Source: Aeromonas lacus (GTDB lineage Bacteria > Pseudomonadota > Gammaproteobacteria > Enterobacterales > Aeromonadaceae). Taken from it: a DNA stretch of 64,000 nt. This document shows, one piece after another, positions 1 through 64,000 of the stretch (positions are counted from its first letter, which is position 1; each line of letters begins with the position of its first letter). The translations under genes and the position numbers were made by a program. Location of the stretch: the NCBI RefSeq assembly GCF_000764665.1, contig NZ_JRGM01000130.1, positions 62,001 through 126,000 of the forward strand, given 5' to 3'. Below the pieces are notes generated by a model. That model searched no databases, had not been told where the DNA came from, and was given only the letters and a program-made list of their open reading frames with translations.

Positions 1-1558
1 TGGCGTGTTGCAGCAGGGTGCCAAACGCCAGAATGGCGGTGCCTTTGCCCTCTCGAATAATGCGTCCCTTGCCAAGCTCCAGTGCCTGCATCTCTGACGA
101 GACGGGGGCATCGCTCAGGCTGCTGCCGCGCGGGTAACGCACAGCGGCAGGGCCCTGATGGAGATAGCCGGTATAGAGCATCTGGCGGCACTCGCTCTCG
201 TCGGAGGGCGTCATCACCACTATATTGGGCACGGTGCGCAGGAAGCTGATGTCGAACGCCCCCTGATGGGTCGGACCATCGGCCCCTACCAGCCCTGCCC
301 GGTCGATGGCGAACAGCACCGGCAGATCTTGCAGCGCCACGTCGTGGATCACCTGATCGTAGGCGCGCTGCAGGAAGCTCGAATAGATGGCGACCACCGG
401 CTTCTTGTCGGCAATGGCGAGACCGGCGGCAAAGGTGACCGCATGTTGCTCGGCAATCGCCACATCGAAGTAGCGCTCCGGATACTGCTGGCTGAATTTC
501 ACCAGCCCCGAGCCCTCGCGCATGGCTGGGGTGATACCGACCAGCTTCTCGTCTTTGGCCGCCATGTCGCACAGCCACTGGCCAAAGATGGCCGAGAAGG
601 TGGGTTTGGCTCCGCTCGCCTTGGGCAGGGCGCACTCGTCCGGATTGAACTTGGGCACAGCGTGATAACCGATGGGGTCTTTTTCGGCGGGCTCGTAACC
701 CTTGCCTTTCTTGGTCTTGACGTGCAGCAGCTGCGGGCCTTTGAGATTGCGCATGTTGCGCAGGGTCTCGACCAGCGCCTCGATATCGTGACCGTCGATG
801 GGGCCGATGTAGTTGAAGCCGAACTCCTCGAACAGAGTACCGGGCACCACCATTCCCTTGAGGTGCTCTTCTGCCCGCTTGGCCAGCTCCTTGACCGGCG
901 GTAGACCGGCCAGCACCTTCTTGCCGCCTTCGCGGATGGTGGTGTAGAGCTTGCCGGACATGACCCGGGCCAGATGGTTGTTGAGCGCGCCGACGTTCTC
1001 GGAGATGGACATCTCGTTGTCGTTGAGGATCACCAGCATGTCTTTATGGACGTCGCCAGCGTGGTTGAGCGCTTCAAACGCCATCCCCGCAGTAATGGCC
1101 CCATCACCGATCACCGCAACGACCTTGCGGCCCAGCCCTTCACTCTCGGCGGCAACCGCCATACCGAGTGCGGCACCGATGGAGGTGCTGGAGTGGCCGA
1201 CGGAGAGCACGTCGTACTCGCTCTCGCCACGCCAGGGGAAGGGGTGCAGACCATCCTTTTGACGGATGGTATGGATCTGGTCACGGCGTCCGGTCAGGAT
1301 CTTGTGGGGATAGGCCTGATGGCCCACATCCCAGATCAGCCGATCGAACGGGGTGTTGTAGACGTAGTGCAGGGCCACGGTCAGTTCGACCGTGCCGAGC
1401 CCGGAGGCAAAGTGTCCGCTGGAGCGGCTGACGGAGCGCAGCAGATATTCGCGCAGCTCGTTGCACAGCACCGGTAGCCGTTCTTTGGGCAGGGAACGCA
1501 GCTCTATCGGGGTGTCCGCGAGGGCCAGGTTGGGGAAATTGCTAATATCAACGCTCAT
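1..1558 (-). CDS. dxs: 1-deoxy-D-xylulose-5-phosphate synthase, 3' part cut by window edge
   Basis: Thiamine-diphosphate enzyme that joins pyruvate and glyceraldehyde 3-phosphate to make DXP, the first step of the MEP isoprenoid pathway and a source of thiamine and pyridoxal. Translating the minus strand from the ATG at 1558 gives [12 protein letters not shown] and then the ThDP/Mg motif [15 protein letters not shown] followed by [12 protein letters not shown], as in all Dxs proteins. About 519 residues are present of a usual ~620, so the C-terminal transketolase-C region lies outside the window. The start is 21 bp downstream of the ispA stop, so it is the third gene of xseB-ispA-dxs, the same order as in E. 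coli. Identity is certain; only the 3' end is missing. Confidence 0.97.
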
Positions 1559-1579
1559 TTTTTAACTGTTATCCAGCGT

Positions 1580-2470
1580 TTAGTGGGTTCGCTCGATGAT
1601 GTAATCGGCGAACGCTTCCAGAATGTCGGTATTGTAGGGCAAGGATTGCAGGGCTGTTAAGGCTTTACCGTGCAGTTCGCGAGCCAGCTCACGGGCGTTT
1701 TCGAGTCCAAGCAGGGCCGGATAGGTACTCTTCTCCAGCGCCAGATCGGAGCCTTGCGGTTTGCCCAGGGTGGCGGTGTCACCGGTGATGTCGAGAATGT
1801 CATCCTGCACCTGGAAGGCGAGGCCGATGGCGGAGGCATAGGTTTGCAGTGCCGTCAGGGTCGCTTCGTCCACATTCTCCTTGCACAGGGCGCCAAGAGT
1901 GACGGCACACTCGATGAGTGCCCCCGTCTTGTGGCGGTGTACCTGCTCCAGCTCGGCGAGCGTGATCCGGCGTCCTTCCGCTTGCAAGTCCAGCGCCTGA
2001 CCGCCGCACATACCGAGGTAACCGGAAGCGCGGGCGAGGGTGCTCAGCATGCGCACCCGGTTGGCCAGCAGTGTCTCGGGCATGGGGTGATCGGCCAAAA
2101 TGGAGAACGCCAGCGTTTGCAGGGCATCACCGGCCAGAATCGCGGTGCCTTCATCGAATGCCTTGTGAACGGTCGGCTGGCCGCGACGCAAATCGTCGTC
2201 ATCCATGGCGGGCAGATCGTCGTGCAGCAGCGAGTAGGCGTGGATGCACTCCACAGCAGCGGCCGGGCCATCGAGCAGTTCGCTCTTTACCCCCAGCATC
2301 TCGCCGACGGCGTAGACCAGAAAGGGGCGTACCCGCTTGCCGCCCAGTAGCAAGCCATATTTCATGGCATCGCGCAGGCGCGGTGCCATGGCGGGCAAGG
2401 ATTCAAGTTGTGCTGACAGACAGTCGTCAATACGCTGACGATGCAGACGGGAAAAATGGTCCAGCGCCAC
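1580..2470 (-). CDS. ispA: Farnesyl diphosphate synthase
   Basis: Prenyltransferase that condenses IPP with DMAPP and then geranyl-PP to give farnesyl-PP, precursor of undecaprenyl-PP, quinone side chains and haem O. The 296-residue length is normal. The first aspartate-rich motif is DDLPAMDDDD at residues 84-93 and the second is DDILD at 223-227, with the substrate-binding GGKRVRP at 43-49. The start codon is GTG and begins immediately after the xseB TGA stop, so the two are translationally coupled. It lies in the xseB-ispA-dxs operon, which couples FPP synthesis to the DXS entry step. Confidence 0.97.
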   Translation of the reverse strand: MALDHFSRLHRQRIDDCLSAQLESLPAMAPRLRDAMKYGLLLGGKRVRPFLVYAVGEMLGVKSELLDGPAAAVECIHAYSLLHDDLPAMDDDDLRRGQPTVHKAFDEGTAILAGDALQTLAFSILADHPMPETLLANRVRMLSTLARASGYLGMCGGQALDLQAEGRRITLAELEQVHRHKTGALIECAVTLGALCKENVDEATLTALQTYASAIGLAFQVQDDILDITGDTATLGKPQGSDLALEKSTYPALLGLENARELARELHGKALTALQSLPYNTDILEAFADYIIERTH

Positions 2471-2728
2471 TCACTCTTCTCCTTGTTCTGGCTGGAAGGG
2501 GGCAAGCTGGTCACTGCCATGGGCTTTGCTCAGCAGGATCTGGATCTTCTGTTCTGCCTGTTCCAGCTTCTGCTGGCCGGCACGCACCAGATGGACTCCT
2601 TGCTCGAACTGCTTGAGCGCCTCTTCCAGCGGGAGGGAACCTTGCTCCAGCTGATGAACGATGGTTTCCAGCTCTTCCAGAGTGGCATCAAAACTCAGGC
2701 GGTCGATTTTTTTACTGGCCATGTCCAT
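2471..2728 (-). CDS. xseB: Exodeoxyribonuclease VII small subunit
   Basis: Small subunit of exonuclease VII, which together with the large XseA subunit degrades single-stranded DNA to oligonucleotides in mismatch repair and damage processing. The 85-residue helical protein has the family core [20 protein letters not shown] near residues 17-36 and a second amphipathic helix before KIQILL. The alternative ATG two codons in (MASKKID) would also fit. It is the first gene of the xseB-ispA-dxs operon; xseA is not in the window, which is the usual arrangement. Confidence 0.95.
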
Positions 2729-2894
2729 CCTCGGGGATTGAAAAAAACGGCTTATATTAACATCGACCGCCCACCGGGGGGAGGCTGAAAACGCCAGAGC
2801 CGCAAACTCTCGACCAATCGGTCGATAATGAGTCGTCTCTCCCTTCGGATGGAAACTTGCTGCCGGAGCCGCAATAGCAGAAAATTCAACGGCG

Positions 2895-2930
2895 TATAAT
2901 AGTGCGTCAGCACAGATGACAGGAGTAGGA
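2895..2930 (+). promoter_or_regulatory. Probable pomA promoter and ribosome-binding site
   Basis: A perfect TATAAT lies at 2895-2900, 30 bp upstream of the pomA GTG start, and an AGGAG ribosome-binding site at 2921-2925. No good -35 hexamer sits 16-18 bp upstream (CAATAG at 2872-2877), so the promoter is either weak or activator-dependent. No sigma-28 or sigma-54 flagellar consensus was recognised here. Confidence 0.45.
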
Positions 2931-2931
2931 C

Positions 2932-3690
2932 GTGGATCTAGGTAGTCTGATAGGCATAGTGCTGGGCTTCGGGGTGGTGATATATGGCATGCTGCTGGGG
3001 GGCCCTGTCACCATGTATGTGGACATGCCCTCCGTCTATATCACCATTCTGGGCTCCATCTTTATCGCCATGATGAAGTTCAACCTTGGCCAGTTCCTGA
3101 TGGCGTTCAAGGTGGCCGGCAAAGCCTTTATGTACAAGGGTGACAAGCTGGACGATCTCATTACCAAGGCGGTTGAGCTGGCCGATGCATCCCGCAAGGG
3201 GGGCTTTCTGGCGCTGGAAGCGGCGGAAATCCCCAATCCCTTTATGAAAAAAGGGATCGACATGCTGGTGGATGGCCACGATGCCGATGTGGTGCGTGGC
3301 GTGCTGGAGAAGGATATCGAGCTGACTTCCGAGCGTCATGTCATCGCCATCAAGGTATTCCGCACTCTGGGTGATCTCGGCCCGGCCATGGGCATGATAG
3401 GTACGCTGGTGGGGCTGGTGGCCATGCTGGCAAACATGAGCGATCCCAAGTCCATCGGCCCGGCCATGGCGGTGGCATTGCTCACGACCCTATATGGCGC
3501 TATCGAGGCCAACATGATCGCGATTCCCATTGCCGACAAGCTGGAGCTGCGCAGTGGTGAGGAGCGACTCTGCCGCACGCTGATCCTCGATGCCATCATG
3601 GGTATTCAGGATGGCCAGAATCCGCGGGTGATCCAGGCCATGTTGCAGAACTATTTGCATCAATCCAAACGCAATAACGGCGCGGAGTAG
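2932..3690 (+). CDS. pomA: Sodium-type flagellar stator protein PomA
   Basis: Inner-membrane stator subunit (MotA/PomA family) that forms the ion channel with PomB and turns the polar flagellum. 252 residues with four hydrophobic segments at about 5-24, 32-50, 148-168 and 176-200. The charged cytoplasmic loop residues that contact FliG in Vibrio PomA are in register: R88, K89, E96 and E99. The start is GTG behind AGGAG. pomB follows after 8 bp. The PomA rather than MotA assignment rests on sequence resemblance to Vibrio PomA; sodium use is inferred from that. Confidence 0.93.
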
Positions 3691-3698
3691 GGGGCTTT

Positions 3699-4592
3699 AT
3701 GTCCAAATGCAAATGTCCGCCACCGGGGTTGCCCGGTTACATGGGGACTTTCGCCGATCTGATGTCGCTATTGATGTGCTTTTTCGTGCTGCTGCTCTCG
3801 TTTGCCGAGATGGACGTACAGAAGTTCAAGCAGATTGCCGGTTCCATGGAGAAGGCGTTCGGCGTGCAGAATATTCTGGAAGTGAAGGATATTCCCAAGG
3901 GTACCTCGGTGATTGCTCAGGAGTTTCGGCCGGGCCGGCCGGAGCCGACCCCCATCGATACCATCATGCAGCAGACCATCGACATGACCCAGACCGAGCT
4001 TGAGTTTCTGCCCGGCGAGTCGGATCAGGCTGGCGGGCAGGACAAAACCGATGGCAAGCAGACCGGTGGCGATACGGCTCAGGATGCGCACCAGGCGCAG
4101 CAGCAATCCAATGAGCTGGCCAAAGCGCTCGCTGAACAGATGAAGTCCCAGATCCAGGATGGGGCGATTGAAATCGAGGCGCTGGGTCAGCAGATCATCA
4201 TCAGGATCCGGGAGAAGGCGTCATTTCCTGCCGGATCGGCTTTTCTGCAGCCCCAGTTCTGGCCGGTTATCCGTAAAGTTGCCGAGTTGCTCAAGGATGT
4301 ACCGGGGGAGATCACCATCTCCGGCCACACCGATAACGTGGCAACTCATGACGAGCTGTTCCAGTCAAACTGGGAACTGTCAACCCAGCGTGCGGTAGCG
4401 GTCGCTCACCAGATGATCAAGGTGCCCGGTTTTGATCAGGGGCGGCTGGTGGTGCAGGGGATGGCAGATTCCCAGCCGCTGGTGCCCAACAATACCCCGG
4501 AGAACCGGCGGGCGAATCGGCGCGTGGAGATCTCCATCATGCAGGGCAAGCCCACAGTCTCGGCCCCCATCTCGGTGCCGCAAGCAGAGTGA
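3699..4592 (+). CDS. pomB: Sodium-type flagellar stator protein PomB
   Basis: Stator subunit that binds the coupling ion and anchors the motor to peptidoglycan. The single membrane helix (residues about 18-37) begins with TFADLMSLLMCFF and carries the essential ion-binding Asp20, equivalent to Vibrio PomB Asp24. The plug/linker contains KDIPKGTSVIAQEFRPG, as in PomB. The C-terminal OmpA-like domain shows GHTDN near residue 209 and the NRRANRRVEI peptidoglycan-binding signature near residue 268. A glutamine-rich linker lies between about 105 and 150. It is cotranscribed with pomA. Confidence 0.94.
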   Translation: MSKCKCPPPGLPGYMGTFADLMSLLMCFFVLLLSFAEMDVQKFKQIAGSMEKAFGVQNILEVKDIPKGTSVIAQEFRPGRPEPTPIDTIMQQTIDMTQTELEFLPGESDQAGGQDKTDGKQTGGDTAQDAHQAQQQSNELAKALAEQMKSQIQDGAIEIEALGQQIIIRIREKASFPAGSAFLQPQFWPVIRKVAELLKDVPGEITISGHTDNVATHDELFQSNWELSTQRAVAVAHQMIKVPGFDQGRLVVQGMADSQPLVPNNTPENRRANRRVEISIMQGKPTVSAPISVPQAE

Positions 4593-4738
4593 TGATGAGT
4601 AGCAAAGCGAGATCTGCATCAGGGAGCTGACATGGATTTTGTGCCGGCTTCATATTAAGATGCCCTATCCGAACCGACTGCTGCGGCTTTCTTGCTGATC
4701 GCCGCAGCTTCTATTTTCAAGCAACCCAGGTTTCGACT

Positions 4739-5215
4739 ATGAACCATACTCCGATGACTGTTCGCGGTGCTGAGAAGCTGCGCGAAGAGCTCGAATATCT
4801 CAAGACCGAGCTGCGTCCCCAGATTATCGAAGCGATTGCCGATGCCCGTGAGCACGGTGATCTGAAGGAAAACGCCGAATACCATGCTGCCCGCGAGCAG
4901 CAGGGGTTCTGTGAAGGCCGCATTCAGGAGATTGAAGCCAAGCTCTCCAATGCCCAGGTGATCGATGTCACCAAGATGACCAACAATGGCCGCATCATTT
5001 TTGGCGCGACCGTGACCCTGCTCAAGAGCGAGACAGAGGAAGAGGTTGTCTACCGCATCGTGGGTGATGATGAGGCCGACATCAAACAGAACCTTATCTC
5101 CGTAAATTCACCGATTGCCCGCGCCTTGATCGGCAAGGAAGTTGACGATGTGACCATCGTCAAGACTCCGGCTGGTGACGTGGAGTACGAAGTGCTGGAA
5201 GTCGCTTATCTCTAA
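4739..5215 (+). CDS. greA: Transcription elongation factor GreA
   Basis: Binds the secondary channel of RNA polymerase and stimulates cleavage of backtracked RNA so that arrested complexes resume. The 158 residues match the family length exactly. The N-terminal coiled coil (about 1-75) contains [19 protein letters not shown] with the acidic tip (Asp-x-x-Glu-Asn), and the C-terminal FKBP-like domain begins near residue 80. The gene is monocistronic, with 146 bp of upstream non-coding DNA and a strong terminator after it. Confidence 0.97.
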
Positions 5216-5235
5216 GCGCTGCAGTATTTGATGGG

Positions 5236-5268
5236 ACAGGGGAGCGGGTGCTCCCCTGTTTCTCTTTA
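5236..5268 (+). terminator. Rho-independent terminator after greA
   Basis: Ten-base-pair stem ACAGGGGAGC / GCTCCCCTGT with loop GGGT, followed by a pyrimidine tract TTCTCTTT. It lies between the convergent greA and PilZ-like genes. Confidence 0.85.
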
Positions 5269-5850
5269 CCCGGCCTGATAGGCCTCGGTAAAGGCATCCT
5301 GATGACGTTGAAACAACCAGTGGCGCAGGCGCTCTATGTCGCTTTCGCTCATCTGGAAGCTGCTCGCCCAGGTGGCGCTGGTCGGGTTGGATTTGATTAA
5401 CCTGACCAATCGTCCCTGCAGTGGCAGAGGTTCCTCCTCATCGAGACAGAGTTCGCCGTTGAGCTGTGTATCCGCCACCATGCCGAGAGGCATGTTCTCC
5501 ACGATGAGTCCGTTGAGGGAGAGGCTGAGCACCTGATAGTGCCCCTGCTCGGTACGCAACCGCGCTTTCTGGCTGAGTCGCCAGGCGCGAGGACGGGCGA
5601 ACCCCAGCTCCCTGATCACCGGAGCGGATAGACGTGGCTCGATAAAGCCGTCTTCTCTTTGGGTAAAGGTGAGGGGAAAGCGTAGCTGGTGTCCTGCGAA
5701 GCGAGCTTCGAGTACGAGGTTGTCGGCTTTTTGCAGCAAGCCAAGCATAGGGCCGTCGAGGTGACCACTCAGGAGATGACTCTCCTGATTGCTCCCCAAG
5801 TCCCGCAGCATGGCCAGCTCATCGTCGGTTAGAATTTGATGGTGAGCCAT
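5266..5850 (-). CDS. PilZ-like domain protein of unknown role
   Basis: A 194-residue soluble protein. The C-terminal half resembles a PilZ c-di-GMP-binding domain: arginines at KARLRTEQG (about residues 95-103), then a beta strand and SLSLNGLIVEN in the place of the usual (D/N)xSxxG, then LQGRLVRL and a final helix IERLRHWLFQRHQ. The first half resembles the YcgR-type N-terminal fold only in general pattern. The D/N of the PilZ motif is replaced by serine, so ligand binding is uncertain. It is transcribed alone, between greA and yhbY. I cannot name an orthologue. Confidence 0.6.
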   Translation of the reverse strand: MAHHQILTDDELAMLRDLGSNQESHLLSGHLDGPMLGLLQKADNLVLEARFAGHQLRFPLTFTQREDGFIEPRLSAPVIRELGFARPRAWRLSQKARLRTEQGHYQVLSLSLNGLIVENMPLGMVADTQLNGELCLDEEEPLPLQGRLVRLIKSNPTSATWASSFQMSESDIERLRHWLFQRHQDAFTEAYQAG

Positions 5851-5919
5851 AGCGCGTGTCCGGAAGTATTCATCGCAGGTTAAGGGGTTGGCGACTACTT
5901 TGGCAAGCGACTCGGGAAG

Positions 5920-5951
5920 AAGTGGAAGAAGGAAAGAGCAGCGCTCTTTCC
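5920..5951 (-). terminator. Terminator after yhbY
   Basis: Perfect nine-base-pair stem GGAAAGAGC / GCTCTTTCC (5931-5951) with a three-base loop just past the yhbY stop; on the minus strand it is followed by a T-rich stretch TTCTTCCACTTCTTCC. Confidence 0.7.
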
Positions 5952-5953
5952 TT

Positions 5954-6250
5954 TTATTTGCGGGGCAGCTGGATCTTGGGTTCGTTGGCCTGACGATAAA
6001 TGGTCAGCACATGGCCCATGCTCTGTACTTTGACTGAACCGGTTTCACGGACAATGGCATCCATAACCAGTTGTTTCATCTCACGATCTTCAGACGCAAC
6101 CTTAACCTTGATCAGCTCGTGATGGTTCAGTGCCAGATCGATCTCGGCCAGTACGCCTTCGGTCAGACCATGCTGACCCAGCAGGACGACAGGTTTGAGG
6201 CTGTGGGCAAGGCCCTTGAGGTACTGTTTCTGTTTGTTGTTGAGAATCAT
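5954..6250 (-). CDS. yhbY: CRM-domain ribosome assembly RNA-binding protein YhbY
   Basis: Single-domain CRM protein of 98 residues associated with pre-50S particles in E. coli. The family pattern is complete: LKGLAHSLKPVVLLGQHGLTEG with the GxxG-type loop LGQHG near residues 24-28, HELIKVKV near 45-52, and the closing strand VLTIYRQ. It is divergent from rlmE-ftsH across a 97-bp intergenic region, the same arrangement as in E. coli. Confidence 0.95.
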   Translation of the reverse strand: MILNNKQKQYLKGLAHSLKPVVLLGQHGLTEGVLAEIDLALNHHELIKVKVASEDREMKQLVMDAIVRETGSVKVQSMGHVLTIYRQANEPKIQLPRK

Positions 6251-6272
6251 CGCAATTTCTTCATAAGTCAGG

Positions 6273-6300
6273 GTTGAAAGGGGCGTATTCTACCCCCACT
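6273..6300 (+). promoter_or_regulatory. Sigma-32 (heat-shock) type promoter for rlmE-ftsH
   Basis: TTGAAA at 6274-6279, a 13-bp spacer, then CCCCCACTT from 6293. The E. coli RpoH consensus is CTTGAAA, 11-16 bp, CCCCATNT, so both boxes fit well. The ATG of rlmE is about 48 bp downstream. In E. coli the rrmJ-ftsH operon is a known RpoH target, so the assignment agrees with the family. It was identified by eye and no transcript start is known. Confidence 0.65.
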
Positions 6301-6347
6301 TAGCCCTTAATACTAATAACCCTTGTGGTTTTTTAAAGTCGATTATC

Positions 6348-6977
6348 ATGACCCAGAAAAAACATTCCCCCAGTTCAACCCGCTGGTTAAAAGAGCATTT
6401 TGACGATCAATACGTCAAAAAAGCCCAGAAGTTGGGACTGAGATCCCGTGCCGTGTTCAAGATCGACGAGATCCAGGGCAAGGACAAACTGCTCAAGCCG
6501 GGCATGACGGTGGTGGATTTGGGGGCGGCCCCCGGTGGCTGGTCCCAGTTCGCCATCGACCAGGTCGGTGACAAGGGGCGGGTGATCGCCTGCGATATTC
6601 TGCCGATGGATTCCATCGCCGGTGTCGATTTCCTTCAGGGCGACTTTCGGGAGGAAGCTGTACTGGGCGCGCTGCTGGAACGGGTCGGCCCGGACAAGGT
6701 GGATGTCGTCATGTCCGACATGGCGCCGAACATGAGCGGTACCCAGCAGGTGGATCAGGCACGTTCCATGTATCTGGTCGAACTGGCGCTGGACATGTGC
6801 AATCAGGTATTGCGTGGTGACGGCAGTTTCGTGGTGAAAGTGTTTCAGGGAGAAGGGTTTGATGCCTATCTCAATGAAATTCGTCAACTTTTTACCACTG
6901 TCAAAATTCGTAAACCAGACTCGTCCCGCGCTCGTTCACGGGAAGTCTACATTGTGGCTACCGGTTTTAAACTGTAG
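6348..6977 (+). CDS. rlmE: 23S rRNA 2'-O-ribose U2552 methyltransferase
   Basis: Heat-shock methyltransferase (FtsJ/RrmJ) that methylates U2552 in the A-loop of 23S rRNA late in 50S assembly. At 209 residues it has the same length as the E. coli protein, and the catalytic tetrad is in the same numbering: Lys38 (RAVFKID), Asp124 ([10 protein letters not shown]), Lys164 ([11 protein letters not shown]) and Glu199 (REVYIV). The SAM loop is [13 protein letters not shown] at 55-67. ftsH follows after 45 bp, and a sigma-32-like promoter lies upstream. Confidence 0.97.
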
Positions 6978-7022
6978 TACCCTAACCTTCATCGTTAACT
7001 GTCAGTCTGCGAGGTTACTGAT

Positions 7023-8969
7023 TTGAGTGACATGGCGAAAAATTTAATCCTGTGGCTGGTCATCGCCGTCGTGTTGATGTCGGTGTTCAATAGCTTCAGC
7101 CCCAGCGATACCTCCAGTCGCCAGCTGGACTATTCCAGCTTCGTTAAAGAGGTGACCCAAGAGCAGATCCGTGAAGTGCGGATGGACGGTAAGGTCATTA
7201 ATGGCGTCAAGCGTACTGGTGAGCGTTTCACCACCATCATTCCTGCGCCGGATCCCCAGCTCCTCAACGACATGCTCAATCACAACGTCAAGGTGATGGG
7301 CGAGAAGCCGGAAGAGCCGTCTTTGCTGACCTCTATCTTCATCTCCTGGTTCCCGATGCTGTTGCTGATCGGTGTCTGGGTCTTCTTCATGCGCCAGATG
7401 CAGGGCGGCGGTGGCAAAGGCGCCATGTCGTTTGGCAAGAGCAAGGCTCGCCTGATGAGTGAAGATCAGATCAAGACTACTTTTGCTGATGTCGCTGGTT
7501 GCGATGAAGCCAAGGAAGAGGTGAAGGAGCTGGTCGACTATCTGCGCGACCCGAGCAAATTCCAGAAACTGGGCGGCAAGATCCCGACCGGCGTACTGCT
7601 GGTTGGTCCTCCCGGTACCGGTAAAACCCTGCTGGCCAAGGCCATTGCGGGTGAGGCCAAGGTGCCTTTCTTCACCATTTCGGGTTCCGATTTCGTGGAG
7701 ATGTTCGTGGGTGTCGGTGCCTCCCGGGTACGCGACATGTTCGAGCAGGCCAAGAAATCCTCCCCTTGCATCATCTTCATTGATGAAATTGATGCGGTCG
7801 GTCGCCAGCGTGGTGCCGGTCTGGGCGGTGGGCACGATGAGCGTGAGCAGACTCTTAACCAGATGCTGGTCGAGATGGATGGCTTTGAGGGCAACGAAGG
7901 CATTATCGTTATCGCTGCTACCAACCGTCCTGACGTACTGGATCCGGCATTGCTGCGTCCTGGCCGTTTCGACCGTCAGGTTGTGGTGGGTCTGCCGGAT
8001 GTCCGTGGCCGCGAACAGATCCTGAAAGTGCACATGCGCAAAGTGCCGCTGGCGGATGACGTCAACCCGGCTCTGATTGCTCGTGGTACCCCCGGTTTCT
8101 CCGGTGCGGATTTGGCCAACCTTGTCAACGAAGCAGCCCTCTTCTCTGCCCGTGAGAGCCGCCGAGTGGTCTCCATGGCCGAGTTCGAGAAGGCAAAGGA
8201 CAAGATCATGATGGGCGCAGAACGTCGCTCCATGGTGATGAAAGAGTCCGAGAAAGAGATGACTGCCTATCACGAAGCCGGTCACGCCATCATTGGTCGT
8301 CTGGTTCCGGATCATGACCCGGTTTACAAGGTTTCCATCATTCCGCGTGGTCGTGCGCTGGGTGTGACCATGTATCTGCCGGAGCAGGATCGCTGGAGCC
8401 ACTCCAAGCAGCACCTGGAGTCGATGATTTCCAGCCTGTATGGTGGTCGTCTGGCAGAGGAGCTGATCTACGGTGCCGAGAAGGTCTCCACCGGTGCTTC
8501 CAACGACATCGAGCGGGCAACAGACATTGCACGCAAGATGGTGACTCAGTGGGGTATGTCCGAGCGTCTCGGCCCAATGCTCTACGCGGAAGAAGATGGT
8601 GAAGTGTTCCTCGGTCGCAGCATGGCCAAGGCCAAGCACATGTCCGACGATACCGCTCGCGTCATCGATGCCGAGGTCAAGCAGGTCATCGACCGCAACT
8701 ACGCCCGTTCCAAGCAGATCCTTTTGGATAACATGGACGTGTTGCACAGCATGAAAGATGCGCTGATGAAGTACGAGACCATCGACGCCAAACAGATCGA
8801 TGATCTGATGGCTCGTCGCGAGGTACGTGCTCCGAGCAACTGGCATGACGAGCACGGAGATACCCCGCAAGGTGGTTCTACCGTGGCTGCCGAGGCCAAG
8901 CCAGCCGATGAGGCTGCACCGGTGGTGGATGTCACTATCGACAAAGCCAACGACGCTCCGGCCAAATAA
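7023..8969 (+). CDS. ftsH: ATP-dependent zinc metalloprotease FtsH
   Basis: Membrane-anchored AAA+ protease that degrades RpoH, LpxC and unassembled membrane proteins. Counting from the TTG at 7023: transmembrane helices at about 8-22 and 103-123 with a periplasmic loop between, Walker A GPPGTGKT at 195-202, Walker [12 protein letters not shown] at about 250-260, and the zinc motif HEAGH at 417-421. The C-terminal tail is low-complexity and acidic. The ATG at 7032 (MAKNLILW) is the alternative start used in older E. coli annotation. It lies downstream of rlmE, and a strong terminator follows the stop. Confidence 0.98.
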
Positions 8970-8981
8970 TCGTGACTCTCC

Positions 8982-9009
8982 AAACCCCGGGCTTGCCCGG
9001 GGTTTTTCT
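8982..9009 (+). terminator. Rho-independent terminator after ftsH
   Basis: Eleven-base-pair stem AAACCCCGGGC / GCCCGGGGTTT with a two-base loop, then TTTTTCTTT. It sits between ftsH and the real folP start, which argues against the long upstream reading of the folP frame that would begin at 8972. Confidence 0.88.
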
Positions 9010-9028
9010 TTATCAGATGGATGTGAAC

Positions 9029-9874
9029 ATGCAGTTAACCAGCAAGGGGCTCAGCCTCTCTCTCGATCGTCCCCATGTGATGGGGATCCTCAATGTGACG
9101 CCCGACTCCTTCTCCGATGGCGGTAATTTCAACCAGTTTGAACGGGCAATAGCCCATGCGCGGCAAATGGTCTCGGATGGCGCAACCCTCATCGACATCG
9201 GTGGCGAGTCTACCCGCCCAGGTGCGCCCGATGTGAGCGAGCAGGAGGAGCTGGACAGGGTCATTCCTGTTGTGGCGCAGATTGCCCGTGAGCTGGACGT
9301 GATGATCTCTCTCGATACCTCCAAAGCGGCTGTGATGCGGGAGGGTTGCAAGGCGGGTGCCCATCTGATCAACGATGTGAGGGCGCTGCAGGAGCCGGGA
9401 GCGCTTGATGCTGCCGCTGAAGCGCGCGTTCCGGTTTGCTTGATGCATATGCAGGGGCAGCCGAGAACCATGCAGGTCGAGCCGCATTATGACGATCTGG
9501 TGGGAGAGGTGAGAGCCTTCTTTGACGAACGGATCGCAGCCTGCCTGGCCGCCGGAATAGCCCGTGAGCAGCTGCTGCTGGATCCGGGATACGGTTTTGG
9601 CAAGACGCTGGCACACAACTATCAGCTCCTGGCCGCCCAGGGAGAGTTGCTTGACTACGGTCTTCCGCTCTTGGTGGGAATGTCGCGAAAGTCTATGATA
9701 GGCAACCTGCTGAACCGCCCTGTGGGTGAACGTCTGGCTGGCAGTCTGGCTTGTGCCCTTATCGGCATGCAGCACGGAGCCAGGATCATCAGGGTTCACG
9801 ATGTGCGGGAGACCATGGATGCGTTGCGAGTCGGCTGGCAGGCCATGACGGGACAAGATTTTATTTCCAGATAA
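9029..9874 (+). CDS. folP: Dihydropteroate synthase
   Basis: Joins 6-hydroxymethyl-dihydropterin pyrophosphate with p-aminobenzoate in folate synthesis; the sulfonamide target. 281 residues from the ATG at 9029 (MQLTSKGLSLSLD). Motifs: HVMGILNVTPDSFSDGG at about 15-31, GGESTRPGA near 58, DTSK near 95, LMHMQG near 139, DPGFGFGK-type DPGYGFGK near 189, and GMSRKSMIG near 217. An in-frame TTG/ATG further upstream would extend through the ftsH terminator, so 9029 is preferred (9017 is possible). glmM follows after 15 bp, the usual gammaproteobacterial order. Confidence 0.96.
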   Translation: MQLTSKGLSLSLDRPHVMGILNVTPDSFSDGGNFNQFERAIAHARQMVSDGATLIDIGGESTRPGAPDVSEQEELDRVIPVVAQIARELDVMISLDTSKAAVMREGCKAGAHLINDVRALQEPGALDAAAEARVPVCLMHMQGQPRTMQVEPHYDDLVGEVRAFFDERIAACLAAGIAREQLLLDPGYGFGKTLAHNYQLLAAQGELLDYGLPLLVGMSRKSMIGNLLNRPVGERLAGSLACALIGMQHGARIIRVHDVRETMDALRVGWQAMTGQDFISR

Positions 9875-9889
9875 TAAAGAGAACAGACA

Positions 9890-11224
9890 ATGGCAAGAAA
9901 GTATTTCGGCACAGATGGTGTGCGCGGCAAAGTCGGCGAATATCCCATTACTCCTGATTTTGTAATGAAGCTGGGCTGGGCCGCGGGTAAGGTGCTCTCC
10001 AAGAAGGGCACCAAAAAGGTGCTGATTGGCAAAGACACCCGAATCTCTGGCTATATGCTGGAATCAGCGCTGGAAGCAGGTCTCTCAGCCGCCGGTCTCA
10101 AAGCCATACTGATGGGCCCCATGCCAACTCCGGCCGTTGCCTACCTGACCCGCACCTTCCGTGCCGAGGCCGGCATCGTTATCAGCGCCTCGCACAACCC
10201 CTTCTATGACAACGGCATCAAGTTCTTCTCAGCCGACGGCACCAAACTGCCTGACGAAGTCGAGATGGCCATTGAGGCTGAGCTTGATCACGAGCTCAAG
10301 TGCGTTGAATCTGCCGAGCTCGGCAAAGCACTGCGTATCGATGATGCAGCTGGCCGCTATATCGAGTTCTGCAAGAGCACCTTCCCTTCCAATATGAATC
10401 TGGACGGGTTGAAGATGGTGGTCGATTGTGGTCACGGGGCAACCTACCATATCGCGCCTTCAGTGTTCCGTGAGCTCGGGGCCGAGGTGATCACCATGGG
10501 CTGCTCTCCGGATGGCCTCAATATCAACGATGGCGTTGGCTCGACTGCCCCCGAGGCACTGGTTGCCAAGGTGCTGGAGTGCAAGGCGGATCTCGGCGTG
10601 GCATTCGATGGTGACGGCGATCGCCTGATCATGGTGGATCACACCGGCTACCTGATCGACGGTGACGAGATCCTCTATATCATCGCGCGGGACGCCTTGC
10701 GCAACGGTCGTCTCAAGGGAGGTGTCGTCGGCACCCTGATGGCCAACATGGGTCTGGAACTGGCGTTGCAAACACTGGGTATCCCGTTTGCCCGTGCCAA
10801 GGTGGGTGACCGCTACGTGTTGGAGATGATGGAAGAGAAGGGCTGGCGTATCGGTGGCGAGAACTCCGGTCACATCATCTGTCTTGATCAGACCACTACG
10901 GGTGATGGCATCGTGGCCGCCTTGCAGGTGCTCACCGCCATGCGCAGTGCCGAGATGCCGCTGGCCAAGCTGCGCTCCGGCATGAGCAAGTTCCCGCAAG
11001 TACTGGTGAATGTGCGCTTTGCCGAAGGAAAGGATCCGCTGGCTGCAGAAGCGGTCAAGCAGGAGGTCGCCAAGGTTGAACAGGAACTGGGCGGTCGTGG
11101 CCGCGTGTTGTTGCGTAAATCCGGTACCGAGCCCCTGATCCGGGTCATGGTGGAAGGGGAGCACGAGCAACAGGTGCGTGATATGGCTCAGCGCATTGCC
11201 GATCAGGTTGAGTCGGCGTTTTAA
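9890..11224 (+). CDS. glmM: Phosphoglucosamine mutase
   Basis: Interconverts glucosamine 6-phosphate and glucosamine 1-phosphate on the way to UDP-GlcNAc, needed for peptidoglycan and lipopolysaccharide. 444 residues, as usual. The phosphorylated serine is Ser101 in [15 protein letters not shown], the metal loop DGDGDR is near residue 241, and the phosphate-binding loop [15 protein letters not shown] is near the C terminus. It is cotranscribed with folP, with a hairpin after the stop. Confidence 0.97.
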
Positions 11225-11232
11225 TGAGCGTT

Positions 11233-11266
11233 CAGGGCGGCTTTTTAGCCGCCCTGGTTGTATCTT
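11233..11266 (+). terminator. Hairpin terminator after glmM
   Basis: Nine-base-pair stem CAGGGCGGC / GCCGCCCTG around a T-rich loop; the tail GTTGTATCTTGTT is only moderately T-rich, so termination may be partial. Confidence 0.65.
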
Positions 11267-11298
11267 GTTCAATCGATTCAAAAAAATGAAAATAGCAC

Positions 11299-11327
11299 TT
11301 GTCAGCTGACAATCCTCTGGATATTAT
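11299..11327 (+). promoter_or_regulatory. Sigma-70 promoter for tpiA-secG
   Basis: TTGTCA at 11299-11304, exactly 17 bp, then TATTAT at 11322-11327. It starts after the glmM hairpin and ends 28 bp before the tpiA ATG. It overlaps the in-frame upstream extension of the tpiA frame, which argues for the internal start at 11356. Confidence 0.7.
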
Positions 11328-11355
11328 CAGCCCCGCTTTCGCAAGGGAGTTGCCG

Positions 11356-12120
11356 ATGGGACATCGCAAGCCGTTTGTAGCAGCCAACTGGAAGTTGCAC
11401 GGTAGTAGGTCGCAGTTAGAACAGTTTACGAGTCAGTGCCTGAAAGGTGTTGATGGTGATGTAGATGTTGTTATCTGCCCGTCCCATGTGCATCTCGACT
11501 TTACCACCTCACTGCTCAGCGAGCAGAAAGTGATAGGGTTGGGGGCTCAGAATGTGAGTCAGCACGAAACGGGCGCTTACACGGGTGAAGTCTCGTGTGA
11601 GATGCTGGTCGAGGCAGGGTGTCGATACGTCTTAGTAGGGCACTCCGAGCGCAGGCGTCTCTTTGGTGAGACCAGCTTTATCGTCGCAGAGAAGTTTGCG
11701 GCAGCCAGAGCGGCAGGTCTGATTCCCATCCTCTGTTTGGGTGAGTCAGGTGCAGCAAGGCAAGCGAGAAGAACCTTCGAGGTGATCGCAGAAGAGCTGG
11801 ATATCGTCATAGAGAAAAATGGCGCAATGGCTTTCGATAATGCTATCATCGCCTACGAGCCGATTTGGGCTGTAGGTACAGGTAAATGCGCCACACCCGA
11901 GCAGGCACAAGAGGTTCATTCCTTTATTCGTGGTCGCTTGGCGGAGGATACTCCGGTAATAGGTGAGAAGATCAGAATCATCTATGGTGGGAGCGTGACG
12001 CCGACCAATGCGAGAGATTTGTTTGCCCAACCCGACGTAGATGGCGGATTGATTGGCAGAGCGAGTCTCGATAGCGATGCGTTTTTAGGAATTGTTGAAG
12101 CGGCAAAGGGTGCAAGTTAA
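11356..12120 (+). CDS. tpiA: Triosephosphate isomerase
   Basis: Glycolytic isomerase of dihydroxyacetone phosphate and glyceraldehyde 3-phosphate. 254 residues from the ATG at 11356, which has GGGAG just upstream. Catalytic residues are present: Lys13 (ANWKLHG), His96 (VGHSERR) and Glu168 (AYEPIWAVGTG); the phosphate loop YGGSV is near 214 and DGGLIGRASL near 235. The place between glmM and secG is the one used in Pseudomonas. Its codon use is odd: 9 of 15 arginines use AGA or AGG, and TTA, ATA and GGG codons are frequent, unlike the flanking glmM and nusA. The next gene starts immediately after the stop. Confidence 0.94.
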   Translation: MGHRKPFVAANWKLHGSRSQLEQFTSQCLKGVDGDVDVVICPSHVHLDFTTSLLSEQKVIGLGAQNVSQHETGAYTGEVSCEMLVEAGCRYVLVGHSERRRLFGETSFIVAEKFAAARAAGLIPILCLGESGAARQARRTFEVIAEELDIVIEKNGAMAFDNAIIAYEPIWAVGTGKCATPEQAQEVHSFIRGRLAEDTPVIGEKIRIIYGGSVTPTNARDLFAQPDVDGGLIGRASLDSDAFLGIVEAAKGAS

Positions 12121-12447
12121 ATGTACGAGATTCTTTTAGTCGTTTATCTGCTGGTTTCACTGGCTCTGATTGGTCTGGTGATGATTCAGCAAGGTAAAGG
12201 GGCTGATATGGGCGCCTCCTTCGGCGCGGGGGCATCGAACACAGTATTCGGCTCCAGTGGTTCAGGCAGTTTCCTGACCCGAACAACAGCGATTTTGGCT
12301 ACTCTGTTTTTCGTAATCAGCCTGGTGCTCGGCTCTATGTCCAGCAACAAGGTCAAACAGGGCAGCGAATGGGAAAATCTGCAACAAACCCAACAGGTTG
12401 AGCAGACCAAAGCGCCAGTGAAGAAAGATACTGACGTTCCCGAGTAA
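12121..12447 (+). CDS. secG: Preprotein translocase subunit SecG
   Basis: Small inner-membrane partner of SecYE that assists SecA-driven export. 108 residues with two membrane helices (about 2-21 and 52-72) joined by the conserved cytoplasmic loop IQQGKGADMGASFGAGASNT, and a charged C-terminal tail. The start codon directly follows the tpiA stop, and tRNA-Leu begins 7 bp after the secG stop. Confidence 0.96.
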   Translation: MYEILLVVYLLVSLALIGLVMIQQGKGADMGASFGAGASNTVFGSSGSGSFLTRTTAILATLFFVISLVLGSMSSNKVKQGSEWENLQQTQQVEQTKAPVKKDTDVPE

Positions 12448-12454
12448 GAGTTTT

Positions 12455-12539
12455 GCCGTGGTGGTGGAATTGGTAGACACGCTATCTTGAGGGGGTAGTG
12501 CTCTAGGGTGTGCGGGTTCGAGTCCCGCCCACGGCACCA
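12455..12539 (+). tRNA. tRNA-Leu, anticodon GAG
   Basis: 85-nt class II tRNA. Acceptor stem GCCGTGG pairs with CCACGGC, discriminator A, encoded CCA. The anticodon stem CTATC/GGTAG encloses loop TTGAGGG with GAG at 12489-12491. A long variable arm follows, and the T arm is GCGGGTTCGAGTCCCGC. It sits directly behind secG and is probably cotranscribed with it, as in E. coli secG-leuU. Confidence 0.97.
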
Positions 12540-12585
12540 ATTAAGTAGTGACCCGGGTAACCGGGATGTTATAGCCAAGTCAGTC

Positions 12586-12614
12586 TTGTATAGAAAGAAT
12601 GAAGTGGCTATAAT
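12586..12614 (+). promoter_or_regulatory. Strong sigma-70 promoter of the tRNA-fMet/rimP-nusA-infB operon
   Basis: TTGTAT at 12586-12591, 17-bp spacer, TATAAT at 12609-12614, followed by a GC-rich discriminator CTCGCACG, typical of stringently controlled stable-RNA promoters. The tRNA gene starts 16 bp further on. Confidence 0.8.
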
Positions 12615-12630
12615 CTCGCACGATTTCGGA

Positions 12631-12707
<77 letters not shown>

Positions 12708-12772
12708 ACTTTCACGCATTTCCTACGCTCAGGAAGGCGGTCGCTGCGAGGCGACAATCAGGGTAAAGCGCC

Positions 12773-12801
12773 AAGCCCCGATTTGACATCGGGGCTTTTT
12801 G
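12773..12801 (+). terminator. Terminator/attenuator between tRNA-fMet and rimP
   Basis: AAGCCCCGAT stem pairs with ATCGGGGCTT around a TTGAC loop, followed by TTTTT. It probably separates tRNA processing transcripts from the mRNA while letting part of the transcription through into rimP. Confidence 0.75.
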
Positions 12802-12873
12802 TTATGTGCGATTTACTCTGAATCGATCTCTATCTGGGCTTTATGCCCTTTTTTTGTTTTTCGGAGGGTGACT

Positions 12874-13332
12874 TTGGCTACGTTGGAACAACGTTTGACC
12901 GATCTGCTCGAGGCTCCGGTCGTTGCCTTGGGTTTTGAACTTTGGGGTATTGAGTTTATCCGTGCGGGTAAACACTCCACCTTGCGCGTCTATATCGACG
13001 GCGAGCAGGGCGTGACCGTTGAGAACTGTGCTGAGGTCAGCCATCAGGTTGGCGCCATTATGGACGTAGAAGATCCCATCACCGAGGAGTATTACCTCGA
13101 GGTATCTTCCCCGGGTCTGGATCGCCCCCTGTTCAAGGTTGCCCAGTTCGAAAAATACGTTGGCCAAGAGGCGGCGGTAACGCTTCGGATGGCAACAAAC
13201 AACCGCCGCAAGTTCAAAGGCGTAATCAAAGCCGTGCAGGGCGACATGATCACTCTGACGGTAGATGGTAAGGACGAAGTGTTGGCTTTCACCAATATCC
13301 AAAAAGCGAACATAGTGCCGAACTTTGGTTAA
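12874..13332 (+). CDS. rimP: Ribosome maturation factor RimP
   Basis: Needed for 30S subunit maturation. 152 residues from a TTG start at 12874 (read as M-A-T-L-E-Q-R-L), with GGAGGG five bases upstream; the E. coli protein begins MSTLEQKL in the same place. The longer frame starting at 12799 would begin inside the terminator hairpin and lacks homology. Family signatures: [13 protein letters not shown] near 19-31, [20 protein letters not shown] near 70-89, and the Sm-like C-terminal domain ending [11 protein letters not shown]. First protein gene of the nusA operon. Confidence 0.94.
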
Positions 13333-13346
13333 CGAGGCTATCGGAT

Positions 13347-14846
13347 ATGAATAAAGAGATTTTGCTGGTCGTTGACGCAGTATCCAACGAGAAAGCTGTA
13401 CCCCGCGAGAAGATCTTCCAGGCTCTGGAGACTGCGCTGGCGACTGCGACCAAGAAGAAATATGAAGGCGAGATTGAAGTGCGCGTTGAAATCGATCGCA
13501 AGACCGGTGACTACGACACCTATCGCCGTTGGGTGGTGATTGCGGATCAAGCCGCAATGGAGAACCCTTACGCCGAGATCACTCTGGAAGCAGCCCAAAT
13601 CGAGCAGCCGGAGATCCAGATTGGTGATTACGTTGAAGACCAGATCGATTCCGTCACCTTCGACCGTATTACTACCCAGACTGCCAAGCAGGTTATCGTG
13701 CAGAAAGTGCGCGAAGCCGAGCGTTCACAAGTCGTTGACCAGTTCAAGGACAAAGAAGGCACGATCATCAGCGGCGTGGTCAAGAAGAGCAACCGCGACA
13801 ACGTGATCCTGGATCTGGGCAGCAATGCCGAGGCCGTGATTTTCCGCGACGACATGCTGCCGCGTGAAACCTTCCGTCCGGGTGACCGCGTTCGCGGCCT
13901 GCTGTATGCAGTACGTCCGGAAGCGCGTGGTTCCCAGCTGTTCGTCAGCCGCTCCAGCCCTGACTTCCTGAAAGAGCTGTTCCGCATCGAAGTACCGGAA
14001 ATCGGTGAAGAGATGATCGAAATCATGGGCGCGGCCCGAGATCCGGGTTCCCGCGCCAAGATCGCGGTGAAGACCAACGATCGTCGTATCGACCCGATCG
14101 GTGCCTGTATCGGTATGCGTGGCGCCCGTGTGCAAGCTGTCTCCGCCGAGTTGAGCGGTGAGCGTGCCGACATCGTGCTGTACGATGACAACCCCGCCCA
14201 GTACGTGATCAATGCCATGGCGCCTGCCGATGTGGCCTCCATCATCGTTGATGAAGACAACCACACCATGGACATCGCCGTGGAAGCCGCCAACCTGGCT
14301 CAGGCCATCGGTCGCAACGGTCAGAACGTGCGTCTGGCTTCCCAGCTGACCGGTTGGGAGCTGAACGTGATGACCGTTGAGGACATGCGTGCCAAGCACC
14401 AGGCTGAAAACGACCGCATCATGAACCTGTTCACCAGCACTCTGGACATCGACGACGATTTCGCCGGCCTGCTGATGGAAGAGGGTTTCTCCACTCTGGA
14501 AGAGATCGCCTTCGTTCCGGTCAATGAACTGCTGGCTATCGACGGTCTGGATGAAGACATGGTCGAAGAGCTGCGCAAGCGTGCCAAAGATGCACTGACC
14601 ACCAAGGCACTGGCCAAAGAGGAGTCCTTCGATGGCGTCGAGCCGTCTGAAGACCTGCTCAATCTGAACGGTCTGAGTCGCGAACTGGCTTACGCCATGG
14701 CCGGTCGTGGTGTTGGTACCCTGGAAGATTTGGCTGAGCAAGGCATTGATGACCTTGCTGGTATTGAAGGGCTGACTGCCGAGAAGGCTGGTGAGCTCAT
14801 TATGGCTGCTCGCAATATCTGTTGGTTCGGAGAAGAGCAGTCTTAA
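13347..14846 (+). CDS. nusA: Transcription termination/antitermination protein NusA
   Basis: RNA-polymerase-binding factor controlling pausing, termination and rRNA antitermination. 499 residues: N-terminal polymerase-binding domain (1-~125), S1 domain (about 135-200), KH1 and KH2 (about 230-345, with [15 protein letters not shown] and [12 protein letters not shown]), and two acidic C-terminal repeats (about 365-420 and 440-495) typical of gammaproteobacterial NusA. It lies between rimP and infB. Confidence 0.98.
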
Positions 14847-14870
14847 GTAAGATCAAACGGAGGAAAATGA

Positions 14871-17573
14871 ATGGCAGAAGTATCAGTCAAACAACTTGCC
14901 ACTGACATCGACACACCGGTTGATCGTCTTCTCCAGCAATTTGTCGATGCCGGTATCAGCAAGAGCAAGGCCGACGACATGGTTAGCGAGTCTGAAAAGC
15001 AGACCCTGCTGGCACACTTGAAGAAACAGCATGGTGGTGACGAGGTTGCCGCTCCTGCTCGCATGACTTTGCAGCGCAAGACCAAAAGCACCATCAGTGT
15101 GCAGGGTACTGGTGGCAAGAACAAAGAAGTGCAGGTAGAAGTACGCAAATCTCGCACCTATGTAAGACGTTCGGCGCTGGAAGAAGAACAGCGTCAGGCG
15201 GAAGCCGAGGAAACAGCGCGTTTGGAAGCAGAAGCAAAAGCTCGTCGCGAGGCCGAAGATAAGGCTCGTCTCGAAGCGGAAGAGAAGGCTCGCCGTGAGG
15301 CTGAGCAGGCTCGTCGTGAAGCTGAGGAAAAGGCGCGAATCGAGGCACAACAAAAGGCTCGACAGGCTCAACAGCCCGCCAAAGCAGCCAGTAGCACAGC
15401 TCAGCAAGAGGCAGAAAAGATGGCCAAGCGCGAAGCAGAAGAACTGAAGCGCCAACAGGAACAGACAGCTTTGCAAAAAGCTGAAGAGCTCGCCGCCAAG
15501 AAAGCCGAAGAGGCTCGTGTCATGGCAGAGCAGAATGCAGCCCGCTGGGCTGAAGAAGAAGCGGCTCGCGCCAAAGAGAGCAGCGACTACCATGTGACCA
15601 CCTCCAAGCACGCCCAAGCTGCTGAAGATGAGCTGGATCGCAAGGAAGAGAGCAGCCGTCGTACTGCCGCTGCCGCCAAAGGTCCGAAGAAAGTGGGCCG
15701 TCGCGATGATGATCGCAACGACCGCAACTCCCGTGATCCGCGCGCTCGCAAGGGCAAGCGTGGCAAGGTTGCTACCCCGAACGCAATGAAGCACGGCTTC
15801 AACAAGCCGGCAGCTGCCGTCAACCGTGACGTCATCATCGGCGAGACCATCACAGTGGCCGAGCTGGCCAACAAGATGGCCGTCAAGGGTGTTGAAGTCA
15901 TCAAGGTGATGATGAAGATGGGCGCCATGGCCACCATCAACCAGGTGATCGACCAGGAGACCGCTCAGCTGGTCGCCGAGGAGATGGGTCACAAGGTTGT
16001 GCTGCGTCGCGAGAACGAGCTGGAAGAGGCGGTACTGTCCGATCGTGACGAGACCTCCGAAGCCAAGCCGCGCGCGCCGGTTGTGACCATCATGGGTCAC
16101 GTTGACCACGGCAAGACCTCGCTGCTGGACTACATCCGTAAGGCCAAGGTTGCTGCTGGCGAAGCCGGTGGTATTACCCAGCACATCGGTGCTTACCACG
16201 TTCAGACCGACAGCGGCATGATCACCTTCCTGGATACTCCGGGTCACGCGGCGTTTACCTCCATGCGTGCTCGTGGTGCCAAGGCGACCGACATCGTTGT
16301 TCTGGTTGTTGCTGCTGACGACGGCGTGATGCCGCAGACCATCGAAGCTATCCAGCACGCCAAGGCTGCCGGTGTGCCGCTGGTTGTTGCGGTCAACAAG
16401 ATCGACAAGCCTGAAGCAGATCCGGACCGCGTCAAGACCGAGCTGGCTCGTTACAACGTCATGTCCGAAGATTGGGGTGGAGACTGCCAGTTCGTGCACG
16501 TTTCTGCCAAGTCCGGCCAGGGCATCGACGACCTGCTGGAAGCCATTCTGATCCAGGCCGAAGTGCTGGAGCTGAAAGCCGTAGTCGACGGCATGGCCAA
16601 CGGTGTGGTCATCGAATCCTTCCTCGACAAGGGCCGTGGTCCGGTTGCGACCGTGCTGGTTCAGGAAGGTACTCTGCGTCAGGGCGACATCGTTCTATGT
16701 GGTCTCGAATACGGTCGTGTCCGTGCCATGCGTGACGAACTGGGCCGCGAAATCAAGGAAGCGGGTCCGTCCCTGCCGGTGGAAATCCTTGGTCTGTCCG
16801 GTGTTCCGTCTGCCGGTGACGAAGCGACTGTGGTTCGTGACGAGAAGAAAGCCCGCGAAGTGGCTCTCTATCGTCAGGGCAAGTTCCGCGAAGTCAAACT
16901 GGCTCGCCAGCAGAAGGCCAAGCTGGAGAACATGTTCTCCAACATGACCGAAGGCGAAGTCTCCGAAGTGAACGTGGTGATCAAGGCCGACGTACAGGGT
17001 TCTGTGGAAGCGATCTGCGATGCGCTGGTCAAGCTCTCCACCGACGAAGTGAAGGTGAAGATCGTGGGTTCCGGCGTAGGTGGTATCACCGAAACCGACG
17101 CGACTCTGGCTGCTGCATCCAGCGCCATCCTGGTTGGCTTCAACGTGCGTGCCGATGCTTCTGCGCGCAAGGTTATCGAAGCCGAGAGCCTGGATCTGCG
17201 TTACTACTCCGTCATCTATGACCTGATCGACGAAGTGAAGCAGGCCATGAGCGGCAAGCTGGCTCCCGAGTATCGTCAGGAGATCATCGGTCTGGCCGAA
17301 GTGCGCAGCGTCTTCAAATCACCGAAGTTTGGCGCAGTTGCCGGCTGTATGGTTACCGAAGGTGTGGTCAAGCGCTCCAACCGTATTCGCGTTCTGCGCG
17401 ACAACGTGGTTATCTATGAAGGCGAGCTGGAATCCCTGCGTCGCTTCAAGGATGACGTCAACGAAGTCAAGAACGGCTACGAGTGTGGTATCGCGGTCAA
17501 GAACTACAATGACGTACGCGAAGGCGACCAGATCGAAGTTTACGAGACCGTTGAAATCCAACGGACTCTGTAA
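14871..17573 (+). CDS. infB: Translation initiation factor IF-2
   Basis: GTPase that delivers fMet-tRNA to the 30S subunit and drives subunit joining. 900 residues. N1 domain at 1-~50, then a long charged linker of alternating Ala/Glu/Arg/Lys (about 100-250, predicted coiled or helical, internally repetitive). The G domain begins with G1 GHVDHGKT at 409-416, then DTPGH and NKID, followed by the beta-barrel and fMet-tRNA-binding domains. Internal in-frame starts in the linker could give shorter isoforms as in E. coli, but I cannot confirm them. A hairpin with T tract follows. Confidence 0.98.
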
Positions 17574-17592
17574 GCCGAGAGTCAGACAAAAT

Positions 17593-17614
17593 AGGGGGCC
17601 ATGGCCCCCTTTTA
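17593..17614 (+). terminator. Intra-operon hairpin between infB and rbfA
   Basis: AGGGGG / CCCCCT stem with CCATGG loop (itself palindromic) followed by TTTT. It looks like a Rho-independent terminator inside an operon that must read through, so it probably attenuates expression of rbfA-truB relative to infB, or acts in mRNA processing. Confidence 0.65.
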
Positions 17615-17628
17615 TCGCAGGATAGAAT

Positions 17629-18066
17629 ATGGCCAGAGAATTCAGCCGGACCCGTCGGGTCGGACAGCAGATCCAGCGTGAAATCGCGCTGATCCTGCAG
17701 CGCGAGGTGAAAGACCCGCGCATTGGCATGGTGACCGTTTCCGATGTGGAAGTGTCCCGTGACCTTAACTACGCCAAGATTTATGTCACCTTCTTGCAGC
17801 TGGAAAATGATGCCGAGCGCATCAGTGAAGGGCTCAAGGCGTTGACCGAAGCAGCTGGTTACATCCGTAGCCTGCTGGGCAGTGCCATGCGTCTACGCGT
17901 GGTGCCAGAGCTGCGCTTTTTCTATGATCAGACGCTGGTTGAGGGGATGCGTCTCTCCAACCTGGTGACCAATACCATCCGTGAAGACAAGCGCCGCATG
18001 GCGGAGTCGGGTCGTGACGAAGAGTCCGACGTGGCTGCGGATGATAACGCTGAGGATAAAGGCTGA
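17629..18066 (+). CDS. rbfA: 30S ribosome-binding factor RbfA
   Basis: KH-like cold-shock factor that matures the 5' end of 16S rRNA. 145 residues. Family features: [37 protein letters not shown] near the N terminus, the AxG-type interruption [23 protein letters not shown] in the middle, and a disordered acidic tail rich in D/E after residue 125. truB starts one base after its stop. Confidence 0.96.
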
Positions 18067-18067
18067 G

Positions 18068-19018
18068 ATGACTCGAAGACGTCGTTTCAAGGGCCGTGAT
18101 GTTCACGGCATTCTGCTGCTGGATAAACCGACCGGCCTGACCTCCAACGATGTGTTGCAGAAGGTCAAGCGTATCTATAACGCCGCCAAGGCCGGTCATA
18201 CCGGTGCGCTTGACCCGCTGGCGACCGGCATGCTGCCGATCTGCCTGGGCGAGGCCACCAAGTTTTCCCAGTATCTGCTGGATGCCGACAAGCGTTACGA
18301 AGTGACGGCCAAACTGGGTGAGCGCACCAACACCAGCGATTCCGATGGTGAAGTGGTTGCGACCCGTCCGGTCAATGTGGCTGTGGGTACCCTGATCGAG
18401 GCGCTGGACCAGTTCCGCGGCCCGATCATGCAGGTGCCGTCCATGTATTCCGCGCTCAAGCACAACGGCCGTCCGCTCTACGAGTATGCCCGCGAGGGGA
18501 TCGAGATTGAGCGTGAAGCCCGTCCCATCACCATTTTCGAGCTGAAACTGATCAGCTTTGAAGGGGACGAGGTGAAGCTGGAAGTGCACTGCAGCAAGGG
18601 TACCTACATTCGCTCTCTGGTCGATGATCTGGGCGAGGTACTGGGCTGCGGTGCTCACGTCACCCAGCTGCGCCGCACTCAGGTAGCCAGCTATCCCTAT
18701 GAGCGGATGCTGACCCTGGAGCAGCTCGAGTGCATCTTCGAGCAGGCCAAGAACGAGACCATTCCGCCGCGCGAAGTGCTCGATCCGCTGCTGCTGCCGA
18801 TGGATACCGCCGTGGCATCCCTGCCCGAGGTGAACATGCTGGCGGTAGTCGCCGCCTATGTGAATCAGGGTCAGGCGGTGCAGGTACCGGGGGCACCGGC
18901 CAGCGGTCAGGTTCGCATGACAGTCGGCCCGGAGCGCGAGTTCATCGGTGTCGGCGAGATTGATGATGATGGCCGTGTCGCGCCCAAGCGACTGGTGCGT
19001 TATCACGACGAGGAGTGA
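18068..19018 (+). CDS. truB: tRNA pseudouridine-55 synthase
   Basis: Makes pseudouridine 55 in the T loop of elongator tRNAs. 316 residues from the ATG at 18068, which matches E. coli TruB (RGRDINGVLLLDKP). An in-frame upstream start inside rbfA has no homology. The catalytic Asp49 lies in [15 protein letters not shown], with the [14 protein letters not shown] and [15 protein letters not shown] motifs following. Overlapping/adjacent to rbfA, it is the last translation-factor gene before rpsO. Confidence 0.96.
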
Positions 19019-19065
19019 TCCTCTGGCGGTATAGGGCATCTCTTTCCCGTTTCGCCTCTTTATCG

Positions 19066-19094
19066 TTGCGAAAAGGGACGGGGACGATTATTAT
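19066..19094 (+). promoter_or_regulatory. Probable promoter for rpsO
   Basis: TTGCGA at 19066-19071, 17 bp, TATTAT at 19089-19094, 70 bp before the rpsO start. In E. coli rpsO has its own promoter at this position and a pseudoknot that overlaps the ribosome-binding site; the leader here is long enough, but I did not confirm the fold. Confidence 0.5.
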
Positions 19095-19163
19095 ACCGCC
19101 CTCATTTCACGGCTGAATTAGAGATTGGCTGTGAACCTTTAAACACTCTACTGGAGTATTACC

Positions 19164-19433
19164 ATGTCTCTAAATGCTGAGATCAAAGCTCAAATCGTTG
19201 CTGACAACGCTCGTTGCGCCAACGACACTGGCTCCCCCGAAGTGCAAGTTGCCCTGCTGACTGCCCAGATCAACCATCTGCAAGGTCACTTCAAGGAGCA
19301 CTCCAAGGATCACCACGGTCGTCGCGGTCTGCTGCGCATGGTTTCCCAGCGTCGTAAGCTGCTGGACTACCTGAAGCGTAAAGATTCCGAGCGTTATGCT
19401 GCTCTGATCGCCAAGCTGGGTCTGCGTCGTTAA
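19164..19433 (+). CDS. rpsO: 30S ribosomal protein S15
   Basis: Primary 16S rRNA-binding protein of the 30S platform and part of bridge B4. 89 residues, the standard length; [16 protein letters not shown] near 21-36, [12 protein letters not shown] near 46-57 and [18 protein letters not shown] at the end are all family-defining. It has its own likely promoter, and a strong terminator lies between it and pnp. Confidence 0.98.
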
Positions 19434-19452
19434 TCGACCATCAGATTTCGCG

Positions 19453-19483
19453 AAAAAGGGGAACCTCCGGGTTCCCCTTTTTT
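19453..19483 (+). terminator. Rho-independent terminator after rpsO
   Basis: Stem AAAAAGGGGAACC / GGGTTCCCCTTTTTT with loop TCC, then a T tract. In E. coli the rpsO-pnp terminator leaks and RNase III cuts downstream. Confidence 0.9.
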
Positions 19484-19531
19484 ATTGCTCTTCGCAGGTT
19501 GTCGCCGCCCTCACAGAATTCGCGTCGCCGC

Positions 19532-19559
19532 TTACCTTTTGCATCGAATCAAGTATACT
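19532..19559 (+). promoter_or_regulatory. Possible pnp promoter
   Basis: TATACT at 19554-19559 with a poor upstream match TTACCT at 19532-19537 (16-bp spacer). It is 44 bp before the pnp start. Confidence 0.4.
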
Positions 19560-19602
19560 TGTGCGCGAATTTAAAGAGCCAAATTGTAAAAAGGAAATTC
19601 AC

Positions 19603-21744
19603 GTGAATCCTATTGTAAAGTCATTCCAGTACGGTCAACACACCGTCACTCTGGAAACCGGTGTGATGGCCCGTCAAGCCACTGCGGCCGTTATGGTCAG
19701 CATGGACGATACCTGCGTATTTGTGACCGTCGTCGGCAAGAAAGAGGCCGATCACGGCCGTGATTTCTTCCCGCTGACCGTCAACTACCAGGAGCGTACC
19801 TATGCTGCTGGTCGTATCCCGGGTGGTTTCTTCCGTCGTGAAGGCCGTCCGAGCGAAGGCGAGACCCTCATCTCCCGTCTGATCGACCGTCCTATTCGTC
19901 CGCTGTTCCCGGAAGGCTTCCTCAATGAGGTTCAGGTCGTTGCGACCGTGATGTCCGTGAATCCGGCCGTATCCCCCGACATCGTTGCCATGATCGGCGC
20001 CTCTGCTGCGCTGGCCATCTCCGGTATCCCGTTTGGCGGCCCGATTGGTGCTGCTCGCGTGGGTTACATGAACGGTCAGTACGTACTGAACCCGACCACC
20101 ACCGAACTGCCGCAGAGCGATTTGGATCTGGTGGTTGCCGGTACTGCCAACGCGGTACTGATGGTTGAATCCGAAGCGGCCATCCTCTCCGAAGAGGTGA
20201 TGCTGGGCGCCGTGGTATTTGGTCATGACCAGATGCAGATCGTGATCAATGCGATCAACGAGTTTGCCGCTGCCGTCGGCACCAAGCCGTGGGACTGGAC
20301 TCCGCCTGCCGTCAACGAAGCACTGAAAGCCAAGGTTGCCGAGCTGGCGACCGCCGAGCTGGGTGAAGCCTACCGCATCACCGAGAAGGCTGTTCGTTAC
20401 GAAACCATCGCTGCCATCAAGGGCCGTGTGGTTGAGCAGGTGATCGCTTCCGGTGTGGAAGAAGATGCCAAGAAGATCGGTGAAGAGTTCCACAGCCTGG
20501 AAAGCCGCATCGTTCGTGGTCGTGTCGTACGTGGCGAGCCGCGTATCGATGGTCGCGATCCCGAGATGATCCGTGCCCTGTCCGTTGCTACCGGCGTTCT
20601 GCCGCGTGCTCACGGTTCTGCCCTGTTCACCCGTGGTGAAACTCAGGCCATGGTCGTTGCGACCCTGGGTACCGAGCGTGATGCCCAGAACATCGACGAG
20701 CTGACCGGCAACCGAGCCGATCGCTTCATGCTGCACTACAACTTCCCGCCATACTGCGTCGGTGAGACCGGCATGATGGGTAGCCCGAAGCGTCGTGAAA
20801 TCGGTCACGGCCGTCTGGCCAAGCGCGGTGTTGCTGCTGTGATGCCGAGCGCTGACGAGTTCCCGTACGTGGTTCGTGTGGTTTCTGAAATCACCGAATC
20901 CAACGGTTCTTCCTCCATGGCCTCCGTGTGTGGCTCCTCTCTGGCGCTGATGGACGCGGGTGTGCCGATCAAGGCCTCCGTTGCCGGTATCGCCATGGGT
21001 CTGGTGAAGGAAGAAGAAGGTTTCGTCGTGCTGTCCGACATCCTGGGTGACGAAGATCACCTGGGCGACATGGACTTCAAGGTTGCCGGTACCACCGAAG
21101 GTGTGACCGCACTGCAGATGGACATCAAGATCGAAGGCATCACCAAAGAGATCATGGAGATTGCCCTGAAGCAAGCTCGTGGTGCTCGCCTGCACATCCT
21201 GAAAGTGATGGACGAAGCCATCCAGGCTCCCCGTGCCGAGATCTCCGATTTCGCTCCGCGCATCCACACCATCAAGATCAACCCAGAGAAGATCAAGGAC
21301 GTTATCGGTAAAGGTGGCTCCGTGATCCGTGCTCTGACCGAAGAGACCGGCACCAACATCGAGCTGGATGATGACGGTACTGTCCGCATCGCCGCCGTTG
21401 ACGGTGACGCTGCCAAAGAAGCGATCCGCCGTATCGAGGCCATCACCGCCGAGATCGAAGTGAACCGCATCTATGAAGGCAAGGTTGTTCGTCTGGCCGA
21501 CTTCGGCGCTTTCGTCAACATCCTGCCGGGCAAGGATGGTCTGGTTCACATCTCCCAGATCACCGACGCTCGCGTGCAGAACGTGGCCGACTACCTGAAG
21601 ATCGGTGACGTGGTGAAGGTTAAGGTACTGGAAGTGGACCGTCAGGGCCGCGTACGTCTCTCCATCAAGGAAGCGAACGCGCCGACTGAAGCAGCTCCGG
21701 CTGCCGATGCTCCGGTTGCTGCTGAAGCACCTGCTGCAGAGTAA
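19603..21744 (+). CDS. pnp: Polyribonucleotide nucleotidyltransferase (PNPase)
   Basis: 3'-5' phosphorolytic exoribonuclease of the degradosome. 713 residues from the GTG at 19603 with AAGGAA seven bases upstream; the E. coli protein starts MLNPIVRKFQYG at the same place. Two RNase PH-like domains (about 5-215 and 310-540) carry [10 protein letters not shown] and the second-core motifs [12 protein letters not shown] and [19 protein letters not shown]. The KH domain has [16 protein letters not shown] near 568 and the S1 domain [13 protein letters not shown] near 622. It ends in an alanine/proline-rich tail. Confidence 0.97.
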
Positions 21745-21781
21745 TCTGCTTGCCTGAAATCGGACTGATTCCGGTTGCAGT

Positions 21782-21819
21782 AAAAAGTCCGGCTCCCCTT
21801 GGGGAGCCGGACTTTTTTT
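21782..21819 (+). terminator. Strong bidirectional terminator between pnp and cheB
   Basis: AAAAAGTCCGGCTCCCC pairs with GGGGAGCCGGACTTTTT over about 17 bp with a two-base loop; A tract on one side and T tract on the other, so it can end transcripts from both convergent operons. Confidence 0.92.
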
Positions 21820-21851
21820 ATGGGCAATGGCGGAGATCCCGGTCAAAGGAG

Positions 21852-22910
21852 TTATCTACCGAGGATGGCATGATGCATCTCCTGCAAAGGAAGTACATGG
21901 CGGGCTGCCGAGAGTTTGATCGCCTCCTTGGGCATGCCAAAGACAACGCAAGAGGCCTCATCTTGGGCATAGGTGTTGGCACCAGCTTCCAGCATTTCGC
22001 GTAATCCCCGGGCACCATCATCCCCCATGCCGGTCATGATGATGCCGGTGGCGTTCTTGCCGGCATATTTGGCCACGGAGCGAAACAACACATCTACCGA
22101 GGGGCGATGACGGTTGATAAGAGGGCCATCGACCACTTCGACGTGGTAATAAGCGCCGCTGCGCTTGAGCATCATGTGTTTGCCGCCCGGCGCGATCAGC
22201 GCCAGTCCCGGGATCACCCTGTCATTGTTTTTGGCTTCTCTTACCTCTATCTGACACACCCCGTTGAGACGCTCGGCAAACATGGCGGTAAATTTTTCCG
22301 GCATGTGCTGCACGATCACGATGCCGGGACTGACCCGGGGGAGGGCGGTCAGGACAGCTTCCAGAGCCTGGGTGCCCCCCGTGGAGGTGCCGATGGCGAT
22401 GAGCCGTTCGGTGGTTTGCGCCATGGCGTGCTGGTTGGGGGACAACATGACATCGGCATTGAGTTTGGGATTGGTCGTGCGGGGCGCCGGTTTGCCGAGC
22501 CGCTTGATGTTGGCTTGAGCAGCGGCTCGTACTGCCATAGCCAGATCATGGGCTGACTCCTGCAAGAAGCTCTTTATCCCCATGGTGGGTTTGGTGATGA
22601 TATCGACCGCTCCGGCCGCCATTGCCTGCAGGGTGGTTTCAGCTCCTTTTTCGGTCAGAGAGGAGCAGATAACTACTGGGGTTGGGTGCTCTGCCATGAT
22701 CTTGGTGAGAAAGGTGATGCCATCCATTCTTGGCATCTCCACATCGAGGATAATGACATCGGGCCACTCTTTCTTCAGCTTGTCCTGGGCAAAAATCGGG
22801 TCTGAGGCTGTTGCGATAACCTTGATATCTGGCTCCTGCTCCAACACAGCTTGCAAGACCTGTCTGACCACGGCGGAATCATCCACCAGCATGACCCGGA
22901 TCTGTTTCAT
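21852..22910 (-). CDS. cheB: Chemoreceptor glutamate methylesterase/deamidase CheB
   Basis: Response-regulated esterase that removes methyl groups from chemoreceptors during adaptation. 352 residues: receiver domain with Asp10/Asp11 and phospho-acceptor Asp56 ([10 protein letters not shown]), a linker to about 165, then the esterase domain with the catalytic triad Ser176 (GTSTGGTQ), His202 (VQHMPEKF) and Asp297 ([10 protein letters not shown]). It is the last gene of the ten-gene minus-strand chemotaxis operon and overlaps cheD by 4 bp. Confidence 0.96.
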
Positions 22911-23398
22911 TCTCGCGACTCCCGTTGATGTGGCAGACGATGATGGCGCAACCAGACACTACCGCTATTGAGCTCGAAAATCAGACTCCGGTGGCCATAG
23001 TGGCCAAGATGATGAGCCTTGATATCAAGTCCCAGGTGTTTGGTCAGCTGCCAGGCTGCCTGAATATTTCTGGTGGCGACATTGTTGTCGCTCTGGATGT
23101 ACTCTGGTGCGTCAAACATGTTGCCCCCTCCAAACAACTTCACCTCGTACTCATGAATGGGGGCGGGATACAGGGCAATCGCCTTCAGCAGCAGGGCGAT
23201 GGCTTCATCGGCATAGCGCCCATCCAGCTCTGTGGCGGGTGTTCCCCGGGTTGGCAACATGTAATGACACATACCGCCCTGTTTCTGTTCCGGATGCCAC
23301 AAGGTGATGGCCACACAGGAGCCAAGGAAGGTTTTTATGTGCACATCTTCCTTGCCAAAGAAGAGCTCACCCGGTTGCAGGATCACCTCCCGTACCAT
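22907..23398 (-). CDS. cheD: Chemoreceptor glutamine deamidase CheD
   Basis: Deamidates receptor glutamines and often interacts with CheC or receptors in alternative adaptation systems. 163 residues; the catalytic Cys28 ([11 protein letters not shown]) and His45 (GGMCHYMLP) match the positions known from Thermotoga CheD (27 and 44), and FGGGNMF follows near 90. E. coli lacks CheD. It is 5 bp after cheR and overlaps cheB by 4 bp. No cheC is present in the window. Confidence 0.95.
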
Positions 23399-23403
23399 GC
23401 TGG

Positions 23404-24207
23404 TTATCTCTTCTGGTAGATGGAGGGAGAGACAAGCTGCAAACCATGCGGCAAGCCGTGCAGGCTTTCTGCATGGCTGACCAGCAGATAGCCGCCATGT
23501 TTCAGTTTGGGCACCAACCGTTGCAACACTTGTGCTTTGGTCTCCTTGTTGAAGTAGATCATGACATTACGGATGAAGATGACGTCAAACATGCCAATGT
23601 CGGGTAGCTCCTGATTGAGGTTGATCTGCATGAAACGGACTTTTTCCCGCAACTTGCGATCAATGATGAAAATACCCTCCTGCAGGCCGATGCCCTTGAG
23701 GCAGTATTTCATCAAAAATGAGAGCGGTATGTTATGGGCACGCTCTATTGGATAGCGCCCACTCATCGCCTGCTCAAGCACCCGTGATGAGATATCCGAG
23801 GCCAGGATCTCCCAGCCGAGCGTGTTTCGCTTCTCAGCCAGGGTCATGGCAAGGCTGTATGGCTCTTCACCAGAGGAGCTGGCAGCACTCCAGATCCGCA
23901 ATGAGCGATCTGCCGGTATGTGGGTGAGAACCTGCTGGGTCAGAAAATCAAAATGCTTGGGTTCTCTGAAGAAGTAGGTTTCATTGGTCGTGAGCAGATC
24001 GAGTGCCAGTTGCAGTTCGCCACTCCTGTCGGCCATGATGAACTGAAAATAGTCGTCATAACTTTCCAGCCCGTAGTGACATACCCGCTTTGCCAGCCGA
24101 CTCGCGACCAGCGCTTTTTTGGCAGGGGACATATCAATCCCCGCCGTCTGATGTAGCCAGCGTTGGAAACGGGAGAATTCGTCATCATGCAGCTGGATTT
24201 GGTACAA
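23404..24207 (-). CDS. cheR: Chemoreceptor glutamate methyltransferase CheR
   Basis: Transfers methyl groups from SAM to receptor glutamates. 267 residues: helical N-terminal domain (about 8-75), then the SAM-dependent domain with the motif RIWSAASSSGEEPYSLAM near 104-121 and the family signature FDVIFIRNVMIYF near 207-219. A beta-subdomain between these is the part that recognises receptor C-terminal pentapeptides in E. coli CheR; whether it is retained is not certain by eye. Next gene is cheD, 5 bp away. Confidence 0.95.
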   Translation of the reverse strand: MYQIQLHDDEFSRFQRWLHQTAGIDMSPAKKALVASRLAKRVCHYGLESYDDYFQFIMADRSGELQLALDLLTTNETYFFREPKHFDFLTQQVLTHIPADRSLRIWSAASSSGEEPYSLAMTLAEKRNTLGWEILASDISSRVLEQAMSGRYPIERAHNIPLSFLMKYCLKGIGLQEGIFIIDRKLREKVRFMQINLNQELPDIGMFDVIFIRNVMIYFNKETKAQVLQRLVPKLKHGGYLLVSHAESLHGLPHGLQLVSPSIYQKR

Positions 24208-24264
24208 GTGTCTATGCCTCCACCAGAGATATTCAGAAGAGAGGCAATGCCTCTCTTCTCATGG

Positions 24265-26019
24265 TTAAAAGCGGACGAAATCAGAATCATTGAGTGGACG
24301 CGATTGACCGGCTAATCGATCCTGGTTTTTGTTATTCCCCTCGGTAACGAAATGCCCTTTGGTATGGTGATGCGCAGACTTGCCGTTGGCTTTGTTCTCT
24401 TTGTGTGGTTCCTCCAGAGTGAAGAACTCCATAGCGAGTTGTAGTTGTTCTGCCTGAGTGCTCATCTCCTCCGCTGTTGCCGCCAGCTCTTCGCTACAGG
24501 ATGCATTTTGCTGGGTAACCTGGCTGAGCTGGTTCATGGCGAGGTTGATCTGGCTGACGCCGGTTGATTGCTCAGTCGATGCAGCACTGATCTCCTGAAC
24601 AAGATCCGATGTTTTGTTGATAGAGGGCACCATTTGATCCAGAAGATGCCCAGCTTTCTCTGCCATATCTACACTGCTGGACGCGAGCTCACCAATCTCT
24701 TGTGCCGCGATCTGGCTGCGCTCGGCCAGCTTGCGAACTTCAGCTGCAACTACGGCAAAGCCTTTGCCATGATCGCCTGCCCGGGCGGCCTCGATTGCCG
24801 CATTGAGTGCCAGCAAGTTGGTTTGATAGGCGATGTCGTCGATGATGCCAATCCGTTTGGCTATCTGCTTCATTGCATCAACGGTAAGTTTGACAGCCTC
24901 GCCACCCTCTATCGCCTCTTTCGCGGCCTTGCTGGCCATGCCATCGGTGACTTGGGCGTTGTCGGTGTTCTGGTTGATGCTGGCACTCATCTGCTCTATT
25001 GATGCGCTGGTCTCCTCCATGCTGGCTGCTTGTTCACTACTCGACTGGCTGATGGATTGAGCTGTTGCACTAACCTGTTCGGCTGCACTGGATAAGTTAT
25101 CCGAGGCACTTCTCACCTCTGTCACAATATTGGTCAGGGAGGCAATGGTTTGGTTGAGAGCATCCTTGGTGGTACCGAATATGCCGGGGTAATCGGCTTC
25201 AATGTGCTGGGTCAGGTCTCCTTTAGCCAACGACTGAACTATCCGGATGACATCGCTTAGCGTGCTGTCGATTACTTCGGCAATCTGATTGATCCCTTCC
25301 CCCATAGTTTGGAAAAATCCGCTCTTTCCTGCCAGATCCATGCGGTGGTGCAGTTCGCCGTTGATGACTGCTTGCACGAGATCAGACATCTCTCTCTCGA
25401 TGGTCACCTCCTTGGTTCTGTCTGCCCATTCGACAACGGCACCAAGCCGTTCGCCATTGTCATTGAAGACCGGATTGGCAATCAGGGCGAAGGTGCGTCC
25501 ACCGAGCTTAATTTGGGTACGATAGGTGCTGCTCAATTTGGCCAGCATGGCGCGCTGGTGGCCGGGATGCTTGTGAAAGCTGTCGATGTTTGCCCCCATC
25601 AGCTGATTGGCATTGAAGCTGTATAGCTCTTTTTTGATATCAGATTCAGCTGTATTGAGCATTTCGGTCACGGCTTCGTTCATGTAGATAATGTCGAAAT
25701 TGGTATCGGCGATCATCACATTGGTTGTGGCGCAATCGAGTGCTTTGCGAACCAGCCGATTTTCATGGAGGAGCCTCTGGTTGTTATGAAGCTCTTCTCT
25801 GTAGCTCTCCAGCTTGTCATTCATCAGAGTGACAAGTTCATTGATGCTGTGGCCGGTCTCTAGTAATGCGCCATTAAAACCGGAGAGATCGAGGGGGCTG
25901 GGCGGTGTATCTTCGATTAATGCTTGCTGGATCTGTTTGATAGATGTCAGTAGCCGAGCCTGCTGGTGGGCTTCTGCTGTAGCGTTGCCGAAGAGTTTGC
26001 CAAAGAGTGATTGAGTCAT
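24265..26019 (-). CDS. Soluble PAS-domain methyl-accepting chemotaxis protein
   Basis: 584 residues with no membrane segment, so a cytoplasmic receptor. A helical N-terminal region (1-~90) is followed by a PAS domain (about 92-205; [18 protein letters not shown] ... [21 protein letters not shown]), two tandem HAMP-like segments (about 205-310, including [18 protein letters not shown]) and the signalling hairpin with [17 protein letters not shown] near residue 400. It ends in NDSDFVRF. The layout PAS-HAMP-HAMP-signalling is like Pseudomonas Aer2/McpB, which lies in an equivalent operon, but no haem ligand has been identified here. It lies between cheW and cheR in the operon. Confidence 0.9.
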
Positions 26020-26060
26020 GAGCGTGTCCTTTTGCTACATGTCATGGTGTGGATACCGGT

Positions 26061-26630
26061 TCAGGAAAGTTGCAGATTACTCTGCGGTAAACGAGCCTGC
26101 GGCTGGGTTATTTCATTGAGCTGGGCCATCTCCTCCAGTGACAGGACTTTTTCGGTGTCGATCAGAATGACGAACTTGCCATTCACTTTGCCCATTCCGC
26201 TGATGAAGTCAGCCCTGATTTTTGCGCCAAAACTGGGGGGCGGTTCGATGTCGGATGGGGGGATGCCTAGTACTTCAGATACTGAATCGACTACAACACC
26301 GATGTCATGACCAGCCGGCTCATCGCCTTGCTGCGGCATGCCTTCAATGATGACTATGCAGCTTCGGCGCGTAATGTTTGAGGGTGCGCAGCCGAAACGG
26401 GCACTCAGATCCACGACAGATACCACGGATCCCCTCAGATTGATCACCCCGCGGATAAAGCTCGGCATCATGGGAATGGGAGTAATGTTGCCGTACTCTA
26501 TGATCTCTTTGACGCCCAAAATATTGATGGCAAACATCTCGTTGTTAATAAGAAATGTCAGGTACTGTGCGTCGCCTGATTGTTCGTTCAATGTTGCCGG
26601 CGGCAGCGTGATATTGGTTGTACTGTTCAT
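26061..26630 (-). CDS. cheW: Chemotaxis coupling protein CheW
   Basis: Scaffold linking receptors to CheA. 189 residues, slightly longer than E. coli CheW (167) because of tails at both ends. The two SH3-like lobes carry LTFLINNEMFAINILGVKEI at about 24-43, PSFIRGVINLRGSVVSVVDL near 58-77, and DFISGMGKVNGKFVILIDTEKVL near 145-167. It sits between the two receptor genes of the operon. Confidence 0.95.
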   Translation of the reverse strand: MNSTTNITLPPATLNEQSGDAQYLTFLINNEMFAINILGVKEIIEYGNITPIPMMPSFIRGVINLRGSVVSVVDLSARFGCAPSNITRRSCIVIIEGMPQQGDEPAGHDIGVVVDSVSEVLGIPPSDIEPPPSFGAKIRADFISGMGKVNGKFVILIDTEKVLSLEEMAQLNEITQPQARLPQSNLQLS

Positions 26631-26642
26631 GCGGTCCTCCGG

Positions 26643-28577
26643 TTAAAAGTGAATAAAATCAGCTTCATTCAGGGATGAAGATGGGGGCTGATGTGGCGGA
26701 ATAGCCCGTTGTGGTGGGGCAATAAAGCTTCCTCTGGGAGGAGATGCTTTATGGCTTTTATGGCTCTGCTCATACTGACTGACACTGGTTTGCGGATTTT
26801 TTTCCAGCGAGAAAAAGGACATGGTCTGCTGTAGTTCACTTGCTTGTGAGCTCATCTCTTCCGCTGTGGCTGCCAACTCTTCGCTGCTGGCCGCATTTTG
26901 CTGTGTTACCTGATTAAGTTGACTCATTGCCAGACTGATTTGGTTGGCTGCGCTGGCTTGTTCAGAGGAAGCCGCATTAATTTCCTGAACCAGATCGGAT
27001 GTTTTGCGGATCGAGGGGACAATTTTTTCCAGCAAACTGCCAGCACATTCAGCTTTGCTGACGCTGTCGGAAGATAGCTCACCAATCTCCTGCGCGGCGA
27101 CCTGGCTGCGTTCAGCCAGTTTTCGAACTTCAGCCGCGACCACAGCAAAACCTTTACCATGTTCTCCGGCGCGGGCTGCTTCGATGGCGGCGTTCAGTGC
27201 CAGAAGGTTAGTTTGGTAGGCAATATCATCGATAATGCTGACTTTCTTGGCTATTTGCTGCATGGCTGCCACGGTTTGCTGAACAGAGCGTCCACCTTCG
27301 GTTGCCTCTTTTACCGAGTTGCTGGCCATGCTGTCGGTGATTTTGGCATTCTCAGTGTTCTGATTGATGCTGGCACTCATTTGCTCAATGGATGCACTTG
27401 TCTCCTCGACGCTGGCTGCTTGTTCGCTGGTTGCCTGGCTTAATGCCTGTGCAGTGTTGCTCACCTGGTTGGATGCATTGGTGAGGTTATCTGCGGCGTT
27501 GCGCACCTCTTCAATAATGTGTGTCAGTGCCACTATGGTTTGGTTCAAGCCATCTTTTGTCTGACCAAAAATCCCGGGGTAGGGCTCGTCAATACGTTGT
27601 GTCAGGTCTCCCTTGGAGAGAGAGGTTGCGATGCGCATCACATCCTCAAGGCTGGTATCCGTGACGTGAGATAACCGGTTCAATAGTTCTGATACACGCT
27701 TGATATAACCTTGGCGGTTTTCCAGTGCAATTTTATGGCTGAAGTCCCCCTCTTCCACCGCTGCCGTTACCAGCGTTTCAATATCTGTAATCAGGGCACC
27801 GAGAGTCTTGACCATATTATCCATGGCTAGCAGCAACTGACCTGCTTCGTCATTTGACTCAATCTTTATCGATACATCGAGGTTGCCTGCCGCGAGACTA
27901 TTGGCAACATTCAAGGCTTGTTCAATGGGGGTGATAATACTTTTTATCAGCATGGTGCCGAACCAAGCTGCGATAACCATGCCTGCAATGATGACGGATG
28001 CCATTGTAATCAGCATGTTGTGGTACCAGGATTGAGCGGCAGCGTATTCAGATTTGGCTACGCTCAACTGCAAGGTAACCAGTTCAGTTATTTTATTGCC
28101 TATCGGATCGATGGATTCGTAGAGCGCACCATCGAAATTGTTGAGCATGCCGGGGATCATCCCATGTTGCGTAGCCAGAAATTTCTCCAGTTTGCCAATG
28201 TCCCTATTGGCTGCGCTAAACAGGTTGATAGCTTCGGAGGATAAACGCTGCTCCTCGCTGGTGAGCGTGGTGGACTGGTAATTCTGCCAGACCTGTTTGA
28301 TCTCTTGTTGAGCTTGCTCTATCTGGGTAAGCGCCTCTTCTGCCGTGATGAGGCCTGCATTGGCTTTATTGATGTTGTCGATGATGGATACGGCGTAGCG
28401 ATCAGAGATGGTTTTCAGTTGCTTGAGTGGAACCACCCGGTCGTTGTATACCCGTTGCAACCCTGTATTGCTGCTCTGCATATTATATAAGCCAAGGCTA
28501 CCAACTCCGAGCAGCAGTGTGCAAAGCAGGCAAAGCAGAACAATGAGGCGTAATTTTATGGTGGAGTTTTTAAACAT
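26643..28577 (-). CDS. Transmembrane methyl-accepting chemotaxis protein
   Basis: 644 residues. Membrane helices at about 9-28 and 190-212 frame a periplasmic four-helix-bundle sensor (about 30-188). HAMP follows (about 213-265), then a second HAMP-like unit containing [20 protein letters not shown], and the signalling hairpin with [17 protein letters not shown]. It ends in NEADFIHF. The cytoplasmic part is close to that of the soluble PAS receptor two genes downstream, pointing to duplication with exchange of the sensory head. It lies between cheA and cheW. Confidence 0.92.
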
Positions 28578-28587
28578 ATGTGACTCC

Positions 28588-30798
28588 TCAGTTGATGCTG
28601 ATTTGGGGTTGGATTGATGGGGGATTTAATCGGCTAAATTGCCCTGATTCTTGGTTTATTGCGTGCTGAATAAGCGATGGGATATCGAGGATAAGAGCAA
28701 TTTCGCCTCCTCCCAAAATGGTTGAACCACTTATTCCCTGCAGCCGCTGGAATAATTTACCCAGAGGTTTGATGACAGTTTGAAACTCTCCCAGCAACTC
28801 ATCGACTACCAGTCCAGATTTTTTCCCTGCATAACTCACCACTACAATATTCTCACGACGCCCCTTGATGCCTTGGGTATCAAAGTAGTGCTGCAGACGA
28901 ATGAAGGGCAGCACTTCACCTCGCAAGTTGATGTAATTTCGTCCTTGTGTATCGGCCAGAGCGTTCGGGGTTAATTCTACGCACTCGATCACCATATCCA
29001 GCGGGATCACATAATGGGTATCGCAGACCCTGACCAGAAAACCGTCGATGATGGCGAGTGTCAGCGGAAGGCGGATTTGCACTCTGGTGCCCTTGCCTGG
29101 GATGCTGTCGAGCTCAACTGTGCCACGCAGGGCAGTAATATTGCGTTTGACCACATCCATACCGACGCCGCGGCCGGAAAGATTGGTAATCGCTTCGGCA
29201 GTGGAAAAGCCGGGCTCGAAGATGAGTTGGTAAATCTCCTGGTCTGTCAGCGTACTGGTGGTACTGATCAAACCGCGTTCAATGGCTTTTTGTTGGATCC
29301 TTGCCTTGTTGAGGCCGGCACCATCATCCCTGATCTCGATAACGATACTGTTAGAGTCGTGGTAGGCGTTGAGGTTCAACGTTCCTTTGGACGGTTTGCC
29401 CGCAAGGAGGCGTTGCTCGGCTGATTCGATACCATGATCCATCGCATTTCTGACCAGATGCATGAGCGGGTCGCCGATCTTCTCCACAACGGATTTGTCC
29501 AGCTCGGTTTCTGCACCTGATATTACCAAGGTGATTTCTTTGTTTAGCTCCTGACTCACATCTCGTACAACTCGTTGAAAGCGGTTGAAGGTATCCCCAA
29601 TGGGGACCATTCTCAGGCGCAATGCATTATCGCGGATCTCTTCCACCAGCATGGCGATCACCGATGTTGCTTCCTGTAACTGTGCTTCCCTGATGCGCTG
29701 CGCGAGCATGTTTGCCCCTGAACTGGCGACTACCAACTCCCCAACCAGATTGATCAGGTCATCCAGCTTGTCGGCATGTACCCTGACGTAGCGCCCTTCC
29801 TTGTTTTTGCTCTCTTTGGTCTGGTTTTGTTTTTTCAGTGCAGCATCGACAACGGCTTCATTGACAGCGCCTTGCGCGATGAGGATTTCACCAAGCTTGG
29901 GCGCGATTTCATTGGATGTTGCTTGCTGGGTTTGTAGTCCAGCGGCCAGCTCTTCTGCGGTCAGGGCTCCGGTGTTGACCAGCAGTTGCCCCAGCATGGC
30001 GTTATCTTCCGGCAGCGATTCAATGAGATTGATGAACTCGGTGATCTTGCTGTGGGGGGGGAGAATGGCAATCTGGCAGTCATCTCTGACAAATTCAAAG
30101 ACGTCGCTGATGGCAGCCTTATCGGCCTGAGAGTCGAAATCAATTTCGTAACCGAGATGGCAATTTTCCGGATCAAATTGATCCCAATCCGGTATGGCCT
30201 GGTGAATGGTCTCCAGTGCACTGATAGTACCGAGCGTGCAGAGATAGCGCAGAAAGGCCGCAGGATCCATGCCGTTGCGCAGCACGTCTTGGCCAAAGCG
30301 CAGGGAGATATGCCATAGCGATGCAGAGCTGGTGACAGCTCCCTCTTTTTCAATTTTGGCTTCGGGAGTGGGTATAGTATCTGGCAACGTGGTTTGCGGT
30401 ACGCATTGGTAACGGGTGAGAGCAAGCCGCAAGCGCTGATCCTGCATTTCGTCGCTATCGCTCAATGCAGAGCCCTGTTCGGCCACGACACTGATGAGTA
30501 GCTGGATGTGATCACAGCTCTCCAGCAGATCCTTTATCAAGGGAGAGGTGACAACAAATTGCTGGTTTCTTATCTGGTCGAGCAGATCCTCTACGATGTG
30601 GGTAAACCCGACAATCGGCTGCAGCCCAAACAGCCCTGCAGAGCCTTTGATGGTGTGAGCCGCACGAAAGATGGCACCTATCAGTTCACCATTATCTGGC
30701 TCACCTTCCAGTGAGAGTAGAGCGGATTCCATCTCTTCGAGTAGATCACGCGCCTCGGCAATATAGGTTTGTAAAGCCTGATCAAGATCGATACTCAC
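28588..30798 (-). CDS. cheA: Chemotaxis histidine kinase CheA with internal MshEN-like tandem repeat
   Basis: Kinase that phosphorylates CheY and CheB. 736 residues. Hpt/P1 domain with phospho-acceptor His48 ([10 protein letters not shown]); a P2-like region at about 160-250 (ending IAILPP); then two copies of the LGxxLxxxGx6(L/V)xxxLxxQ pattern at 269-291 and 302-324; dimerisation (P3) at about 338-400 ([12 protein letters not shown]); ATPase (P4) with [12 protein letters not shown] near 447, DDGAGL near 491, GFSTAE near 530 and [10 protein letters not shown] near 542; CheW-like P5 at about 585-715. The repeats lie between P2 and P3, a segment E. coli CheA uses only as a linker. The start is ATG 22 bp after the STAS gene. 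Confidence 0.95.
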
Positions 30799-30820
30799 AG
30801 TGACTCCTTGTCATGGTGGC

Positions 30821-31147
30821 TCAGGGCCGCTCGTCATGAGTGATGAGAGTTGGATCGCCAAAGAATCCGGATAATTGGCAAAGTTCCAGAAGTTCCAGCA
30901 CGACGTTGCTATGCCAGACCAGCGAGAGGGGGTAACCTTGTTGCTGTGCACTTTTTTTGGCTGCGATCAGCAGTTGGAGTCCCGCACTATCTATCTCGGC
31001 AATATTTGCCAGATTGAGTTCCAGTTCCCGTCCTTGATAGAGCAAGGGGGTGAGTGCCTCTTTGATTTCGCCCACTGTGTATATGGTGAGCTCGTCAGGT
31101 AGTGTTACCACTGTCTTGTTATCCAGCATCTCGCTTTGCAATGACAT
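30821..31147 (-). CDS. STAS-domain protein (anti-sigma-factor-antagonist fold) in che operon
   Basis: 108 residues forming a single STAS domain. The strand-turn-helix IAEIDSAGLQLLIAAKKSA (about 48-66) carries the serine that is phosphorylated in SpoIIAA-like proteins (DSAG). It lies between cheY and cheA in the operon, and small STAS proteins occur at this place in several non-E. coli chemotaxis operons. A role as a phosphorylation-dependent switch, or in coupling the array to other partners, is inference; no cognate anti-sigma kinase or phosphatase gene is in the operon. Confidence 0.85.
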   Translation of the reverse strand: MSLQSEMLDNKTVVTLPDELTIYTVGEIKEALTPLLYQGRELELNLANIAEIDSAGLQLLIAAKKSAQQQGYPLSLVWHSNVVLELLELCQLSGFFGDPTLITHDERP

Positions 31148-31160
31148 ATGAGCTCCGGGA

Positions 31161-31529
31161 TCATGGCATGATCAGTTTGGATACCGCGGAGAGCATCTGT
31201 TCCGGCTGGAACGGTTTGACTACCCATGCTTTGGCGCCTGCAGCCTGGCCTTCCTGCTTTTTGCTATCCTGCGACTCTGTCGTCAGCATGATGACGGGAG
31301 TGAATTTGTAGCTAGCCAGCTTTTTCGCCTCTTTAACAAAGGTGATACCATCCATGTTGGGCATGTTGACGTCGCTGATGATCAGGTTGATCTTCTTGCC
31401 GTCGAGTTTTTTGAGCGCGTCCTTGCCATCACAGGCTTCCATTACTTCATAACCTGCGCCTTTGAGCGTCATGCCTACGACTTGGCGAATGGTTGCCGAG
31501 TCATCCACGATCAGGATCGTTTTGCCCAT
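31161..31529 (-). CDS. cheY: Chemotaxis response regulator CheY
   Basis: Single-domain receiver, 122 residues. Asp9/Asp10 (ILIVDDSATIR), phospho-acceptor Asp53 (SDVNMPNMDG), the switch threonine in MLTTES near 82 and Lys104 in VVKPFQ are all present. Membership in an operon distinct from the main flagellar cluster leaves open whether it acts on the flagellar motor. It is the second gene, 9 bp after the first MCP. Confidence 0.94.
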   Translation of the reverse strand: MGKTILIVDDSATIRQVVGMTLKGAGYEVMEACDGKDALKKLDGKKINLIISDVNMPNMDGITFVKEAKKLASYKFTPVIMLTTESQDSKKQEGQAAGAKAWVVKPFQPEQMLSAVSKLIMP

Positions 31530-31538
31530 ATATCTCTC

Positions 31539-32756
31539 CTAGAAAAATGTGATGTCAGCGCTGCTTGTTTGCGCTTGGACTGTACGGGTAGTGCGACCAT
31601 GGTGAATATTGCGTTGCTCATCGGTTGCATATGAGAGCTCCATATCAGCCAACCACCGGTTGGCATCGATCCGGATTGGTCCCGATAGCTGGTTGTTTTG
31701 CTCCGATTGCAGGTGGTTCGAGAGGTTCTCCATATTTTTCCGGATATGGCTCAGGATCTGGCTGACCCTGTCCTGAAATTGCAGTGAGACAATAACGTTG
31801 GAGATCTCGCGATGGATTTCTGTGCTTTCGTTTTGCAGTAAAGACGCTGACTCAGCCAGACTGTCGGTGGCATGACGAAAGCGGCTCAGTACTTGCTCGA
31901 TGGTTTGCTCGGAATTGAGGGCCGAGGCGTGATCCCGTGCCGCGGCATTTTCGGCAATCTGAAATGCACGGCTGATCCCTGTGTTGATGGTGTCGACTTT
32001 ATCCGTCATTTTTTGGGCTGTTTCGCTGGAGAGGCGTGACAGGTTACGCACTTCATCCGCTACCACGGCAAAACCACGTCCGGCTTCGCCAGCCCGTGCA
32101 GCTTCAATGGCTGCGTTGAGTGCCAGCAGGTTGGTCTGGGAGGCAATCTTGGCAACATCCATCGCCATGGCATTGAGTTCGATGGTGTAGGTTGTCAGGC
32201 TTTTTATCTCGGCCAGCATGGCATCCCGATTGGCTTGCGCCGAGTGCAAGATGGCCACGACTTCATTGAGCTGTTGTTGGCTTTCGCTCAGAACTCCTGC
32301 CATGCCGCGAGAGTTGGCATCTCCCAGTTCCCCCGCAGCAAGATGAGAGGCATTGACGGCTTCTTCCAGCTTGGTGGCCAATCCGCTGAAGCGTTGAGTC
32401 AGATCGATCATTGCCTCCTCGGTCTGTTGGCGAGAGTTTTCAATCTGTTTTGACCAGATGGGGAGAACTTTTTCACATACCTGTTCGAGACCAGCGATGG
32501 AGTGGGCATATACGCTGTTATCTATGGCCGCAGAATCAGCTGCGCGAGTTTGCTGGTGGTGCAACTGCTGATGGAAATGGCGAGATGTCCAGAGAGAGGC
32601 CCCGCAGGAGAAGAGCACGGTAACAAGCAGGTAAATGAGCGAAAGGGCGCCGGCAAGCTGTAACAGCAGGCAGCTCAACACGCCAAGACCGATACCGCAG
32701 AACCAGCAAACCGGTTCCCAAAGCGGTGTGTTTACGCCACTTTTTGGTTGTGTCAT
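31539..32756 (-). CDS. Methyl-accepting chemotaxis protein without periplasmic domain
   Basis: 405 residues. Two hydrophobic helices close together (about 17-36 and 39-57) anchor the protein with essentially no periplasmic loop, so input must come from the membrane or cytoplasm. Then a coiled region and a short signalling hairpin with [23 protein letters not shown] (split here: [17 protein letters not shown] and [16 protein letters not shown]). It ends SADITFF. It is the first gene of the operon. Short signalling length suggests that it belongs to a different receptor length class from the other two receptors. Confidence 0.88.
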
Positions 32757-32840
32757 TTGAAGTTTTATCCCAGTGCAAAATTTTTAGGGGTTCAAGAGCC
32801 AATGGTTTTAATGTGAGGGTCTCTTGAATCTCTTTCTTTA

Positions 32841-32870
32841 TTTATAGTTGGCACAATAAGGGTAGCGTAA
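32841..32870 (-). promoter_or_regulatory. Possible promoter of the chemotaxis operon
   Basis: Reading the minus strand: TTACGC at 32870-32865, 18 bp, TATAAA at 32846-32841, about 85 bp before the first MCP start. No sigma-28 or sigma-54 consensus was recognised in this leader. Confidence 0.35.
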
Positions 32871-32960
32871 AAAAAATAATTGGCTGCAAATTGGTCTGTT
32901 ATGACAGGTAGTCAGAGGCGCTGTTAAGGGGACAAGAACAGGAGTTGGGTGAACTGGATA

Positions 32961-32990
32961 AAAAAAGAGCCTGCAATTGCAGGCTCTTTT
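32961..32990 (-). terminator. Terminator after fabH
   Basis: Perfect palindrome AAAAGAGCCTGCAATTGCAGGCTCTTTT (14-bp arms; positions 32963-32990) with a T tract on the minus strand. It ends the fabH transcript just before the chemotaxis operon leader. Confidence 0.88.
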
Positions 32991-33007
32991 GCTGAAAGCG
33001 GTAGCTG

Positions 33008-34096
33008 TCAGGCTTCGTTGGCGTGGGCTTTTTGGCACCCTTCCACCGCATGGGCGATGAGCTCCAGCGCGCTCTTGTCGCACGGCGGCAGTTCAGCCTC
33101 GCACTTACTGATAGGGGTAACACGATCGCCCCACTTGATGATGGCGGCGCCCCAGGTCAGGCCGGCACCGAAGGCGGCGGTCAGCAGATAGGAGTTTGGC
33201 TGGACACGGCCCTGCTCCAGCGCTTCGCACAGGGCGATGGGCACGGTGGCGGCCGAGGTGTTGCCGTAGTTTTCGATGTTGACCATCACCTTATCCATTG
33301 GCGCATTCATCCGCTTGGCGAGGGTTTCGATGATGCGGATATTGGCCTGATGGGGAACGATCAGGTCGATCTGCTCGGGGGTCACTCCAGCCTGAGACAA
33401 AACGGTAGAAGTTGCTTCACCCATACCGCGTACGGCACGCTTGAAGATCTCCTGACCTTCGAAGTTGAAGGTGAACAGCCCATCGATATCGGCAAAACGC
33501 ACCCGATCGGTACCGAAGTTCGGTACGTGCAGGATCTCCCGGGCTTCGCTGTCACAGCCGAGCTTGTTGGCAATCAGACCACACTCCTGCTCGCTTGTCT
33601 CGATCACCACGGCACCGGCGCCGTCGCCAAACAGTACCGCTGTATCGCGACGGGCCCAGTCCAGCAGATAGGTGAGGCGCTCGGCGCCGATCACCAGCAC
33701 CTTTTTCATCATGCCGGTCTGTACCAGTGAGGTAGCGACCGAGAGGGAGTAGACGAAACCGGTGCAGGCAGCGTTGAGATCGAACACGGCGGCGTTCACG
33801 GCGCCCAGTTTCTTCTGCACCGCAGAGGCGGCGCTTGGCAGCAGGTTGTCTGGGGTGGCGGTAGCCAGGATGATGCCATCGAGGTCGCTCGCTTCGAGAC
33901 CGGCACAAGCCAGCGCGCGACGGCCAGCCAGAGTGGCCAGGTCTGAGGTACTGACATGGGAGACCCGACGCTGCTTGATGCCGGTACGGGGATAGATCCA
34001 CTCATCTGACGTATCCATGATGGTGCTGAGATCATCGTTGGTCAGCACGGAGGGGGGCAGGCATTTTCCCCAGCCTGTGATATTGGCGTATTTCAT
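33008..34096 (-). CDS. Beta-ketoacyl-ACP synthase III, second-type FabH
   Basis: Condensing enzyme of the KAS III family. 362 residues from the ATG at 34096 ([14 protein letters not shown]); the frame is open 17 codons further up but without homology. Catalytic triad Cys111 ([11 protein letters not shown]), His249 (VPHQANIRI) and Asn279 ([12 protein letters not shown]). It is longer than E. coli FabH (317) by a C-terminal extension of some 35 residues and is not next to plsX, fabD or acpP, so it resembles the separate FabH2 of Vibrio rather than the pathway-initiating FabH. Its acyl-CoA specificity cannot be judged by eye. Confidence 0.85.
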
Positions 34097-34322
34097 CTTG
34101 TTACCGCTTCTCAAAGTGGAGCGCCCCGCGGGCGGAAAATCGTGCAATTATGCCGTACGAGACAACCACTGTCATCTTGTGGTCATGGTTATGTGCTGGG
34201 CAAGTGGCTGCGCCATCTGGCAAGAAAGGGTCGCAACGTGCTGAACATGGCTGGAAATTTTGCTTAAAACGAGATGCTTGCTTGTCCTAAGATAGGCGTT
34301 TCGCCACCGATGAGGGTATCCC

Positions 34323-35264
34323 TTGCTCAGAGCCAATCTCAACTTGCTGCCCACCCTCAAGGTACTGCTGGAGACCCGCAATATCAGCCGGGCTGCCGAG
34401 CTGCTGCACTTGAGTCAACCCTCCATCAGCAAGCAGCTTGCCCAGTTGCGCAGCGAGTTTGACGACGAGCTGCTGGTGCGGGAGGGGCAACGCTGGCTGC
34501 TGACGCCACGGGCTGAAGCGCTGGCAGCCCAGCTGGCGGACTCTCTCGGTGCACTGGAACGTCTCTACGAGGCGCCCGGGTTTGATCCGAGCCGCTGTGA
34601 GCGGGTATTTCGGCTCGCCTCTTCTGATTATGTGGCTCAGCATATTCTGCCCGATATCTGCGCCGCGCTCGCCAAAGAGGCGCCGTTGGCGGCGCTGGAG
34701 TACAGCTTGTGGGACAAGCGCCAGCTGCCGCAACTGTGGCAGTCCGAGCTCGATCTGGTCTCCACCATCACCGAGCAGGTGCCGGATCAGATACGCGGTC
34801 TGCATCAGGGGGAAGATCGGCTGGCGGTGTTGATGGGACGTCATCACCCGCTGGCGGGCAAGGCGCTGAGTCTCGATGACTATCTGGCTTGGCCTCACCT
34901 GCAGGTGAGCGGCGGTGGCGACAAGGACAGCCCGGTTGAACAGGTGTTGGCGCCGCAGGGACTGGGTCGGCGCTGGTTTGCCAGGGTTCCCTTCTTTCAG
35001 GCGGCGGTGGAGGTGTTGCTGCGCACCGATTGCCTGATGACCACCCCGGCCCATATTGCCTGGCAGCTCTCCTGCGGCCATGGGCTCACCTTTGTCGACC
35101 TGCCGTTTGCTACCCGTGACCAGCAGTATCATCTGCTGTGGCACCAGCGCCATCATCAGGATCCGGCCCACCGCTGGTTTCGCGAGCTGGCCTACCCTTT
35201 CCTGCGGGATCACCTGCAACGTACCGTTGGCGAGAGTCGCAAGCTGCTCGGTCACAGTGATTAG
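34323..35264 (+). CDS. LysR-family transcriptional regulator
   Basis: 313 residues. The winged-helix region is canonical: NLLPTLKVLLETRNISRAAELLHLSQPSISKQLAQL at about 7-42, then the co-inducer domain (about 95-300) with two Rossmann-like lobes. It starts at TTG 34323 with GAGG upstream; no in-frame ATG fits. The neighbour 128 bp downstream on the same strand is a LysE-type exporter gene, which it may control; LysR regulators are, however, usually divergent from their target, so this is weak inference. Convergent/divergent to fabH. Confidence 0.88.
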   Translation: MLRANLNLLPTLKVLLETRNISRAAELLHLSQPSISKQLAQLRSEFDDELLVREGQRWLLTPRAEALAAQLADSLGALERLYEAPGFDPSRCERVFRLASSDYVAQHILPDICAALAKEAPLAALEYSLWDKRQLPQLWQSELDLVSTITEQVPDQIRGLHQGEDRLAVLMGRHHPLAGKALSLDDYLAWPHLQVSGGGDKDSPVEQVLAPQGLGRRWFARVPFFQAAVEVLLRTDCLMTTPAHIAWQLSCGHGLTFVDLPFATRDQQYHLLWHQRHHQDPAHRWFRELAYPFLRDHLQRTVGESRKLLGHSD

Positions 35265-35392
35265 TCTCAGTTAGTTGTGTGCTGCTATAGCCATTGGTTA
35301 TGGAATCTATTCATAACTTTCACTACTGGCATAATTGCTCAACCCGTACCCTGAATGCAGGGCATCATATCGAGCATATAAAGAGGAAAAGC

Positions 35393-36001
35393 ATGGAACT
35401 GACGAGTTGGCTGGCACTGGCCGCAATCTGCGTGATGGGCGCCATCAGCCCGGGGCCGAGTCTGGCGCTGATCATCCGCAACACGGTGCAGGGCGGGCAG
35501 GGGCATGGCGTCGCCACTGCGCTTGGCCACGGCCTCGGGGTTGGTATCTATGCGCTGGTCACCGCGCTTGGGCTCTCCATCCTGATCACCCAGACCCCGA
35601 TCCTGTTTGATCTGATCCGCTACGGCGGTGCCGCGTTTCTTGCCTGGCTTGGGGTGAAAGCCCTGCTGGCCAAGCCTGCCAATGGTGAAGCGAGTGAAGA
35701 GGTGCACCAGCTGCGCGGTCGGCAGGGTGCCTTTGAAGGTTTTATGGTGGCCTTTCTCAACCCCCAGCTGGCGGTGTTCTTCATCGCCCTGTTCAGCCAG
35801 TTTGTGCGAGCCGATACCGGCTGGAGCGAAGGTGGCATCATGATGCTCACCGCGGGCGGGATCGATGCAGTCTGGTACGTGCTGGTGGCGCTGGTGCTCT
35901 CGCGCGGGCCTGTGCTGGCATGGCTTAAAGCCAAATCCTTTGTGATCGATAAGGTGAGCGGCTTGGTGCTGCTGGGACTGGCACTCAAGGTGGTTATCTA
36001 A
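35393..36001 (+). CDS. LysE/RhtB-family amino-acid exporter
   Basis: 202 residues, six predicted membrane helices. The N-terminal signature GAISPGPSLALIIRNTVQGG (about 15-34) is typical of the family. The start is the ATG at 35393 with AGAGGA upstream; the same frame begins at 35294 but without homology. Substrate is unknown (homoserine, threonine, lysine or other amino acids are family substrates). It is transcribed in the same direction as the LysR gene. Confidence 0.88.
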   Translation: MELTSWLALAAICVMGAISPGPSLALIIRNTVQGGQGHGVATALGHGLGVGIYALVTALGLSILITQTPILFDLIRYGGAAFLAWLGVKALLAKPANGEASEEVHQLRGRQGAFEGFMVAFLNPQLAVFFIALFSQFVRADTGWSEGGIMMLTAGGIDAVWYVLVALVLSRGPVLAWLKAKSFVIDKVSGLVLLGLALKVVI

Positions 36002-36098
36002 TCCTGCATTTCGCAGATACCTTAAGCGGGATCAAGGCATGCGGGTGGTGAATGGGCTAGAGTAGCGGCCATTTGCTGTCCGCTCTGATCCCGAGACC

Positions 36099-37958
36099 AT
36101 GCACCAGAACAAGCACCCGTTAAGCCACAACAACCGGTTGGAGCTGCTGGCTCCGGCCAAAAACCTCGCCTACGGCATCGAAGCCATCAACCATGGCGCC
36201 GATGCCGTCTACATTGGCGGCCCTGCCTTTGGCGCCCGCAGTGCGGCGGGCAACACCCTCGAAGATATCGAAGCGCTGGCGCGTCACGCCCACCGTTTCG
36301 GTGCCCAGGTCTTTGTCGCCTTCAACACCTTGCTGCACGATCACGAGCTGGAGCAGGCCCGGCGCCTGACCCAGCAGATCTATGAAGCGGGGGCCGATGC
36401 GCTGATCGTGCAGGACATGGGGCTGCTGGCGCTCGATCTCCCTCCCATCGCGCTCCATGCCAGTACCCAGACTGACAACCGCACGCCGGAGAAGGTGAAG
36501 TTTCTGCAGGATGTGGGCTTCTCTCAGGTGGTGCTGGCGCGCGAGTTGTCCCTTGCGCAGATCCGCGAGATCAGCGCGGCAACCAACGTGCAGCTGGAGT
36601 TCTTTATCCACGGCGCGCTCTGTGTCTCCTACAGCGGCCAGTGCAACATCAGCCACGCCCGTACCGGCCGCAGTGCCAACCGCGGTGAATGTGCCCAGCT
36701 CTGCCGTCTGCCTTGCTCGCTGCAAAAGCCGGACGGTGAAGTGCTGGTGGCCGACAGCCACCTGCTGTCCCTCAAGGATATGGATCAGACCGATAACCTG
36801 GAGGCCTTGATCGAGGCGGGCATTCGCTCCTTCAAGATCGAGGGGCGCCTCAAGGGGCTCGACTACGTCAAGAACGTCACTGCCTGGTATCGCAAAAAGC
36901 TCGACGCCATTCTCGACAGCCGCTCCGATCTGGTGGCTGCCTCGGCGGGTCGTTGCAGCTACAGCTTCGAGCCTGATCCCAAAAAGAGCTTCAACCGTGG
37001 CAGCACTGACTACTTCCTTAATGGCCGCCAGCAGGGGATCGACTCCACCAAGAGCCCGAAATACGTGGGTGAACCGCTCGGGCGTGTCACCAGAGTGACC
37101 AAGGATGGTATCGAGATCGACGGCAAGCAGGTCACCCTCAACAACGGTGACGGTTTGGGCTTCTTCAAGCCGAACAACGAGCTGGTGGGGATGCGCCTCA
37201 ACAAAGTCGAAGGTAAGCAGTTACTCCTGTCAGAACGCATGCCGGGGTTGAAGGTGGGCACCGAAATCTACCGCAACCACGATCAGGCGTTCAGCAAGAT
37301 GCTGGAGAAGGCGAGCGCGGATCGCCGCATCCGGGTCGATATGGTGCTGGCAGAGTGCGAGGAGGGCTTGTGCCTCACGCTTACCGACGAGCAGGGGATC
37401 AGCGCCGCGGTGACCCTGTCTTGCGACAAGCAGCCAGCCGACAATCCGGAGCGGGCGCTGCAACAGGCGCGCGACCAGCTTGGCAAACTCGGCAATACCC
37501 TGTTTGTGGCGCGCAAGATTGAGTTGGCATTCACTTACCCGCTATTCATCGCCGCATCACAGCTCAACGGGCTGCGCCGGGATGGCATCGCTGCGCTGGA
37601 GGTGGCGCGCGTGGCCAGCTACCAGCGCCCCGAGCGACGCATCGCCCTGCGGGATATCAGCTATCCCCAGCACCGCCTCTCCTATCTTGGCAATGTGCTG
37701 AACAGCGCCGCCGAAAAGTTCTTCCATGAGCACGGGGTGGAGCGTATTGCCCCCGCCTATGAGGCGAACAAGGAGGAGCGGGAAGTGGTACTGATGATCA
37801 CCAAGCACTGTATCCGTTACAGCCAGAACCTCTGCCCGAACGAGGTTCCGGGTCTCAAGGCCGAGCCACTGGAGCTCAAGATGGGTAAAGATACCTTCCG
37901 CCTGCGTTTTGACTGCAACCGCTGCGAAATGCATGTGATGGGCAGTTTGAAGAAGTGA
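36099..37958 (+). CDS. rlhA: 23S rRNA 5-hydroxycytidine C2501 synthase (U32 peptidase family)
   Basis: 619 residues, close to E. coli RlhA/YdcP (653), which is required for hydroxylation of C2501 in 23S rRNA. N-terminal TIM-barrel of the U32 family with LLAPAKNLAYGIEAINHGADAVYIGGP near 16-42 and the signature FIHGALCVSYSGQC NISHARTGRSANRGECAQLCRLPC near 168-205 (cysteines likely to bind a metal/cluster), followed by a DUF3656 middle domain. The C terminus has a further cysteine pair FDCNRCEM. Shorter U32 proteins (UbiU/UbiV, TrhP/YegQ) lack this middle domain. A terminator follows. Confidence 0.9.
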   Translation: MHQNKHPLSHNNRLELLAPAKNLAYGIEAINHGADAVYIGGPAFGARSAAGNTLEDIEALARHAHRFGAQVFVAFNTLLHDHELEQARRLTQQIYEAGADALIVQDMGLLALDLPPIALHASTQTDNRTPEKVKFLQDVGFSQVVLARELSLAQIREISAATNVQLEFFIHGALCVSYSGQCNISHARTGRSANRGECAQLCRLPCSLQKPDGEVLVADSHLLSLKDMDQTDNLEALIEAGIRSFKIEGRLKGLDYVKNVTAWYRKKLDAILDSRSDLVAASAGRCSYSFEPDPKKSFNRGSTDYFLNGRQQGIDSTKSPKYVGEPLGRVTRVTKDGIEIDGKQVTLNNGDGLGFFKPNNELVGMRLNKVEGKQLLLSERMPGLKVGTEIYRNHDQAFSKMLEKASADRRIRVDMVLAECEEGLCLTLTDEQGISAAVTLSCDKQPADNPERALQQARDQLGKLGNTLFVARKIELAFTYPLFIAASQLNGLRRDGIAALEVARVASYQRPERRIALRDISYPQHRLSYLGNVLNSAAEKFFHEHGVERIAPAYEANKEEREVVLMITKHCIRYSQNLCPNEVPGLKAEPLELKMGKDTFRLRFDCNRCEMHVMGSLKK

Positions 37959-38005
37959 TAGCAGGAATGTAGCTCTGTTAAGCCAGTGCAGGCTGGGAAG
38001 CAATG

Positions 38006-38042
38006 AAAAAGCCCCGGAGTTTGGCTCTGGGGCTCTGTTTTT
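38006..38042 (+). terminator. Terminator after rlhA
   Basis: AGCCCCGGAG pairs with CTCTGGGGCT (one G-T wobble) around TTTGG, then CTGTTTTT. Confidence 0.75.
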
Positions 38043-38741
38043 GGCGATTACGGCTGGAACTGCGCAGCCGCTTTCAAGCTCTGAATGGCGCTTTGTGTAC
38101 CTATTCGGCTGAATGAGATTAATTGGGTCACGACGTTGTCATCGACTTTGGGTAATGCATTTATTCCCAATACAATATCGATATTTAATAAATTCAGTAT
38201 ATAAGTATAAGGTTTGTCTCCATCATTGGATTTTTAAAAATCCATGTATCAATCAGTCAATGCTCACAGATTCTTACGAATGGTTATTTCAGTTGCTGAA
38301 ATAATGCCAGTTGATGTTTTTACGCTGACATTCTTATTCTGTGTTGGGCGTGTATTGTTAAGGTGTTGTCGATCATTTTTCTCCATTAAATAGGGTGTCA
38401 CCGGTAGTTATGCAGTGGCTATTTCTATTAGTACTCTATTAATAGATACCGGATGAAAATGAGTGGTAATTAAGCGTGATTGTTCGGAACTGAAAAGTAA
38501 ATCCAATTTCAAATGGTTACATCCTCATGTTGCAATGTTCTTTGGATGTTGCATTACTGCTGAAACATGACTGGGGTGATGGGACACCTATTAACTGGCA
38601 GCAGATATTGAAATGGGCTGCTTTTTTATAGCGGTTTATATGTTGTTTAGACATTGTTTTTATTGTTATTAATTGGTGTTGTTTTAAGTTAAGACTCGTT
38701 GTCAGAGCATATGAAAGACAGATAGTAATATGAGCCATTTA
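38043..38741. other. AT-rich non-coding stretch upstream of cpdB
   Basis: About 700 bp between the rlhA terminator and the cpdB control region with no convincing gene. From about 38150 to 38760 it is clearly AT-rich compared with its flanks. The few open frames (63 aa at 38113-38304 plus; 73 aa at 38517-38738 minus) have no ribosome-binding site or recognisable family. It may be a decayed remnant, an H-NS-bound silencing region or a long regulatory leader; none can be established. Confidence 0.5.
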
Positions 38742-38784
38742 TGCAATTTTGCTCACATGAATCTGTCTGGTTTGCAGGTAGAAT
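38742..38784 (+). promoter_or_regulatory. CRP-like class II promoter of cpdB
   Basis: A CRP-like site TGCAA-N6-TCACA (38742-38757; right half perfect, left half 3 of 5) lies upstream of a -10 box TAGAAT at 38779-38784; there is no -35 box (CATGAA). Taking the start as 7 bp after the -10, the site centre falls at about -41.5, the class II activating position. The cpdB ATG is about 50 bp downstream of the -10 box. Confidence 0.45.
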
Positions 38785-38833
38785 GTACGGGCTGGCATTA
38801 ACGATAAACACAACATAAAGTGAGAAACAACTC

Positions 38834-40867
38834 ATGACTATACCAATGAAGACGACCCTCACGCTGAGCTCGGTGGCCGTATTGCTGCTGCTCTCCGGTT
38901 GCAATAGCGATAATGGAAAAACCGCCCCGGGAGATGTCAATCTGCGTCTGATCGAGACCTCCGATATTCACTCCAATCTGCTTTGTTTTGACTACTACCA
39001 GAACAAGGTCGACCACTCTCTCGGGCTCTCCCGTACCGCGCTGTTGATCCATAAAGCCCGTGAGGAAAATGGCAACAACCTGCTGATCGATAATGGCGAC
39101 CTGATCCAGGGTACGCCGTTGTCGGATTACGTGTTTGCACAATACAAGGGCAATCCGGATTACCTGAAAAAGCTGGGGCATCCTGCAATCAATGCGCTCA
39201 ACCAGTTGAAATATGATGTCGGCAACCTTGGTAACCACGAGTTCAATTATGGCCTCGACTATCTGGCCGATGCGCTGTCGGGGGCCAATTATCCGGTATT
39301 GAATGCCAACGTGTTCGATGCCCGCGATTTCAAACGCGATGGCAATGGCAAGATCGACTGGAATGCCATGCCCAACCGTTTCAAGCCTTATGTGCTGCTC
39401 GACCGTCAGGTGAAGGACGTCAATGGCAATGTGCAGACGGTCAAGGTAGGGGTACTGGGGGTGAATCCGCCCCAGATCATGCAGTGGGATCGCCGTAATC
39501 TGGAAGGCAAGGTCATCGTGGCCGATATGGTCGAGACGGCTGAACACTACATCCCCGAAATGCGTGCCAAGGGGGCCGATCTGGTGGTTGTAGTGGCTCA
39601 CACCGGTATCACGGGGACGCCGCAGGAGCCCTTTATGGAGAACGCTGCGGTTTATCTGGCACAGGTGAAAGGCGTTGACGCTCTGTTGCTGGGCCATGCC
39701 CACAAGGCTTTCCCGGGCGAGTATCCGGATGTCGCCCAGGTCGATAATGCCCAGGGCCGGATTGCCGGCGTGCCTGCCGTCATGCCGGGGGTTGCGGGTA
39801 ACCATCTTGGGGTTATCGACCTGAAATTGACCCAGAAGGATGGCCGCTGGCAGGTGGTTTCCAGTCACTCGGAAGTGCGGCTGGTCGACAAGAGCATGGA
39901 TGTGCCGGGAGATAGTCAAATCGAGGCGTTGGTCGACAAAACCCATGATGCAACCAACCAGTGGCTGGCCGATCCTATCAGCGAGATCGCCAAGCCCATC
40001 TACAGCTTCTTCTCGGTAGTGCAGGACGATGCCTCCCTCCAGATCGTGAGCGATGCCCAGAAGTGGCACATTGATCAGGTGAAGGCGGATTGTCTGAGTC
40101 ATAACGGGGTGAATTGCGCCCTCAACGAGGATCTGCCGGTTTTGTCGGCGGTGGCGCCGTTCCGTGGTGGCCGCAACGGCCCGAACGATTTTACCTGGGT
40201 GCCAGCGGGCAAGATCTCCCTGCGCAACGTGGCGGATCTCTATGTCTTCCCCAACACCCTGCAAGTGACCAAAGTTAACGGTGCGACGGTGAAAGAGTGG
40301 CTGGAGAAGAGCGTCAGCCAGTACAACCATATCGTCCCCGATGCCAGCAAGGTGCAGTGGCTGGTGGTCGATGACTTCCGCCCCTATAACTTCGACATGA
40401 TCAAAGGGGTGCAATACAAGATTGATATCACCCAGCCAGCCCGTTATGACCAGGATGGCAAGCAGATCAGCGATAAGCACAGGATCACCGAGCTCACCTA
40501 TCAGGGCAAACCGATCGACCTGAAGCAGAACTTCTATGTGGTCACCAACAACTATCGCGGCAGCGGTGGCGGCAATTTCCCGGGCATCGACAGCAAAGCG
40601 GTAGTGCATGAAGATCCCATGGAGACCCGCGAAGTGCTCTCTGCTTACGTCAAGGAGATGGCCAAGCAGCATCCGGAAGGGTTTGAGCAGAAAGTGGATA
40701 ACAATTGGAGCCTGGCTGCGTTGCCGGCCGGAGCCAAGGTGTACTTCTACTCCTCAACCAACCCGGAAACCGAAAAACTGGCGGGGAGTAAGCTGAAGCG
40801 AGTCGAAGGGGTCAAGCCGAATGATCCCAAGTTCGTCAACCACGCGATCTATCAGCTGGTTGAATAG
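38834..40867 (+). CDS. cpdB: 2',3'-cyclic-nucleotide 2'-phosphodiesterase/3'-nucleotidase, lipoprotein
   Basis: Periplasmic bifunctional hydrolase of 2',3'-cyclic nucleotides and 3'-nucleotides, used to scavenge nucleosides. 677 residues. A signal peptide with lipobox LLLLSGC (Cys near 22) suggests a lipid anchor, whereas E. coli CpdB is soluble. Metallophosphatase motifs: SDIHSNLLCFDY near 44 (Asp, His), DNGDLIQGTPLSDY, GNHEFNYGLDYL, VVAHTGI and LLGHAHKAF. The C-terminal 5'-nucleotidase substrate domain contains FRGGRNGPNDF and NYRGSGGGNFPG. It has its own promoter region and a strong terminator. Confidence 0.92.
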   Translation: MTIPMKTTLTLSSVAVLLLLSGCNSDNGKTAPGDVNLRLIETSDIHSNLLCFDYYQNKVDHSLGLSRTALLIHKAREENGNNLLIDNGDLIQGTPLSDYVFAQYKGNPDYLKKLGHPAINALNQLKYDVGNLGNHEFNYGLDYLADALSGANYPVLNANVFDARDFKRDGNGKIDWNAMPNRFKPYVLLDRQVKDVNGNVQTVKVGVLGVNPPQIMQWDRRNLEGKVIVADMVETAEHYIPEMRAKGADLVVVVAHTGITGTPQEPFMENAAVYLAQVKGVDALLLGHAHKAFPGEYPDVAQVDNAQGRIAGVPAVMPGVAGNHLGVIDLKLTQKDGRWQVVSSHSEVRLVDKSMDVPGDSQIEALVDKTHDATNQWLADPISEIAKPIYSFFSVVQDDASLQIVSDAQKWHIDQVKADCLSHNGVNCALNEDLPVLSAVAPFRGGRNGPNDFTWVPAGKISLRNVADLYVFPNTLQVTKVNGATVKEWLEKSVSQYNHIVPDASKVQWLVVDDFRPYNFDMIKGVQYKIDITQPARYDQDGKQISDKHRITELTYQGKPIDLKQNFYVVTNNYRGSGGGNFPGIDSKAVVHEDPMETREVLSAYVKEMAKQHPEGFEQKVDNNWSLAALPAGAKVYFYSSTNPETEKLAGSKLKRVEGVKPNDPKFVNHAIYQLVE

Positions 40868-40920
40868 GCTGCGAGCGGTGCATCGCCATGAGTGATGCAT
40901 GGTTGTAATGGCAGAACCCT

Positions 40921-40950
40921 TATGCCCCCGCTCCGGGGGCATATTTTTTG
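40921..40950 (+). terminator. Terminator after cpdB
   Basis: ATGCCCCC / GGGGGCAT stem, GCTCC loop, then ATTTTTT. It separates cpdB from the convergent ogt gene. Confidence 0.88.
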
Positions 40951-41002
40951 CCCCGATGCGGTGAGCGATTGTTGATGCCCTCGTTCGGCTTGGCGGAGCT
41001 CT

Positions 41003-41500
41003 TTACTGTGCAGTGGTTACAACATTCTTCTCTTGCTTCTCCAGCGCCAGCAGCACCTTTTTAATCTCCAATCCCCCCGCATAGCCGGTCAGGCTGCCGT
41101 TTTGGCCGATCACCCGATGGCAGGGGACGATGATCGAGAGCGGATTGCGGCCGTTCGCCGCGCCCACTGCTCGTACCGCATTCGGCTTGCCGATGGCACG
41201 GGCAATATCGCTGTAGCTGCGGGTTTCGCCATAGGGGATGTCACACAGCGCTTGCCACACCGCTTGCTGAAAGGCGGTGCCACGAGCCGCAAGGGGCAGG
41301 GAGAAGCGCTGCAAGCGACCGGCAAAATAGGCGTCAAACTCGGCGAGGAAGGGGGCCAGCGCTGCGGCGTCTTGCTGCCAGCCGCTCATATCGGGCAGCG
41401 CCCGCAGGCCCGTGACAAAGTCCACGTGCACCAAGCCATGCTCGTTGATGGCAACCAGCAGATCGCCGCAGCGGGTCGGCAGAATATCGTATCGGATCAT
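41003..41500 (-). CDS. ogt: Methylated-DNA--protein-cysteine methyltransferase
   Basis: Suicidal repair protein that takes methyl or alkyl groups from O6-alkylguanine. 165 residues from the ATG at 41500. The active cysteine is Cys127 in IIVPCHRVIG, with the arginine finger region NAVRAVGAANGRNP at 107-120 and the glycine loop GSLTGYAGG near 136. Its ATG overlaps the stop of the preceding ada/alkA gene by 4 bp (ATGA). It supplies the C-terminal methyltransferase function that is fused in E. coli Ada. Confidence 0.95.
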   Translation of the reverse strand: MIRYDILPTRCGDLLVAINEHGLVHVDFVTGLRALPDMSGWQQDAAALAPFLAEFDAYFAGRLQRFSLPLAARGTAFQQAVWQALCDIPYGETRSYSDIARAIGKPNAVRAVGAANGRNPLSIIVPCHRVIGQNGSLTGYAGGLEIKKVLLALEKQEKNVVTTAQ

Positions 41501-43041
41501 GATGTTATTTCCTGTTGTTGGTTGCCGGACTGCGCTTCGTTGCGACCGGTATCGGTAAGCAAGGCAGGTGCTTCGCTCATGGCATGCCATAGCCAGCTTG
41601 CGGCGTAGGCGCGCCACGGCTGCCATGCGGCACTCTGCGCCAATACCTCTTTCACCGGTAGTTTGGCGCCTCCCCCGAGCGCTTTTTGCAGTACCAGATC
41701 GGAGGCGGGGAAGGCATCGGTATCGAGTCCGCAGCGCAGCCGCCAGTAAGCGACCGTCCAGGGGCCTATGCCCGGTAGTGCCAGCAACTGGCCGTCACTG
41801 GCTGTCGTGAGGGTCATCTCGCCGCTGGCCAGCGCCTCGGCCACTCCCCGCAGGGTGCGAATGCGGCTGCCGGGCATGCCGATGCCGTCGAGATCGAGCT
41901 CACACAGCTGGGTGGGGGTCGGCAGTTGCGCCACCCCGAATTGGGCCTCGGTGCGGGCCACCAGTCGCCCGAGTATGGTGATGGCCCCCTTGACCGAGAC
42001 CTGCTGGCCGACGATGGCGCGCAGCATCACCTCGTACTCGTCCCAGCCACCCGGCAGTCGCACGCCGGGCCAGCGTGTCTGCAAACGGGCCAGTAGTGGA
42101 TCCTGACCGAGCTGAGCGCCGATCCGCTGCATGTCGGCATCGAGATCCCACATCCTGCGCACCCGATAGAGCAGATCAGGCAGCGCGGCGAGCGGCAGAT
42201 CATGGACGGTGAGCTGCAGGCTGTGCCCCTTGCCCTGCGCGATGCGCACCACTGCAACCTGATCGCCAACCAGATAGCGCCGCTCATACACTTCGCCATC
42301 CACCCGCTCCAGTCCGGGGATCGCCCGCAGCCGATAGAACGCCAGCATGGCCGCTACGTCATACGGAGGGCGGTAGGGCAGTTGCAGTGTCAGCGTTGCC
42401 CCACGCTGGCCTGAAGCACTGTGGTCGGCCATATCGTCGCAGCCTTCCTGCTGGCGCAGGGTTCGTGGGGCCAGCCCATAGGCGTTCAGCCAGGCATCGT
42501 TGAAGCGGCGGATGCTGGCAAATCCGGCGGCAAACGCGATGTCGGTGATGGGCAGCCGAGTCTCGGTCAGCAGCCGTTTCGCCAGCAGCAGGCGGCGCGT
42601 CTGCTCCACCTGCTTTGGCGAGGCGCCAAGGTAGGCCTCGAACTGGCGGCGTAGCGTGCGCTCACTGATACCGGCTTCTGCGGCCAGTTCGGCGAGCGTG
42701 CAGTCTGCCAGCTCGCCGCGATCGATACGCGCCAGCAGCCGTGTCAGCTGAGCAGGCAAGTCGCTGCGAGCGGCGGGCGCCAGCTCAGGGCGGCAGCGCA
42801 GGCAGGGTCGCAGGCCATACTGCTCGGCCGCTGCGGCGCTCGGGAAGTAACGCACATTGTGCTCGTGCGGCGGACGTGCCGGGCAGACAGGTCGGCAGTA
42901 GATGCCGGTCGAGATGACGCCGGTAAAGAAGCGGCCATCGAATCGCGCGTCGCGGGCGAGCCGTGCGGCGTGGCACTGCTCGCGGCTGAGGGCGTTGATC
43001 TGGTGATCCTGTGGCTGGTCACGCTCGTGCTGCGGCGTCAT
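41497..43041 (-). CDS. Ada-type regulator fused to AlkA 3-methyladenine DNA glycosylase
   Basis: 514 residues from the ATG at 43041 (a GTG at 43089 would add 16). Ada N-terminal methylphosphotriester domain with zinc ligands Cys49, Cys53, Cys80 and Cys83; Cys49 (GIYCRPVCPARPP) is the expected methyl acceptor. AraC HTH follows (about 100-195; CTLAELAAEAGISERTLRRQF). Then AlkA_N (about 210-300) and the HhH-GPD glycosylase with LPGIGPWTVAYWRLRCG and the catalytic aspartate in DAFPASDLVLQKALG near 455. It therefore combines inducer, activator and base-excision enzyme, with the O6-methyltransferase in the next gene (ogt, 4-bp overlap). Confidence 0.93.
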   Translation of the reverse strand: MTPQHERDQPQDHQINALSREQCHAARLARDARFDGRFFTGVISTGIYCRPVCPARPPHEHNVRYFPSAAAAEQYGLRPCLRCRPELAPAARSDLPAQLTRLLARIDRGELADCTLAELAAEAGISERTLRRQFEAYLGASPKQVEQTRRLLLAKRLLTETRLPITDIAFAAGFASIRRFNDAWLNAYGLAPRTLRQQEGCDDMADHSASGQRGATLTLQLPYRPPYDVAAMLAFYRLRAIPGLERVDGEVYERRYLVGDQVAVVRIAQGKGHSLQLTVHDLPLAALPDLLYRVRRMWDLDADMQRIGAQLGQDPLLARLQTRWPGVRLPGGWDEYEVMLRAIVGQQVSVKGAITILGRLVARTEAQFGVAQLPTPTQLCELDLDGIGMPGSRIRTLRGVAEALASGEMTLTTASDGQLLALPGIGPWTVAYWRLRCGLDTDAFPASDLVLQKALGGGAKLPVKEVLAQSAAWQPWRAYAASWLWHAMSEAPALLTDTGRNEAQSGNQQQEITS

Positions 43042-43248
43042 GGCATGGCTCTCTTGCTGGTGGGTGCCGGGTGTTTGCTGATGCGGCACAAAAGGGATGA
43101 GTGAGAGACTAAGCAGGATCGCGGGTGATGACTAGCCAGAAACGGACAGAGATAGCAATTAAGTTTGCGCGGAATGTGCGCTGAAACAGGTGAAGGTCAT
43201 GCGCAACTGTGCGAAGGTGGTTGGGCCTTTATCACCGAGGATTGCACT

Positions 43249-43650
43249 ATGCCAGGTCCCGCCCGTGCCGGCGCCCTGATCTACGCCAGGGAACCGGGCT
43301 TGCTGAGCCACTTTTATCGAACCTTGCTGCAGATGGAGATCCGCAGTCAGAGCGAGCAGCTGATCGTGCTGGAGAACGGTGACATCCAGCTGCTTGTGCA
43401 TGCCATCCCCGAGCCCTATATCGGACAGGTCGTTATTACAACGCCGCCAGCGCTGCGCGAGCAGGGGGCCATCAAGCTCTTCTTTACCGTGCCAAGCCTT
43501 GCGTGGGCGGAGGCGAAAGCGGCGGATCTCGGTGGCGGCTTGCTGCCGCAGCAGTGGTCCGGGCCTGGGTTCGTGGTGCGCAATGCGTTTGACCCGGAGG
43601 GTAACATCTTGCAACTGCGCGAGTTTTTGAACGCGCAGGATCCACTCTGA
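43249..43650 (+). CDS. VOC (glyoxalase/bleomycin-resistance fold) family protein
   Basis: 133 residues from the ATG at 43249 with GAGG 9 bases upstream; the frame is open from 43165. The VOC pattern is complete: FYRTLLQMEIR near 18-28, GDIQLLVHAIP near 43-53, FTVPSLAWAEAKAADLGG near 78-95, and the final strand FDPEGNILQLREF. Metal ligands are not clearly in place, so catalysis or substrate binding is unassigned. Confidence 0.8.
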   Translation: MPGPARAGALIYAREPGLLSHFYRTLLQMEIRSQSEQLIVLENGDIQLLVHAIPEPYIGQVVITTPPALREQGAIKLFFTVPSLAWAEAKAADLGGGLLPQQWSGPGFVVRNAFDPEGNILQLREFLNAQDPL

Positions 43651-43667
43651 CACGGATCGTTTGCCAA

Positions 43668-43699
43668 TAAAAAACGGGGCCTTGTCGCCCCGTTTTTTA
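43668..43699. terminator. Bidirectional terminator
   Basis: AAAAAACGGGGC / GCCCCGTTTTTT with short loop CTTGTC; A and T tracts on both sides, serving the VOC gene and the convergent carboxypeptidase gene. Confidence 0.88.
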
Positions 43700-43705
43700 T
43701 TGCTG

Positions 43706-45184
43706 TCACCTCAGATAGCGCTGTTCCAGATGCTGGCGCAGCCAGTGCGGGTTCAGCGCCTCGCCGGTAGCGCGGCTGATCAGCTCATCCGTGCTGTAGC
43801 TGCTACCCTGCGACCAGATATGGCGGCCGAGCCAGGCGAAGATCTCCGGCAGGCGGCCTGCGGCGATCACCTCACTCATGCTGCCGAGCTCTTTCTCCAG
43901 CGCAAAGCGCAGCTGAGCGGCATACATGGCGCCGAGCGTGTAGCTCGGGAAGTAGCCGAAGGAGCCGTCAGTCCAGTGGATATCCTGCATGCAACCATTG
44001 CGGTAGTTGCCCCTGGTGGAGAGTCCCAGCCACTGCTGCATCTTCGCATCCCACAGTTCGGGGATGTCTGCTACTTCGATCCGCCCTTCTATCAGGTCGC
44101 GCTCCAGTTCGTAGCGCAGGATGACGTGGGCAGGATAGGTCACCTCATCCGCATCGACCCGGATAAAACCGGGCTCGACCCGGCTGTAGAGTCTGGCGAG
44201 ATTGCTCGGGCTCAGGGCCGGCTGATCGCCGAAATGGGCACGAATATGGGGCGCCAGCAACGAGAGGAAGGCGGGATCGTGGCCGAGCTGCATCTCGCAA
44301 AACAGGCTCTGGCTCTCGTGAATCGCCATGGAGCGCGCCTCGGCAACCGGCTGCCCCGACAGCTGGCGTGGCAAGCCCTGCTCGTAACGGGCGTGGCCAG
44401 TCTCATGGACTATGCCCATCAGGCTGGAGATAAACTCCTGCTCGTTGTATCTGGTGGTGATGCGCACATCGGTCGGTACACCGCCGCAGAAGGGGTGACT
44501 GCTCACATCAAGTCGGCCATGGGCGAAGTCAAAACCGAGCAGCCCCATTACTTCCTGACCAAGCGCCTGCTGGGCCGCGATGGGGAAGGGGCCTTGCGGC
44601 AGCAGTACGGACTCTCCCTTCTGCCGCTCGCTGACCTGCTGGATAAGGGGCGGCAGCCAGCTGGCGAGATCGCCGAAGATCTGATCCAGCCGCTTGCTGG
44701 TCATGCCCGGCTCATAGAGTGCCAGCATGGCGTCGTAGGGGCGCACGCCGAGCTTGTCTGCCCGCAAACGTGCCACCTCGCGGGAGAGCTTCACCACCTC
44801 TTCGAGATTGGGGGCAAAACCGGCCCAGTCGTTGTTTTTGCGCTGGCTGCGCCAGGCGTGTTCGCACTTGCTGCCGGCGAGCGACAGCGCCTCGACCAGC
44901 TCGCCGGGCAGCAGGCTGGCATCCTGCCACTGGCGCTTGATTTCGCGCAGGTTGGCGCGCTGCACCTCGTCCAGCTGCTCGCTCTCTGCCTTGGCAATCC
45001 AGTCGCCAAGTTCCGGGGCGGTGCGCTTGTGGTGGATGATGAGGCCGAGCTCGGCCAGCGCTTCGGCACGCGCCTCATTGCCCCCTTCCGGCATCATGGC
45101 AGCGCGATCCCAGCCACAGATGGCGGAGAGGTGGTTGAGGCGGTGCAGCTGTTGCTGGTGCTGTTCAAGTTTCTGGTATGACAT
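43706..45184 (-). CDS. M32-family metallocarboxypeptidase (Taq carboxypeptidase type)
   Basis: Cytoplasmic zinc carboxypeptidase that removes C-terminal residues with broad specificity. 492 residues, mostly helical. The zinc motif is HETGH at 260-264, with HESQSLFCE further on giving the third ligand glutamate, and GTVSRY-type DVRITTRYNEQEF near 239. Further family motifs are IRVDADEVTYPAH and DIHWTDGSFGYFPSYTLG. The next gene, smrA, lies 39 bp further downstream in the transcriptional sense upstream; both are on the minus strand. Confidence 0.92.
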   Translation of the reverse strand: MSYQKLEQHQQQLHRLNHLSAICGWDRAAMMPEGGNEARAEALAELGLIIHHKRTAPELGDWIAKAESEQLDEVQRANLREIKRQWQDASLLPGELVEALSLAGSKCEHAWRSQRKNNDWAGFAPNLEEVVKLSREVARLRADKLGVRPYDAMLALYEPGMTSKRLDQIFGDLASWLPPLIQQVSERQKGESVLLPQGPFPIAAQQALGQEVMGLLGFDFAHGRLDVSSHPFCGGVPTDVRITTRYNEQEFISSLMGIVHETGHARYEQGLPRQLSGQPVAEARSMAIHESQSLFCEMQLGHDPAFLSLLAPHIRAHFGDQPALSPSNLARLYSRVEPGFIRVDADEVTYPAHVILRYELERDLIEGRIEVADIPELWDAKMQQWLGLSTRGNYRNGCMQDIHWTDGSFGYFPSYTLGAMYAAQLRFALEKELGSMSEVIAAGRLPEIFAWLGRHIWSQGSSYSTDELISRATGEALNPHWLRQHLEQRYLR

Positions 45185-45223
45185 GGTGTTGTCCTTGTGA
45201 TCGTCCCTGACGGGCGCCCGGGA

Positions 45224-45805
45224 TCAGCCGAGGCGCTTCTGGTGGCGTTCGCGGTTTTCCGCTTTCTTGCGCTCGCTCTTGCGCAGCAATACATAGAGGG
45301 CGCCGCTGCCGCCGTGGCGGCGCTCGGCGCTGTGGATGGCCATCACCGCCGGCAACTGCGGCAGCCAGGCGCTGACGTAGCTTTTCAGCAGGGCGCGCGA
45401 CGTGCTGCGCTCCCCCTTGCCGTGCAGGATCAGCAGGCAGCGGATATCGCGCTGCTCGCAATCAGTGATGAACTGCACCAGCGTCTGGCGCGCTTCATTG
45501 AGCGTTTTCTGGTGCAAGTCCAGGCTTGCCTGCAGCTCGTATTTGCCGAGTCGCAGCTTTTTGTAGACCCCTTCTTGTACGCCATCGCGCTTGAAACCGG
45601 TGATCTCGTGCGGGTCGAGCATCTCGATCGCCTCCATGGTGAGGTGATCGAGCGCCAGCTGCTCGGCAGTGGCGGCCTGACGGCGGGCCAGCTGAGCTTC
45701 TGTTGGGGCGGATTTCACCCCCTGGGGATGGATATTGTCGCTGCGAATGGGCCTGACATCGGCCACTTCATTCAGAAAAAGCGAGAGTTCGTCGCTATGT
45801 GACAC
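45224..45805 (-). CDS. smrA: Smr-domain DNA endonuclease SmrA
   Basis: 193 residues from the GTG at 45805, with GGGGAG eight bases upstream; the frame extends 26 codons further up without homology. N-terminal conserved block DELSLFLNEVADVRPI, then the Smr (MutS2-type) domain from about residue 85 with DLHQKTLNEARQTLVQFI, ILHGKGERS and the closing HGGSGALYVLLRK. E. coli SmrA (YdaL) has the same layout. The conserved DLHQ-type acidic/His pair suggests nuclease function, known for the family. Confidence 0.9.
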   Translation of the reverse strand: MSHSDELSLFLNEVADVRPIRSDNIHPQGVKSAPTEAQLARRQAATAEQLALDHLTMEAIEMLDPHEITGFKRDGVQEGVYKKLRLGKYELQASLDLHQKTLNEARQTLVQFITDCEQRDIRCLLILHGKGERSTSRALLKSYVSAWLPQLPAVMAIHSAERRHGGSGALYVLLRKSERKKAENRERHQKRLG

Positions 45806-45952
45806 GGCAGGCTCCCCATATGAAACAAAGTGGGGGTCATTATAGCGGTGCCAGCCGATCTGCAAAACGATCGTCCGGTTCAATAGCGCGGGGAGGAATA
45901 AACCGGGGCGCCGGAGACGAAACAGGCGGCCAGTTGCTGCCGCCTGCGGGGG

Positions 45953-46102
45953 TTACTTCTCTGCTTTGGGTGGTTGCGAGTGCATCACCTTGTAGATGAA
46001 GTAGGCAGCGTAAGAGCTGATCAGGATGAAGGTGCCGATAATCACCATCATCGACATCAAACCCACGCTGTTGCCAAACATCAGATCCAGCCAAAAGTCC
46101 AT
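45953..46102 (-). CDS. Small DUF3149-type single-helix membrane protein
   Basis: 49 residues from the ATG at 46102 (MDFWLDLMFGNSVG) to the TAA at 45953. One hydrophobic helix (about 14-38) follows the short conserved DLMFGNSVGLMSM block; a lysine-rich tail ends the protein. The block matches the DUF3149 family of about 50-residue proteins whose function is unknown. A good ribosome-binding site is present (GACAGGAGCAATGAA). A CRP-like site lies some 110 bp upstream on the same strand. Confidence 0.75.
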   Translation of the reverse strand: MDFWLDLMFGNSVGLMSMMVIIGTFILISSYAAYFIYKVMHSQPPKAEK

Positions 46103-46213
46103 TTCATTGCTCCTGTCACCCGGTGGATGACAGGCATCATAAATACCCCTTTAGCTGCAGGGAGATGATCCCGATCAACTCCCTATGCGATTGTTTTATG
46201 ACCACCTGCAAAT

Positions 46214-46229
46214 TGTGATGAATCTCACT
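46214..46229 (-). promoter_or_regulatory. CRP-like site upstream of the DUF3149 gene
   Basis: TGTGA-N6-TCACT, 9 of 10 bases of the CRP consensus, near-symmetrical. It lies at the 3' end of the TraB/GumN gene (its stop is at 46225-46227) and about 110-127 bp before the DUF3149 start. No matching -10 was clearly recognised, so function is a guess. Confidence 0.4.
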
Positions 46230-47127
46230 CGAATCCTTGTTTGGTGCTTTGCAGCACGGTTGGCGTGGTCAGCAGAGTGACGCGCCACCCCTGCTGCTCC
46301 AGCAGCGCCAGCAGTCCCTGCTCGCCGTAAAGATGCAGCGCGCCGACCACAATAAAGCTCTCGTTGGGCAGGGTCTGCCACTTTGCCAGCCAGTTGTGGT
46401 TGCGTTCGGCCAGCAGGGTCTGCTCCATCCAGCTCTGCAGGGCGGGCGGTGCCATCTCCTCCTTGAGCAGATTGATAAGCGTTGCCTCGTCCCCTTGCTG
46501 CCACGCCTTCATCACGGCGGCGAAGCCGGTGTCGAGCATTGGCAGTTCGTCGAGGGTGCTGGAGAGCATCAGGGTCTGGTTGTCACCCACGCTGGCAAGA
46601 TAGCCGAGCTGCTCCAGCAGGGTCTCGAAGCCCACCACGGGTTTGCCCTCTTTGGCGGCCAGTGCGGCAAAGTGTTGATCTATCCCGAGCTCGCTCTTGA
46701 AGTCGGATCGGGCCATGGCGGCCTGCGTCAGGGTGATGGCAACAAACCAGGGGCGCAGCGGGGCGAGCGCAGCTTCATTGAGGCCAAGACGCGCGCCAGC
46801 CATCAGGGTGCGCTGGTAGAGCTCGGCAGGCAGATGCTCTTTGAGTGCCTTGCCATCTACCAGGCGGGTGAGAGAGCCCATCTCTTGCCACTGCTCTTGC
46901 GTGATGTTGTTCATGTCGACTTCCATCACCAGTGCACGGCTCTGCAGCCAGGCCCGTTCGACAGCTTCTGGTAGCGGATAGAGGGAGGGCTTGCCCGCAT
47001 GAATGGAGCCCAGCAGCCAGTGTTGCTGGTTGCCCTTGCTGATCTTGTAGAAGGCGGGATCGGCAAAGGCGCTGAGCGGCAGCAGCAGGCAGAGTAGAAA
47101 GGCAAACAGGGAGCGCTGGAATTTCAT
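46225..47127 (-). CDS. TraB/GumN-family secreted protein
   Basis: 300 residues from the ATG at 47127 (MKFQRSLFAFLLCLLL) with AAGGATC upstream; a Sec signal peptide is cleaved after about ALSAFA (residue ~22). The family signature starts with FYKISKGNQQHWLLGSIHAG near 25-44, the HAG... block containing the conserved histidine, followed by VMEVDM (near 68) and ending with NESFIVVGALHLYGEQGLLALLEQQGW. Bacterial GumN members are suspected metal-dependent enzymes; substrate is unknown. Divergent from the DUF1904 gene. Confidence 0.8.
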   Translation of the reverse strand: MKFQRSLFAFLLCLLLPLSAFADPAFYKISKGNQQHWLLGSIHAGKPSLYPLPEAVERAWLQSRALVMEVDMNNITQEQWQEMGSLTRLVDGKALKEHLPAELYQRTLMAGARLGLNEAALAPLRPWFVAITLTQAAMARSDFKSELGIDQHFAALAAKEGKPVVGFETLLEQLGYLASVGDNQTLMLSSTLDELPMLDTGFAAVMKAWQQGDEATLINLLKEEMAPPALQSWMEQTLLAERNHNWLAKWQTLPNESFIVVGALHLYGEQGLLALLEQQGWRVTLLTTPTVLQSTKQGFE

Positions 47128-47213
47128 GGTGATCCTTATCCGGGCTGGTGACTTCTTTTCATCGCAGGAGACTCTATGATAAGTGCTCATTTCCGATAGC
47201 CAAGAGGTTTGCC

Positions 47214-47546
47214 ATGCCCCATCTTCGTTTTCGTGCCGTTTCACTCGATACCCTCAAGGAGATCTGCGCGCCACTGCTTGCGGATCTCTGTGCCCTGATC
47301 GGTGGCAAGCCAGAGTTCGTCACCATGGAACGGGTCGAGAGCCATTGGGTTCGTGACGGTGAGCTGGAGTCCGGTTTTCCGTTTGTCGAGCTGCACTGGT
47401 TTGCCAGGCCGCAGGAGATTCAGGATGCGGCAGCAGGCCTTATCACCCACCATCTGAAGGCGGCGTTGGGGGAACAGACCTATGTGGTAGTGCAGGTTTT
47501 CCCCATCGATAAAGGCGCCTACTACAGCAATGGCGAGCACTATTGA
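47214..47546 (+). CDS. DUF1904-family protein (tautomerase-like)
   Basis: 110 residues from the ATG at 47214 with AAGAGG upstream. The pattern MPHLRFRAV at the start, VESHWVRDGE in the middle and VELHWFARPQEIQD, then VVVQVFPIDKGAYYSNG at the end matches DUF1904, a tautomerase/MIF-like fold family of unknown function. The N-terminal catalytic-proline position is Pro2, as in tautomerases. It is a single gene divergent from the TraB gene; an inverted repeat lies between it and the convergent SDR gene. Confidence 0.75.
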   Translation: MPHLRFRAVSLDTLKEICAPLLADLCALIGGKPEFVTMERVESHWVRDGELESGFPFVELHWFARPQEIQDAAAGLITHHLKAALGEQTYVVVQVFPIDKGAYYSNGEHY

Positions 47547-47580
47547 GCGAGGCGACGCAGGTCGTCGCCAGCGCAAGGGA

Positions 47581-48408
47581 TCAGGCTGACTTTGCCAATA
47601 GCTTGTCGAGCCAGCGAGTGGGCAGGATCCGTCTTAGCAGGGCAAAAATTCTGGTCGGGGTGGTGACCGGATAGCGCGCTTTGGGGCGAGCGCTGGTCAG
47701 TGCATGGATCAGTGGTGGCAGACAGGCTTCGCTTGGCAGGGTAAAGCCGCGGGCGCCGCCCTCGCGCTCCAGCCGGTTGAGGGTCTGCTGGTAGGCAGCC
47801 TGATGGCGACTCTTGGTCGGGTCGATATGGCGCAGAAAGGCGGCGCGGGCATTGGCCCGAAAACGGGTATCGATGGGGCCCGGCTCAATCAGGCTGATAT
47901 GGACGCCGCTGCCGGCCAGCTCGAGGCGCAGGGTATCCGAGTAACCCTCCAGCGCAAACTTGCTGGCGTTGTAGGCGCCGCGATATTTCATGGCGACCAG
48001 CCCCAGCACCGAGCTGTTTTGCACGATCCGCCCCTCTCTGGCCTCCAGCATGGCGGGCAGCACCTGACGAATGAGGTGATGCCAGCCAAACAGGTTGGTG
48101 TTGAACTGCTCGCGTAGTGCCTCGGTGGGCAGATCTTCCAGCGCCCCCGGTTGGCCATAAGCGCCGTTGTTGAACAGGCCATAGAGGCGACCTCCAGCAA
48201 GATGGAGTGCAGCACTGGCTCCGAGTTCGATGGAGGCGGGATCCGCCAGATCCAGCTGTACTGCCAGCAACCCCTGCTGCTGCAAGCGTTCCACATCCTC
48301 TGCCTTGCGTGCCGATGCGATCACGGTAAAGCCGTGCTGACCCAGCGCCTGCGCGGCAGCCAGACCAATCCCGCTGGAACATCCGGTGACAAGAACAAAT
48401 CGGGGCAT
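47581..48408 (-). CDS. Short-chain dehydrogenase/reductase
   Basis: 275 residues. Classical SDR: nucleotide loop VTGCSSGIGLAAAQ at 8-21, NNGAYG-type NN near 80-84, catalytic Ser132/133 (NSSVLG) and the YxxxK pair Tyr146-Lys150 (AYNASKFALEG). Residues Ser/Arg near 34 (SARK) after beta-2 favour NADP(H). Substrate unknown; family members act on steroids, sugars or short alcohols. The gene is convergent with DUF1904. Confidence 0.85.
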   Translation of the reverse strand: MPRFVLVTGCSSGIGLAAAQALGQHGFTVIASARKAEDVERLQQQGLLAVQLDLADPASIELGASAALHLAGGRLYGLFNNGAYGQPGALEDLPTEALREQFNTNLFGWHHLIRQVLPAMLEAREGRIVQNSSVLGLVAMKYRGAYNASKFALEGYSDTLRLELAGSGVHISLIEPGPIDTRFRANARAAFLRHIDPTKSRHQAAYQQTLNRLEREGGARGFTLPSEACLPPLIHALTSARPKARYPVTTPTRIFALLRRILPTRWLDKLLAKSA

Positions 48409-48480
48409 AGGGAGATCCTTGTGAGAGGGGCGACGGATGGAAAGTGGGAGTCTGTCAGCATGTTAACCTGCTGATCGGGG

Positions 48481-48510
48481 AAAAGAAAACCGGGCCAAGT
48501 GGCCCGGTTT
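48481..48510 (-). terminator. Terminator after the chitoporin-like gene
   Basis: AAACCGGGCC / GGCCCGGTTT stem with loop AAGT; the minus-strand T tract is TTTTCTTTT. Confidence 0.85.
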
Positions 48511-48530
48511 GCTGACATCGTATTGCCTGA

Positions 48531-49970
48531 TTACATGATGGTAAACGGCATGATGATGTGGAATTTGACGTCGTGTTCGGATTGGAACATGTTCGGATAG
48601 TACCAGTTTCCTTTCTCATCCTGCATGTTGTTGTAATCGGTGTAGTGCAGTTTGAACAGAGTGCCTTTCAACTTGCCATCCTGCACGGTATACATGACGT
48701 CAAAGTTGGCTGCCCACTCTTTGCCATCCACACGGGTGCTATTGCCATTTTCGGCATCCCAGCCATAGGCACCGGATACACCAACAGACCAGCCAGGGGC
48801 ACCTACCAGATCATCCAGAGAGCGAGTTACACCGGCAAACAGTGCTTTCTCGTTGTTTTCGTTCCAGTCTGAGCGGGAGTCCCACCAAATTTCGTTGGCA
48901 CCCTGGGAGTTGCCGTAGCCTTTGGTCAGACGGGGCAGGTAGTTCCCCATGTCACCTTCAGCTTTAGTCCACAAGCCTTCCAGGCGGAAACCATAAGGAC
49001 CCATGGCCCAAGCGGCAGTCAGAGCTTGCTGCCATGCAAGACCGTCATAGTCAGTGTTGTCAGTTTCGGAACCGTAGAACTGATAACTGGTGGTGAGGCC
49101 ACCCAGCACGTCAAACTTGTGAGCCAGTTTGAAGTGGTAGCTGTCCATGTAGCCTTCAGACTGACCGAAAGAGCCGGTAACGGCAGTGCCATTCTCAAAG
49201 GTATAGCGAGCAGCCAGGGCGTGGATGTAGTCGATCTGGTTTTCATCAGAGTACTGGGTAGCAGCACCGGCGTAGTTGCCAGCTTTGGAGAAGCCGTTGG
49301 TATCTTTGAACCAGGGGGCCTTGTACTCGTCAGCGATGGCATAGGTCAGGTAGAGGCCGCCGAAGTTGCCTTCAATCTGGCCACCACGATAGGTACCTGG
49401 CTGATAGGACCAGTTAACACCCATTACGCCCGGAACATAGAGCTGGGTCAAACCACCCTTGGCAGTCAGTGCTCCGTCCAGGAATTTCAGTTTCAAAGCA
49501 GCATTGGAGAGACTGGCACCATTTTCGGAGAGACCATCCCCTTGTGACCAGCTGTTGCCCCAGAAGGAGAACTCGTTCTCTTCGTTGACACCGTTGCTTT
49601 CGTCAACAGCAAGGTTGGCAGCAGCGAAGCCACCTACATCAACACCGATCATGTCCCATGCATAGCCGGAGTTGAAGTTCAGTGCTACCTGTGCAGTAGA
49701 GTGGCTGAGGTTGGTATGATACTTGCCATCTTGGGCAGGTACATATTTGCCATCGTCATCGTAGTGGGCTTCTTGGCCCTGTTTGCGGTCACGTTCACGC
49801 TGGAAGTAGAAAATACCACCAGTCAGCTTGGAATCATTGACGAAGGCTTCGTAGGATTTGCCGTAGGTTGGGCTCATCATGTCCTGAGCTGCCAATGCCA
49901 TACCGGGTGCTACCAGAGCGGCTACCACAGCGGCACTCAACGCGGCGCGCTTGAAGATCACTTTTTCCAT
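48531..49970 (-). CDS. chiP: OprD-family outer-membrane porin, chitoporin-like
   Basis: 479 residues with a Sec signal peptide (about 1-27, ALAA cleavage). The mature sequence matches enterobacterial ChiP closely: SKLTGGIFYFQRERDRK, KYHTNLSHSTAQVALNF, YQPGTYRGGQIEGNFGG, DSYHFKLAHKFDVLGGLTTS and the C-terminal beta strand ending PFTIM. ChiP imports chitooligosaccharides; Aeromonas uses chitin, so the role is likely. In E. coli chiP is controlled by NagC and the ChiX sRNA. Neither a chiQ lipoprotein nor chitinase genes are adjacent here. Long 5' non-coding region. Confidence 0.85.
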   Translation of the reverse strand: MEKVIFKRAALSAAVVAALVAPGMALAAQDMMSPTYGKSYEAFVNDSKLTGGIFYFQRERDRKQGQEAHYDDDGKYVPAQDGKYHTNLSHSTAQVALNFNSGYAWDMIGVDVGGFAAANLAVDESNGVNEENEFSFWGNSWSQGDGLSENGASLSNAALKLKFLDGALTAKGGLTQLYVPGVMGVNWSYQPGTYRGGQIEGNFGGLYLTYAIADEYKAPWFKDTNGFSKAGNYAGAATQYSDENQIDYIHALAARYTFENGTAVTGSFGQSEGYMDSYHFKLAHKFDVLGGLTTSYQFYGSETDNTDYDGLAWQQALTAAWAMGPYGFRLEGLWTKAEGDMGNYLPRLTKGYGNSQGANEIWWDSRSDWNENNEKALFAGVTRSLDDLVGAPGWSVGVSGAYGWDAENGNSTRVDGKEWAANFDVMYTVQDGKLKGTLFKLHYTDYNNMQDEKGNWYYPNMFQSEHDVKFHIIMPFTIM

Positions 49971-50412
49971 TTTGTATTGCTCCTGATTTTATGGACTTAG
50001 CTTTTTTGTTCCGGCAGTCGGCATCTGGCCTACCGCTCGGTATTGGCATTGCAATCAAAACCCCGCAGGGCAAAAAATCGTTCAGTTTGATGTCTGCGAC
50101 CCCGATGTCTTGGCACATCTGTGGCACTGCAGTTCTGTTCATCACTCTTTGTGTTTTTATGTTCCGATTCTTGGCTATCGGACAATCACAAGAGTACGTT
50201 CGCGGTGCGAAATATCAATGAAAAGTTCCCGCCAAGTTTCAAAAGTATGACAGAGTGCAAATATTCATTGCGTCGAGGCGAAGGGCTCTCATTCCACGTC
50301 ATGCGGCCATGAGAGCCATTTTCAATGGGTTGCAGAATGAGGTGGGGTGCGAGCAGGGCGACGGCCTGTCTGTGGTCAATATTAACCTGCAGGTAACAGA
50401 TAATTTTGCGCA
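49971..50412. other. Upstream region of the chitoporin-like gene, non-coding
   Basis: 442 bp without a supportable gene. It contains the chiP leader on the minus strand (ATG at 49970 with AGGAGC just upstream). A TGTGA half-site at about 50185 might be part of a CRP site but its partner half is poor. No start site was identified. Confidence 0.5.
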
Positions 50413-50445
50413 ACAAAAAAACTCTCCCGCTGACAGGCGAGAGAG
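50413..50445 (-). terminator. Terminator after the stand-alone MCP gene
   Basis: Minus-strand stem CTCTCGC / GCGGGAG (one G-T wobble) followed by AG and TTTTTTT. Confidence 0.75.
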
Positions 50446-50470
50446 GGGCGGGGCTGTTAGCGCGCAATAT

Positions 50471-52408
50471 TCAATTTGGCTGACCCAGGATCAGCGGGAT
50501 CTGGCGGGCCTGATAGTGAATGTGGGAGGAGACCTGCACCGAGAGCTGGTTGACCTGACTGGCATGCTGATGAATGCGGGCGATCAGGTCGGCAAAGCTG
50601 GCCAGTTTGTGCTCCTGACTTTTGGCATTGTCGGCGCCTTGCAGGGCGATCACTGCGGTATTGCGGGCTATCTCCCGCACGGCCTGGGTGGTTTCCCGGA
50701 GTCGCTCGGCCTGCTCGCGCTGGCTGTTTGCCTCGCTGGTGATGCGGTCGAGCACGGTTCCAAGCTGGTCGCCTGACTGGGTCAGTCGCCCGAGGATCTC
50801 GGTGATCTGGTTGAGCGAGCGCTGGGTGTTGGCAGAGAGATGGCGCACCTCATCGGCTACCACGGCAAAACCGCGCCCCTGCTCGCCGGCACGGGCGGCT
50901 TCGATGGCAGCATTGAGGGCCAGCAGGTTGGTCTGCTGGGCGATGTGGCCAATCACGTCGACGATGGCGGTCACGTCGCTGACCGAGCGTTTGAGAGCCT
51001 GCAGTGCTTCGCCGCTCTCGTCGATGGCAAGTCCGGTCTGGGTGGTCGCATGCAGCATGCTGCCAACCAGTCCTTCACTCTGGCTCATGGCCTGTTCGTT
51101 GTGGCTGGCATGGCGGGCTATCTCGGCCGCTACCTGATGCACCTCGCCAGCCAGCTGATTGAGTTCTCCCATCATCTGACCGCTTTCATCGACGACCTGC
51201 TCGGTGGTGCGGGTGCTCTGGTGGATCTCCTCTACCTGGCTCACCATCCCCTGCAGGCTGGTTGAAACCGCCGAGAGTTGCCCCGCTTTCTGCTGCTGAT
51301 CCTGTTGCAGTCGGCCAATCAGGCGGTTGTAGCTGGCGACTATGTCTCCCAGCTCGTTGCGCTCGCCAGCAGCAGGCAAGGGTTCCGCTTGCCCGGTGTT
51401 ATCCAGCTGCAGAAAGGCGTGACGCAAGCGCAGCAAGGGGGCAAGCAGCCAGCGGCGCTGCACCAGCGCAAAAAGGAGGGCTACCGCCACCAGGATCAGC
51501 GCCAGAGTGCCGAGTATGGTGGCCAGTCTCTGGTTGACGGCTTGCCGTTCGCTGGCAATCGTGTCGCCCATCTCGCGGGTGAGCTGCACCATCCGGCTGA
51601 TATCCTGCTGCACGGCATGGCGGGCAGCCTGCTGTTGCTGCAGCGCCATGCGGCTGTTGGCCAGCTCCTGTGGATAGCGCTTGATGAGTGATTGCACCTC
51701 GCTGCGCGGCTGATCACCTATCTCCTTGCGTTCAGGCTCTCCCAGAGTGAATTCGTCCGCCGCTGGCTGTTCATAGATGCCGAGCAGTGGCAGAGCTTGC
51801 AGCTGGTTCGCCTGCTTCGCCATCCCTTCCAGTTCGAGAGTGAGCCCTTCAAGCAGTTTGCTGCTTCCCTGCTCCATGTAGCTTTGGCGCTGGTGACCGA
51901 GCTGCGACAGGCTGGCCAGAATCTCCGAGGCTGCCAAGCGGTATTGCCGGGCAGCATCGGCCTGTTCCCCGCCTTCACCCTGTTCTCCGTAGCGCAGCAT
52001 AGCCAGCGCCTGACTGGCGATCTCGTTCTCGGCATTTTGCAACAGCAACTGGCTGTTGCCGGAGAGCTTGCCCGCCGCCTGATAGTCGTGCTCGATGCGC
52101 TTGCCCATCTCCTCCAGCTGATGCTGCAGAGGGGCGGCTATCTCTTGTGGCTGATTTGCCAGCGCAACCAGAACCTGTGTGCGGATCTTCTCTGCGGCGG
52201 CCAGTTGCTGGGGATCGCCTGCAGCGAGGTAGTCACGCAGGCTGTTTTGCAACGCGACCGTGACCTGTTGTTGCAGCGCCTCATGTTGTCGTTGAGTCTG
52301 CTCGGTCTGTGCCAGCTGTTGCCACCCCCGGTAGAGCGCCAGCGCCTCGCCTCCCGCGACCAGCAGTAGAACAAAGGAGGAGAGGGTGACGTAGTGGGCA
52401 ATTTTCAC
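50471..52408 (-). CDS. Stand-alone methyl-accepting chemotaxis protein
   Basis: 645 residues from a GTG at 52408 with AGGAA 8 bases upstream (an ATG at 52447 would add 13 residues without a ribosome-binding site). Membrane helices at about 5-25 and 300-320 frame a large helical periplasmic domain of about 270 residues, much longer than a four-helix-bundle sensor, so a helical-bimodular type is possible. Then HAMP (about 322-375) and signalling hairpin [18 protein letters not shown] near 520. No C-terminal pentapeptide tail. The ligand is unknown. Transcribed alone. Confidence 0.9.
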
Positions 52409-52525
52409 GATGTTGTTCCTGTCAGCTGTAGACCATCCATGGGGCATGGCCTGAGCCTAACGGGGAGTGATGGCGTTTTTATGACACCATCTTTATCGGA
52501 GCGATTTTTGCCAGTGCTGCAGGGG

Positions 52526-53410
52526 TTAGCGGGCGGTAGAAATAGCTGAAGGCGCTTTTTTGCTCTGCATGCCGATCAGGGCGCCGCCCATGATCAGGGC
52601 GCCAGCCAGCAGATGGCGCGAGGTCAGCTCCTCTCCGTTCAATGTCACCAGCAGCAAGGTACTCAGCAGGGGGGTCAGGTAGGCAAGGGCGCCGATCCGG
52701 CGCGGATCGCCGTCTCGCAGTGCCAGGTACCAGGTAACGAAGGCCGCCCCCATGGGGCCCAGGGCCAGCCCGATGATGAGGCTCCAGTCGCTGGCGGGGA
52801 TCTGTGCCAGCGGCAGAGGCCCCTCCAGCAGACGGGCGAGCAGCAGAGCCAGCACGCCGGCGGGCAGACAGGCTGCGGCCGTGACCACGGCAGGCGCCGG
52901 TGGCAGACGACGCGACAGTACCGAGTAGGCGCCCCAGATGATGGCTGCACCCAGCGCCAGCAGATAGCCGGGCAGATAGGCTTGCTGCAGTTGCAGCTCG
53001 CCATCGACCATCACCAGCATGGAGCCAGCCAGACCGCAGATCCCCGCCAGAATGTGGCGAAGGTGGAGGGGATGATTTGGCAGCAACAGCGGGGTGAAGA
53101 GGATGATGCAGAGTGGCCAGAGGTAGTTGATGAGGTTGGCTTCAAGCACCGGGGCGTGGCGAAAGCTCATAAAAAGCAGCAGATGATAAAAGAGCAGGGC
53201 TGTGATGGTAATCAGCCAGGTGAGCGGGCTGGCCCGCCACTGGCGCCAGAACGGTAATGCCCCGGCCCCGCAGAAAAACAGCACCAGTCCCACCAGAACG
53301 AGCGGTGACACGCTGACAATACGCGACGTCAGTGCCGCCAGCGAAGCCCACAGCACAATGGTCAGCAAGGCAAAACCGGTGGATCTATCCCACCAGGAAC
53401 AACCGGACAT
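52526..53410 (-). CDS. EamA/DMT-family exporter
   Basis: 294 residues from the ATG at 53410, which has AAAGGAG directly upstream (the open frame extends to 53464). Ten predicted membrane helices in two EamA repeats. The first repeat has EANLINYLWPLCIILF near 95-110, very like the YddG aromatic amino-acid exporter (MVNYLWPSLTILF); the second has GAAFVTWYLALRDGDPRRIG. YddG-type activity is therefore plausible, but DMT members vary widely. It is separate from the neighbouring MCP. Confidence 0.8.
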   Translation of the reverse strand: MSGCSWWDRSTGFALLTIVLWASLAALTSRIVSVSPLVLVGLVLFFCGAGALPFWRQWRASPLTWLITITALLFYHLLLFMSFRHAPVLEANLINYLWPLCIILFTPLLLPNHPLHLRHILAGICGLAGSMLVMVDGELQLQQAYLPGYLLALGAAIIWGAYSVLSRRLPPAPAVVTAAACLPAGVLALLLARLLEGPLPLAQIPASDWSLIIGLALGPMGAAFVTWYLALRDGDPRRIGALAYLTPLLSTLLLVTLNGEELTSRHLLAGALIMGGALIGMQSKKAPSAISTAR

Positions 53411-53552
53411 CCAACACTCCTTTGCAAGATGAAGCTGCTGGCTTTGGGCTCGGGGCCCAGCCAAAGAGAGCCAGTCTATCAGAGAGAGTGCAAGCCCAGA
53501 ATGCGGAAAGCAGAGGGCAATAACGGATGGGGGAGAAAGGATTTTCTGTCGC

Positions 53553-53597
53553 TAAAAACGACCAAGGGGCTGGCACCATGACGATGCCAACCCCTTG
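53553..53597 (-). terminator. Terminator after tRNA-Arg
   Basis: Thirteen-base-pair stem CAAGGGGTTGGCA / TGCCAGCCCCTTG on the minus strand (one G-T wobble) followed by GTCGTTTTT. Confidence 0.85.
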
Positions 53598-53604
53598 TTT
53601 TATA

Positions 53605-53681
53605 TGGCGCTCCCGACTGGAGTCGAACCAGTGGCCTGTCCCTTAGGAGGGGACCGCTCTATCCTACTGAGCTACGGGAGC
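53605..53681 (-). tRNA. tRNA-Arg, anticodon CCT
   Basis: 77 nt. Acceptor GCTCCCG pairs with CGGGAGC, discriminator G, encoded CCA. Anticodon stem GTCCC/GGGAC encloses loop CTCCTAA with anticodon CCT (53645-53647). T arm TGGTTCGACTCCA. It decodes AGG, the rare arginine codon. No direct repeat, integrase or island is next to it. Confidence 0.97.
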
Positions 53682-53693
53682 CTTGTGGCGGGC

Positions 53694-53721
53694 ATTATAC
53701 AAGAAGCAACTCCCTTTTAAA
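53694..53721 (-). promoter_or_regulatory. Promoter of tRNA-Arg
   Basis: Minus-strand TTTAAA at 53721-53716, 16 bp, TATAAT at 53699-53694, followed by a GC-rich discriminator GCCCGCC before the tRNA. Typical stable-RNA promoter layout. Confidence 0.65.
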
Positions 53722-53731
53722 CCCTTGATTC

Positions 53732-54886
53732 CTATTCCAATACTGCCAAATCCCCGTTCTGGATGTTGAACGGTGAATATTTGTTCTGGCTGCGGATGAT
53801 GGCGCCGTCGTCGAATACCTGCACCACCTCGAACAGGCCGTCGGCCGGGTTGCGCATCATGCGGGACTTGCCGTAGGGGTCGATGAAGTCGGCATTGTGC
53901 TGGATCCGGAACTGGTCGCCGAGTTTGACGCCGTTGCGCCGGCCGAGATTGATGTAGGGGCCGCGTTCGTTCTGGCCGACCACCCGGGCGGTGACCGGGG
54001 CGCAGGTGAGCTGGGCCACCAGATCCTGAGCGGCCTGCTGCAGCTGGTAGTTGACCTCCTGACCGTAGCTCGATTGCCAGAACTGGCCGCTGTTGCTGCC
54101 AACCTGATCCCGTTTGCCGAAGGTCCAGGTGGCGCGCCCTTCATAGACCTTGCGGTTGATCAGGCTGCCGTTGATGCCGTCGAACAGGTAGAGCTGCATG
54201 CGAAAATTGCGGACGGGATCCTGAAACCAGCTGGTCAGCTGGTTGCCCTGTGGCTCGATGGAGAGATCGTCGATGCTGCCGAGCACCAAATATTGGCTGT
54301 CGGTGCGCAGGCTGAGGGCCTTGATCTCCTCGAGGGCGCTGCGATCCCCCTGTTGCAGGTGAAGCGGGTCGATACGCAGGTTTTCATCCAGCCACTGGCG
54401 CACCGCCACCCCTTGTTGGGCGTTGGCGAGGGTTTCGAACAGCCTGCGCGAGAGATTTTCCGGCATGTCGTCCATGGCGCCGTAGCTGGCCTGATCGGGG
54501 TAGCGCAGGCGTAGCCTGACCAGTGTCAAATCCTTGGCGAAGTGTTGGGTCTGGCAGATCTGGCGTTCGGCCTGAATGTCGGCCACCAGGGTGATGTACA
54601 TGCGGCCATTGCGTACCTCTTCCCGTTTGAGGCGGTACTGGCGAATGTCACCGCCGGAGCGGATCTGGATCTGCTCGGATTGCAGGCTGCCATTTTCCAG
54701 CCGCTGGACGCTGGAGACGGCGGCACCACTGGCCAGCAGCGCCTGACGCAGGGCATCGCGAGTCGCCTGTTCACGGGCGTAGACTTCATCCCCCCCCAGA
54801 ATGGCGGCACTGCCCTGCGCTTCGATAAGCTCGGCGCGGGCGCTCAGGCTGGCCAGCAGCAGGGTCAACAGCAGCGGTAATTTCAT
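53732..54886 (-). CDS. flgT: Flagellar H-ring protein FlgT
   Basis: Outer-membrane-associated protein that forms the H ring around the LP ring of the sodium-driven polar flagellum in Vibrio and helps assemble the T ring. 384 residues from the ATG at 54886 (MKLPLLLTLLL), signal peptide to about Ala19. N-terminal region starts ELIEAQGSAAILGGDEVYAREQATRDALRQALL (split: ELIEAQGSAAILGGDEVY and AREQATRDALRQALL), as in FlgT. The C-terminal domain GRRNGVKLGDQFRI / IIRSQNKYSPFNIQNGDLAVLE also matches. It is divergent from flgO-flgP, the arrangement known in Vibrio. Confidence 0.92.
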   Translation of the reverse strand: MKLPLLLTLLLASLSARAELIEAQGSAAILGGDEVYAREQATRDALRQALLASGAAVSSVQRLENGSLQSEQIQIRSGGDIRQYRLKREEVRNGRMYITLVADIQAERQICQTQHFAKDLTLVRLRLRYPDQASYGAMDDMPENLSRRLFETLANAQQGVAVRQWLDENLRIDPLHLQQGDRSALEEIKALSLRTDSQYLVLGSIDDLSIEPQGNQLTSWFQDPVRNFRMQLYLFDGINGSLINRKVYEGRATWTFGKRDQVGSNSGQFWQSSYGQEVNYQLQQAAQDLVAQLTCAPVTARVVGQNERGPYINLGRRNGVKLGDQFRIQHNADFIDPYGKSRMMRNPADGLFEVVQVFDDGAIIRSQNKYSPFNIQNGDLAVLE

Positions 54887-55104
54887 AGCAGATACCTTGA
54901 TTAGGCGACTCGCAGCCTCTTCTCTTGAAGAGGGCATTGCGGGCCGACATGGATCACAACAGTTGTTCGATGGCGTTTTTCTGACCATCCGCCAGAGATT
55001 GGCTCAACAGCGAAGCTTTCAGCAAGAATCATGCCTCATTCCCGGCTCAAGGTTTGGCCGACGCGTCCGATAACAGATCAGGTGCAGATACAGGAAAGGT
55101 ATCC

Positions 55105-55725
55105 ATGAACAAATTCATCACGGCGTTGGCGCTCGCTCTGGTATTGGCTGGCTGCGGCTCCGACCCTATCAATCGGGATCAGGGTGATCCGCGTCAGGCG
55201 GCGCAGGGGATGGAGCTCAACTGGCTGGTAGCGCGTATGACCGATCAGCTGATGGAGCGCAAATCGCTTTCCACCCTGACCGATCCCATCGCGGTAGCCT
55301 CTTTTGTCGATCTCGATACCCTGCAGGATACCAACTGGATGGGGCAGCAGATTGAGGAGAGCTTTATCTACGAGCTCAACCGCCGCGGTGAGGTGGTGGT
55401 GGACTTCAAGCTGACCGGCAGCATCAAGGTGACGCCGCAGGGGGATTTTGTGCTGAGCCGCAACTACAAGGAGCTCTCTCCCCGTCTGCCCATCTCGCGC
55501 ATTCTGGTCGGCACCTTCAGTCGCAACAGCAAGGGGATCCTGGTCAACGCCCGCATCATTGACATGCGTACCAAGATGGTCGAGACCACGGCCCAGAGCC
55601 TGATCCCGCAGAAATATCTGTTCGGTGCCAACAACTCGTTTGGTCGGGCATCGATCAACCGCGGTTATCTGATGCGTGACAGTCAGGCCCGACCGGGTGG
55701 TCATCTGGTCAACCTGACCCCATAA
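55105..55725 (+). CDS. flgO: Flagellar outer-membrane lipoprotein FlgO
   Basis: Lipoprotein needed for flagellar stability and motility in Vibrio. 206 residues from the ATG at 55105 with AGGAAAGG upstream. Signal peptide with lipobox LVLAGC (Cys16). The FlgO domain contains DPIAVASFVDLDTLQDTNWMGQQIEESFIYEL near 53-84 and the C-terminal block LVNARIIDMRT. flgP follows after 10 bp. Divergent from flgT across 218 bp. Confidence 0.92.
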   Translation: MNKFITALALALVLAGCGSDPINRDQGDPRQAAQGMELNWLVARMTDQLMERKSLSTLTDPIAVASFVDLDTLQDTNWMGQQIEESFIYELNRRGEVVVDFKLTGSIKVTPQGDFVLSRNYKELSPRLPISRILVGTFSRNSKGILVNARIIDMRTKMVETTAQSLIPQKYLFGANNSFGRASINRGYLMRDSQARPGGHLVNLTP

Positions 55726-55735
55726 GGAGCGAGTC

Positions 55736-56161
55736 ATGAAGATGTTGTTTGGTTGCCTGCTGGCTCTCTTGCTCACCGGTTGCAGCTACAACCGGGTGAT
55801 GGACTACACCCAGGGTGGCAAGCCCGATGATTTTCCGGTGCTCAAGGCGGTGGGCTATGCGGTGATCGACATTCAGCCCGGCCCCTCCCAGTCGGAGAAG
55901 ATGCTGCAAGCCATTCGCGCTTCCAAGATGGATGCCTATCGCGAGCTGGCCGAGCAGCTCAATGGTCAGCAGGTGCGCGGCCAGAGCAGCTATCGTGACC
56001 TGACCCAGACCTCCAACTCGCTGGATGTGTCGGTGGCTGGCGTGGTGCGTGGTGCCCGGGTGGTCGCTTCCTATCCGCGCGGCAACACCTATGCCACCGA
56101 GATGGAGCTCGATACCCGCGCCCTCTACAACATCAACCAGCTGATGGCTGGTCAGTTCTGA
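55736..56161 (+). CDS. flgP: Flagellar outer-membrane lipoprotein FlgP
   Basis: Basal-disc component of the flagellum. 141 residues, lipobox LLTGC (Cys16). Family pattern LKAVGYAVIDIQPGPSQSEKMLQAIRASKMDAYRELAEQL near 39-78 (split: VGYAVIDIQPGPSQSEKML and AIRASKMDAYRELAEQL) and the C terminus TEMELDTRALYNINQ. It follows flgO in an operon and ends with a strong terminator. Confidence 0.92.
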   Translation: MKMLFGCLLALLLTGCSYNRVMDYTQGGKPDDFPVLKAVGYAVIDIQPGPSQSEKMLQAIRASKMDAYRELAEQLNGQQVRGQSSYRDLTQTSNSLDVSVAGVVRGARVVASYPRGNTYATEMELDTRALYNINQLMAGQF

Positions 56162-56188
56162 TGTGAACCGGTCGAAAGCGGTGTGTTC

Positions 56189-56217
56189 AAGGCGAGCCAG
56201 CGGCTCGCCTTTTTGTT
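56189..56217 (+). terminator. Terminator after flgP
   Basis: AGGCGAGCC / GGCTCGCCT stem with AGC loop, then TTTTTGTTAT. Confidence 0.88.
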
Positions 56218-56432
56218 ATCCGCAAGAGTGAATATCCGGGGCCCGGCAGGGAAAAAATGGCTCTGGGCAGGCAATTTAGCCGTAGCAAGGGCCTTTTTAG
56301 CGGGCTGTGTCGTCAATTTTTGCTTGATGATAGTGGGCTGTCATTTAGTTTTTCTGGACAATAAATAGCCCGTGGTGGTGAGTTCTGGCACCTGGCTACA
56401 GCCTGTTCAGCGCTTCAGGTGTGGCTGGTGGC

Positions 56433-56466
56433 AAAAAAACAGAGGCGGGCATCATGCCCGCCTCTT
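56433..56466 (-). terminator. Terminator after pheA
   Basis: Eleven-base-pair stem GAGGCGGGCAT / ATGCCCGCCTC with one-base loop context and a minus-strand T tract (GTTTTTTT). The 230 bp between this and the flgP terminator hold nothing recognisable. Confidence 0.88.
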
Positions 56467-56480
56467 GCCGATTGGCTGGA

Positions 56481-57653
56481 TTATTTGCCCATCAGTACCG
56501 GCGGCACTGCGGTCGGTTTGACATCCTCGCTCGGGTAGCAGCCCAGCACCTTGATATAGCGGGTGATCTTGGTCAGCTCCACCAGCGCGGCCTGCATCGC
56601 CGGGGTTTGCAGGTTGGCGGAGACGTCGAGGTAGAACATCTCTTCCCACGGGTTGCCCTGCACCGGACGGGATTCGAGCTTGGTCATGTTGATCTCGTGG
56701 CTGCGCAGCACCAGCAGCGCCTCGACCAGCGAACCCGGTTTCTGGGAGGTGGACATGATGAGGGTGGTCTTGGCCGGGATTTGCTGCGCCACGTCGATGG
56801 GCTTGCGCGCCACCACGATAAAGCGGCTGTAGTTCTCTTTCTGGTTGGCCAGCTGCTCGGCCAGCACGTCCAGACCATACAGTTCACCACCGGCAGCGCT
56901 GCCGATGGCCGCGGCCTCCGGGCTGGCCAGTTCCTTCACCTTCATCATGGCGCTGGAGGAAGAGTCGCAGATCTCGTGGCGCGCCCCTTCCAGCTTGCTC
57001 AGGTAGTGGGAGCACTGCTGGAACACCTGCGGATGGGCATAGAAGGTTTTGATGCGGCCAAGCTCGGTCGGTACGGCGGTGAGAATGCAGTGTTCGATGG
57101 GGTAGGTGAGCTCGCCGACGATGGAGAGGCTGGTGTGCTGCATCACGTCATAGACTTCGTTGATGGAGCCCGAGCTGGTGTTCTCGATGGGCAGCACGCC
57201 AAAGGCGGCGCGACCCGACTCCACCGCATCCAGCACTTCGCGGAAGTTCTGGCAGTTCACCTCGATCACCTGATCCTTGTAGCGCGCCAGATATTTGCGG
57301 GCGGCCAGGCTGGAGTAGGAACCGCGTGGCCCCAGATAGGCGACGCTGGTCATCGGCTCCTGTTGCTCCGGGTTGAGCAGGCTCTGCAGATAGGCCTGCT
57401 GGGAGAGCACCGAGTCCTCGATGATGGTGTGGTAGATGCGGGTGATGTACTGGGCATCCAGCCCCAGCACGCGTCCTTGCTGGATCAGGGCGACCAGCAG
57501 CTCCTGCTCGCGCTGGTGGTCACGGATGGGGCGTGGGTTGGCTTGCTTGGCTCGGGCTACCTCGATGCTGAGGGTCTTGCGTTTTGCCAGCAGGGCAAGC
57601 AGCTCCTGATCCAACCGGGTGATGTCTTGTCTGATCTCGTCGAGCGTTGCCAT
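56481..57653 (-). CDS. pheA: Bifunctional chorismate mutase/prephenate dehydratase (P-protein)
   Basis: Makes prephenate from chorismate and phenylpyruvate from prephenate for phenylalanine synthesis. 390 residues: chorismate mutase helices at 1-~95 (DEIRQDITRLDQELLALLAKRKTLSIEVARAK, split DEIRQDITRLDQELLALL and AKRKTLSIEVARAK), dehydratase at about 104-285 (YLGPRGSYSSLAARKY and LPIENTSSGSINEVYD), ACT regulatory domain at about 298-375 with the Phe-binding GSLVEALLVL and ESRP motif. Feedback by phenylalanine is expected. The pheL leader and attenuator lie upstream. Confidence 0.97.
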   Translation of the reverse strand: MATLDEIRQDITRLDQELLALLAKRKTLSIEVARAKQANPRPIRDHQREQELLVALIQQGRVLGLDAQYITRIYHTIIEDSVLSQQAYLQSLLNPEQQEPMTSVAYLGPRGSYSSLAARKYLARYKDQVIEVNCQNFREVLDAVESGRAAFGVLPIENTSSGSINEVYDVMQHTSLSIVGELTYPIEHCILTAVPTELGRIKTFYAHPQVFQQCSHYLSKLEGARHEICDSSSSAMMKVKELASPEAAAIGSAAGGELYGLDVLAEQLANQKENYSRFIVVARKPIDVAQQIPAKTTLIMSTSQKPGSLVEALLVLRSHEINMTKLESRPVQGNPWEEMFYLDVSANLQTPAMQAALVELTKITRYIKVLGCYPSEDVKPTAVPPVLMGK

Positions 57654-57690
57654 GATGGTTCCCTATCCAATTAATCGATTGATATTGATG

Positions 57691-57724
57691 CAAAAAAAAG
57701 CCTCCGCGAGGGGAGGCTTGATTC
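57691..57724 (-). terminator. pheA attenuator terminator
   Basis: Minus-strand stem AAGCCTCC / GGAGGCTT with loop CCTCGC at 57698-57719, then eight T. It lies between pheL and pheA as expected for the terminator hairpin of a phe attenuator. Confidence 0.85.
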
Positions 57725-57761
57725 GTCTTTGCTTTCTGTTCACACGACGACAGGCCTTCCC

Positions 57762-57809
57762 TCAAGCGGGCCGGATAGACGAGAAAGCAAAGAAGAATGG
57801 TGCGTGCAT
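57762..57809 (-). CDS. pheL: pheA leader peptide
   Basis: A 15-residue ORF, MHAPFFFAFSSIRPA, preceded by AAGGAC. Four phenylalanines lie in one run of five residues (FFFAF), as in E. coli PheL ([15 protein letters not shown]). The stop is 37 bp before the attenuator hairpin. When phenylalanyl-tRNA is scarce the ribosome should stall here and let an antiterminator form. Confidence 0.93.
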   Translation of the reverse strand: MHAPFFFAFSSIRPA

Positions 57810-57982
57810 AACTGTGTCCTTGAAGTAACGTCATAACCATTAAGGGATTTGCCGCTGTGATGCAAGTAAAACTTGCCCGCACCGCGAGATGGGGGCAGGG
57901 TATCCGGTCAAGTGGCAGGCGTATAAACGGCTTTATATGAAGCTGAATGTTTGCCCGCGATTCAGAGCTGCAGGAGGTTGCG

Positions 57983-58594
57983 ATGGCGATTGTTTTCGAT
58001 TTGGGACGGGTGGTGGTGAGTTGGGATCCGGTCGGCATAGTGAGCTCGGTGCGTGGCCCAGAAGGGGCTGCTCAGCTGGCGGAGCGGCTGTTCAATCATC
58101 AGGACTGGCTGGAGGTGGACAGAGGCACCATGTCACTGCACACCATGGCTCGTCAGGCAGAGAGTAGAACCGGCCTGAGCGCCGCAGAAAACCTGGCGAT
58201 TTTGCAGGCGGTGCCTCCTTCGCAGCTGCCAGATCCCGCTATGCTAACCTTGATGGCCGAGCTGCACGGAGCGGGCCATTCGCTCTATGCCCTCTCCAAC
58301 ATGGGGCACGCCAGCATCGACTGGCTGGAGCAGCATCAGGATTTCTGGCGTTTTTTCAGCGGCAAGGTGGTCTCGGCGCGGGTGCGGATGATGAAGCCGG
58401 AGCCGGATATCTATCGCTACCTGCTGGTGTCGTTCGATCTCAAGCCGGCAGAGTGCATCTTCATCGATGACAACCCCGCCAACGTAGCGGCGGCAGAGGC
58501 CCTTGGCATCAGGGGCATGGTCTTCACCGACGCGGCGAGTTGCCGCCAGCAGCTGGTTGAGCTGGGCTGTTTGCCCGCCACCGGCAAGGGGTAA
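57983..58594 (+). CDS. HAD-IA family hydrolase (YihX-like)
   Basis: 203 residues from the ATG at 57983 with AGGAGG upstream. Motif I is FDLGRVVVSWDP with DxG in place of DxD, motif II in ALSNMGH near 115, the lysine in MKPEPDIYRYLL near 150, and motif IV IFIDDNPANVAAAEALG near 168. E. coli YihX (alpha-D-glucose-1-phosphatase) shows the same DLGN/DDN pattern. Substrate is not known. The next gene starts 18 bp after the stop. Confidence 0.82.
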   Translation: MAIVFDLGRVVVSWDPVGIVSSVRGPEGAAQLAERLFNHQDWLEVDRGTMSLHTMARQAESRTGLSAAENLAILQAVPPSQLPDPAMLTLMAELHGAGHSLYALSNMGHASIDWLEQHQDFWRFFSGKVVSARVRMMKPEPDIYRYLLVSFDLKPAECIFIDDNPANVAAAEALGIRGMVFTDAASCRQQLVELGCLPATGKG

Positions 58595-58612
58595 TGCCCC
58601 TTTGGGAGCGTT

Positions 58613-58891
58613 ATGGAGCATGGCCGGTTTCGCAATTGGCTCAGTCACTATCCTGAGTCGAGCCTGCTGATCGCCTGCAAGGATGGCAGCGGTTATCAAC
58701 TATGCATCGAAGCGGAAGGGGAGTGCCTCTGCCTGACCGACAGCGAGGGAGGGCGCCTCACCTTCACCTCGCTGGAACAAGCTGAGGGTTTCCTTCGTGC
58801 TCACCAGATCCATCAGGCCCGGCTGCGGGTTTATGATGCCCAGAACGAGGATGTCGGGGCCGAATCGCAAGAGATAATTATCAAGTTTTAA
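58613..58891 (+). CDS. Small protein of unknown function (DUF6482-like)
   Basis: 92 residues, acidic and soluble. The core YQLCIEAEGECLCLTDSEGGRLTFTSLEQAEGFLRAHQI resembles the pattern of DUF6482 proteins of Pseudomonas (a beta-hairpin followed by an SLEQA-like helix); the resemblance is by memory only. It has no signal sequence. Probably cotranscribed with the HAD gene (18 bp apart). Confidence 0.5.
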   Translation: MEHGRFRNWLSHYPESSLLIACKDGSGYQLCIEAEGECLCLTDSEGGRLTFTSLEQAEGFLRAHQIHQARLRVYDAQNEDVGAESQEIIIKF

Positions 58892-58978
58892 CCACAAATC
58901 CTGACCTTTTTAAGGGTCTATTCAGCTTGCCCGTTGCACAATACCGGAACCTGTTGTTGATCCGCCGGAGCTGTTGTC

Positions 58979-59815
58979 ATGGGTGCCAATGTCGTTCTAT
59001 TGAATCAGGGATATGATCATGCGTTCCTGGCCCGCGAGCAGCAGATGCTTGAGCGGCTGGCCGGGTTTGAGGAGGTCGTGGTCTCTTTTTCCGGGCGACT
59101 GGAATCCTGTTACAGCATCGACATGTGCCGTGCCAGCGGCGTGAAGATCCATGCCATCACCTTTGACAATCCGACCCGCAGCCGCAGCGAAGTGGCGCGA
59201 GCCCGCCGTTACTGCCAGCGCTACGGTATCGATCACTGGATTATCAAGACCGACGAAATGATCTTCTGTGATCGCCTGCCCCACATGGAGGGGTTGATCG
59301 ATCCGGTGCGCCGCTTGCGTGAACATGTGGGGGCACATCCAAAGTGGAACCATCTCCCGCTGCTGGTGCCGGCGGCGCTGGAAGAGCGGGATGAGTATCT
59401 GGCTGAATTCGGTTCTCTGCCTGACCACACTATCTGGTTCTTTGCCGACAACCAGATGACCCGGCGGGATTTTCGCTATGGCTTCAACAAGCGCGAACTT
59501 GGTCGCTGGGGCAAGGGGGGCAATGGCTGCCTGAGCCATCGCTTCACCAATCCACGGCTGCTTGAGCAGCGTTACCTGCGGATGGTGGATCAAGCCGAGC
59601 AGATGCTGGCCGACATGGGGCTGGACGAGGCGCAGGTGTTTTTTCACACCCTCTCCGATTGCGGCATGACCCTGGCCCGGGTGCGTCTGCCTGAACACCA
59701 GCGGGCGCAGGCCTTTGATCTCCAGCCGGATATCCTGATGGCGCTCAAAGGAACCGAGTTCGATCTGGTGACCCTCGACATGGTGCAGGAAGAGCGCCAC
59801 GACCGGGCTATCTAG
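58979..59815 (+). CDS. LarE-like PP-loop protein with altered PP-loop
   Basis: 278 residues. LarE is the sulfur-donating PP-loop enzyme of nickel-pincer cofactor synthesis. Here the strand VVVSFSGRLESCYSID (residues 33-48) holds the PP-loop as SGRLES rather than SGGxDS. The C-terminal LarE block is recognisable: GGNGCLSHRF with Cys184 in the place of the sacrificial cysteine, a helix with EQMLADMGLDEAQVFF, ARVRLPE and FDLVTLDM. No larB or larC gene is adjacent. ATP-binding is thus uncertain, and the substrate is unknown; sulfur transfer is inference from fold. Confidence 0.65.
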   Translation: MGANVVLLNQGYDHAFLAREQQMLERLAGFEEVVVSFSGRLESCYSIDMCRASGVKIHAITFDNPTRSRSEVARARRYCQRYGIDHWIIKTDEMIFCDRLPHMEGLIDPVRRLREHVGAHPKWNHLPLLVPAALEERDEYLAEFGSLPDHTIWFFADNQMTRRDFRYGFNKRELGRWGKGGNGCLSHRFTNPRLLEQRYLRMVDQAEQMLADMGLDEAQVFFHTLSDCGMTLARVRLPEHQRAQAFDLQPDILMALKGTEFDLVTLDMVQEERHDRAI

Positions 59816-59912
59816 GCTCCTGTGACAGCGGGAACGTGAGTCCCGTCATAGGCAAGGAGGGGCGCGACTGTTTATACTGTCGCCCTTTCACCCGTTACCG
59901 AGTGTTCATGCC

Positions 59913-60485
59913 ATGAAATCTCTCTCCCGTCTGCTGGTTGCTCTCTGTCTCTCGCCCGTGTTGGCGCAGGCTGCTCCTGTTACTCAGGTGACCCTGCCTG
60001 ATGGTCGTCAGGTGCAACTGAACGATGACTTCACCTGGGAATATCTGGTGGTCAAGCCGGCCGAGCCCGTCAAGGCGCTGGCCGAAGGGGCGAAAGCAGG
60101 CGCAGTGGTCGCGGTAGCGGCCCCCGTGCTGACCGATCAGGCCAAGGCACACCCCGAATTGCTGTCACAGGCTGCGCGCGACGGGATCGTGGTCAAGCTC
60201 GACAAGGTTGAGGGGACAGATCCCCTGATGCTTACCTTTATGGTGGGCAATACCGGTACCCGCAATGTGGTCGGTGTACGTGGCTGGGTCACGCTCTTCA
60301 GTCAGGAGGGGGTACAGCTCTCCCGTCAGGAGGCCCGTTTCTGGGTCGCCGAGAACCGTCTGCCGGAGACCTACCTGCGCAAGGGGCAGGAGCGTCCATC
60401 ACTGGCCCTCGAGGTTGCCCGTCCGGCCGGATTGACCGGTCAGCCGCTGGTGCGAGTCGAGATCGACGAGGTGGTCTTCCGCTGA
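59913..60485 (+). CDS. DUF3157-family periplasmic protein
   Basis: 190 residues with a signal peptide (about 1-20, AQA cleavage). A mature N-terminal motif TLPDGRQVQLNDDFTWEYL (about 27-45) and a C-terminal immunoglobulin-like part with LRKGQERPSLALEV and the final VRVEIDEVVFR match DUF3157 proteins of Vibrio and Aeromonas. Function unknown. It stands alone. Confidence 0.75.
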   Translation: MKSLSRLLVALCLSPVLAQAAPVTQVTLPDGRQVQLNDDFTWEYLVVKPAEPVKALAEGAKAGAVVAVAAPVLTDQAKAHPELLSQAARDGIVVKLDKVEGTDPLMLTFMVGNTGTRNVVGVRGWVTLFSQEGVQLSRQEARFWVAENRLPETYLRKGQERPSLALEVARPAGLTGQPLVRVEIDEVVFR

Positions 60486-60658
60486 TTTTTACCGGCTGGC
60501 GTGAGCCTCACGCCAGCCATTTGTAACTCCTGTCATCATCCGCAATATCTGCTTACATCTGACATGATTTGGCAACAGCTTGCCGCTCGGCAACGCCATG
60601 CCTTCCTCGCACAATGACTCCATACCAGCTCGACGAGCTTATCAATGGAGTTAATGAG

Positions 60659-61315
60659 ATGAAAAAGAGCGCTGTTTCCCTTCTGGTTCTGGCCGGTTTT
60701 GCTTCTACCTCTGCACTGGCACAGGATGCTTTCAGCTACGCCAAGGGCGCGGCTACCTGGGCTCACACCAAGTCTGATTTTCTCAAGTCCGATCAATTCG
60801 GCGGGGACTTCTCGCGGGATAATGGTGGCTCACGTGACTTTGGCGGTTTGACTCTGGACTTGTCCAAATCCTTTGCCGATCACTTCTACGGCCGTTTGTT
60901 TTCCGAGGGTACCTCTGCCCAGAGCGGCAATGACAGCATGGGCATCGGCAGCTTGGGTGTTGGTGTCTTTACCCCGCTCAGCACTGGCCTGAACCTCTAC
61001 GGTGAAACCGGTGTGATGGGTTATACCCTGGAGCGAGAGGTGATGAGCAACGTTGACAACAAGGGTTGGGATGCAATCGTGCGCAAAAGCAGCGGCAGCA
61101 TGTACGGTGAAGTTGGCCTGCGCTACGACATCGGCAATGTCGAGCTCTCCACTGCCTACCGCTACGCCAACATGACCGGCGATATGCACGACTTCAAAGT
61201 AGGCGGTGCCTACAAGCTCAACCAGAACTGGGCACTGACTGCCGACTACACCTACCGCAAGTGGGATGTGCAACAGGGTTCCATCTCCAGCCTGGGTGTG
61301 AAGTACAGCTTCTAA
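60659..61315 (+). CDS. Outer-membrane beta-barrel protein
   Basis: 218 residues from the ATG at 60659 with GGAG 8 bases upstream; the frame is open from 60569. Signal peptide to about ALAQ (residue ~22). The mature protein has alternating strands with repeated patterns (LYGETGVMGYTLERE, YGEVGLRYDIGNVELSTAYRYAN, WALTADYTYRKWD) and a C-terminal aromatic strand ending KYSF, the signal for the BAM complex. It fits an 8-stranded OmpA/OmpW-like barrel; no family name can be given. Confidence 0.7.
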   Translation: MKKSAVSLLVLAGFASTSALAQDAFSYAKGAATWAHTKSDFLKSDQFGGDFSRDNGGSRDFGGLTLDLSKSFADHFYGRLFSEGTSAQSGNDSMGIGSLGVGVFTPLSTGLNLYGETGVMGYTLEREVMSNVDNKGWDAIVRKSSGSMYGEVGLRYDIGNVELSTAYRYANMTGDMHDFKVGGAYKLNQNWALTADYTYRKWDVQQGSISSLGVKYSF

Positions 61316-61342
61316 TTTTCCGTACCTTAGTGTCTTGTGCTT

Positions 61343-61370
61343 GCCCATGGCGTTTGCCATGGGCTTTTTT
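61343..61370 (+). terminator. Terminator after the barrel gene
   Basis: GCCCATGGC / GCCATGGGC stem, loop GTTT, then TTTTTT. Confidence 0.85.
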
Positions 61371-61420
61371 GTTTTCCGGTGATCCTCTTTTTCTCCTTAT
61401 GTCGTATCAGTTGGCAATAG

Positions 61421-61476
61421 TTATACAACTTCCATTTCTTTGTATAACTGCTATAACTGAATCAATGCTTATACAA
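61421..61476 (+). promoter_or_regulatory. Palindromic operator-like boxes before the DUF523-MerR-phrB cluster
   Basis: Three octamers: TTATACAA at 61421-61428, its inverted copy TTGTATAA at 61440-61447 (11 bp apart) and TTATACAA again at 61469-61476 (21 bp further on). MlrA, a MerR-type regulator of E. coli, is recalled to bind TTGTACA ... TGTACAA palindromes, which is a close relative of these. The boxes lie before the ATG at 61488, and the middle box overlaps a possible -10 (TATAAC). The adjacent merR gene is the obvious candidate binder. Confidence 0.6.
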
Positions 61477-61487
61477 GGAGCGTCATC

Positions 61488-62435
61488 ATGTACAAAATTA
61501 AAGTCGGTATCAGTGCCTGCCTGCTGGGACAAGAGGTGCGTTTCGACGGGGGCCACAAGCGCTCCAGCTTCTGCGAACGGGATCTTGGCGCTCACTTTGA
61601 CTATCACCCCGTCTGTCCCGAGATGGCTATCGGCCTCGGGGCACCCCGCGCCGCCATCCGGCTGGTCAAGCGCCATGGCGAGATCCGTGCCGAGGCGAGC
61701 AACGGCAGCTTCGACGTCACCGAAAAGCTGATTGCCTTCAGCGAGCAGAAAGCCCGTCAGCTCGACTTTATCTCCGGTTATATCCTCTGTGCCAAATCCC
61801 CCAGCTGCGGTATGGAGCGGGTGAGAATTTATGGCGCCAACAATGAGGGGAGTGCCAAGGAGGGGATCGGCCTCTTTGCCAAGGCGTTGATGGAGGCCAA
61901 TCCCCTGTTGCCGGTCGAAGAGGATGGCCGCCTGTGCGATCCCATCCTGCGGGAGAACTTCGTGCTGCGGGTCTTTGCCTACCACGACTGGCAGCAGCTT
62001 TGCGCCCGCGGCATCACCGCCTCGGCGCTGATCCGCTTCCACTCCCGCTACAAGTATCTGGTGCTCTCCCATGCCACCACCCACTACCGGGCGCTCGGCA
62101 AGCTGCTCGGCAATCTGGGCAAGTCCGCTAATGTGCAGGAGGTGGCCGACAACTACATCAAGGGATTGATGACGGCGCTGACCTTGCGGGCCAACCGCCG
62201 CAGCCACACCAATGTGCTGATGCACCTGCAGGGCTACTTCAAGCGGGTGCTGACCCCAGCCCAGAAGCAGGAGCTTGCCGATACCATCGACAAGTACCGC
62301 ACCGGCATCTTCCCCTTGCTGGTGCCGCTCACCCTGATCCGTCACTACCTGCGCGAGTACCCCAATCCCTATCTCGCCGAGCAGGTTTATCTCAATCCGC
62401 ACCCCGATACGCTCAAATTGCGTTACGGGCTCTGA
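61488..62435 (+). CDS. DUF523-DUF1722 fusion protein (YbgA type)
   Basis: 315 residues. N-terminal DUF523 with KVGISACLLGQEVRFDGGHK near 5-24, PVCPEM near 41, and LCAKSPSCGMERVRIY near 99-114 (Cys ligands C11, C43, C100, C106 suggest a metal or Fe-S site). The C-terminal DUF1722 (from about 195) has HSRYKYLVLSHATTHYRALG. E. coli YbgA is only the DUF1722 half and is also next to phr, so a link with photoreactivation is supported by context. ATG at 61488 with AAGGAG upstream. It is followed after 70 bp by the merR gene. Confidence 0.85.
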   Translation: MYKIKVGISACLLGQEVRFDGGHKRSSFCERDLGAHFDYHPVCPEMAIGLGAPRAAIRLVKRHGEIRAEASNGSFDVTEKLIAFSEQKARQLDFISGYILCAKSPSCGMERVRIYGANNEGSAKEGIGLFAKALMEANPLLPVEEDGRLCDPILRENFVLRVFAYHDWQQLCARGITASALIRFHSRYKYLVLSHATTHYRALGKLLGNLGKSANVQEVADNYIKGLMTALTLRANRRSHTNVLMHLQGYFKRVLTPAQKQELADTIDKYRTGIFPLLVPLTLIRHYLREYPNPYLAEQVYLNPHPDTLKLRYGL

Positions 62436-62504
62436 ATCCGTTCTGTTGCCCCGGTGCATGGCTTGCGCCAGGGCGCTTTACACCTCTGTTTGATGGACGT
62501 TGTC

Positions 62505-63392
62505 ATGTCTGATTTATCGCAAGAAGTTGCTCCTCTGGCTGATGAGGGGATCTACCCCATTCGCGAGGTATCCCGTCTCACCGGCGTCAACGCCGTGACT
62601 CTGCGCGCCTGGCAGCGCCGCTACGGTCTGGTGCAGCCGGCCCGTACCGAAAAGGGCCACCGTCTCTACAGCGAGCAGGATATTCGCCAGATCGGCGAGA
62701 TCCTGAGCTGGCTGGAGCGGGGGGTGAGTATCGGTCAGGTGAAGGGGCTCTTGAGCGAACCCCATTCCGAGCCGGTGAGCGATCACTGGCAGCAGACCCT
62801 GGAGCAGTTCAGTCAGGCGCAGCTCGCCTTCAACCAGCGCAAGGCGGAGGCCGAGCTCAACGATCTGCTCGCGAGCTACCCGTTCGAGCTGGTGCGCAGT
62901 CGGGTGCTGCAACCGCTGGTGGAGCGGCTGCTGGGACTGTGGCGTGAGCGGCCCGATGGCGAGCTGCTGCAACAGGTGTGGCTGGGCTGGCTCCATACCC
63001 GCTTCGCCCGCCACCTGATCGAGCAGGAGAAGGGCGTGCCGATCACGCTGGCTAGCTGGGGACAGGTCGGCCCCCTCGATCTGGTCTGGGCCGCTTACGA
63101 GCTGATCGGTCAGGGATATGAGGTGCAACTGCTGGGGGCGGTTGAACCTCGCCATGCCAGCCTGCTTGAGGGACGTGCTGCCACCCCCTGGCTGGTGCTG
63201 CTGGGAGCAGGGCTTGGCAAGCAGGAGCTGGCCGCCGGCTGGCCCGCCGGCACACGCCTGTTTGGCGAGCTGGGGCGTCTCTACGATGGTGAGTGGCTTA
63301 AAGCCCACGGCTGGCAGGCGAGCCTTGCCGAGCTGATGGCAGACGCACCTGCTGCGGCTGGCGCCAGCGGACGCGGGAGGAAAAAGTCATGA
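62505..63392 (+). CDS. MerR-family transcriptional regulator
   Basis: 295 residues from the ATG at 62505 (MSDLSQEV; an ATG at 62493 is possible). The N-terminal winged helix YPIREVSRLTGVNAVTLRAWQRRYGLVQPARTEKGHRLYS (near 17-58) is of the MlrA/LitR/BluR branch. The C-terminal part (about 95-290) has the helical bundle and Rossmann-like fold of cobalamin-binding photoreceptors CarH/LitR, but the DxHxxG B12 motif is not recognisable. It overlaps the phrB start by 4 bp (ATGA), so the regulator and photolyase are cotranscribed. Confidence 0.87.
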   Translation: MSDLSQEVAPLADEGIYPIREVSRLTGVNAVTLRAWQRRYGLVQPARTEKGHRLYSEQDIRQIGEILSWLERGVSIGQVKGLLSEPHSEPVSDHWQQTLEQFSQAQLAFNQRKAEAELNDLLASYPFELVRSRVLQPLVERLLGLWRERPDGELLQQVWLGWLHTRFARHLIEQEKGVPITLASWGQVGPLDLVWAAYELIGQGYEVQLLGAVEPRHASLLEGRAATPWLVLLGAGLGKQELAAGWPAGTRLFGELGRLYDGEWLKAHGWQASLAELMADAPAAAGASGRGRKKS

Positions 63393-64000
63393 AGCTGGTC
63401 TGGTTTCGCAACGATCTGCGCCTTGCCGACAACCCGGCACTGCGGCATGCCTGCGCCGATGATGAGCCGGTGGCCGCGCTCTTTATCGTCTCCCCCACCC
63501 AGTGGCGGCAGCACAAGATGGCCCCCATCCGTCAGCGCTTTATGCTGGCGCAGGTGGATGTGCTGGGCCACGAGCTGGCGGCGCTCGGCATCCCGCTCCA
63601 TCTGCTGCGAGTGGAGACCTTTGCCGAAGTGCCGGCGGTGTTGGCAGACCTCTGCTGCGAGCTGGGGGTGACCCGGCTCTATGCCAATCAGGCTATCGAG
63701 ATCGACGAGCAGCGCCGCGATCACGCCGTTACCGCCGCGCTGGCAGAGCAGGAGGTGAGTTGTCACTGGCTCAACGGCTGTTGCGTATTGCCGCCGGGGC
63801 GGGTGCTGACCGGCTCGGGTGAGATGTTCAAGGTCTTCACCCCCTTCAGCCGTGCCTGGCTCAAGGCACTCGACGAGGAGGGTTTTGTCATTCATCGCGC
63901 CCCTGCGCCCCGTGGCGAGCCGCTGCCGTGGCAGCCGCTGGCTGAACGGGCGTGGGTTGATGAGGCGCTCGGCGAGCTGACGGCTGATCCGCGCTGGCCA
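63389..64000 (+). CDS. phrB: Deoxyribodipyrimidine photolyase, 3' part cut by window edge
   Basis: Light-driven repair of cyclobutane pyrimidine dimers. The first 204 residues are present of about 470. The N-terminal antenna-binding Rossmann domain begins LVWFRNDLRLADNPALRHAC, the phrB signature, followed by QRFMLAQVDVLGHEL and YANQAIEIDEQRRD. The FAD-binding domain lies beyond the window. ATG at 63389 with GGGAGGA upstream overlaps the merR stop. Confidence 0.95.
   Translation, partial: MKLVWFRNDLRLADNPALRHACADDEPVAALFIVSPTQWRQHKMAPIRQRFMLAQVDVLGHELAALGIPLHLLRVETFAEVPAVLADLCCELGVTRLYANQAIEIDEQRRDHAVTAALAEQEVSCHWLNGCCVLPPGRVLTGSGEMFKVFTPFSRAWLKALDEEGFVIHRAPAPRGEPLPWQPLAERAWVDEALGELTADPRWP

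Follow-up and report, generated by a model that had tools for sequence, protein, structure and literature searches.

Does the CheA of a chemosensory gene cluster in Aeromonas lacus carry a receptor for a second messenger within its own polypeptide? The window analyzed here, by which we mean the whole stretch of 64,000 nucleotides (positions 62,001 to 126,000 of contig NZ_JRGM01000130.1), encodes on its minus strand a CheA-type histidine kinase of 736 aa with a GTG start (28588..30798; ORF listing and Pfam domains), in which a repeat resembling the c-di-GMP-binding MshEN domain had been noticed. Judging by the features described below, this CheA itself, besides its receptors, probably senses c-di-GMP.

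A two-motif segment in the linker of CheA

Related CheAs were taken as the best 80 of at least 580 matches; the segment is present in 61 of these named relatives and absent in 19. Alignments A1 and A2 hold the window sequence together with 56 and 43, respectively, of the 61 segment-bearing relatives, the other 19 being left out. The domain order of the window CheA is Hpt, P2-like, MshEN_N, dimerisation, HATPase and CheW, all on the minus strand. The P1/Hpt phosphotransfer domain (residues 8-98, 30505..30777; Pfam PF01627, E 4.4e-17) contains the predicted phosphorylatable histidine, His48, which is invariant in all 44 rows of A2. The P2-like region (residues 160-250, 30049..30321) is recognized by its position and by a conserved block in A2, the Pfam P2 model giving weak matches in 7 of the 44 rows (best E 0.022). 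The P3 dimerisation domain (residues 337-393, 29620..29790; PF02895, E 2e-9), the P4 ATPase domain (residues 443-580, 29059..29472; PF02518) and the P5 CheW-like domain (residues 586-712, 28663..29043; PF01584) complete the protein; Hpt, H-kinase_dim, HATPase_c and CheW are all present in the window CheA and in 44/44 A2 rows (Pfam). No domain was named in residues 99-336 by the Pfam scan of this CheA.

The two-motif module occupies residues 268-324 (window 29827-29997, minus strand) and consists of motif I (residues 268-291, 29926..29997; NF053729 and conservation), a spacer that is nearly neutral by dN/dS (residues 292-300, 29899..29925) and motif II (residues 301-324, 29827..29898; NF053729 and dN/dS). 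The initial annotation had placed two repeat copies at residues 269-291 and 302-324, which the ORF translation maps exactly to 29994..29827; the 10-residue gap that it gave between them is correct, and becomes nine if full 24-residue units are counted. Its placement of the repeat between the P2-like region and the dimerisation domain also agrees with the H-kinase_dim match, which begins at residue 337, 12 residues past motif II. By homology, with the contact roles of the motif positions taken from MshEN (PMC5013675), the predicted ligand contacts are M268, L269, G270, L284, L288 and Q291 in motif I and K301, L302, G303, V317, L321 and Q324 in motif II. In each motif, position 3 is Gly and position 24 is Gln (G270, Q291, G303, Q324), and hydrophobic residues occupy positions 2, 17 and 21 (L269/L284/L288; L302/V317/L321); the leading residues, read in the translation as M268 and K301, are the Met and Lys of the initial annotation.

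Comparison with the GspE_N/MshEN profile, which had been suggested as a check, gave a divided answer: Pfam PF05157 (MshEN) matched neither the window CheA (E<=10) nor any of the 44 A2 rows (E<=1), whereas residues 269-324 gave E 6.3e-9 with NCBIfam NF053729, a 53-position model of the MshE-related c-di-GMP motif. The PF05157 miss was not taken to refute the reading: in the MshE-type ATPase that this genome encodes, the PF05157 match adjoins and comes after the 53-residue NF053729 motif, so that this model covers the stretch following the binding motif. The window CheA scored 35.5 bits with NF053729 in the protein scan, 2.5 bits short of the cut-off of 38, and 40.8 bits, above that cut-off, in a six-frame search of the genome. 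The latter search returned four places at E<=1, namely the MshE-type ATPase (78.5 bits), the window CheA and two at 12.5 bits; H-kinase_dim is matched at three places in the genome, and among these the window CheA alone matches NF053729. All 44 A2 rows match it too, the 43 relatives having been chosen to hold the segment.

When a profile of the segment was searched against the PDB, structures of PilF, PilB and MshE were found. PilF reached E 2.6e-17 for a chain with three matching stretches, the best single stretch (1.1e-9) lying in GSPII-C; PilB was matched at 5.7e-9 and 1.3e-8, and MshE at 1.5e-5 over the first motif only. The predicted model places helices at residues 251-261, 269-276, 281-293, 302-309 and 314-334, where they are expected for MshEN, although its quality is moderate (mean pLDDT 76, pTM 0.57; two of the five models averaged 56 and 51). 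NF053729, the PDB profile search, the predicted helices and the retained ligand-contacting positions all back the MshEN reading of the initial annotation; homology is established by these computations, and on sequence grounds we class the segment as an MshEN_N (c-di-GMP-binding) module.

Conservation, selection and predicted ligand binding

An MshEN fold can persist where binding does not. XpsE is a relative that does not bind c-di-GMP and has its Gly, Leu and Gln positions changed (PMC5013675), and in PilF a helix cap and inter-subdomain contacts keep the near-consensus GSPII-A module from binding (PMC12002112). The CheA segment could likewise have been kept for docking between proteins or as a structural spacer, with nucleotide binding gone. 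It lies in a linker, and linkers commonly carry docking sites; this would suit such a role, as would the frequency of Pro as the leading residue of motif II (29/55 clusters).

Computed conservation bears on both sides of this question. The 55-cluster set was picked by a pattern requiring Gly at position 3, hydrophobics and, except in rows called by hand, Gln at position 24, which makes its figures partly circular; a set of 62 sequences in 35 clusters, for which the only criterion was an ungapped motif I with no letter required, gives the same picture. Over the 35 clusters, the ligand positions averaged 0.32 bits, the core 1.04 and all other positions 1.59, and the ligand positions were more conserved by permutation than all others (p 0.0001) and than the core (p 0.007), with G270, Q291, G303 and Q324 each found in 62/62 sequences. 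The best conserved set therefore comprises the very Gly, Leu and Gln positions that are changed in XpsE, which argues against a docking element or spacer. In its favor, L273, T280, E283, A320 and K323, which are not among the named ligand contacts, are invariant or nearly so, and since they are conserved like the ligand positions, conservation alone is no proof of binding. In motif II, position 10, Gly in the published motif, is Gly in only 24/55 clusters, and position 17 is Val in place of Leu in 46/55.

Across ten Aeromonas sequences, dN/dS was 0.087 for both motifs together, indicating strong purifying selection, with 0.031 for motif II and 0.778, nearly neutral, for the spacer; the values for the motifs are similar to those of P1 (0.108) and P4 (0.111). 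Where the module decays it is mostly dismantled: both motifs are kept in 94/131 aligned CheAs and not in 37, a count biased upward by the inclusion of L090-L121, which were fetched by a segment-profile match. Partial states do exist; His replaces the first Gln in L144, motif I alone is kept in L164, faint traces persist in L155 and in the second Aeromonas CheA, and a GELL piece of motif II is left in some Pseudomonas linkers. L168 was left out, its ORF, one of nine read, having been misread. The mostly complete dismantling counts against a non-binding docking or spacer role, which we consider unlikely.

From the Met and Lys leading residues and the long spacer, the initial annotation had reasoned that binding may be lost. 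The residues stand, but the reasoning is weakened by PilF, in which GSPII-B has Lys and Leu at the leading positions and a 6 nM affinity that falls when Arg is restored, K167L reaches 2 nM, and such a leading-residue replacement is called by the authors a predictor of very high affinity (PMC11731258); it is weakened as well by the dN/dS values and by the Lys that likewise leads motif II in the genome's own MshE-type ATPase. The leading residue of the written motif is Arg (Wang 2016, PMC5013675), later extended to Arg/Lys/Leu (PMC11731258); K301 falls within the extended set, and M268 lies outside both, yet resembles Leu in being large and hydrophobic. The spacer is indeed longer than the usual five residues (nine here), but as a caution this loses force, the loop being variable, with 5 to 20 residues across 90 CheAs. 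By position the spacer is a loop between helices, and its length is not taken as defining the module.

The nanomolar affinities of PilF raise a further alternative, that hydrophobic and Lys leading residues, such as M268 and K301, give the CheA module nanomolar binding, so that in a genome encoding 41 GGDEF domains it would always be saturated and c-di-GMP would be a structural cofactor rather than a sensed signal. However, the C-terminal subdomain, whose removal lowered PilF affinity ninefold (PMC11731258), is absent here, and MshEN itself binds at 0.5 uM (PMC5013675). Arg leads motif I in 34/55 clusters, which argues that saturation is not class-wide, and we rate permanent saturation as less likely still than loss of binding. 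That a helical linker rich in Leu resembles the motif by chance is extremely improbable, for although helical proteins match many profiles weakly and spuriously, as several profiles showed in the Pfam scan, this is ruled out by the NF053729 and PilF matches, the conserved contact residues and dN/dS at the level of established domains.

A proposed mechanism and its precedents

We consider it likely that an MshEN_N module in the P2-P3 linker of CheA binds c-di-GMP and makes array output dependent on receptors and c-di-GMP together. In the proposed mechanism, this module, a predicted four-helix receptor inserted in the linker, would hold c-di-GMP in the cleft between motifs I and II, with the guanines clamped by Leu triads, their Hoogsteen edges bonded by the backbones of the two Gly residues, and the ribose and phosphate held by the two Gln residues. 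With the ligand bound, the stretch lying between P1-P2 and the P3-P4-P5 core would become stiffer and change its orientation, which would alter the ease with which P1 reaches the ATPase domain, and array output would become a function of receptor input and the cellular c-di-GMP level. The first part of this scheme, binding by the module, is likely; the second, control of kinase activity by c-di-GMP, is more speculative, and we put it somewhat above even. In favor of binding, isolated MshEN_N binds at 0.35 uM with its C-terminal subdomain removed (PMC5013675), PilF GSPII-C has an affinity like that of MshEN, 460 nM in one construct (PMC11731258), and the genome encodes 41 GGDEF domains.

The module and the MshEN_N domain of MshE from Vibrio cholerae (Wang et al. 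2016, PMC5013675; 5HTL) share two 24-residue motifs in which positions 2-3 are LG, positions 17 and 21 Leu/Val and position 24 Gln, and the helices of the module are predicted at matching places. The module differs in its spacer (9 against 5), in its leading Met and Lys where MshE has Arg, in that no MshEN_C subdomain was recognized in the window CheA, and in its setting, a histidine kinase linker rather than the N terminus of a pilus/secretion ATPase. PilF is the top PDB match of the segment profile, in GSPII-C, and PilF GSPII-B likewise does without a leading Arg; unlike the CheA module, however, it belongs to an ATPase and has a C-terminal subdomain that aids binding (PMC11731258).

An association of MshEN with CheA is named in one sentence of Wang et al. 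2016 (PMC5013675), the available text of which does not give the identity of the CheA, the placement of the module or the degree of its conservation, and describes no test on a CheA. The window CheA is otherwise like the canonical five-domain CheA (PMC10782961), with Hpt, dimerisation, HATPase and CheW domains and a P2-like region. The abstract of that 2023 survey describes CheA as lacking a sensor (input) domain, and MshEN-CheA is not listed in its accessible parts, where P2, receiver and CheC/CheX are treated as auxiliary domains (PMC10782961). A 57-residue module could have escaped the survey because HHpred was applied only to unassigned regions of >100 residues (PMC10782961). If the proposed mechanism holds, external stimuli and the motile/sessile state would be integrated in one protein, against the view that CheA has no input domain.

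MapZ links chemotaxis to c-di-GMP via a methyltransferase partner. There, as with Pch and Cbp1, the coupling is by a partner or receptor (a methyltransferase partner, a phosphodiesterase partner and a receptor, respectively), not by a receptor domain within CheA. The phosphodiesterase Pch is recruited directly or indirectly by CheA (PMC10212136), and the PilZ chemoreceptor Cbp1 is another such link (PMC6454048). With a conserved c-di-GMP receptor module lying between the phosphotransfer part and the kinase core, array gain would be set directly by the motile/sessile state of the cell.

Gene cluster and distribution

The CheA gene lies in a cluster on the minus strand that begins with a short chemoreceptor-like protein bearing a CheZ-like QFQDxxxQ (31539..32756; Pfam MCPsignal), followed by a CheY-like single receiver domain (31161..31529; Response_reg) and, directly upstream of CheA, a STAS/anti-sigma-factor-antagonist-like protein (30821..31147; STAS_2, 3.5e-15; TIGR00377 match below cut-off), a homologue of which occurs in 77/80 named loci. 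Downstream are a transmembrane chemoreceptor (26643..28577; Pfam 4HB_MCP_1, HAMP, MCPsignal), CheW (26061..26630; PF01584, E 2.9e-38), an Aer2-like PAS/HAMP chemoreceptor (24265..26019; HAMP_2 and MCPsignal, with PAS below cut-off and NCBIfam NF041847 far under its own), CheR (23404..24207; PF01739, E 6.4e-53), CheD (22907..23398; PF03975) and CheB (21852..22910; PF01339, NCBIfam NF001965). The window CheA belongs to an additional chemosensory system, one that includes STAS and CheD proteins. One pointer to class F8 is the presence of the same cluster in L059, a Pseudomonas syringae relative, P. syringae pv. tomato being reported with F6, F8, ACF and Tfp and without F7 (PMC11253619); the gene order, which includes STAS, CheD and two receptors, resembles F7 stage 1 too (PMC7184735). 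Pilus genes are reported as neighbors of the cluster in P. syringae (PMC5088630), and such a neighborhood was not recognized by eye among the ORF starts of L059. A crude GG[DE]EF pattern in ORFs of >150 codons occurred in 19/80 named loci, some likely spurious, and gave no consistent link to GGDEF genes.

The less biased count of presence comes from a survey of 295 genomes of the order, in which 23 of the 24 related CheAs with the highest scores carry the module, a clade-typical presence; a more distant CheA (L173) has it in the corresponding linker as well. Environmental relatives that carry it include methylotrophs such as Methylomonas. Within the clade, the module has been lost from several CheAs whose gene cluster was kept, and so it is dispensable in them. 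The module is typical of one CheA clade, has been lost repeatedly and looks binding-competent, which is what is new here. We give an even chance to the broader reading that this is a CheA clade with its own intracellular c-di-GMP sensor gating the array, the module being ancestral to the clade and lost several times; the CheA tree is a quick one, with 28/88 inner branches starred and several long rows (L094 of length 10). Such a module would open a way into a group of chemosensory arrays that is still poorly understood, and the clade members that lost it are natural controls. Separately, a plasmid search at E<=1e-100 returned 19 records with CheA matches, among them one Aeromonas plasmid at 79%.

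The tandem motif and its relation to MshEN

The CheA gene of the second chemotaxis operon (window 28588-30798, minus strand; 736 codons, GTG start) encodes a protein with the Pfam domains Hpt (residues 8-98), H-kinase_dim (337-393), HATPase_c (443-580) and CheW (586-712), and the Pfam scan found no domain in residues 99-336. The two motif copies described in the initial annotation are indeed found at residues 269-291 and 302-324 (window 29994-29827), with the same letters; written as the published 24-residue unit they extend over residues 268-291 and 301-324, and a spacer of nine residues separates them. Translation also bears out that arginine is replaced at the leading positions, by Met268 in motif I and Lys301 in motif II. 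Because Pfam recognizes nothing in 99-336 and H-kinase_dim begins at 337, the tandem sits immediately ahead of the dimerization domain, as was claimed, with motif II ending at 324.

The proposal that this segment resembles MshEN is upheld by one profile but not by another. NF053729, an NCBIfam model of the MshE-related c-di-GMP motif (53 positions, cut-off 38 bits), matches residues 269-324 at E 6.3e-9 and 35.5 bits in a protein scan, slightly below the cut-off, and scores 40.8 bits, above it, at the same place in a six-frame search of the genome; its other places there are the MshE-type ATPase (78.5 bits) and two more at 12.5 bits each. Pfam PF05157 (MshEN) has no match in the window CheA at E≤10. 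When the window CheA was aligned with 43 relatives chosen for having the segment, NF053729 matched 44 of 44 rows at E≤1 and PF05157 none of the 44 at the same threshold. However, in the MshE-type ATPase of this genome the two models lie side by side, NF053729 at C186:52875-53033 and PF05157 over the 267 bases just downstream. PF05157 therefore describes what follows the binding motif, and we rejected its miss as a refutation of MshEN.

A profile of CheA residues 250-336, built from 57 sequences and run against PDB sequences, found Thermus PilF (E 2.6e-17 for the whole chain and 1.1e-9 for its best stretch, which lies in GSPII-C), PilB (E 5.7e-9 and 1.3e-8), MshE 5HTL (E 1.5e-5, the best stretch covering the first motif only) and entries of the PilF c-di-GMP-binding domain (from E 1.4e-4). 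AlphaFold2 predicts helices at 251-261, 269-276, 281-293, 302-309 and 314-334 of the 87-residue segment (mean pLDDT 76.3, pTM 0.57; the five models average 76, 75, 74, 56 and 51), and the model places LG at the start of each hairpin and LxxxLxxQ in its second helix.

An MshEN-CheA protein is already known in kind, from one sentence in the available part of Wang et al. 2016 that associates MshEN with CheA among other proteins (PMC5013675). In their survey of CheA, Berry et al. 2023 describe CheA without a sensor domain, class P2, receiver and CheC/CheX domains as auxiliary, ran HHpred solely on unassigned regions of more than 100 residues, and mention neither c-di-GMP nor MshEN in the main text (available parts of PMC10782961). 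We found no c-di-GMP binding test on CheA in the part of the open-licence literature that was searched. What our analysis adds is a clade-typical and selectively kept MshEN form in CheA that appears binding-competent.

Putative ligand contacts, conservation and selection

In MshEN, guanine is clamped by Leu 2, 17 and 21, with the leading Arg stacked on it and its Hoogsteen edge bonded to the backbone of Gly 3, and ribose and phosphate are bonded by Gln 24; changes of Arg9 or Gln32 cost at most about fivefold, and hydrophobic changes more than tenfold (available parts of PMC5013675). The same source reports that the isolated MshEN_N subdomain binds by itself (KD 0.35 µM) and considers a perfect motif perhaps unnecessary (PMC5013675). 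Among 62 CheA sequences whose only selection criterion was an ungapped motif I, the invariant residues are G270, L273, T280, E283, L288, Q291, G303, A320 and Q324. Over their 35 clusters at 80% identity, mean entropy is 0.32 bits at ligand positions 2, 3, 17, 21 and 24, 1.04 at core positions and 1.59 at all others (permutation p 0.0001 versus all others and 0.007 versus core). A wider set of 55 clusters from 94 CheAs, partly circular as it was selected by motif pattern, gives 0.45, 1.21 and 1.76 (p 0.0002 and 0.006). Conservation at the ligand positions thus supports c-di-GMP binding, although, since some positions with no named ligand role are conserved as strongly, it is no proof.

The leading residue varies across the 55 clusters: Arg 34, Leu 8, Met 6, Lys 5 and other 2 in motif I, and Pro 29, Arg 8, Leu 6, Lys 3 and other 9 in motif II. 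The initial annotation cautioned that Met and Lys here might mean lost binding, a concern weakened by PilF GSPII-B, which has Lys and Leu at the leading positions and binds with a KD of 6 nM (available parts of PMC11731258). There, among substitutions that introduce Arg or Leu but not Met, K167R is 25-fold weaker, L196R fourfold weaker and K167L reaches 2 nM, and the authors name hydrophobicity at the leading residue as a predictor of very high affinity (PMC11731258). In contrast, PilF GSPII-A is a counter-example to binding by a near-consensus module: it does not bind even with the consensus restored, owing to its helix cap and inter-subdomain contacts, and in the repaired fragment a Ser leading motif II abolishes binding (available parts of PMC12002112). 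On reading the CheA sequence we recognized no C-terminal subdomain in the segment and no S/T/D-x-x-E/Q/D capping box at residues 264-270.

Selection was gauged by dN/dS from pooled pairwise counts, which carry no error bars, in ten Aeromonas sequences (the window and nine named loci) with far-diverged synonymous sites (pS 0.53-0.72). Motif I has a ratio of 0.172, motif II one of 0.031 and the two together 0.087, against 0.778 for the spacer, 0.347 for the first linker, and 0.108, 0.141, 0.063, 0.111 and 0.077 for P1, the P2-like region, P3, P4 and P5. The motifs are about as constrained as the catalytic parts, despite motif I being led in this lineage by Met, or by Leu in one species.

Distribution and probable loss of the module

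At E≤1e-11 the segment profile matches in 17 of 37 Aeromonas genomes, the same 17 that carry this CheA at ≥70% identity; the other 20 lack it, among them G493, whose CheA is 52% identical and has a degenerate linker. Within the order (295 genomes), searching with the full CheA at E≤1e-120 and scoring no more than three candidates in any genome gave 40 places, spread over 34 genomes; the segment is present in 23, namely 23 of the 24 best-scoring and none of the other 16, of which 12 linkers were viewed (0/12). The class (185 genomes) gave 15 matches scoring more than 67 bits, in 13 genomes and in ORFs of 739-784 codons (the eight inspected are all CheA); the next match scores 44.7 bits. In 299 genomes of the phylum the segment matches at 1e-11 in 14 places in 12 genomes, of which three (L170-L172) are by reading PilB-like ATPases and one (L173) a CheA whose C-terminus carries an apparent second CheW-like domain. 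In this last protein (L173:889-3192:+), NF053729 matches residues 209-262, ahead of the kinase core (E 4.6e-9, 35.9 bits, cut-off 38); a module in the corresponding linker of a more distant CheA may mean that the fusion arose more than once or is older.

On a quick tree of 91 CheAs, drawn from P3-P5 columns alone and unable to separate gain from loss, motif presence needs eight changes. It is the rule in the window CheA's clade, which comprises Aeromonas, Pseudomonas, betaproteobacteria and methylotrophs, and our reading is that the module was probably ancestral there, with several losses since. Relatives without it (19 of the 80 named, the best 80 of at least 580) are all from Pseudomonas. 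The flanking cluster continues to CheB in 18 of these 19, the remaining locus (L065) being a 5-kb contig that ends past the next receptor gene; what was lost is thus the module, not the system. One CheA of the clade (L164:8027-10126:+), with a recognizable first motif and no second, is a possible intermediate of loss. A second A. lacus CheA (G000:C126:37963-40086; L156:8916-11258:-), 44% identical and in another cluster, retains only a faint trace of the module in its linker, and groups with rows from other Aeromonas in one motif-less clade.

Proposed mechanism and gene cluster

The genome encodes 41 GGDEF domains, which makes c-di-GMP production by A. lacus very probable. Our best guess is that c-di-GMP would close the module between P1-P2 and P3, and that the altered module would alter P1 delivery to P4. 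When PilF binds the ligand, helix 1 unwinds at its first turn and a neighboring subdomain is turned (available parts of PMC11731258); in CheA the stretch before helix 1 connects to P2, and the one after helix 4 to P3, 12 residues past motif II.

Across the named loci the cluster repeatedly runs receptor-CheY-STAS-CheA-receptor-CheW-(receptor)-CheR-CheD-CheB, the exceptions being rearrangements and cut contigs. Among the best 80 of at least 580 loci, homologs in the fetched stretch number 76 for CheY, 66 for CheW, 65 for CheB, 62 for CheD and 61 for CheR. Candidate chemosensory classes are F8, by way of P. syringae (available parts of PMC11253619 and PMC5088630), or the neighboring F7 (available part of PMC7184735). 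The anti-sigma-factor-antagonist-like STAS protein (window 30821-31147, minus strand), between CheY and CheA, has a homolog in 77 of the same 80 loci and hints that the output goes to a partner-switch or stress pathway and not to the flagellum.

The cluster's first gene (window 31539-32756, minus strand) encodes a short chemoreceptor-like protein. In its C-terminal part, QFQD...Q is present in 20 of 20 aligned members and 76 of 79 orthologs, a pattern that we take to resemble the CheZ phosphatase motif. Pfam CheZ matches nine of the 20 weakly (best E 0.0024; window protein E 1), and the protein may be a receptor-phosphatase fusion serving the cluster's CheY. The cluster's three receptor-like proteins, at window 31539, 26643 and 24265 (C-terminal ends, minus strand), end in DITFF, DFIHF and DFVRF, which resemble pentapeptide tethers for CheR, CheB or CheD.
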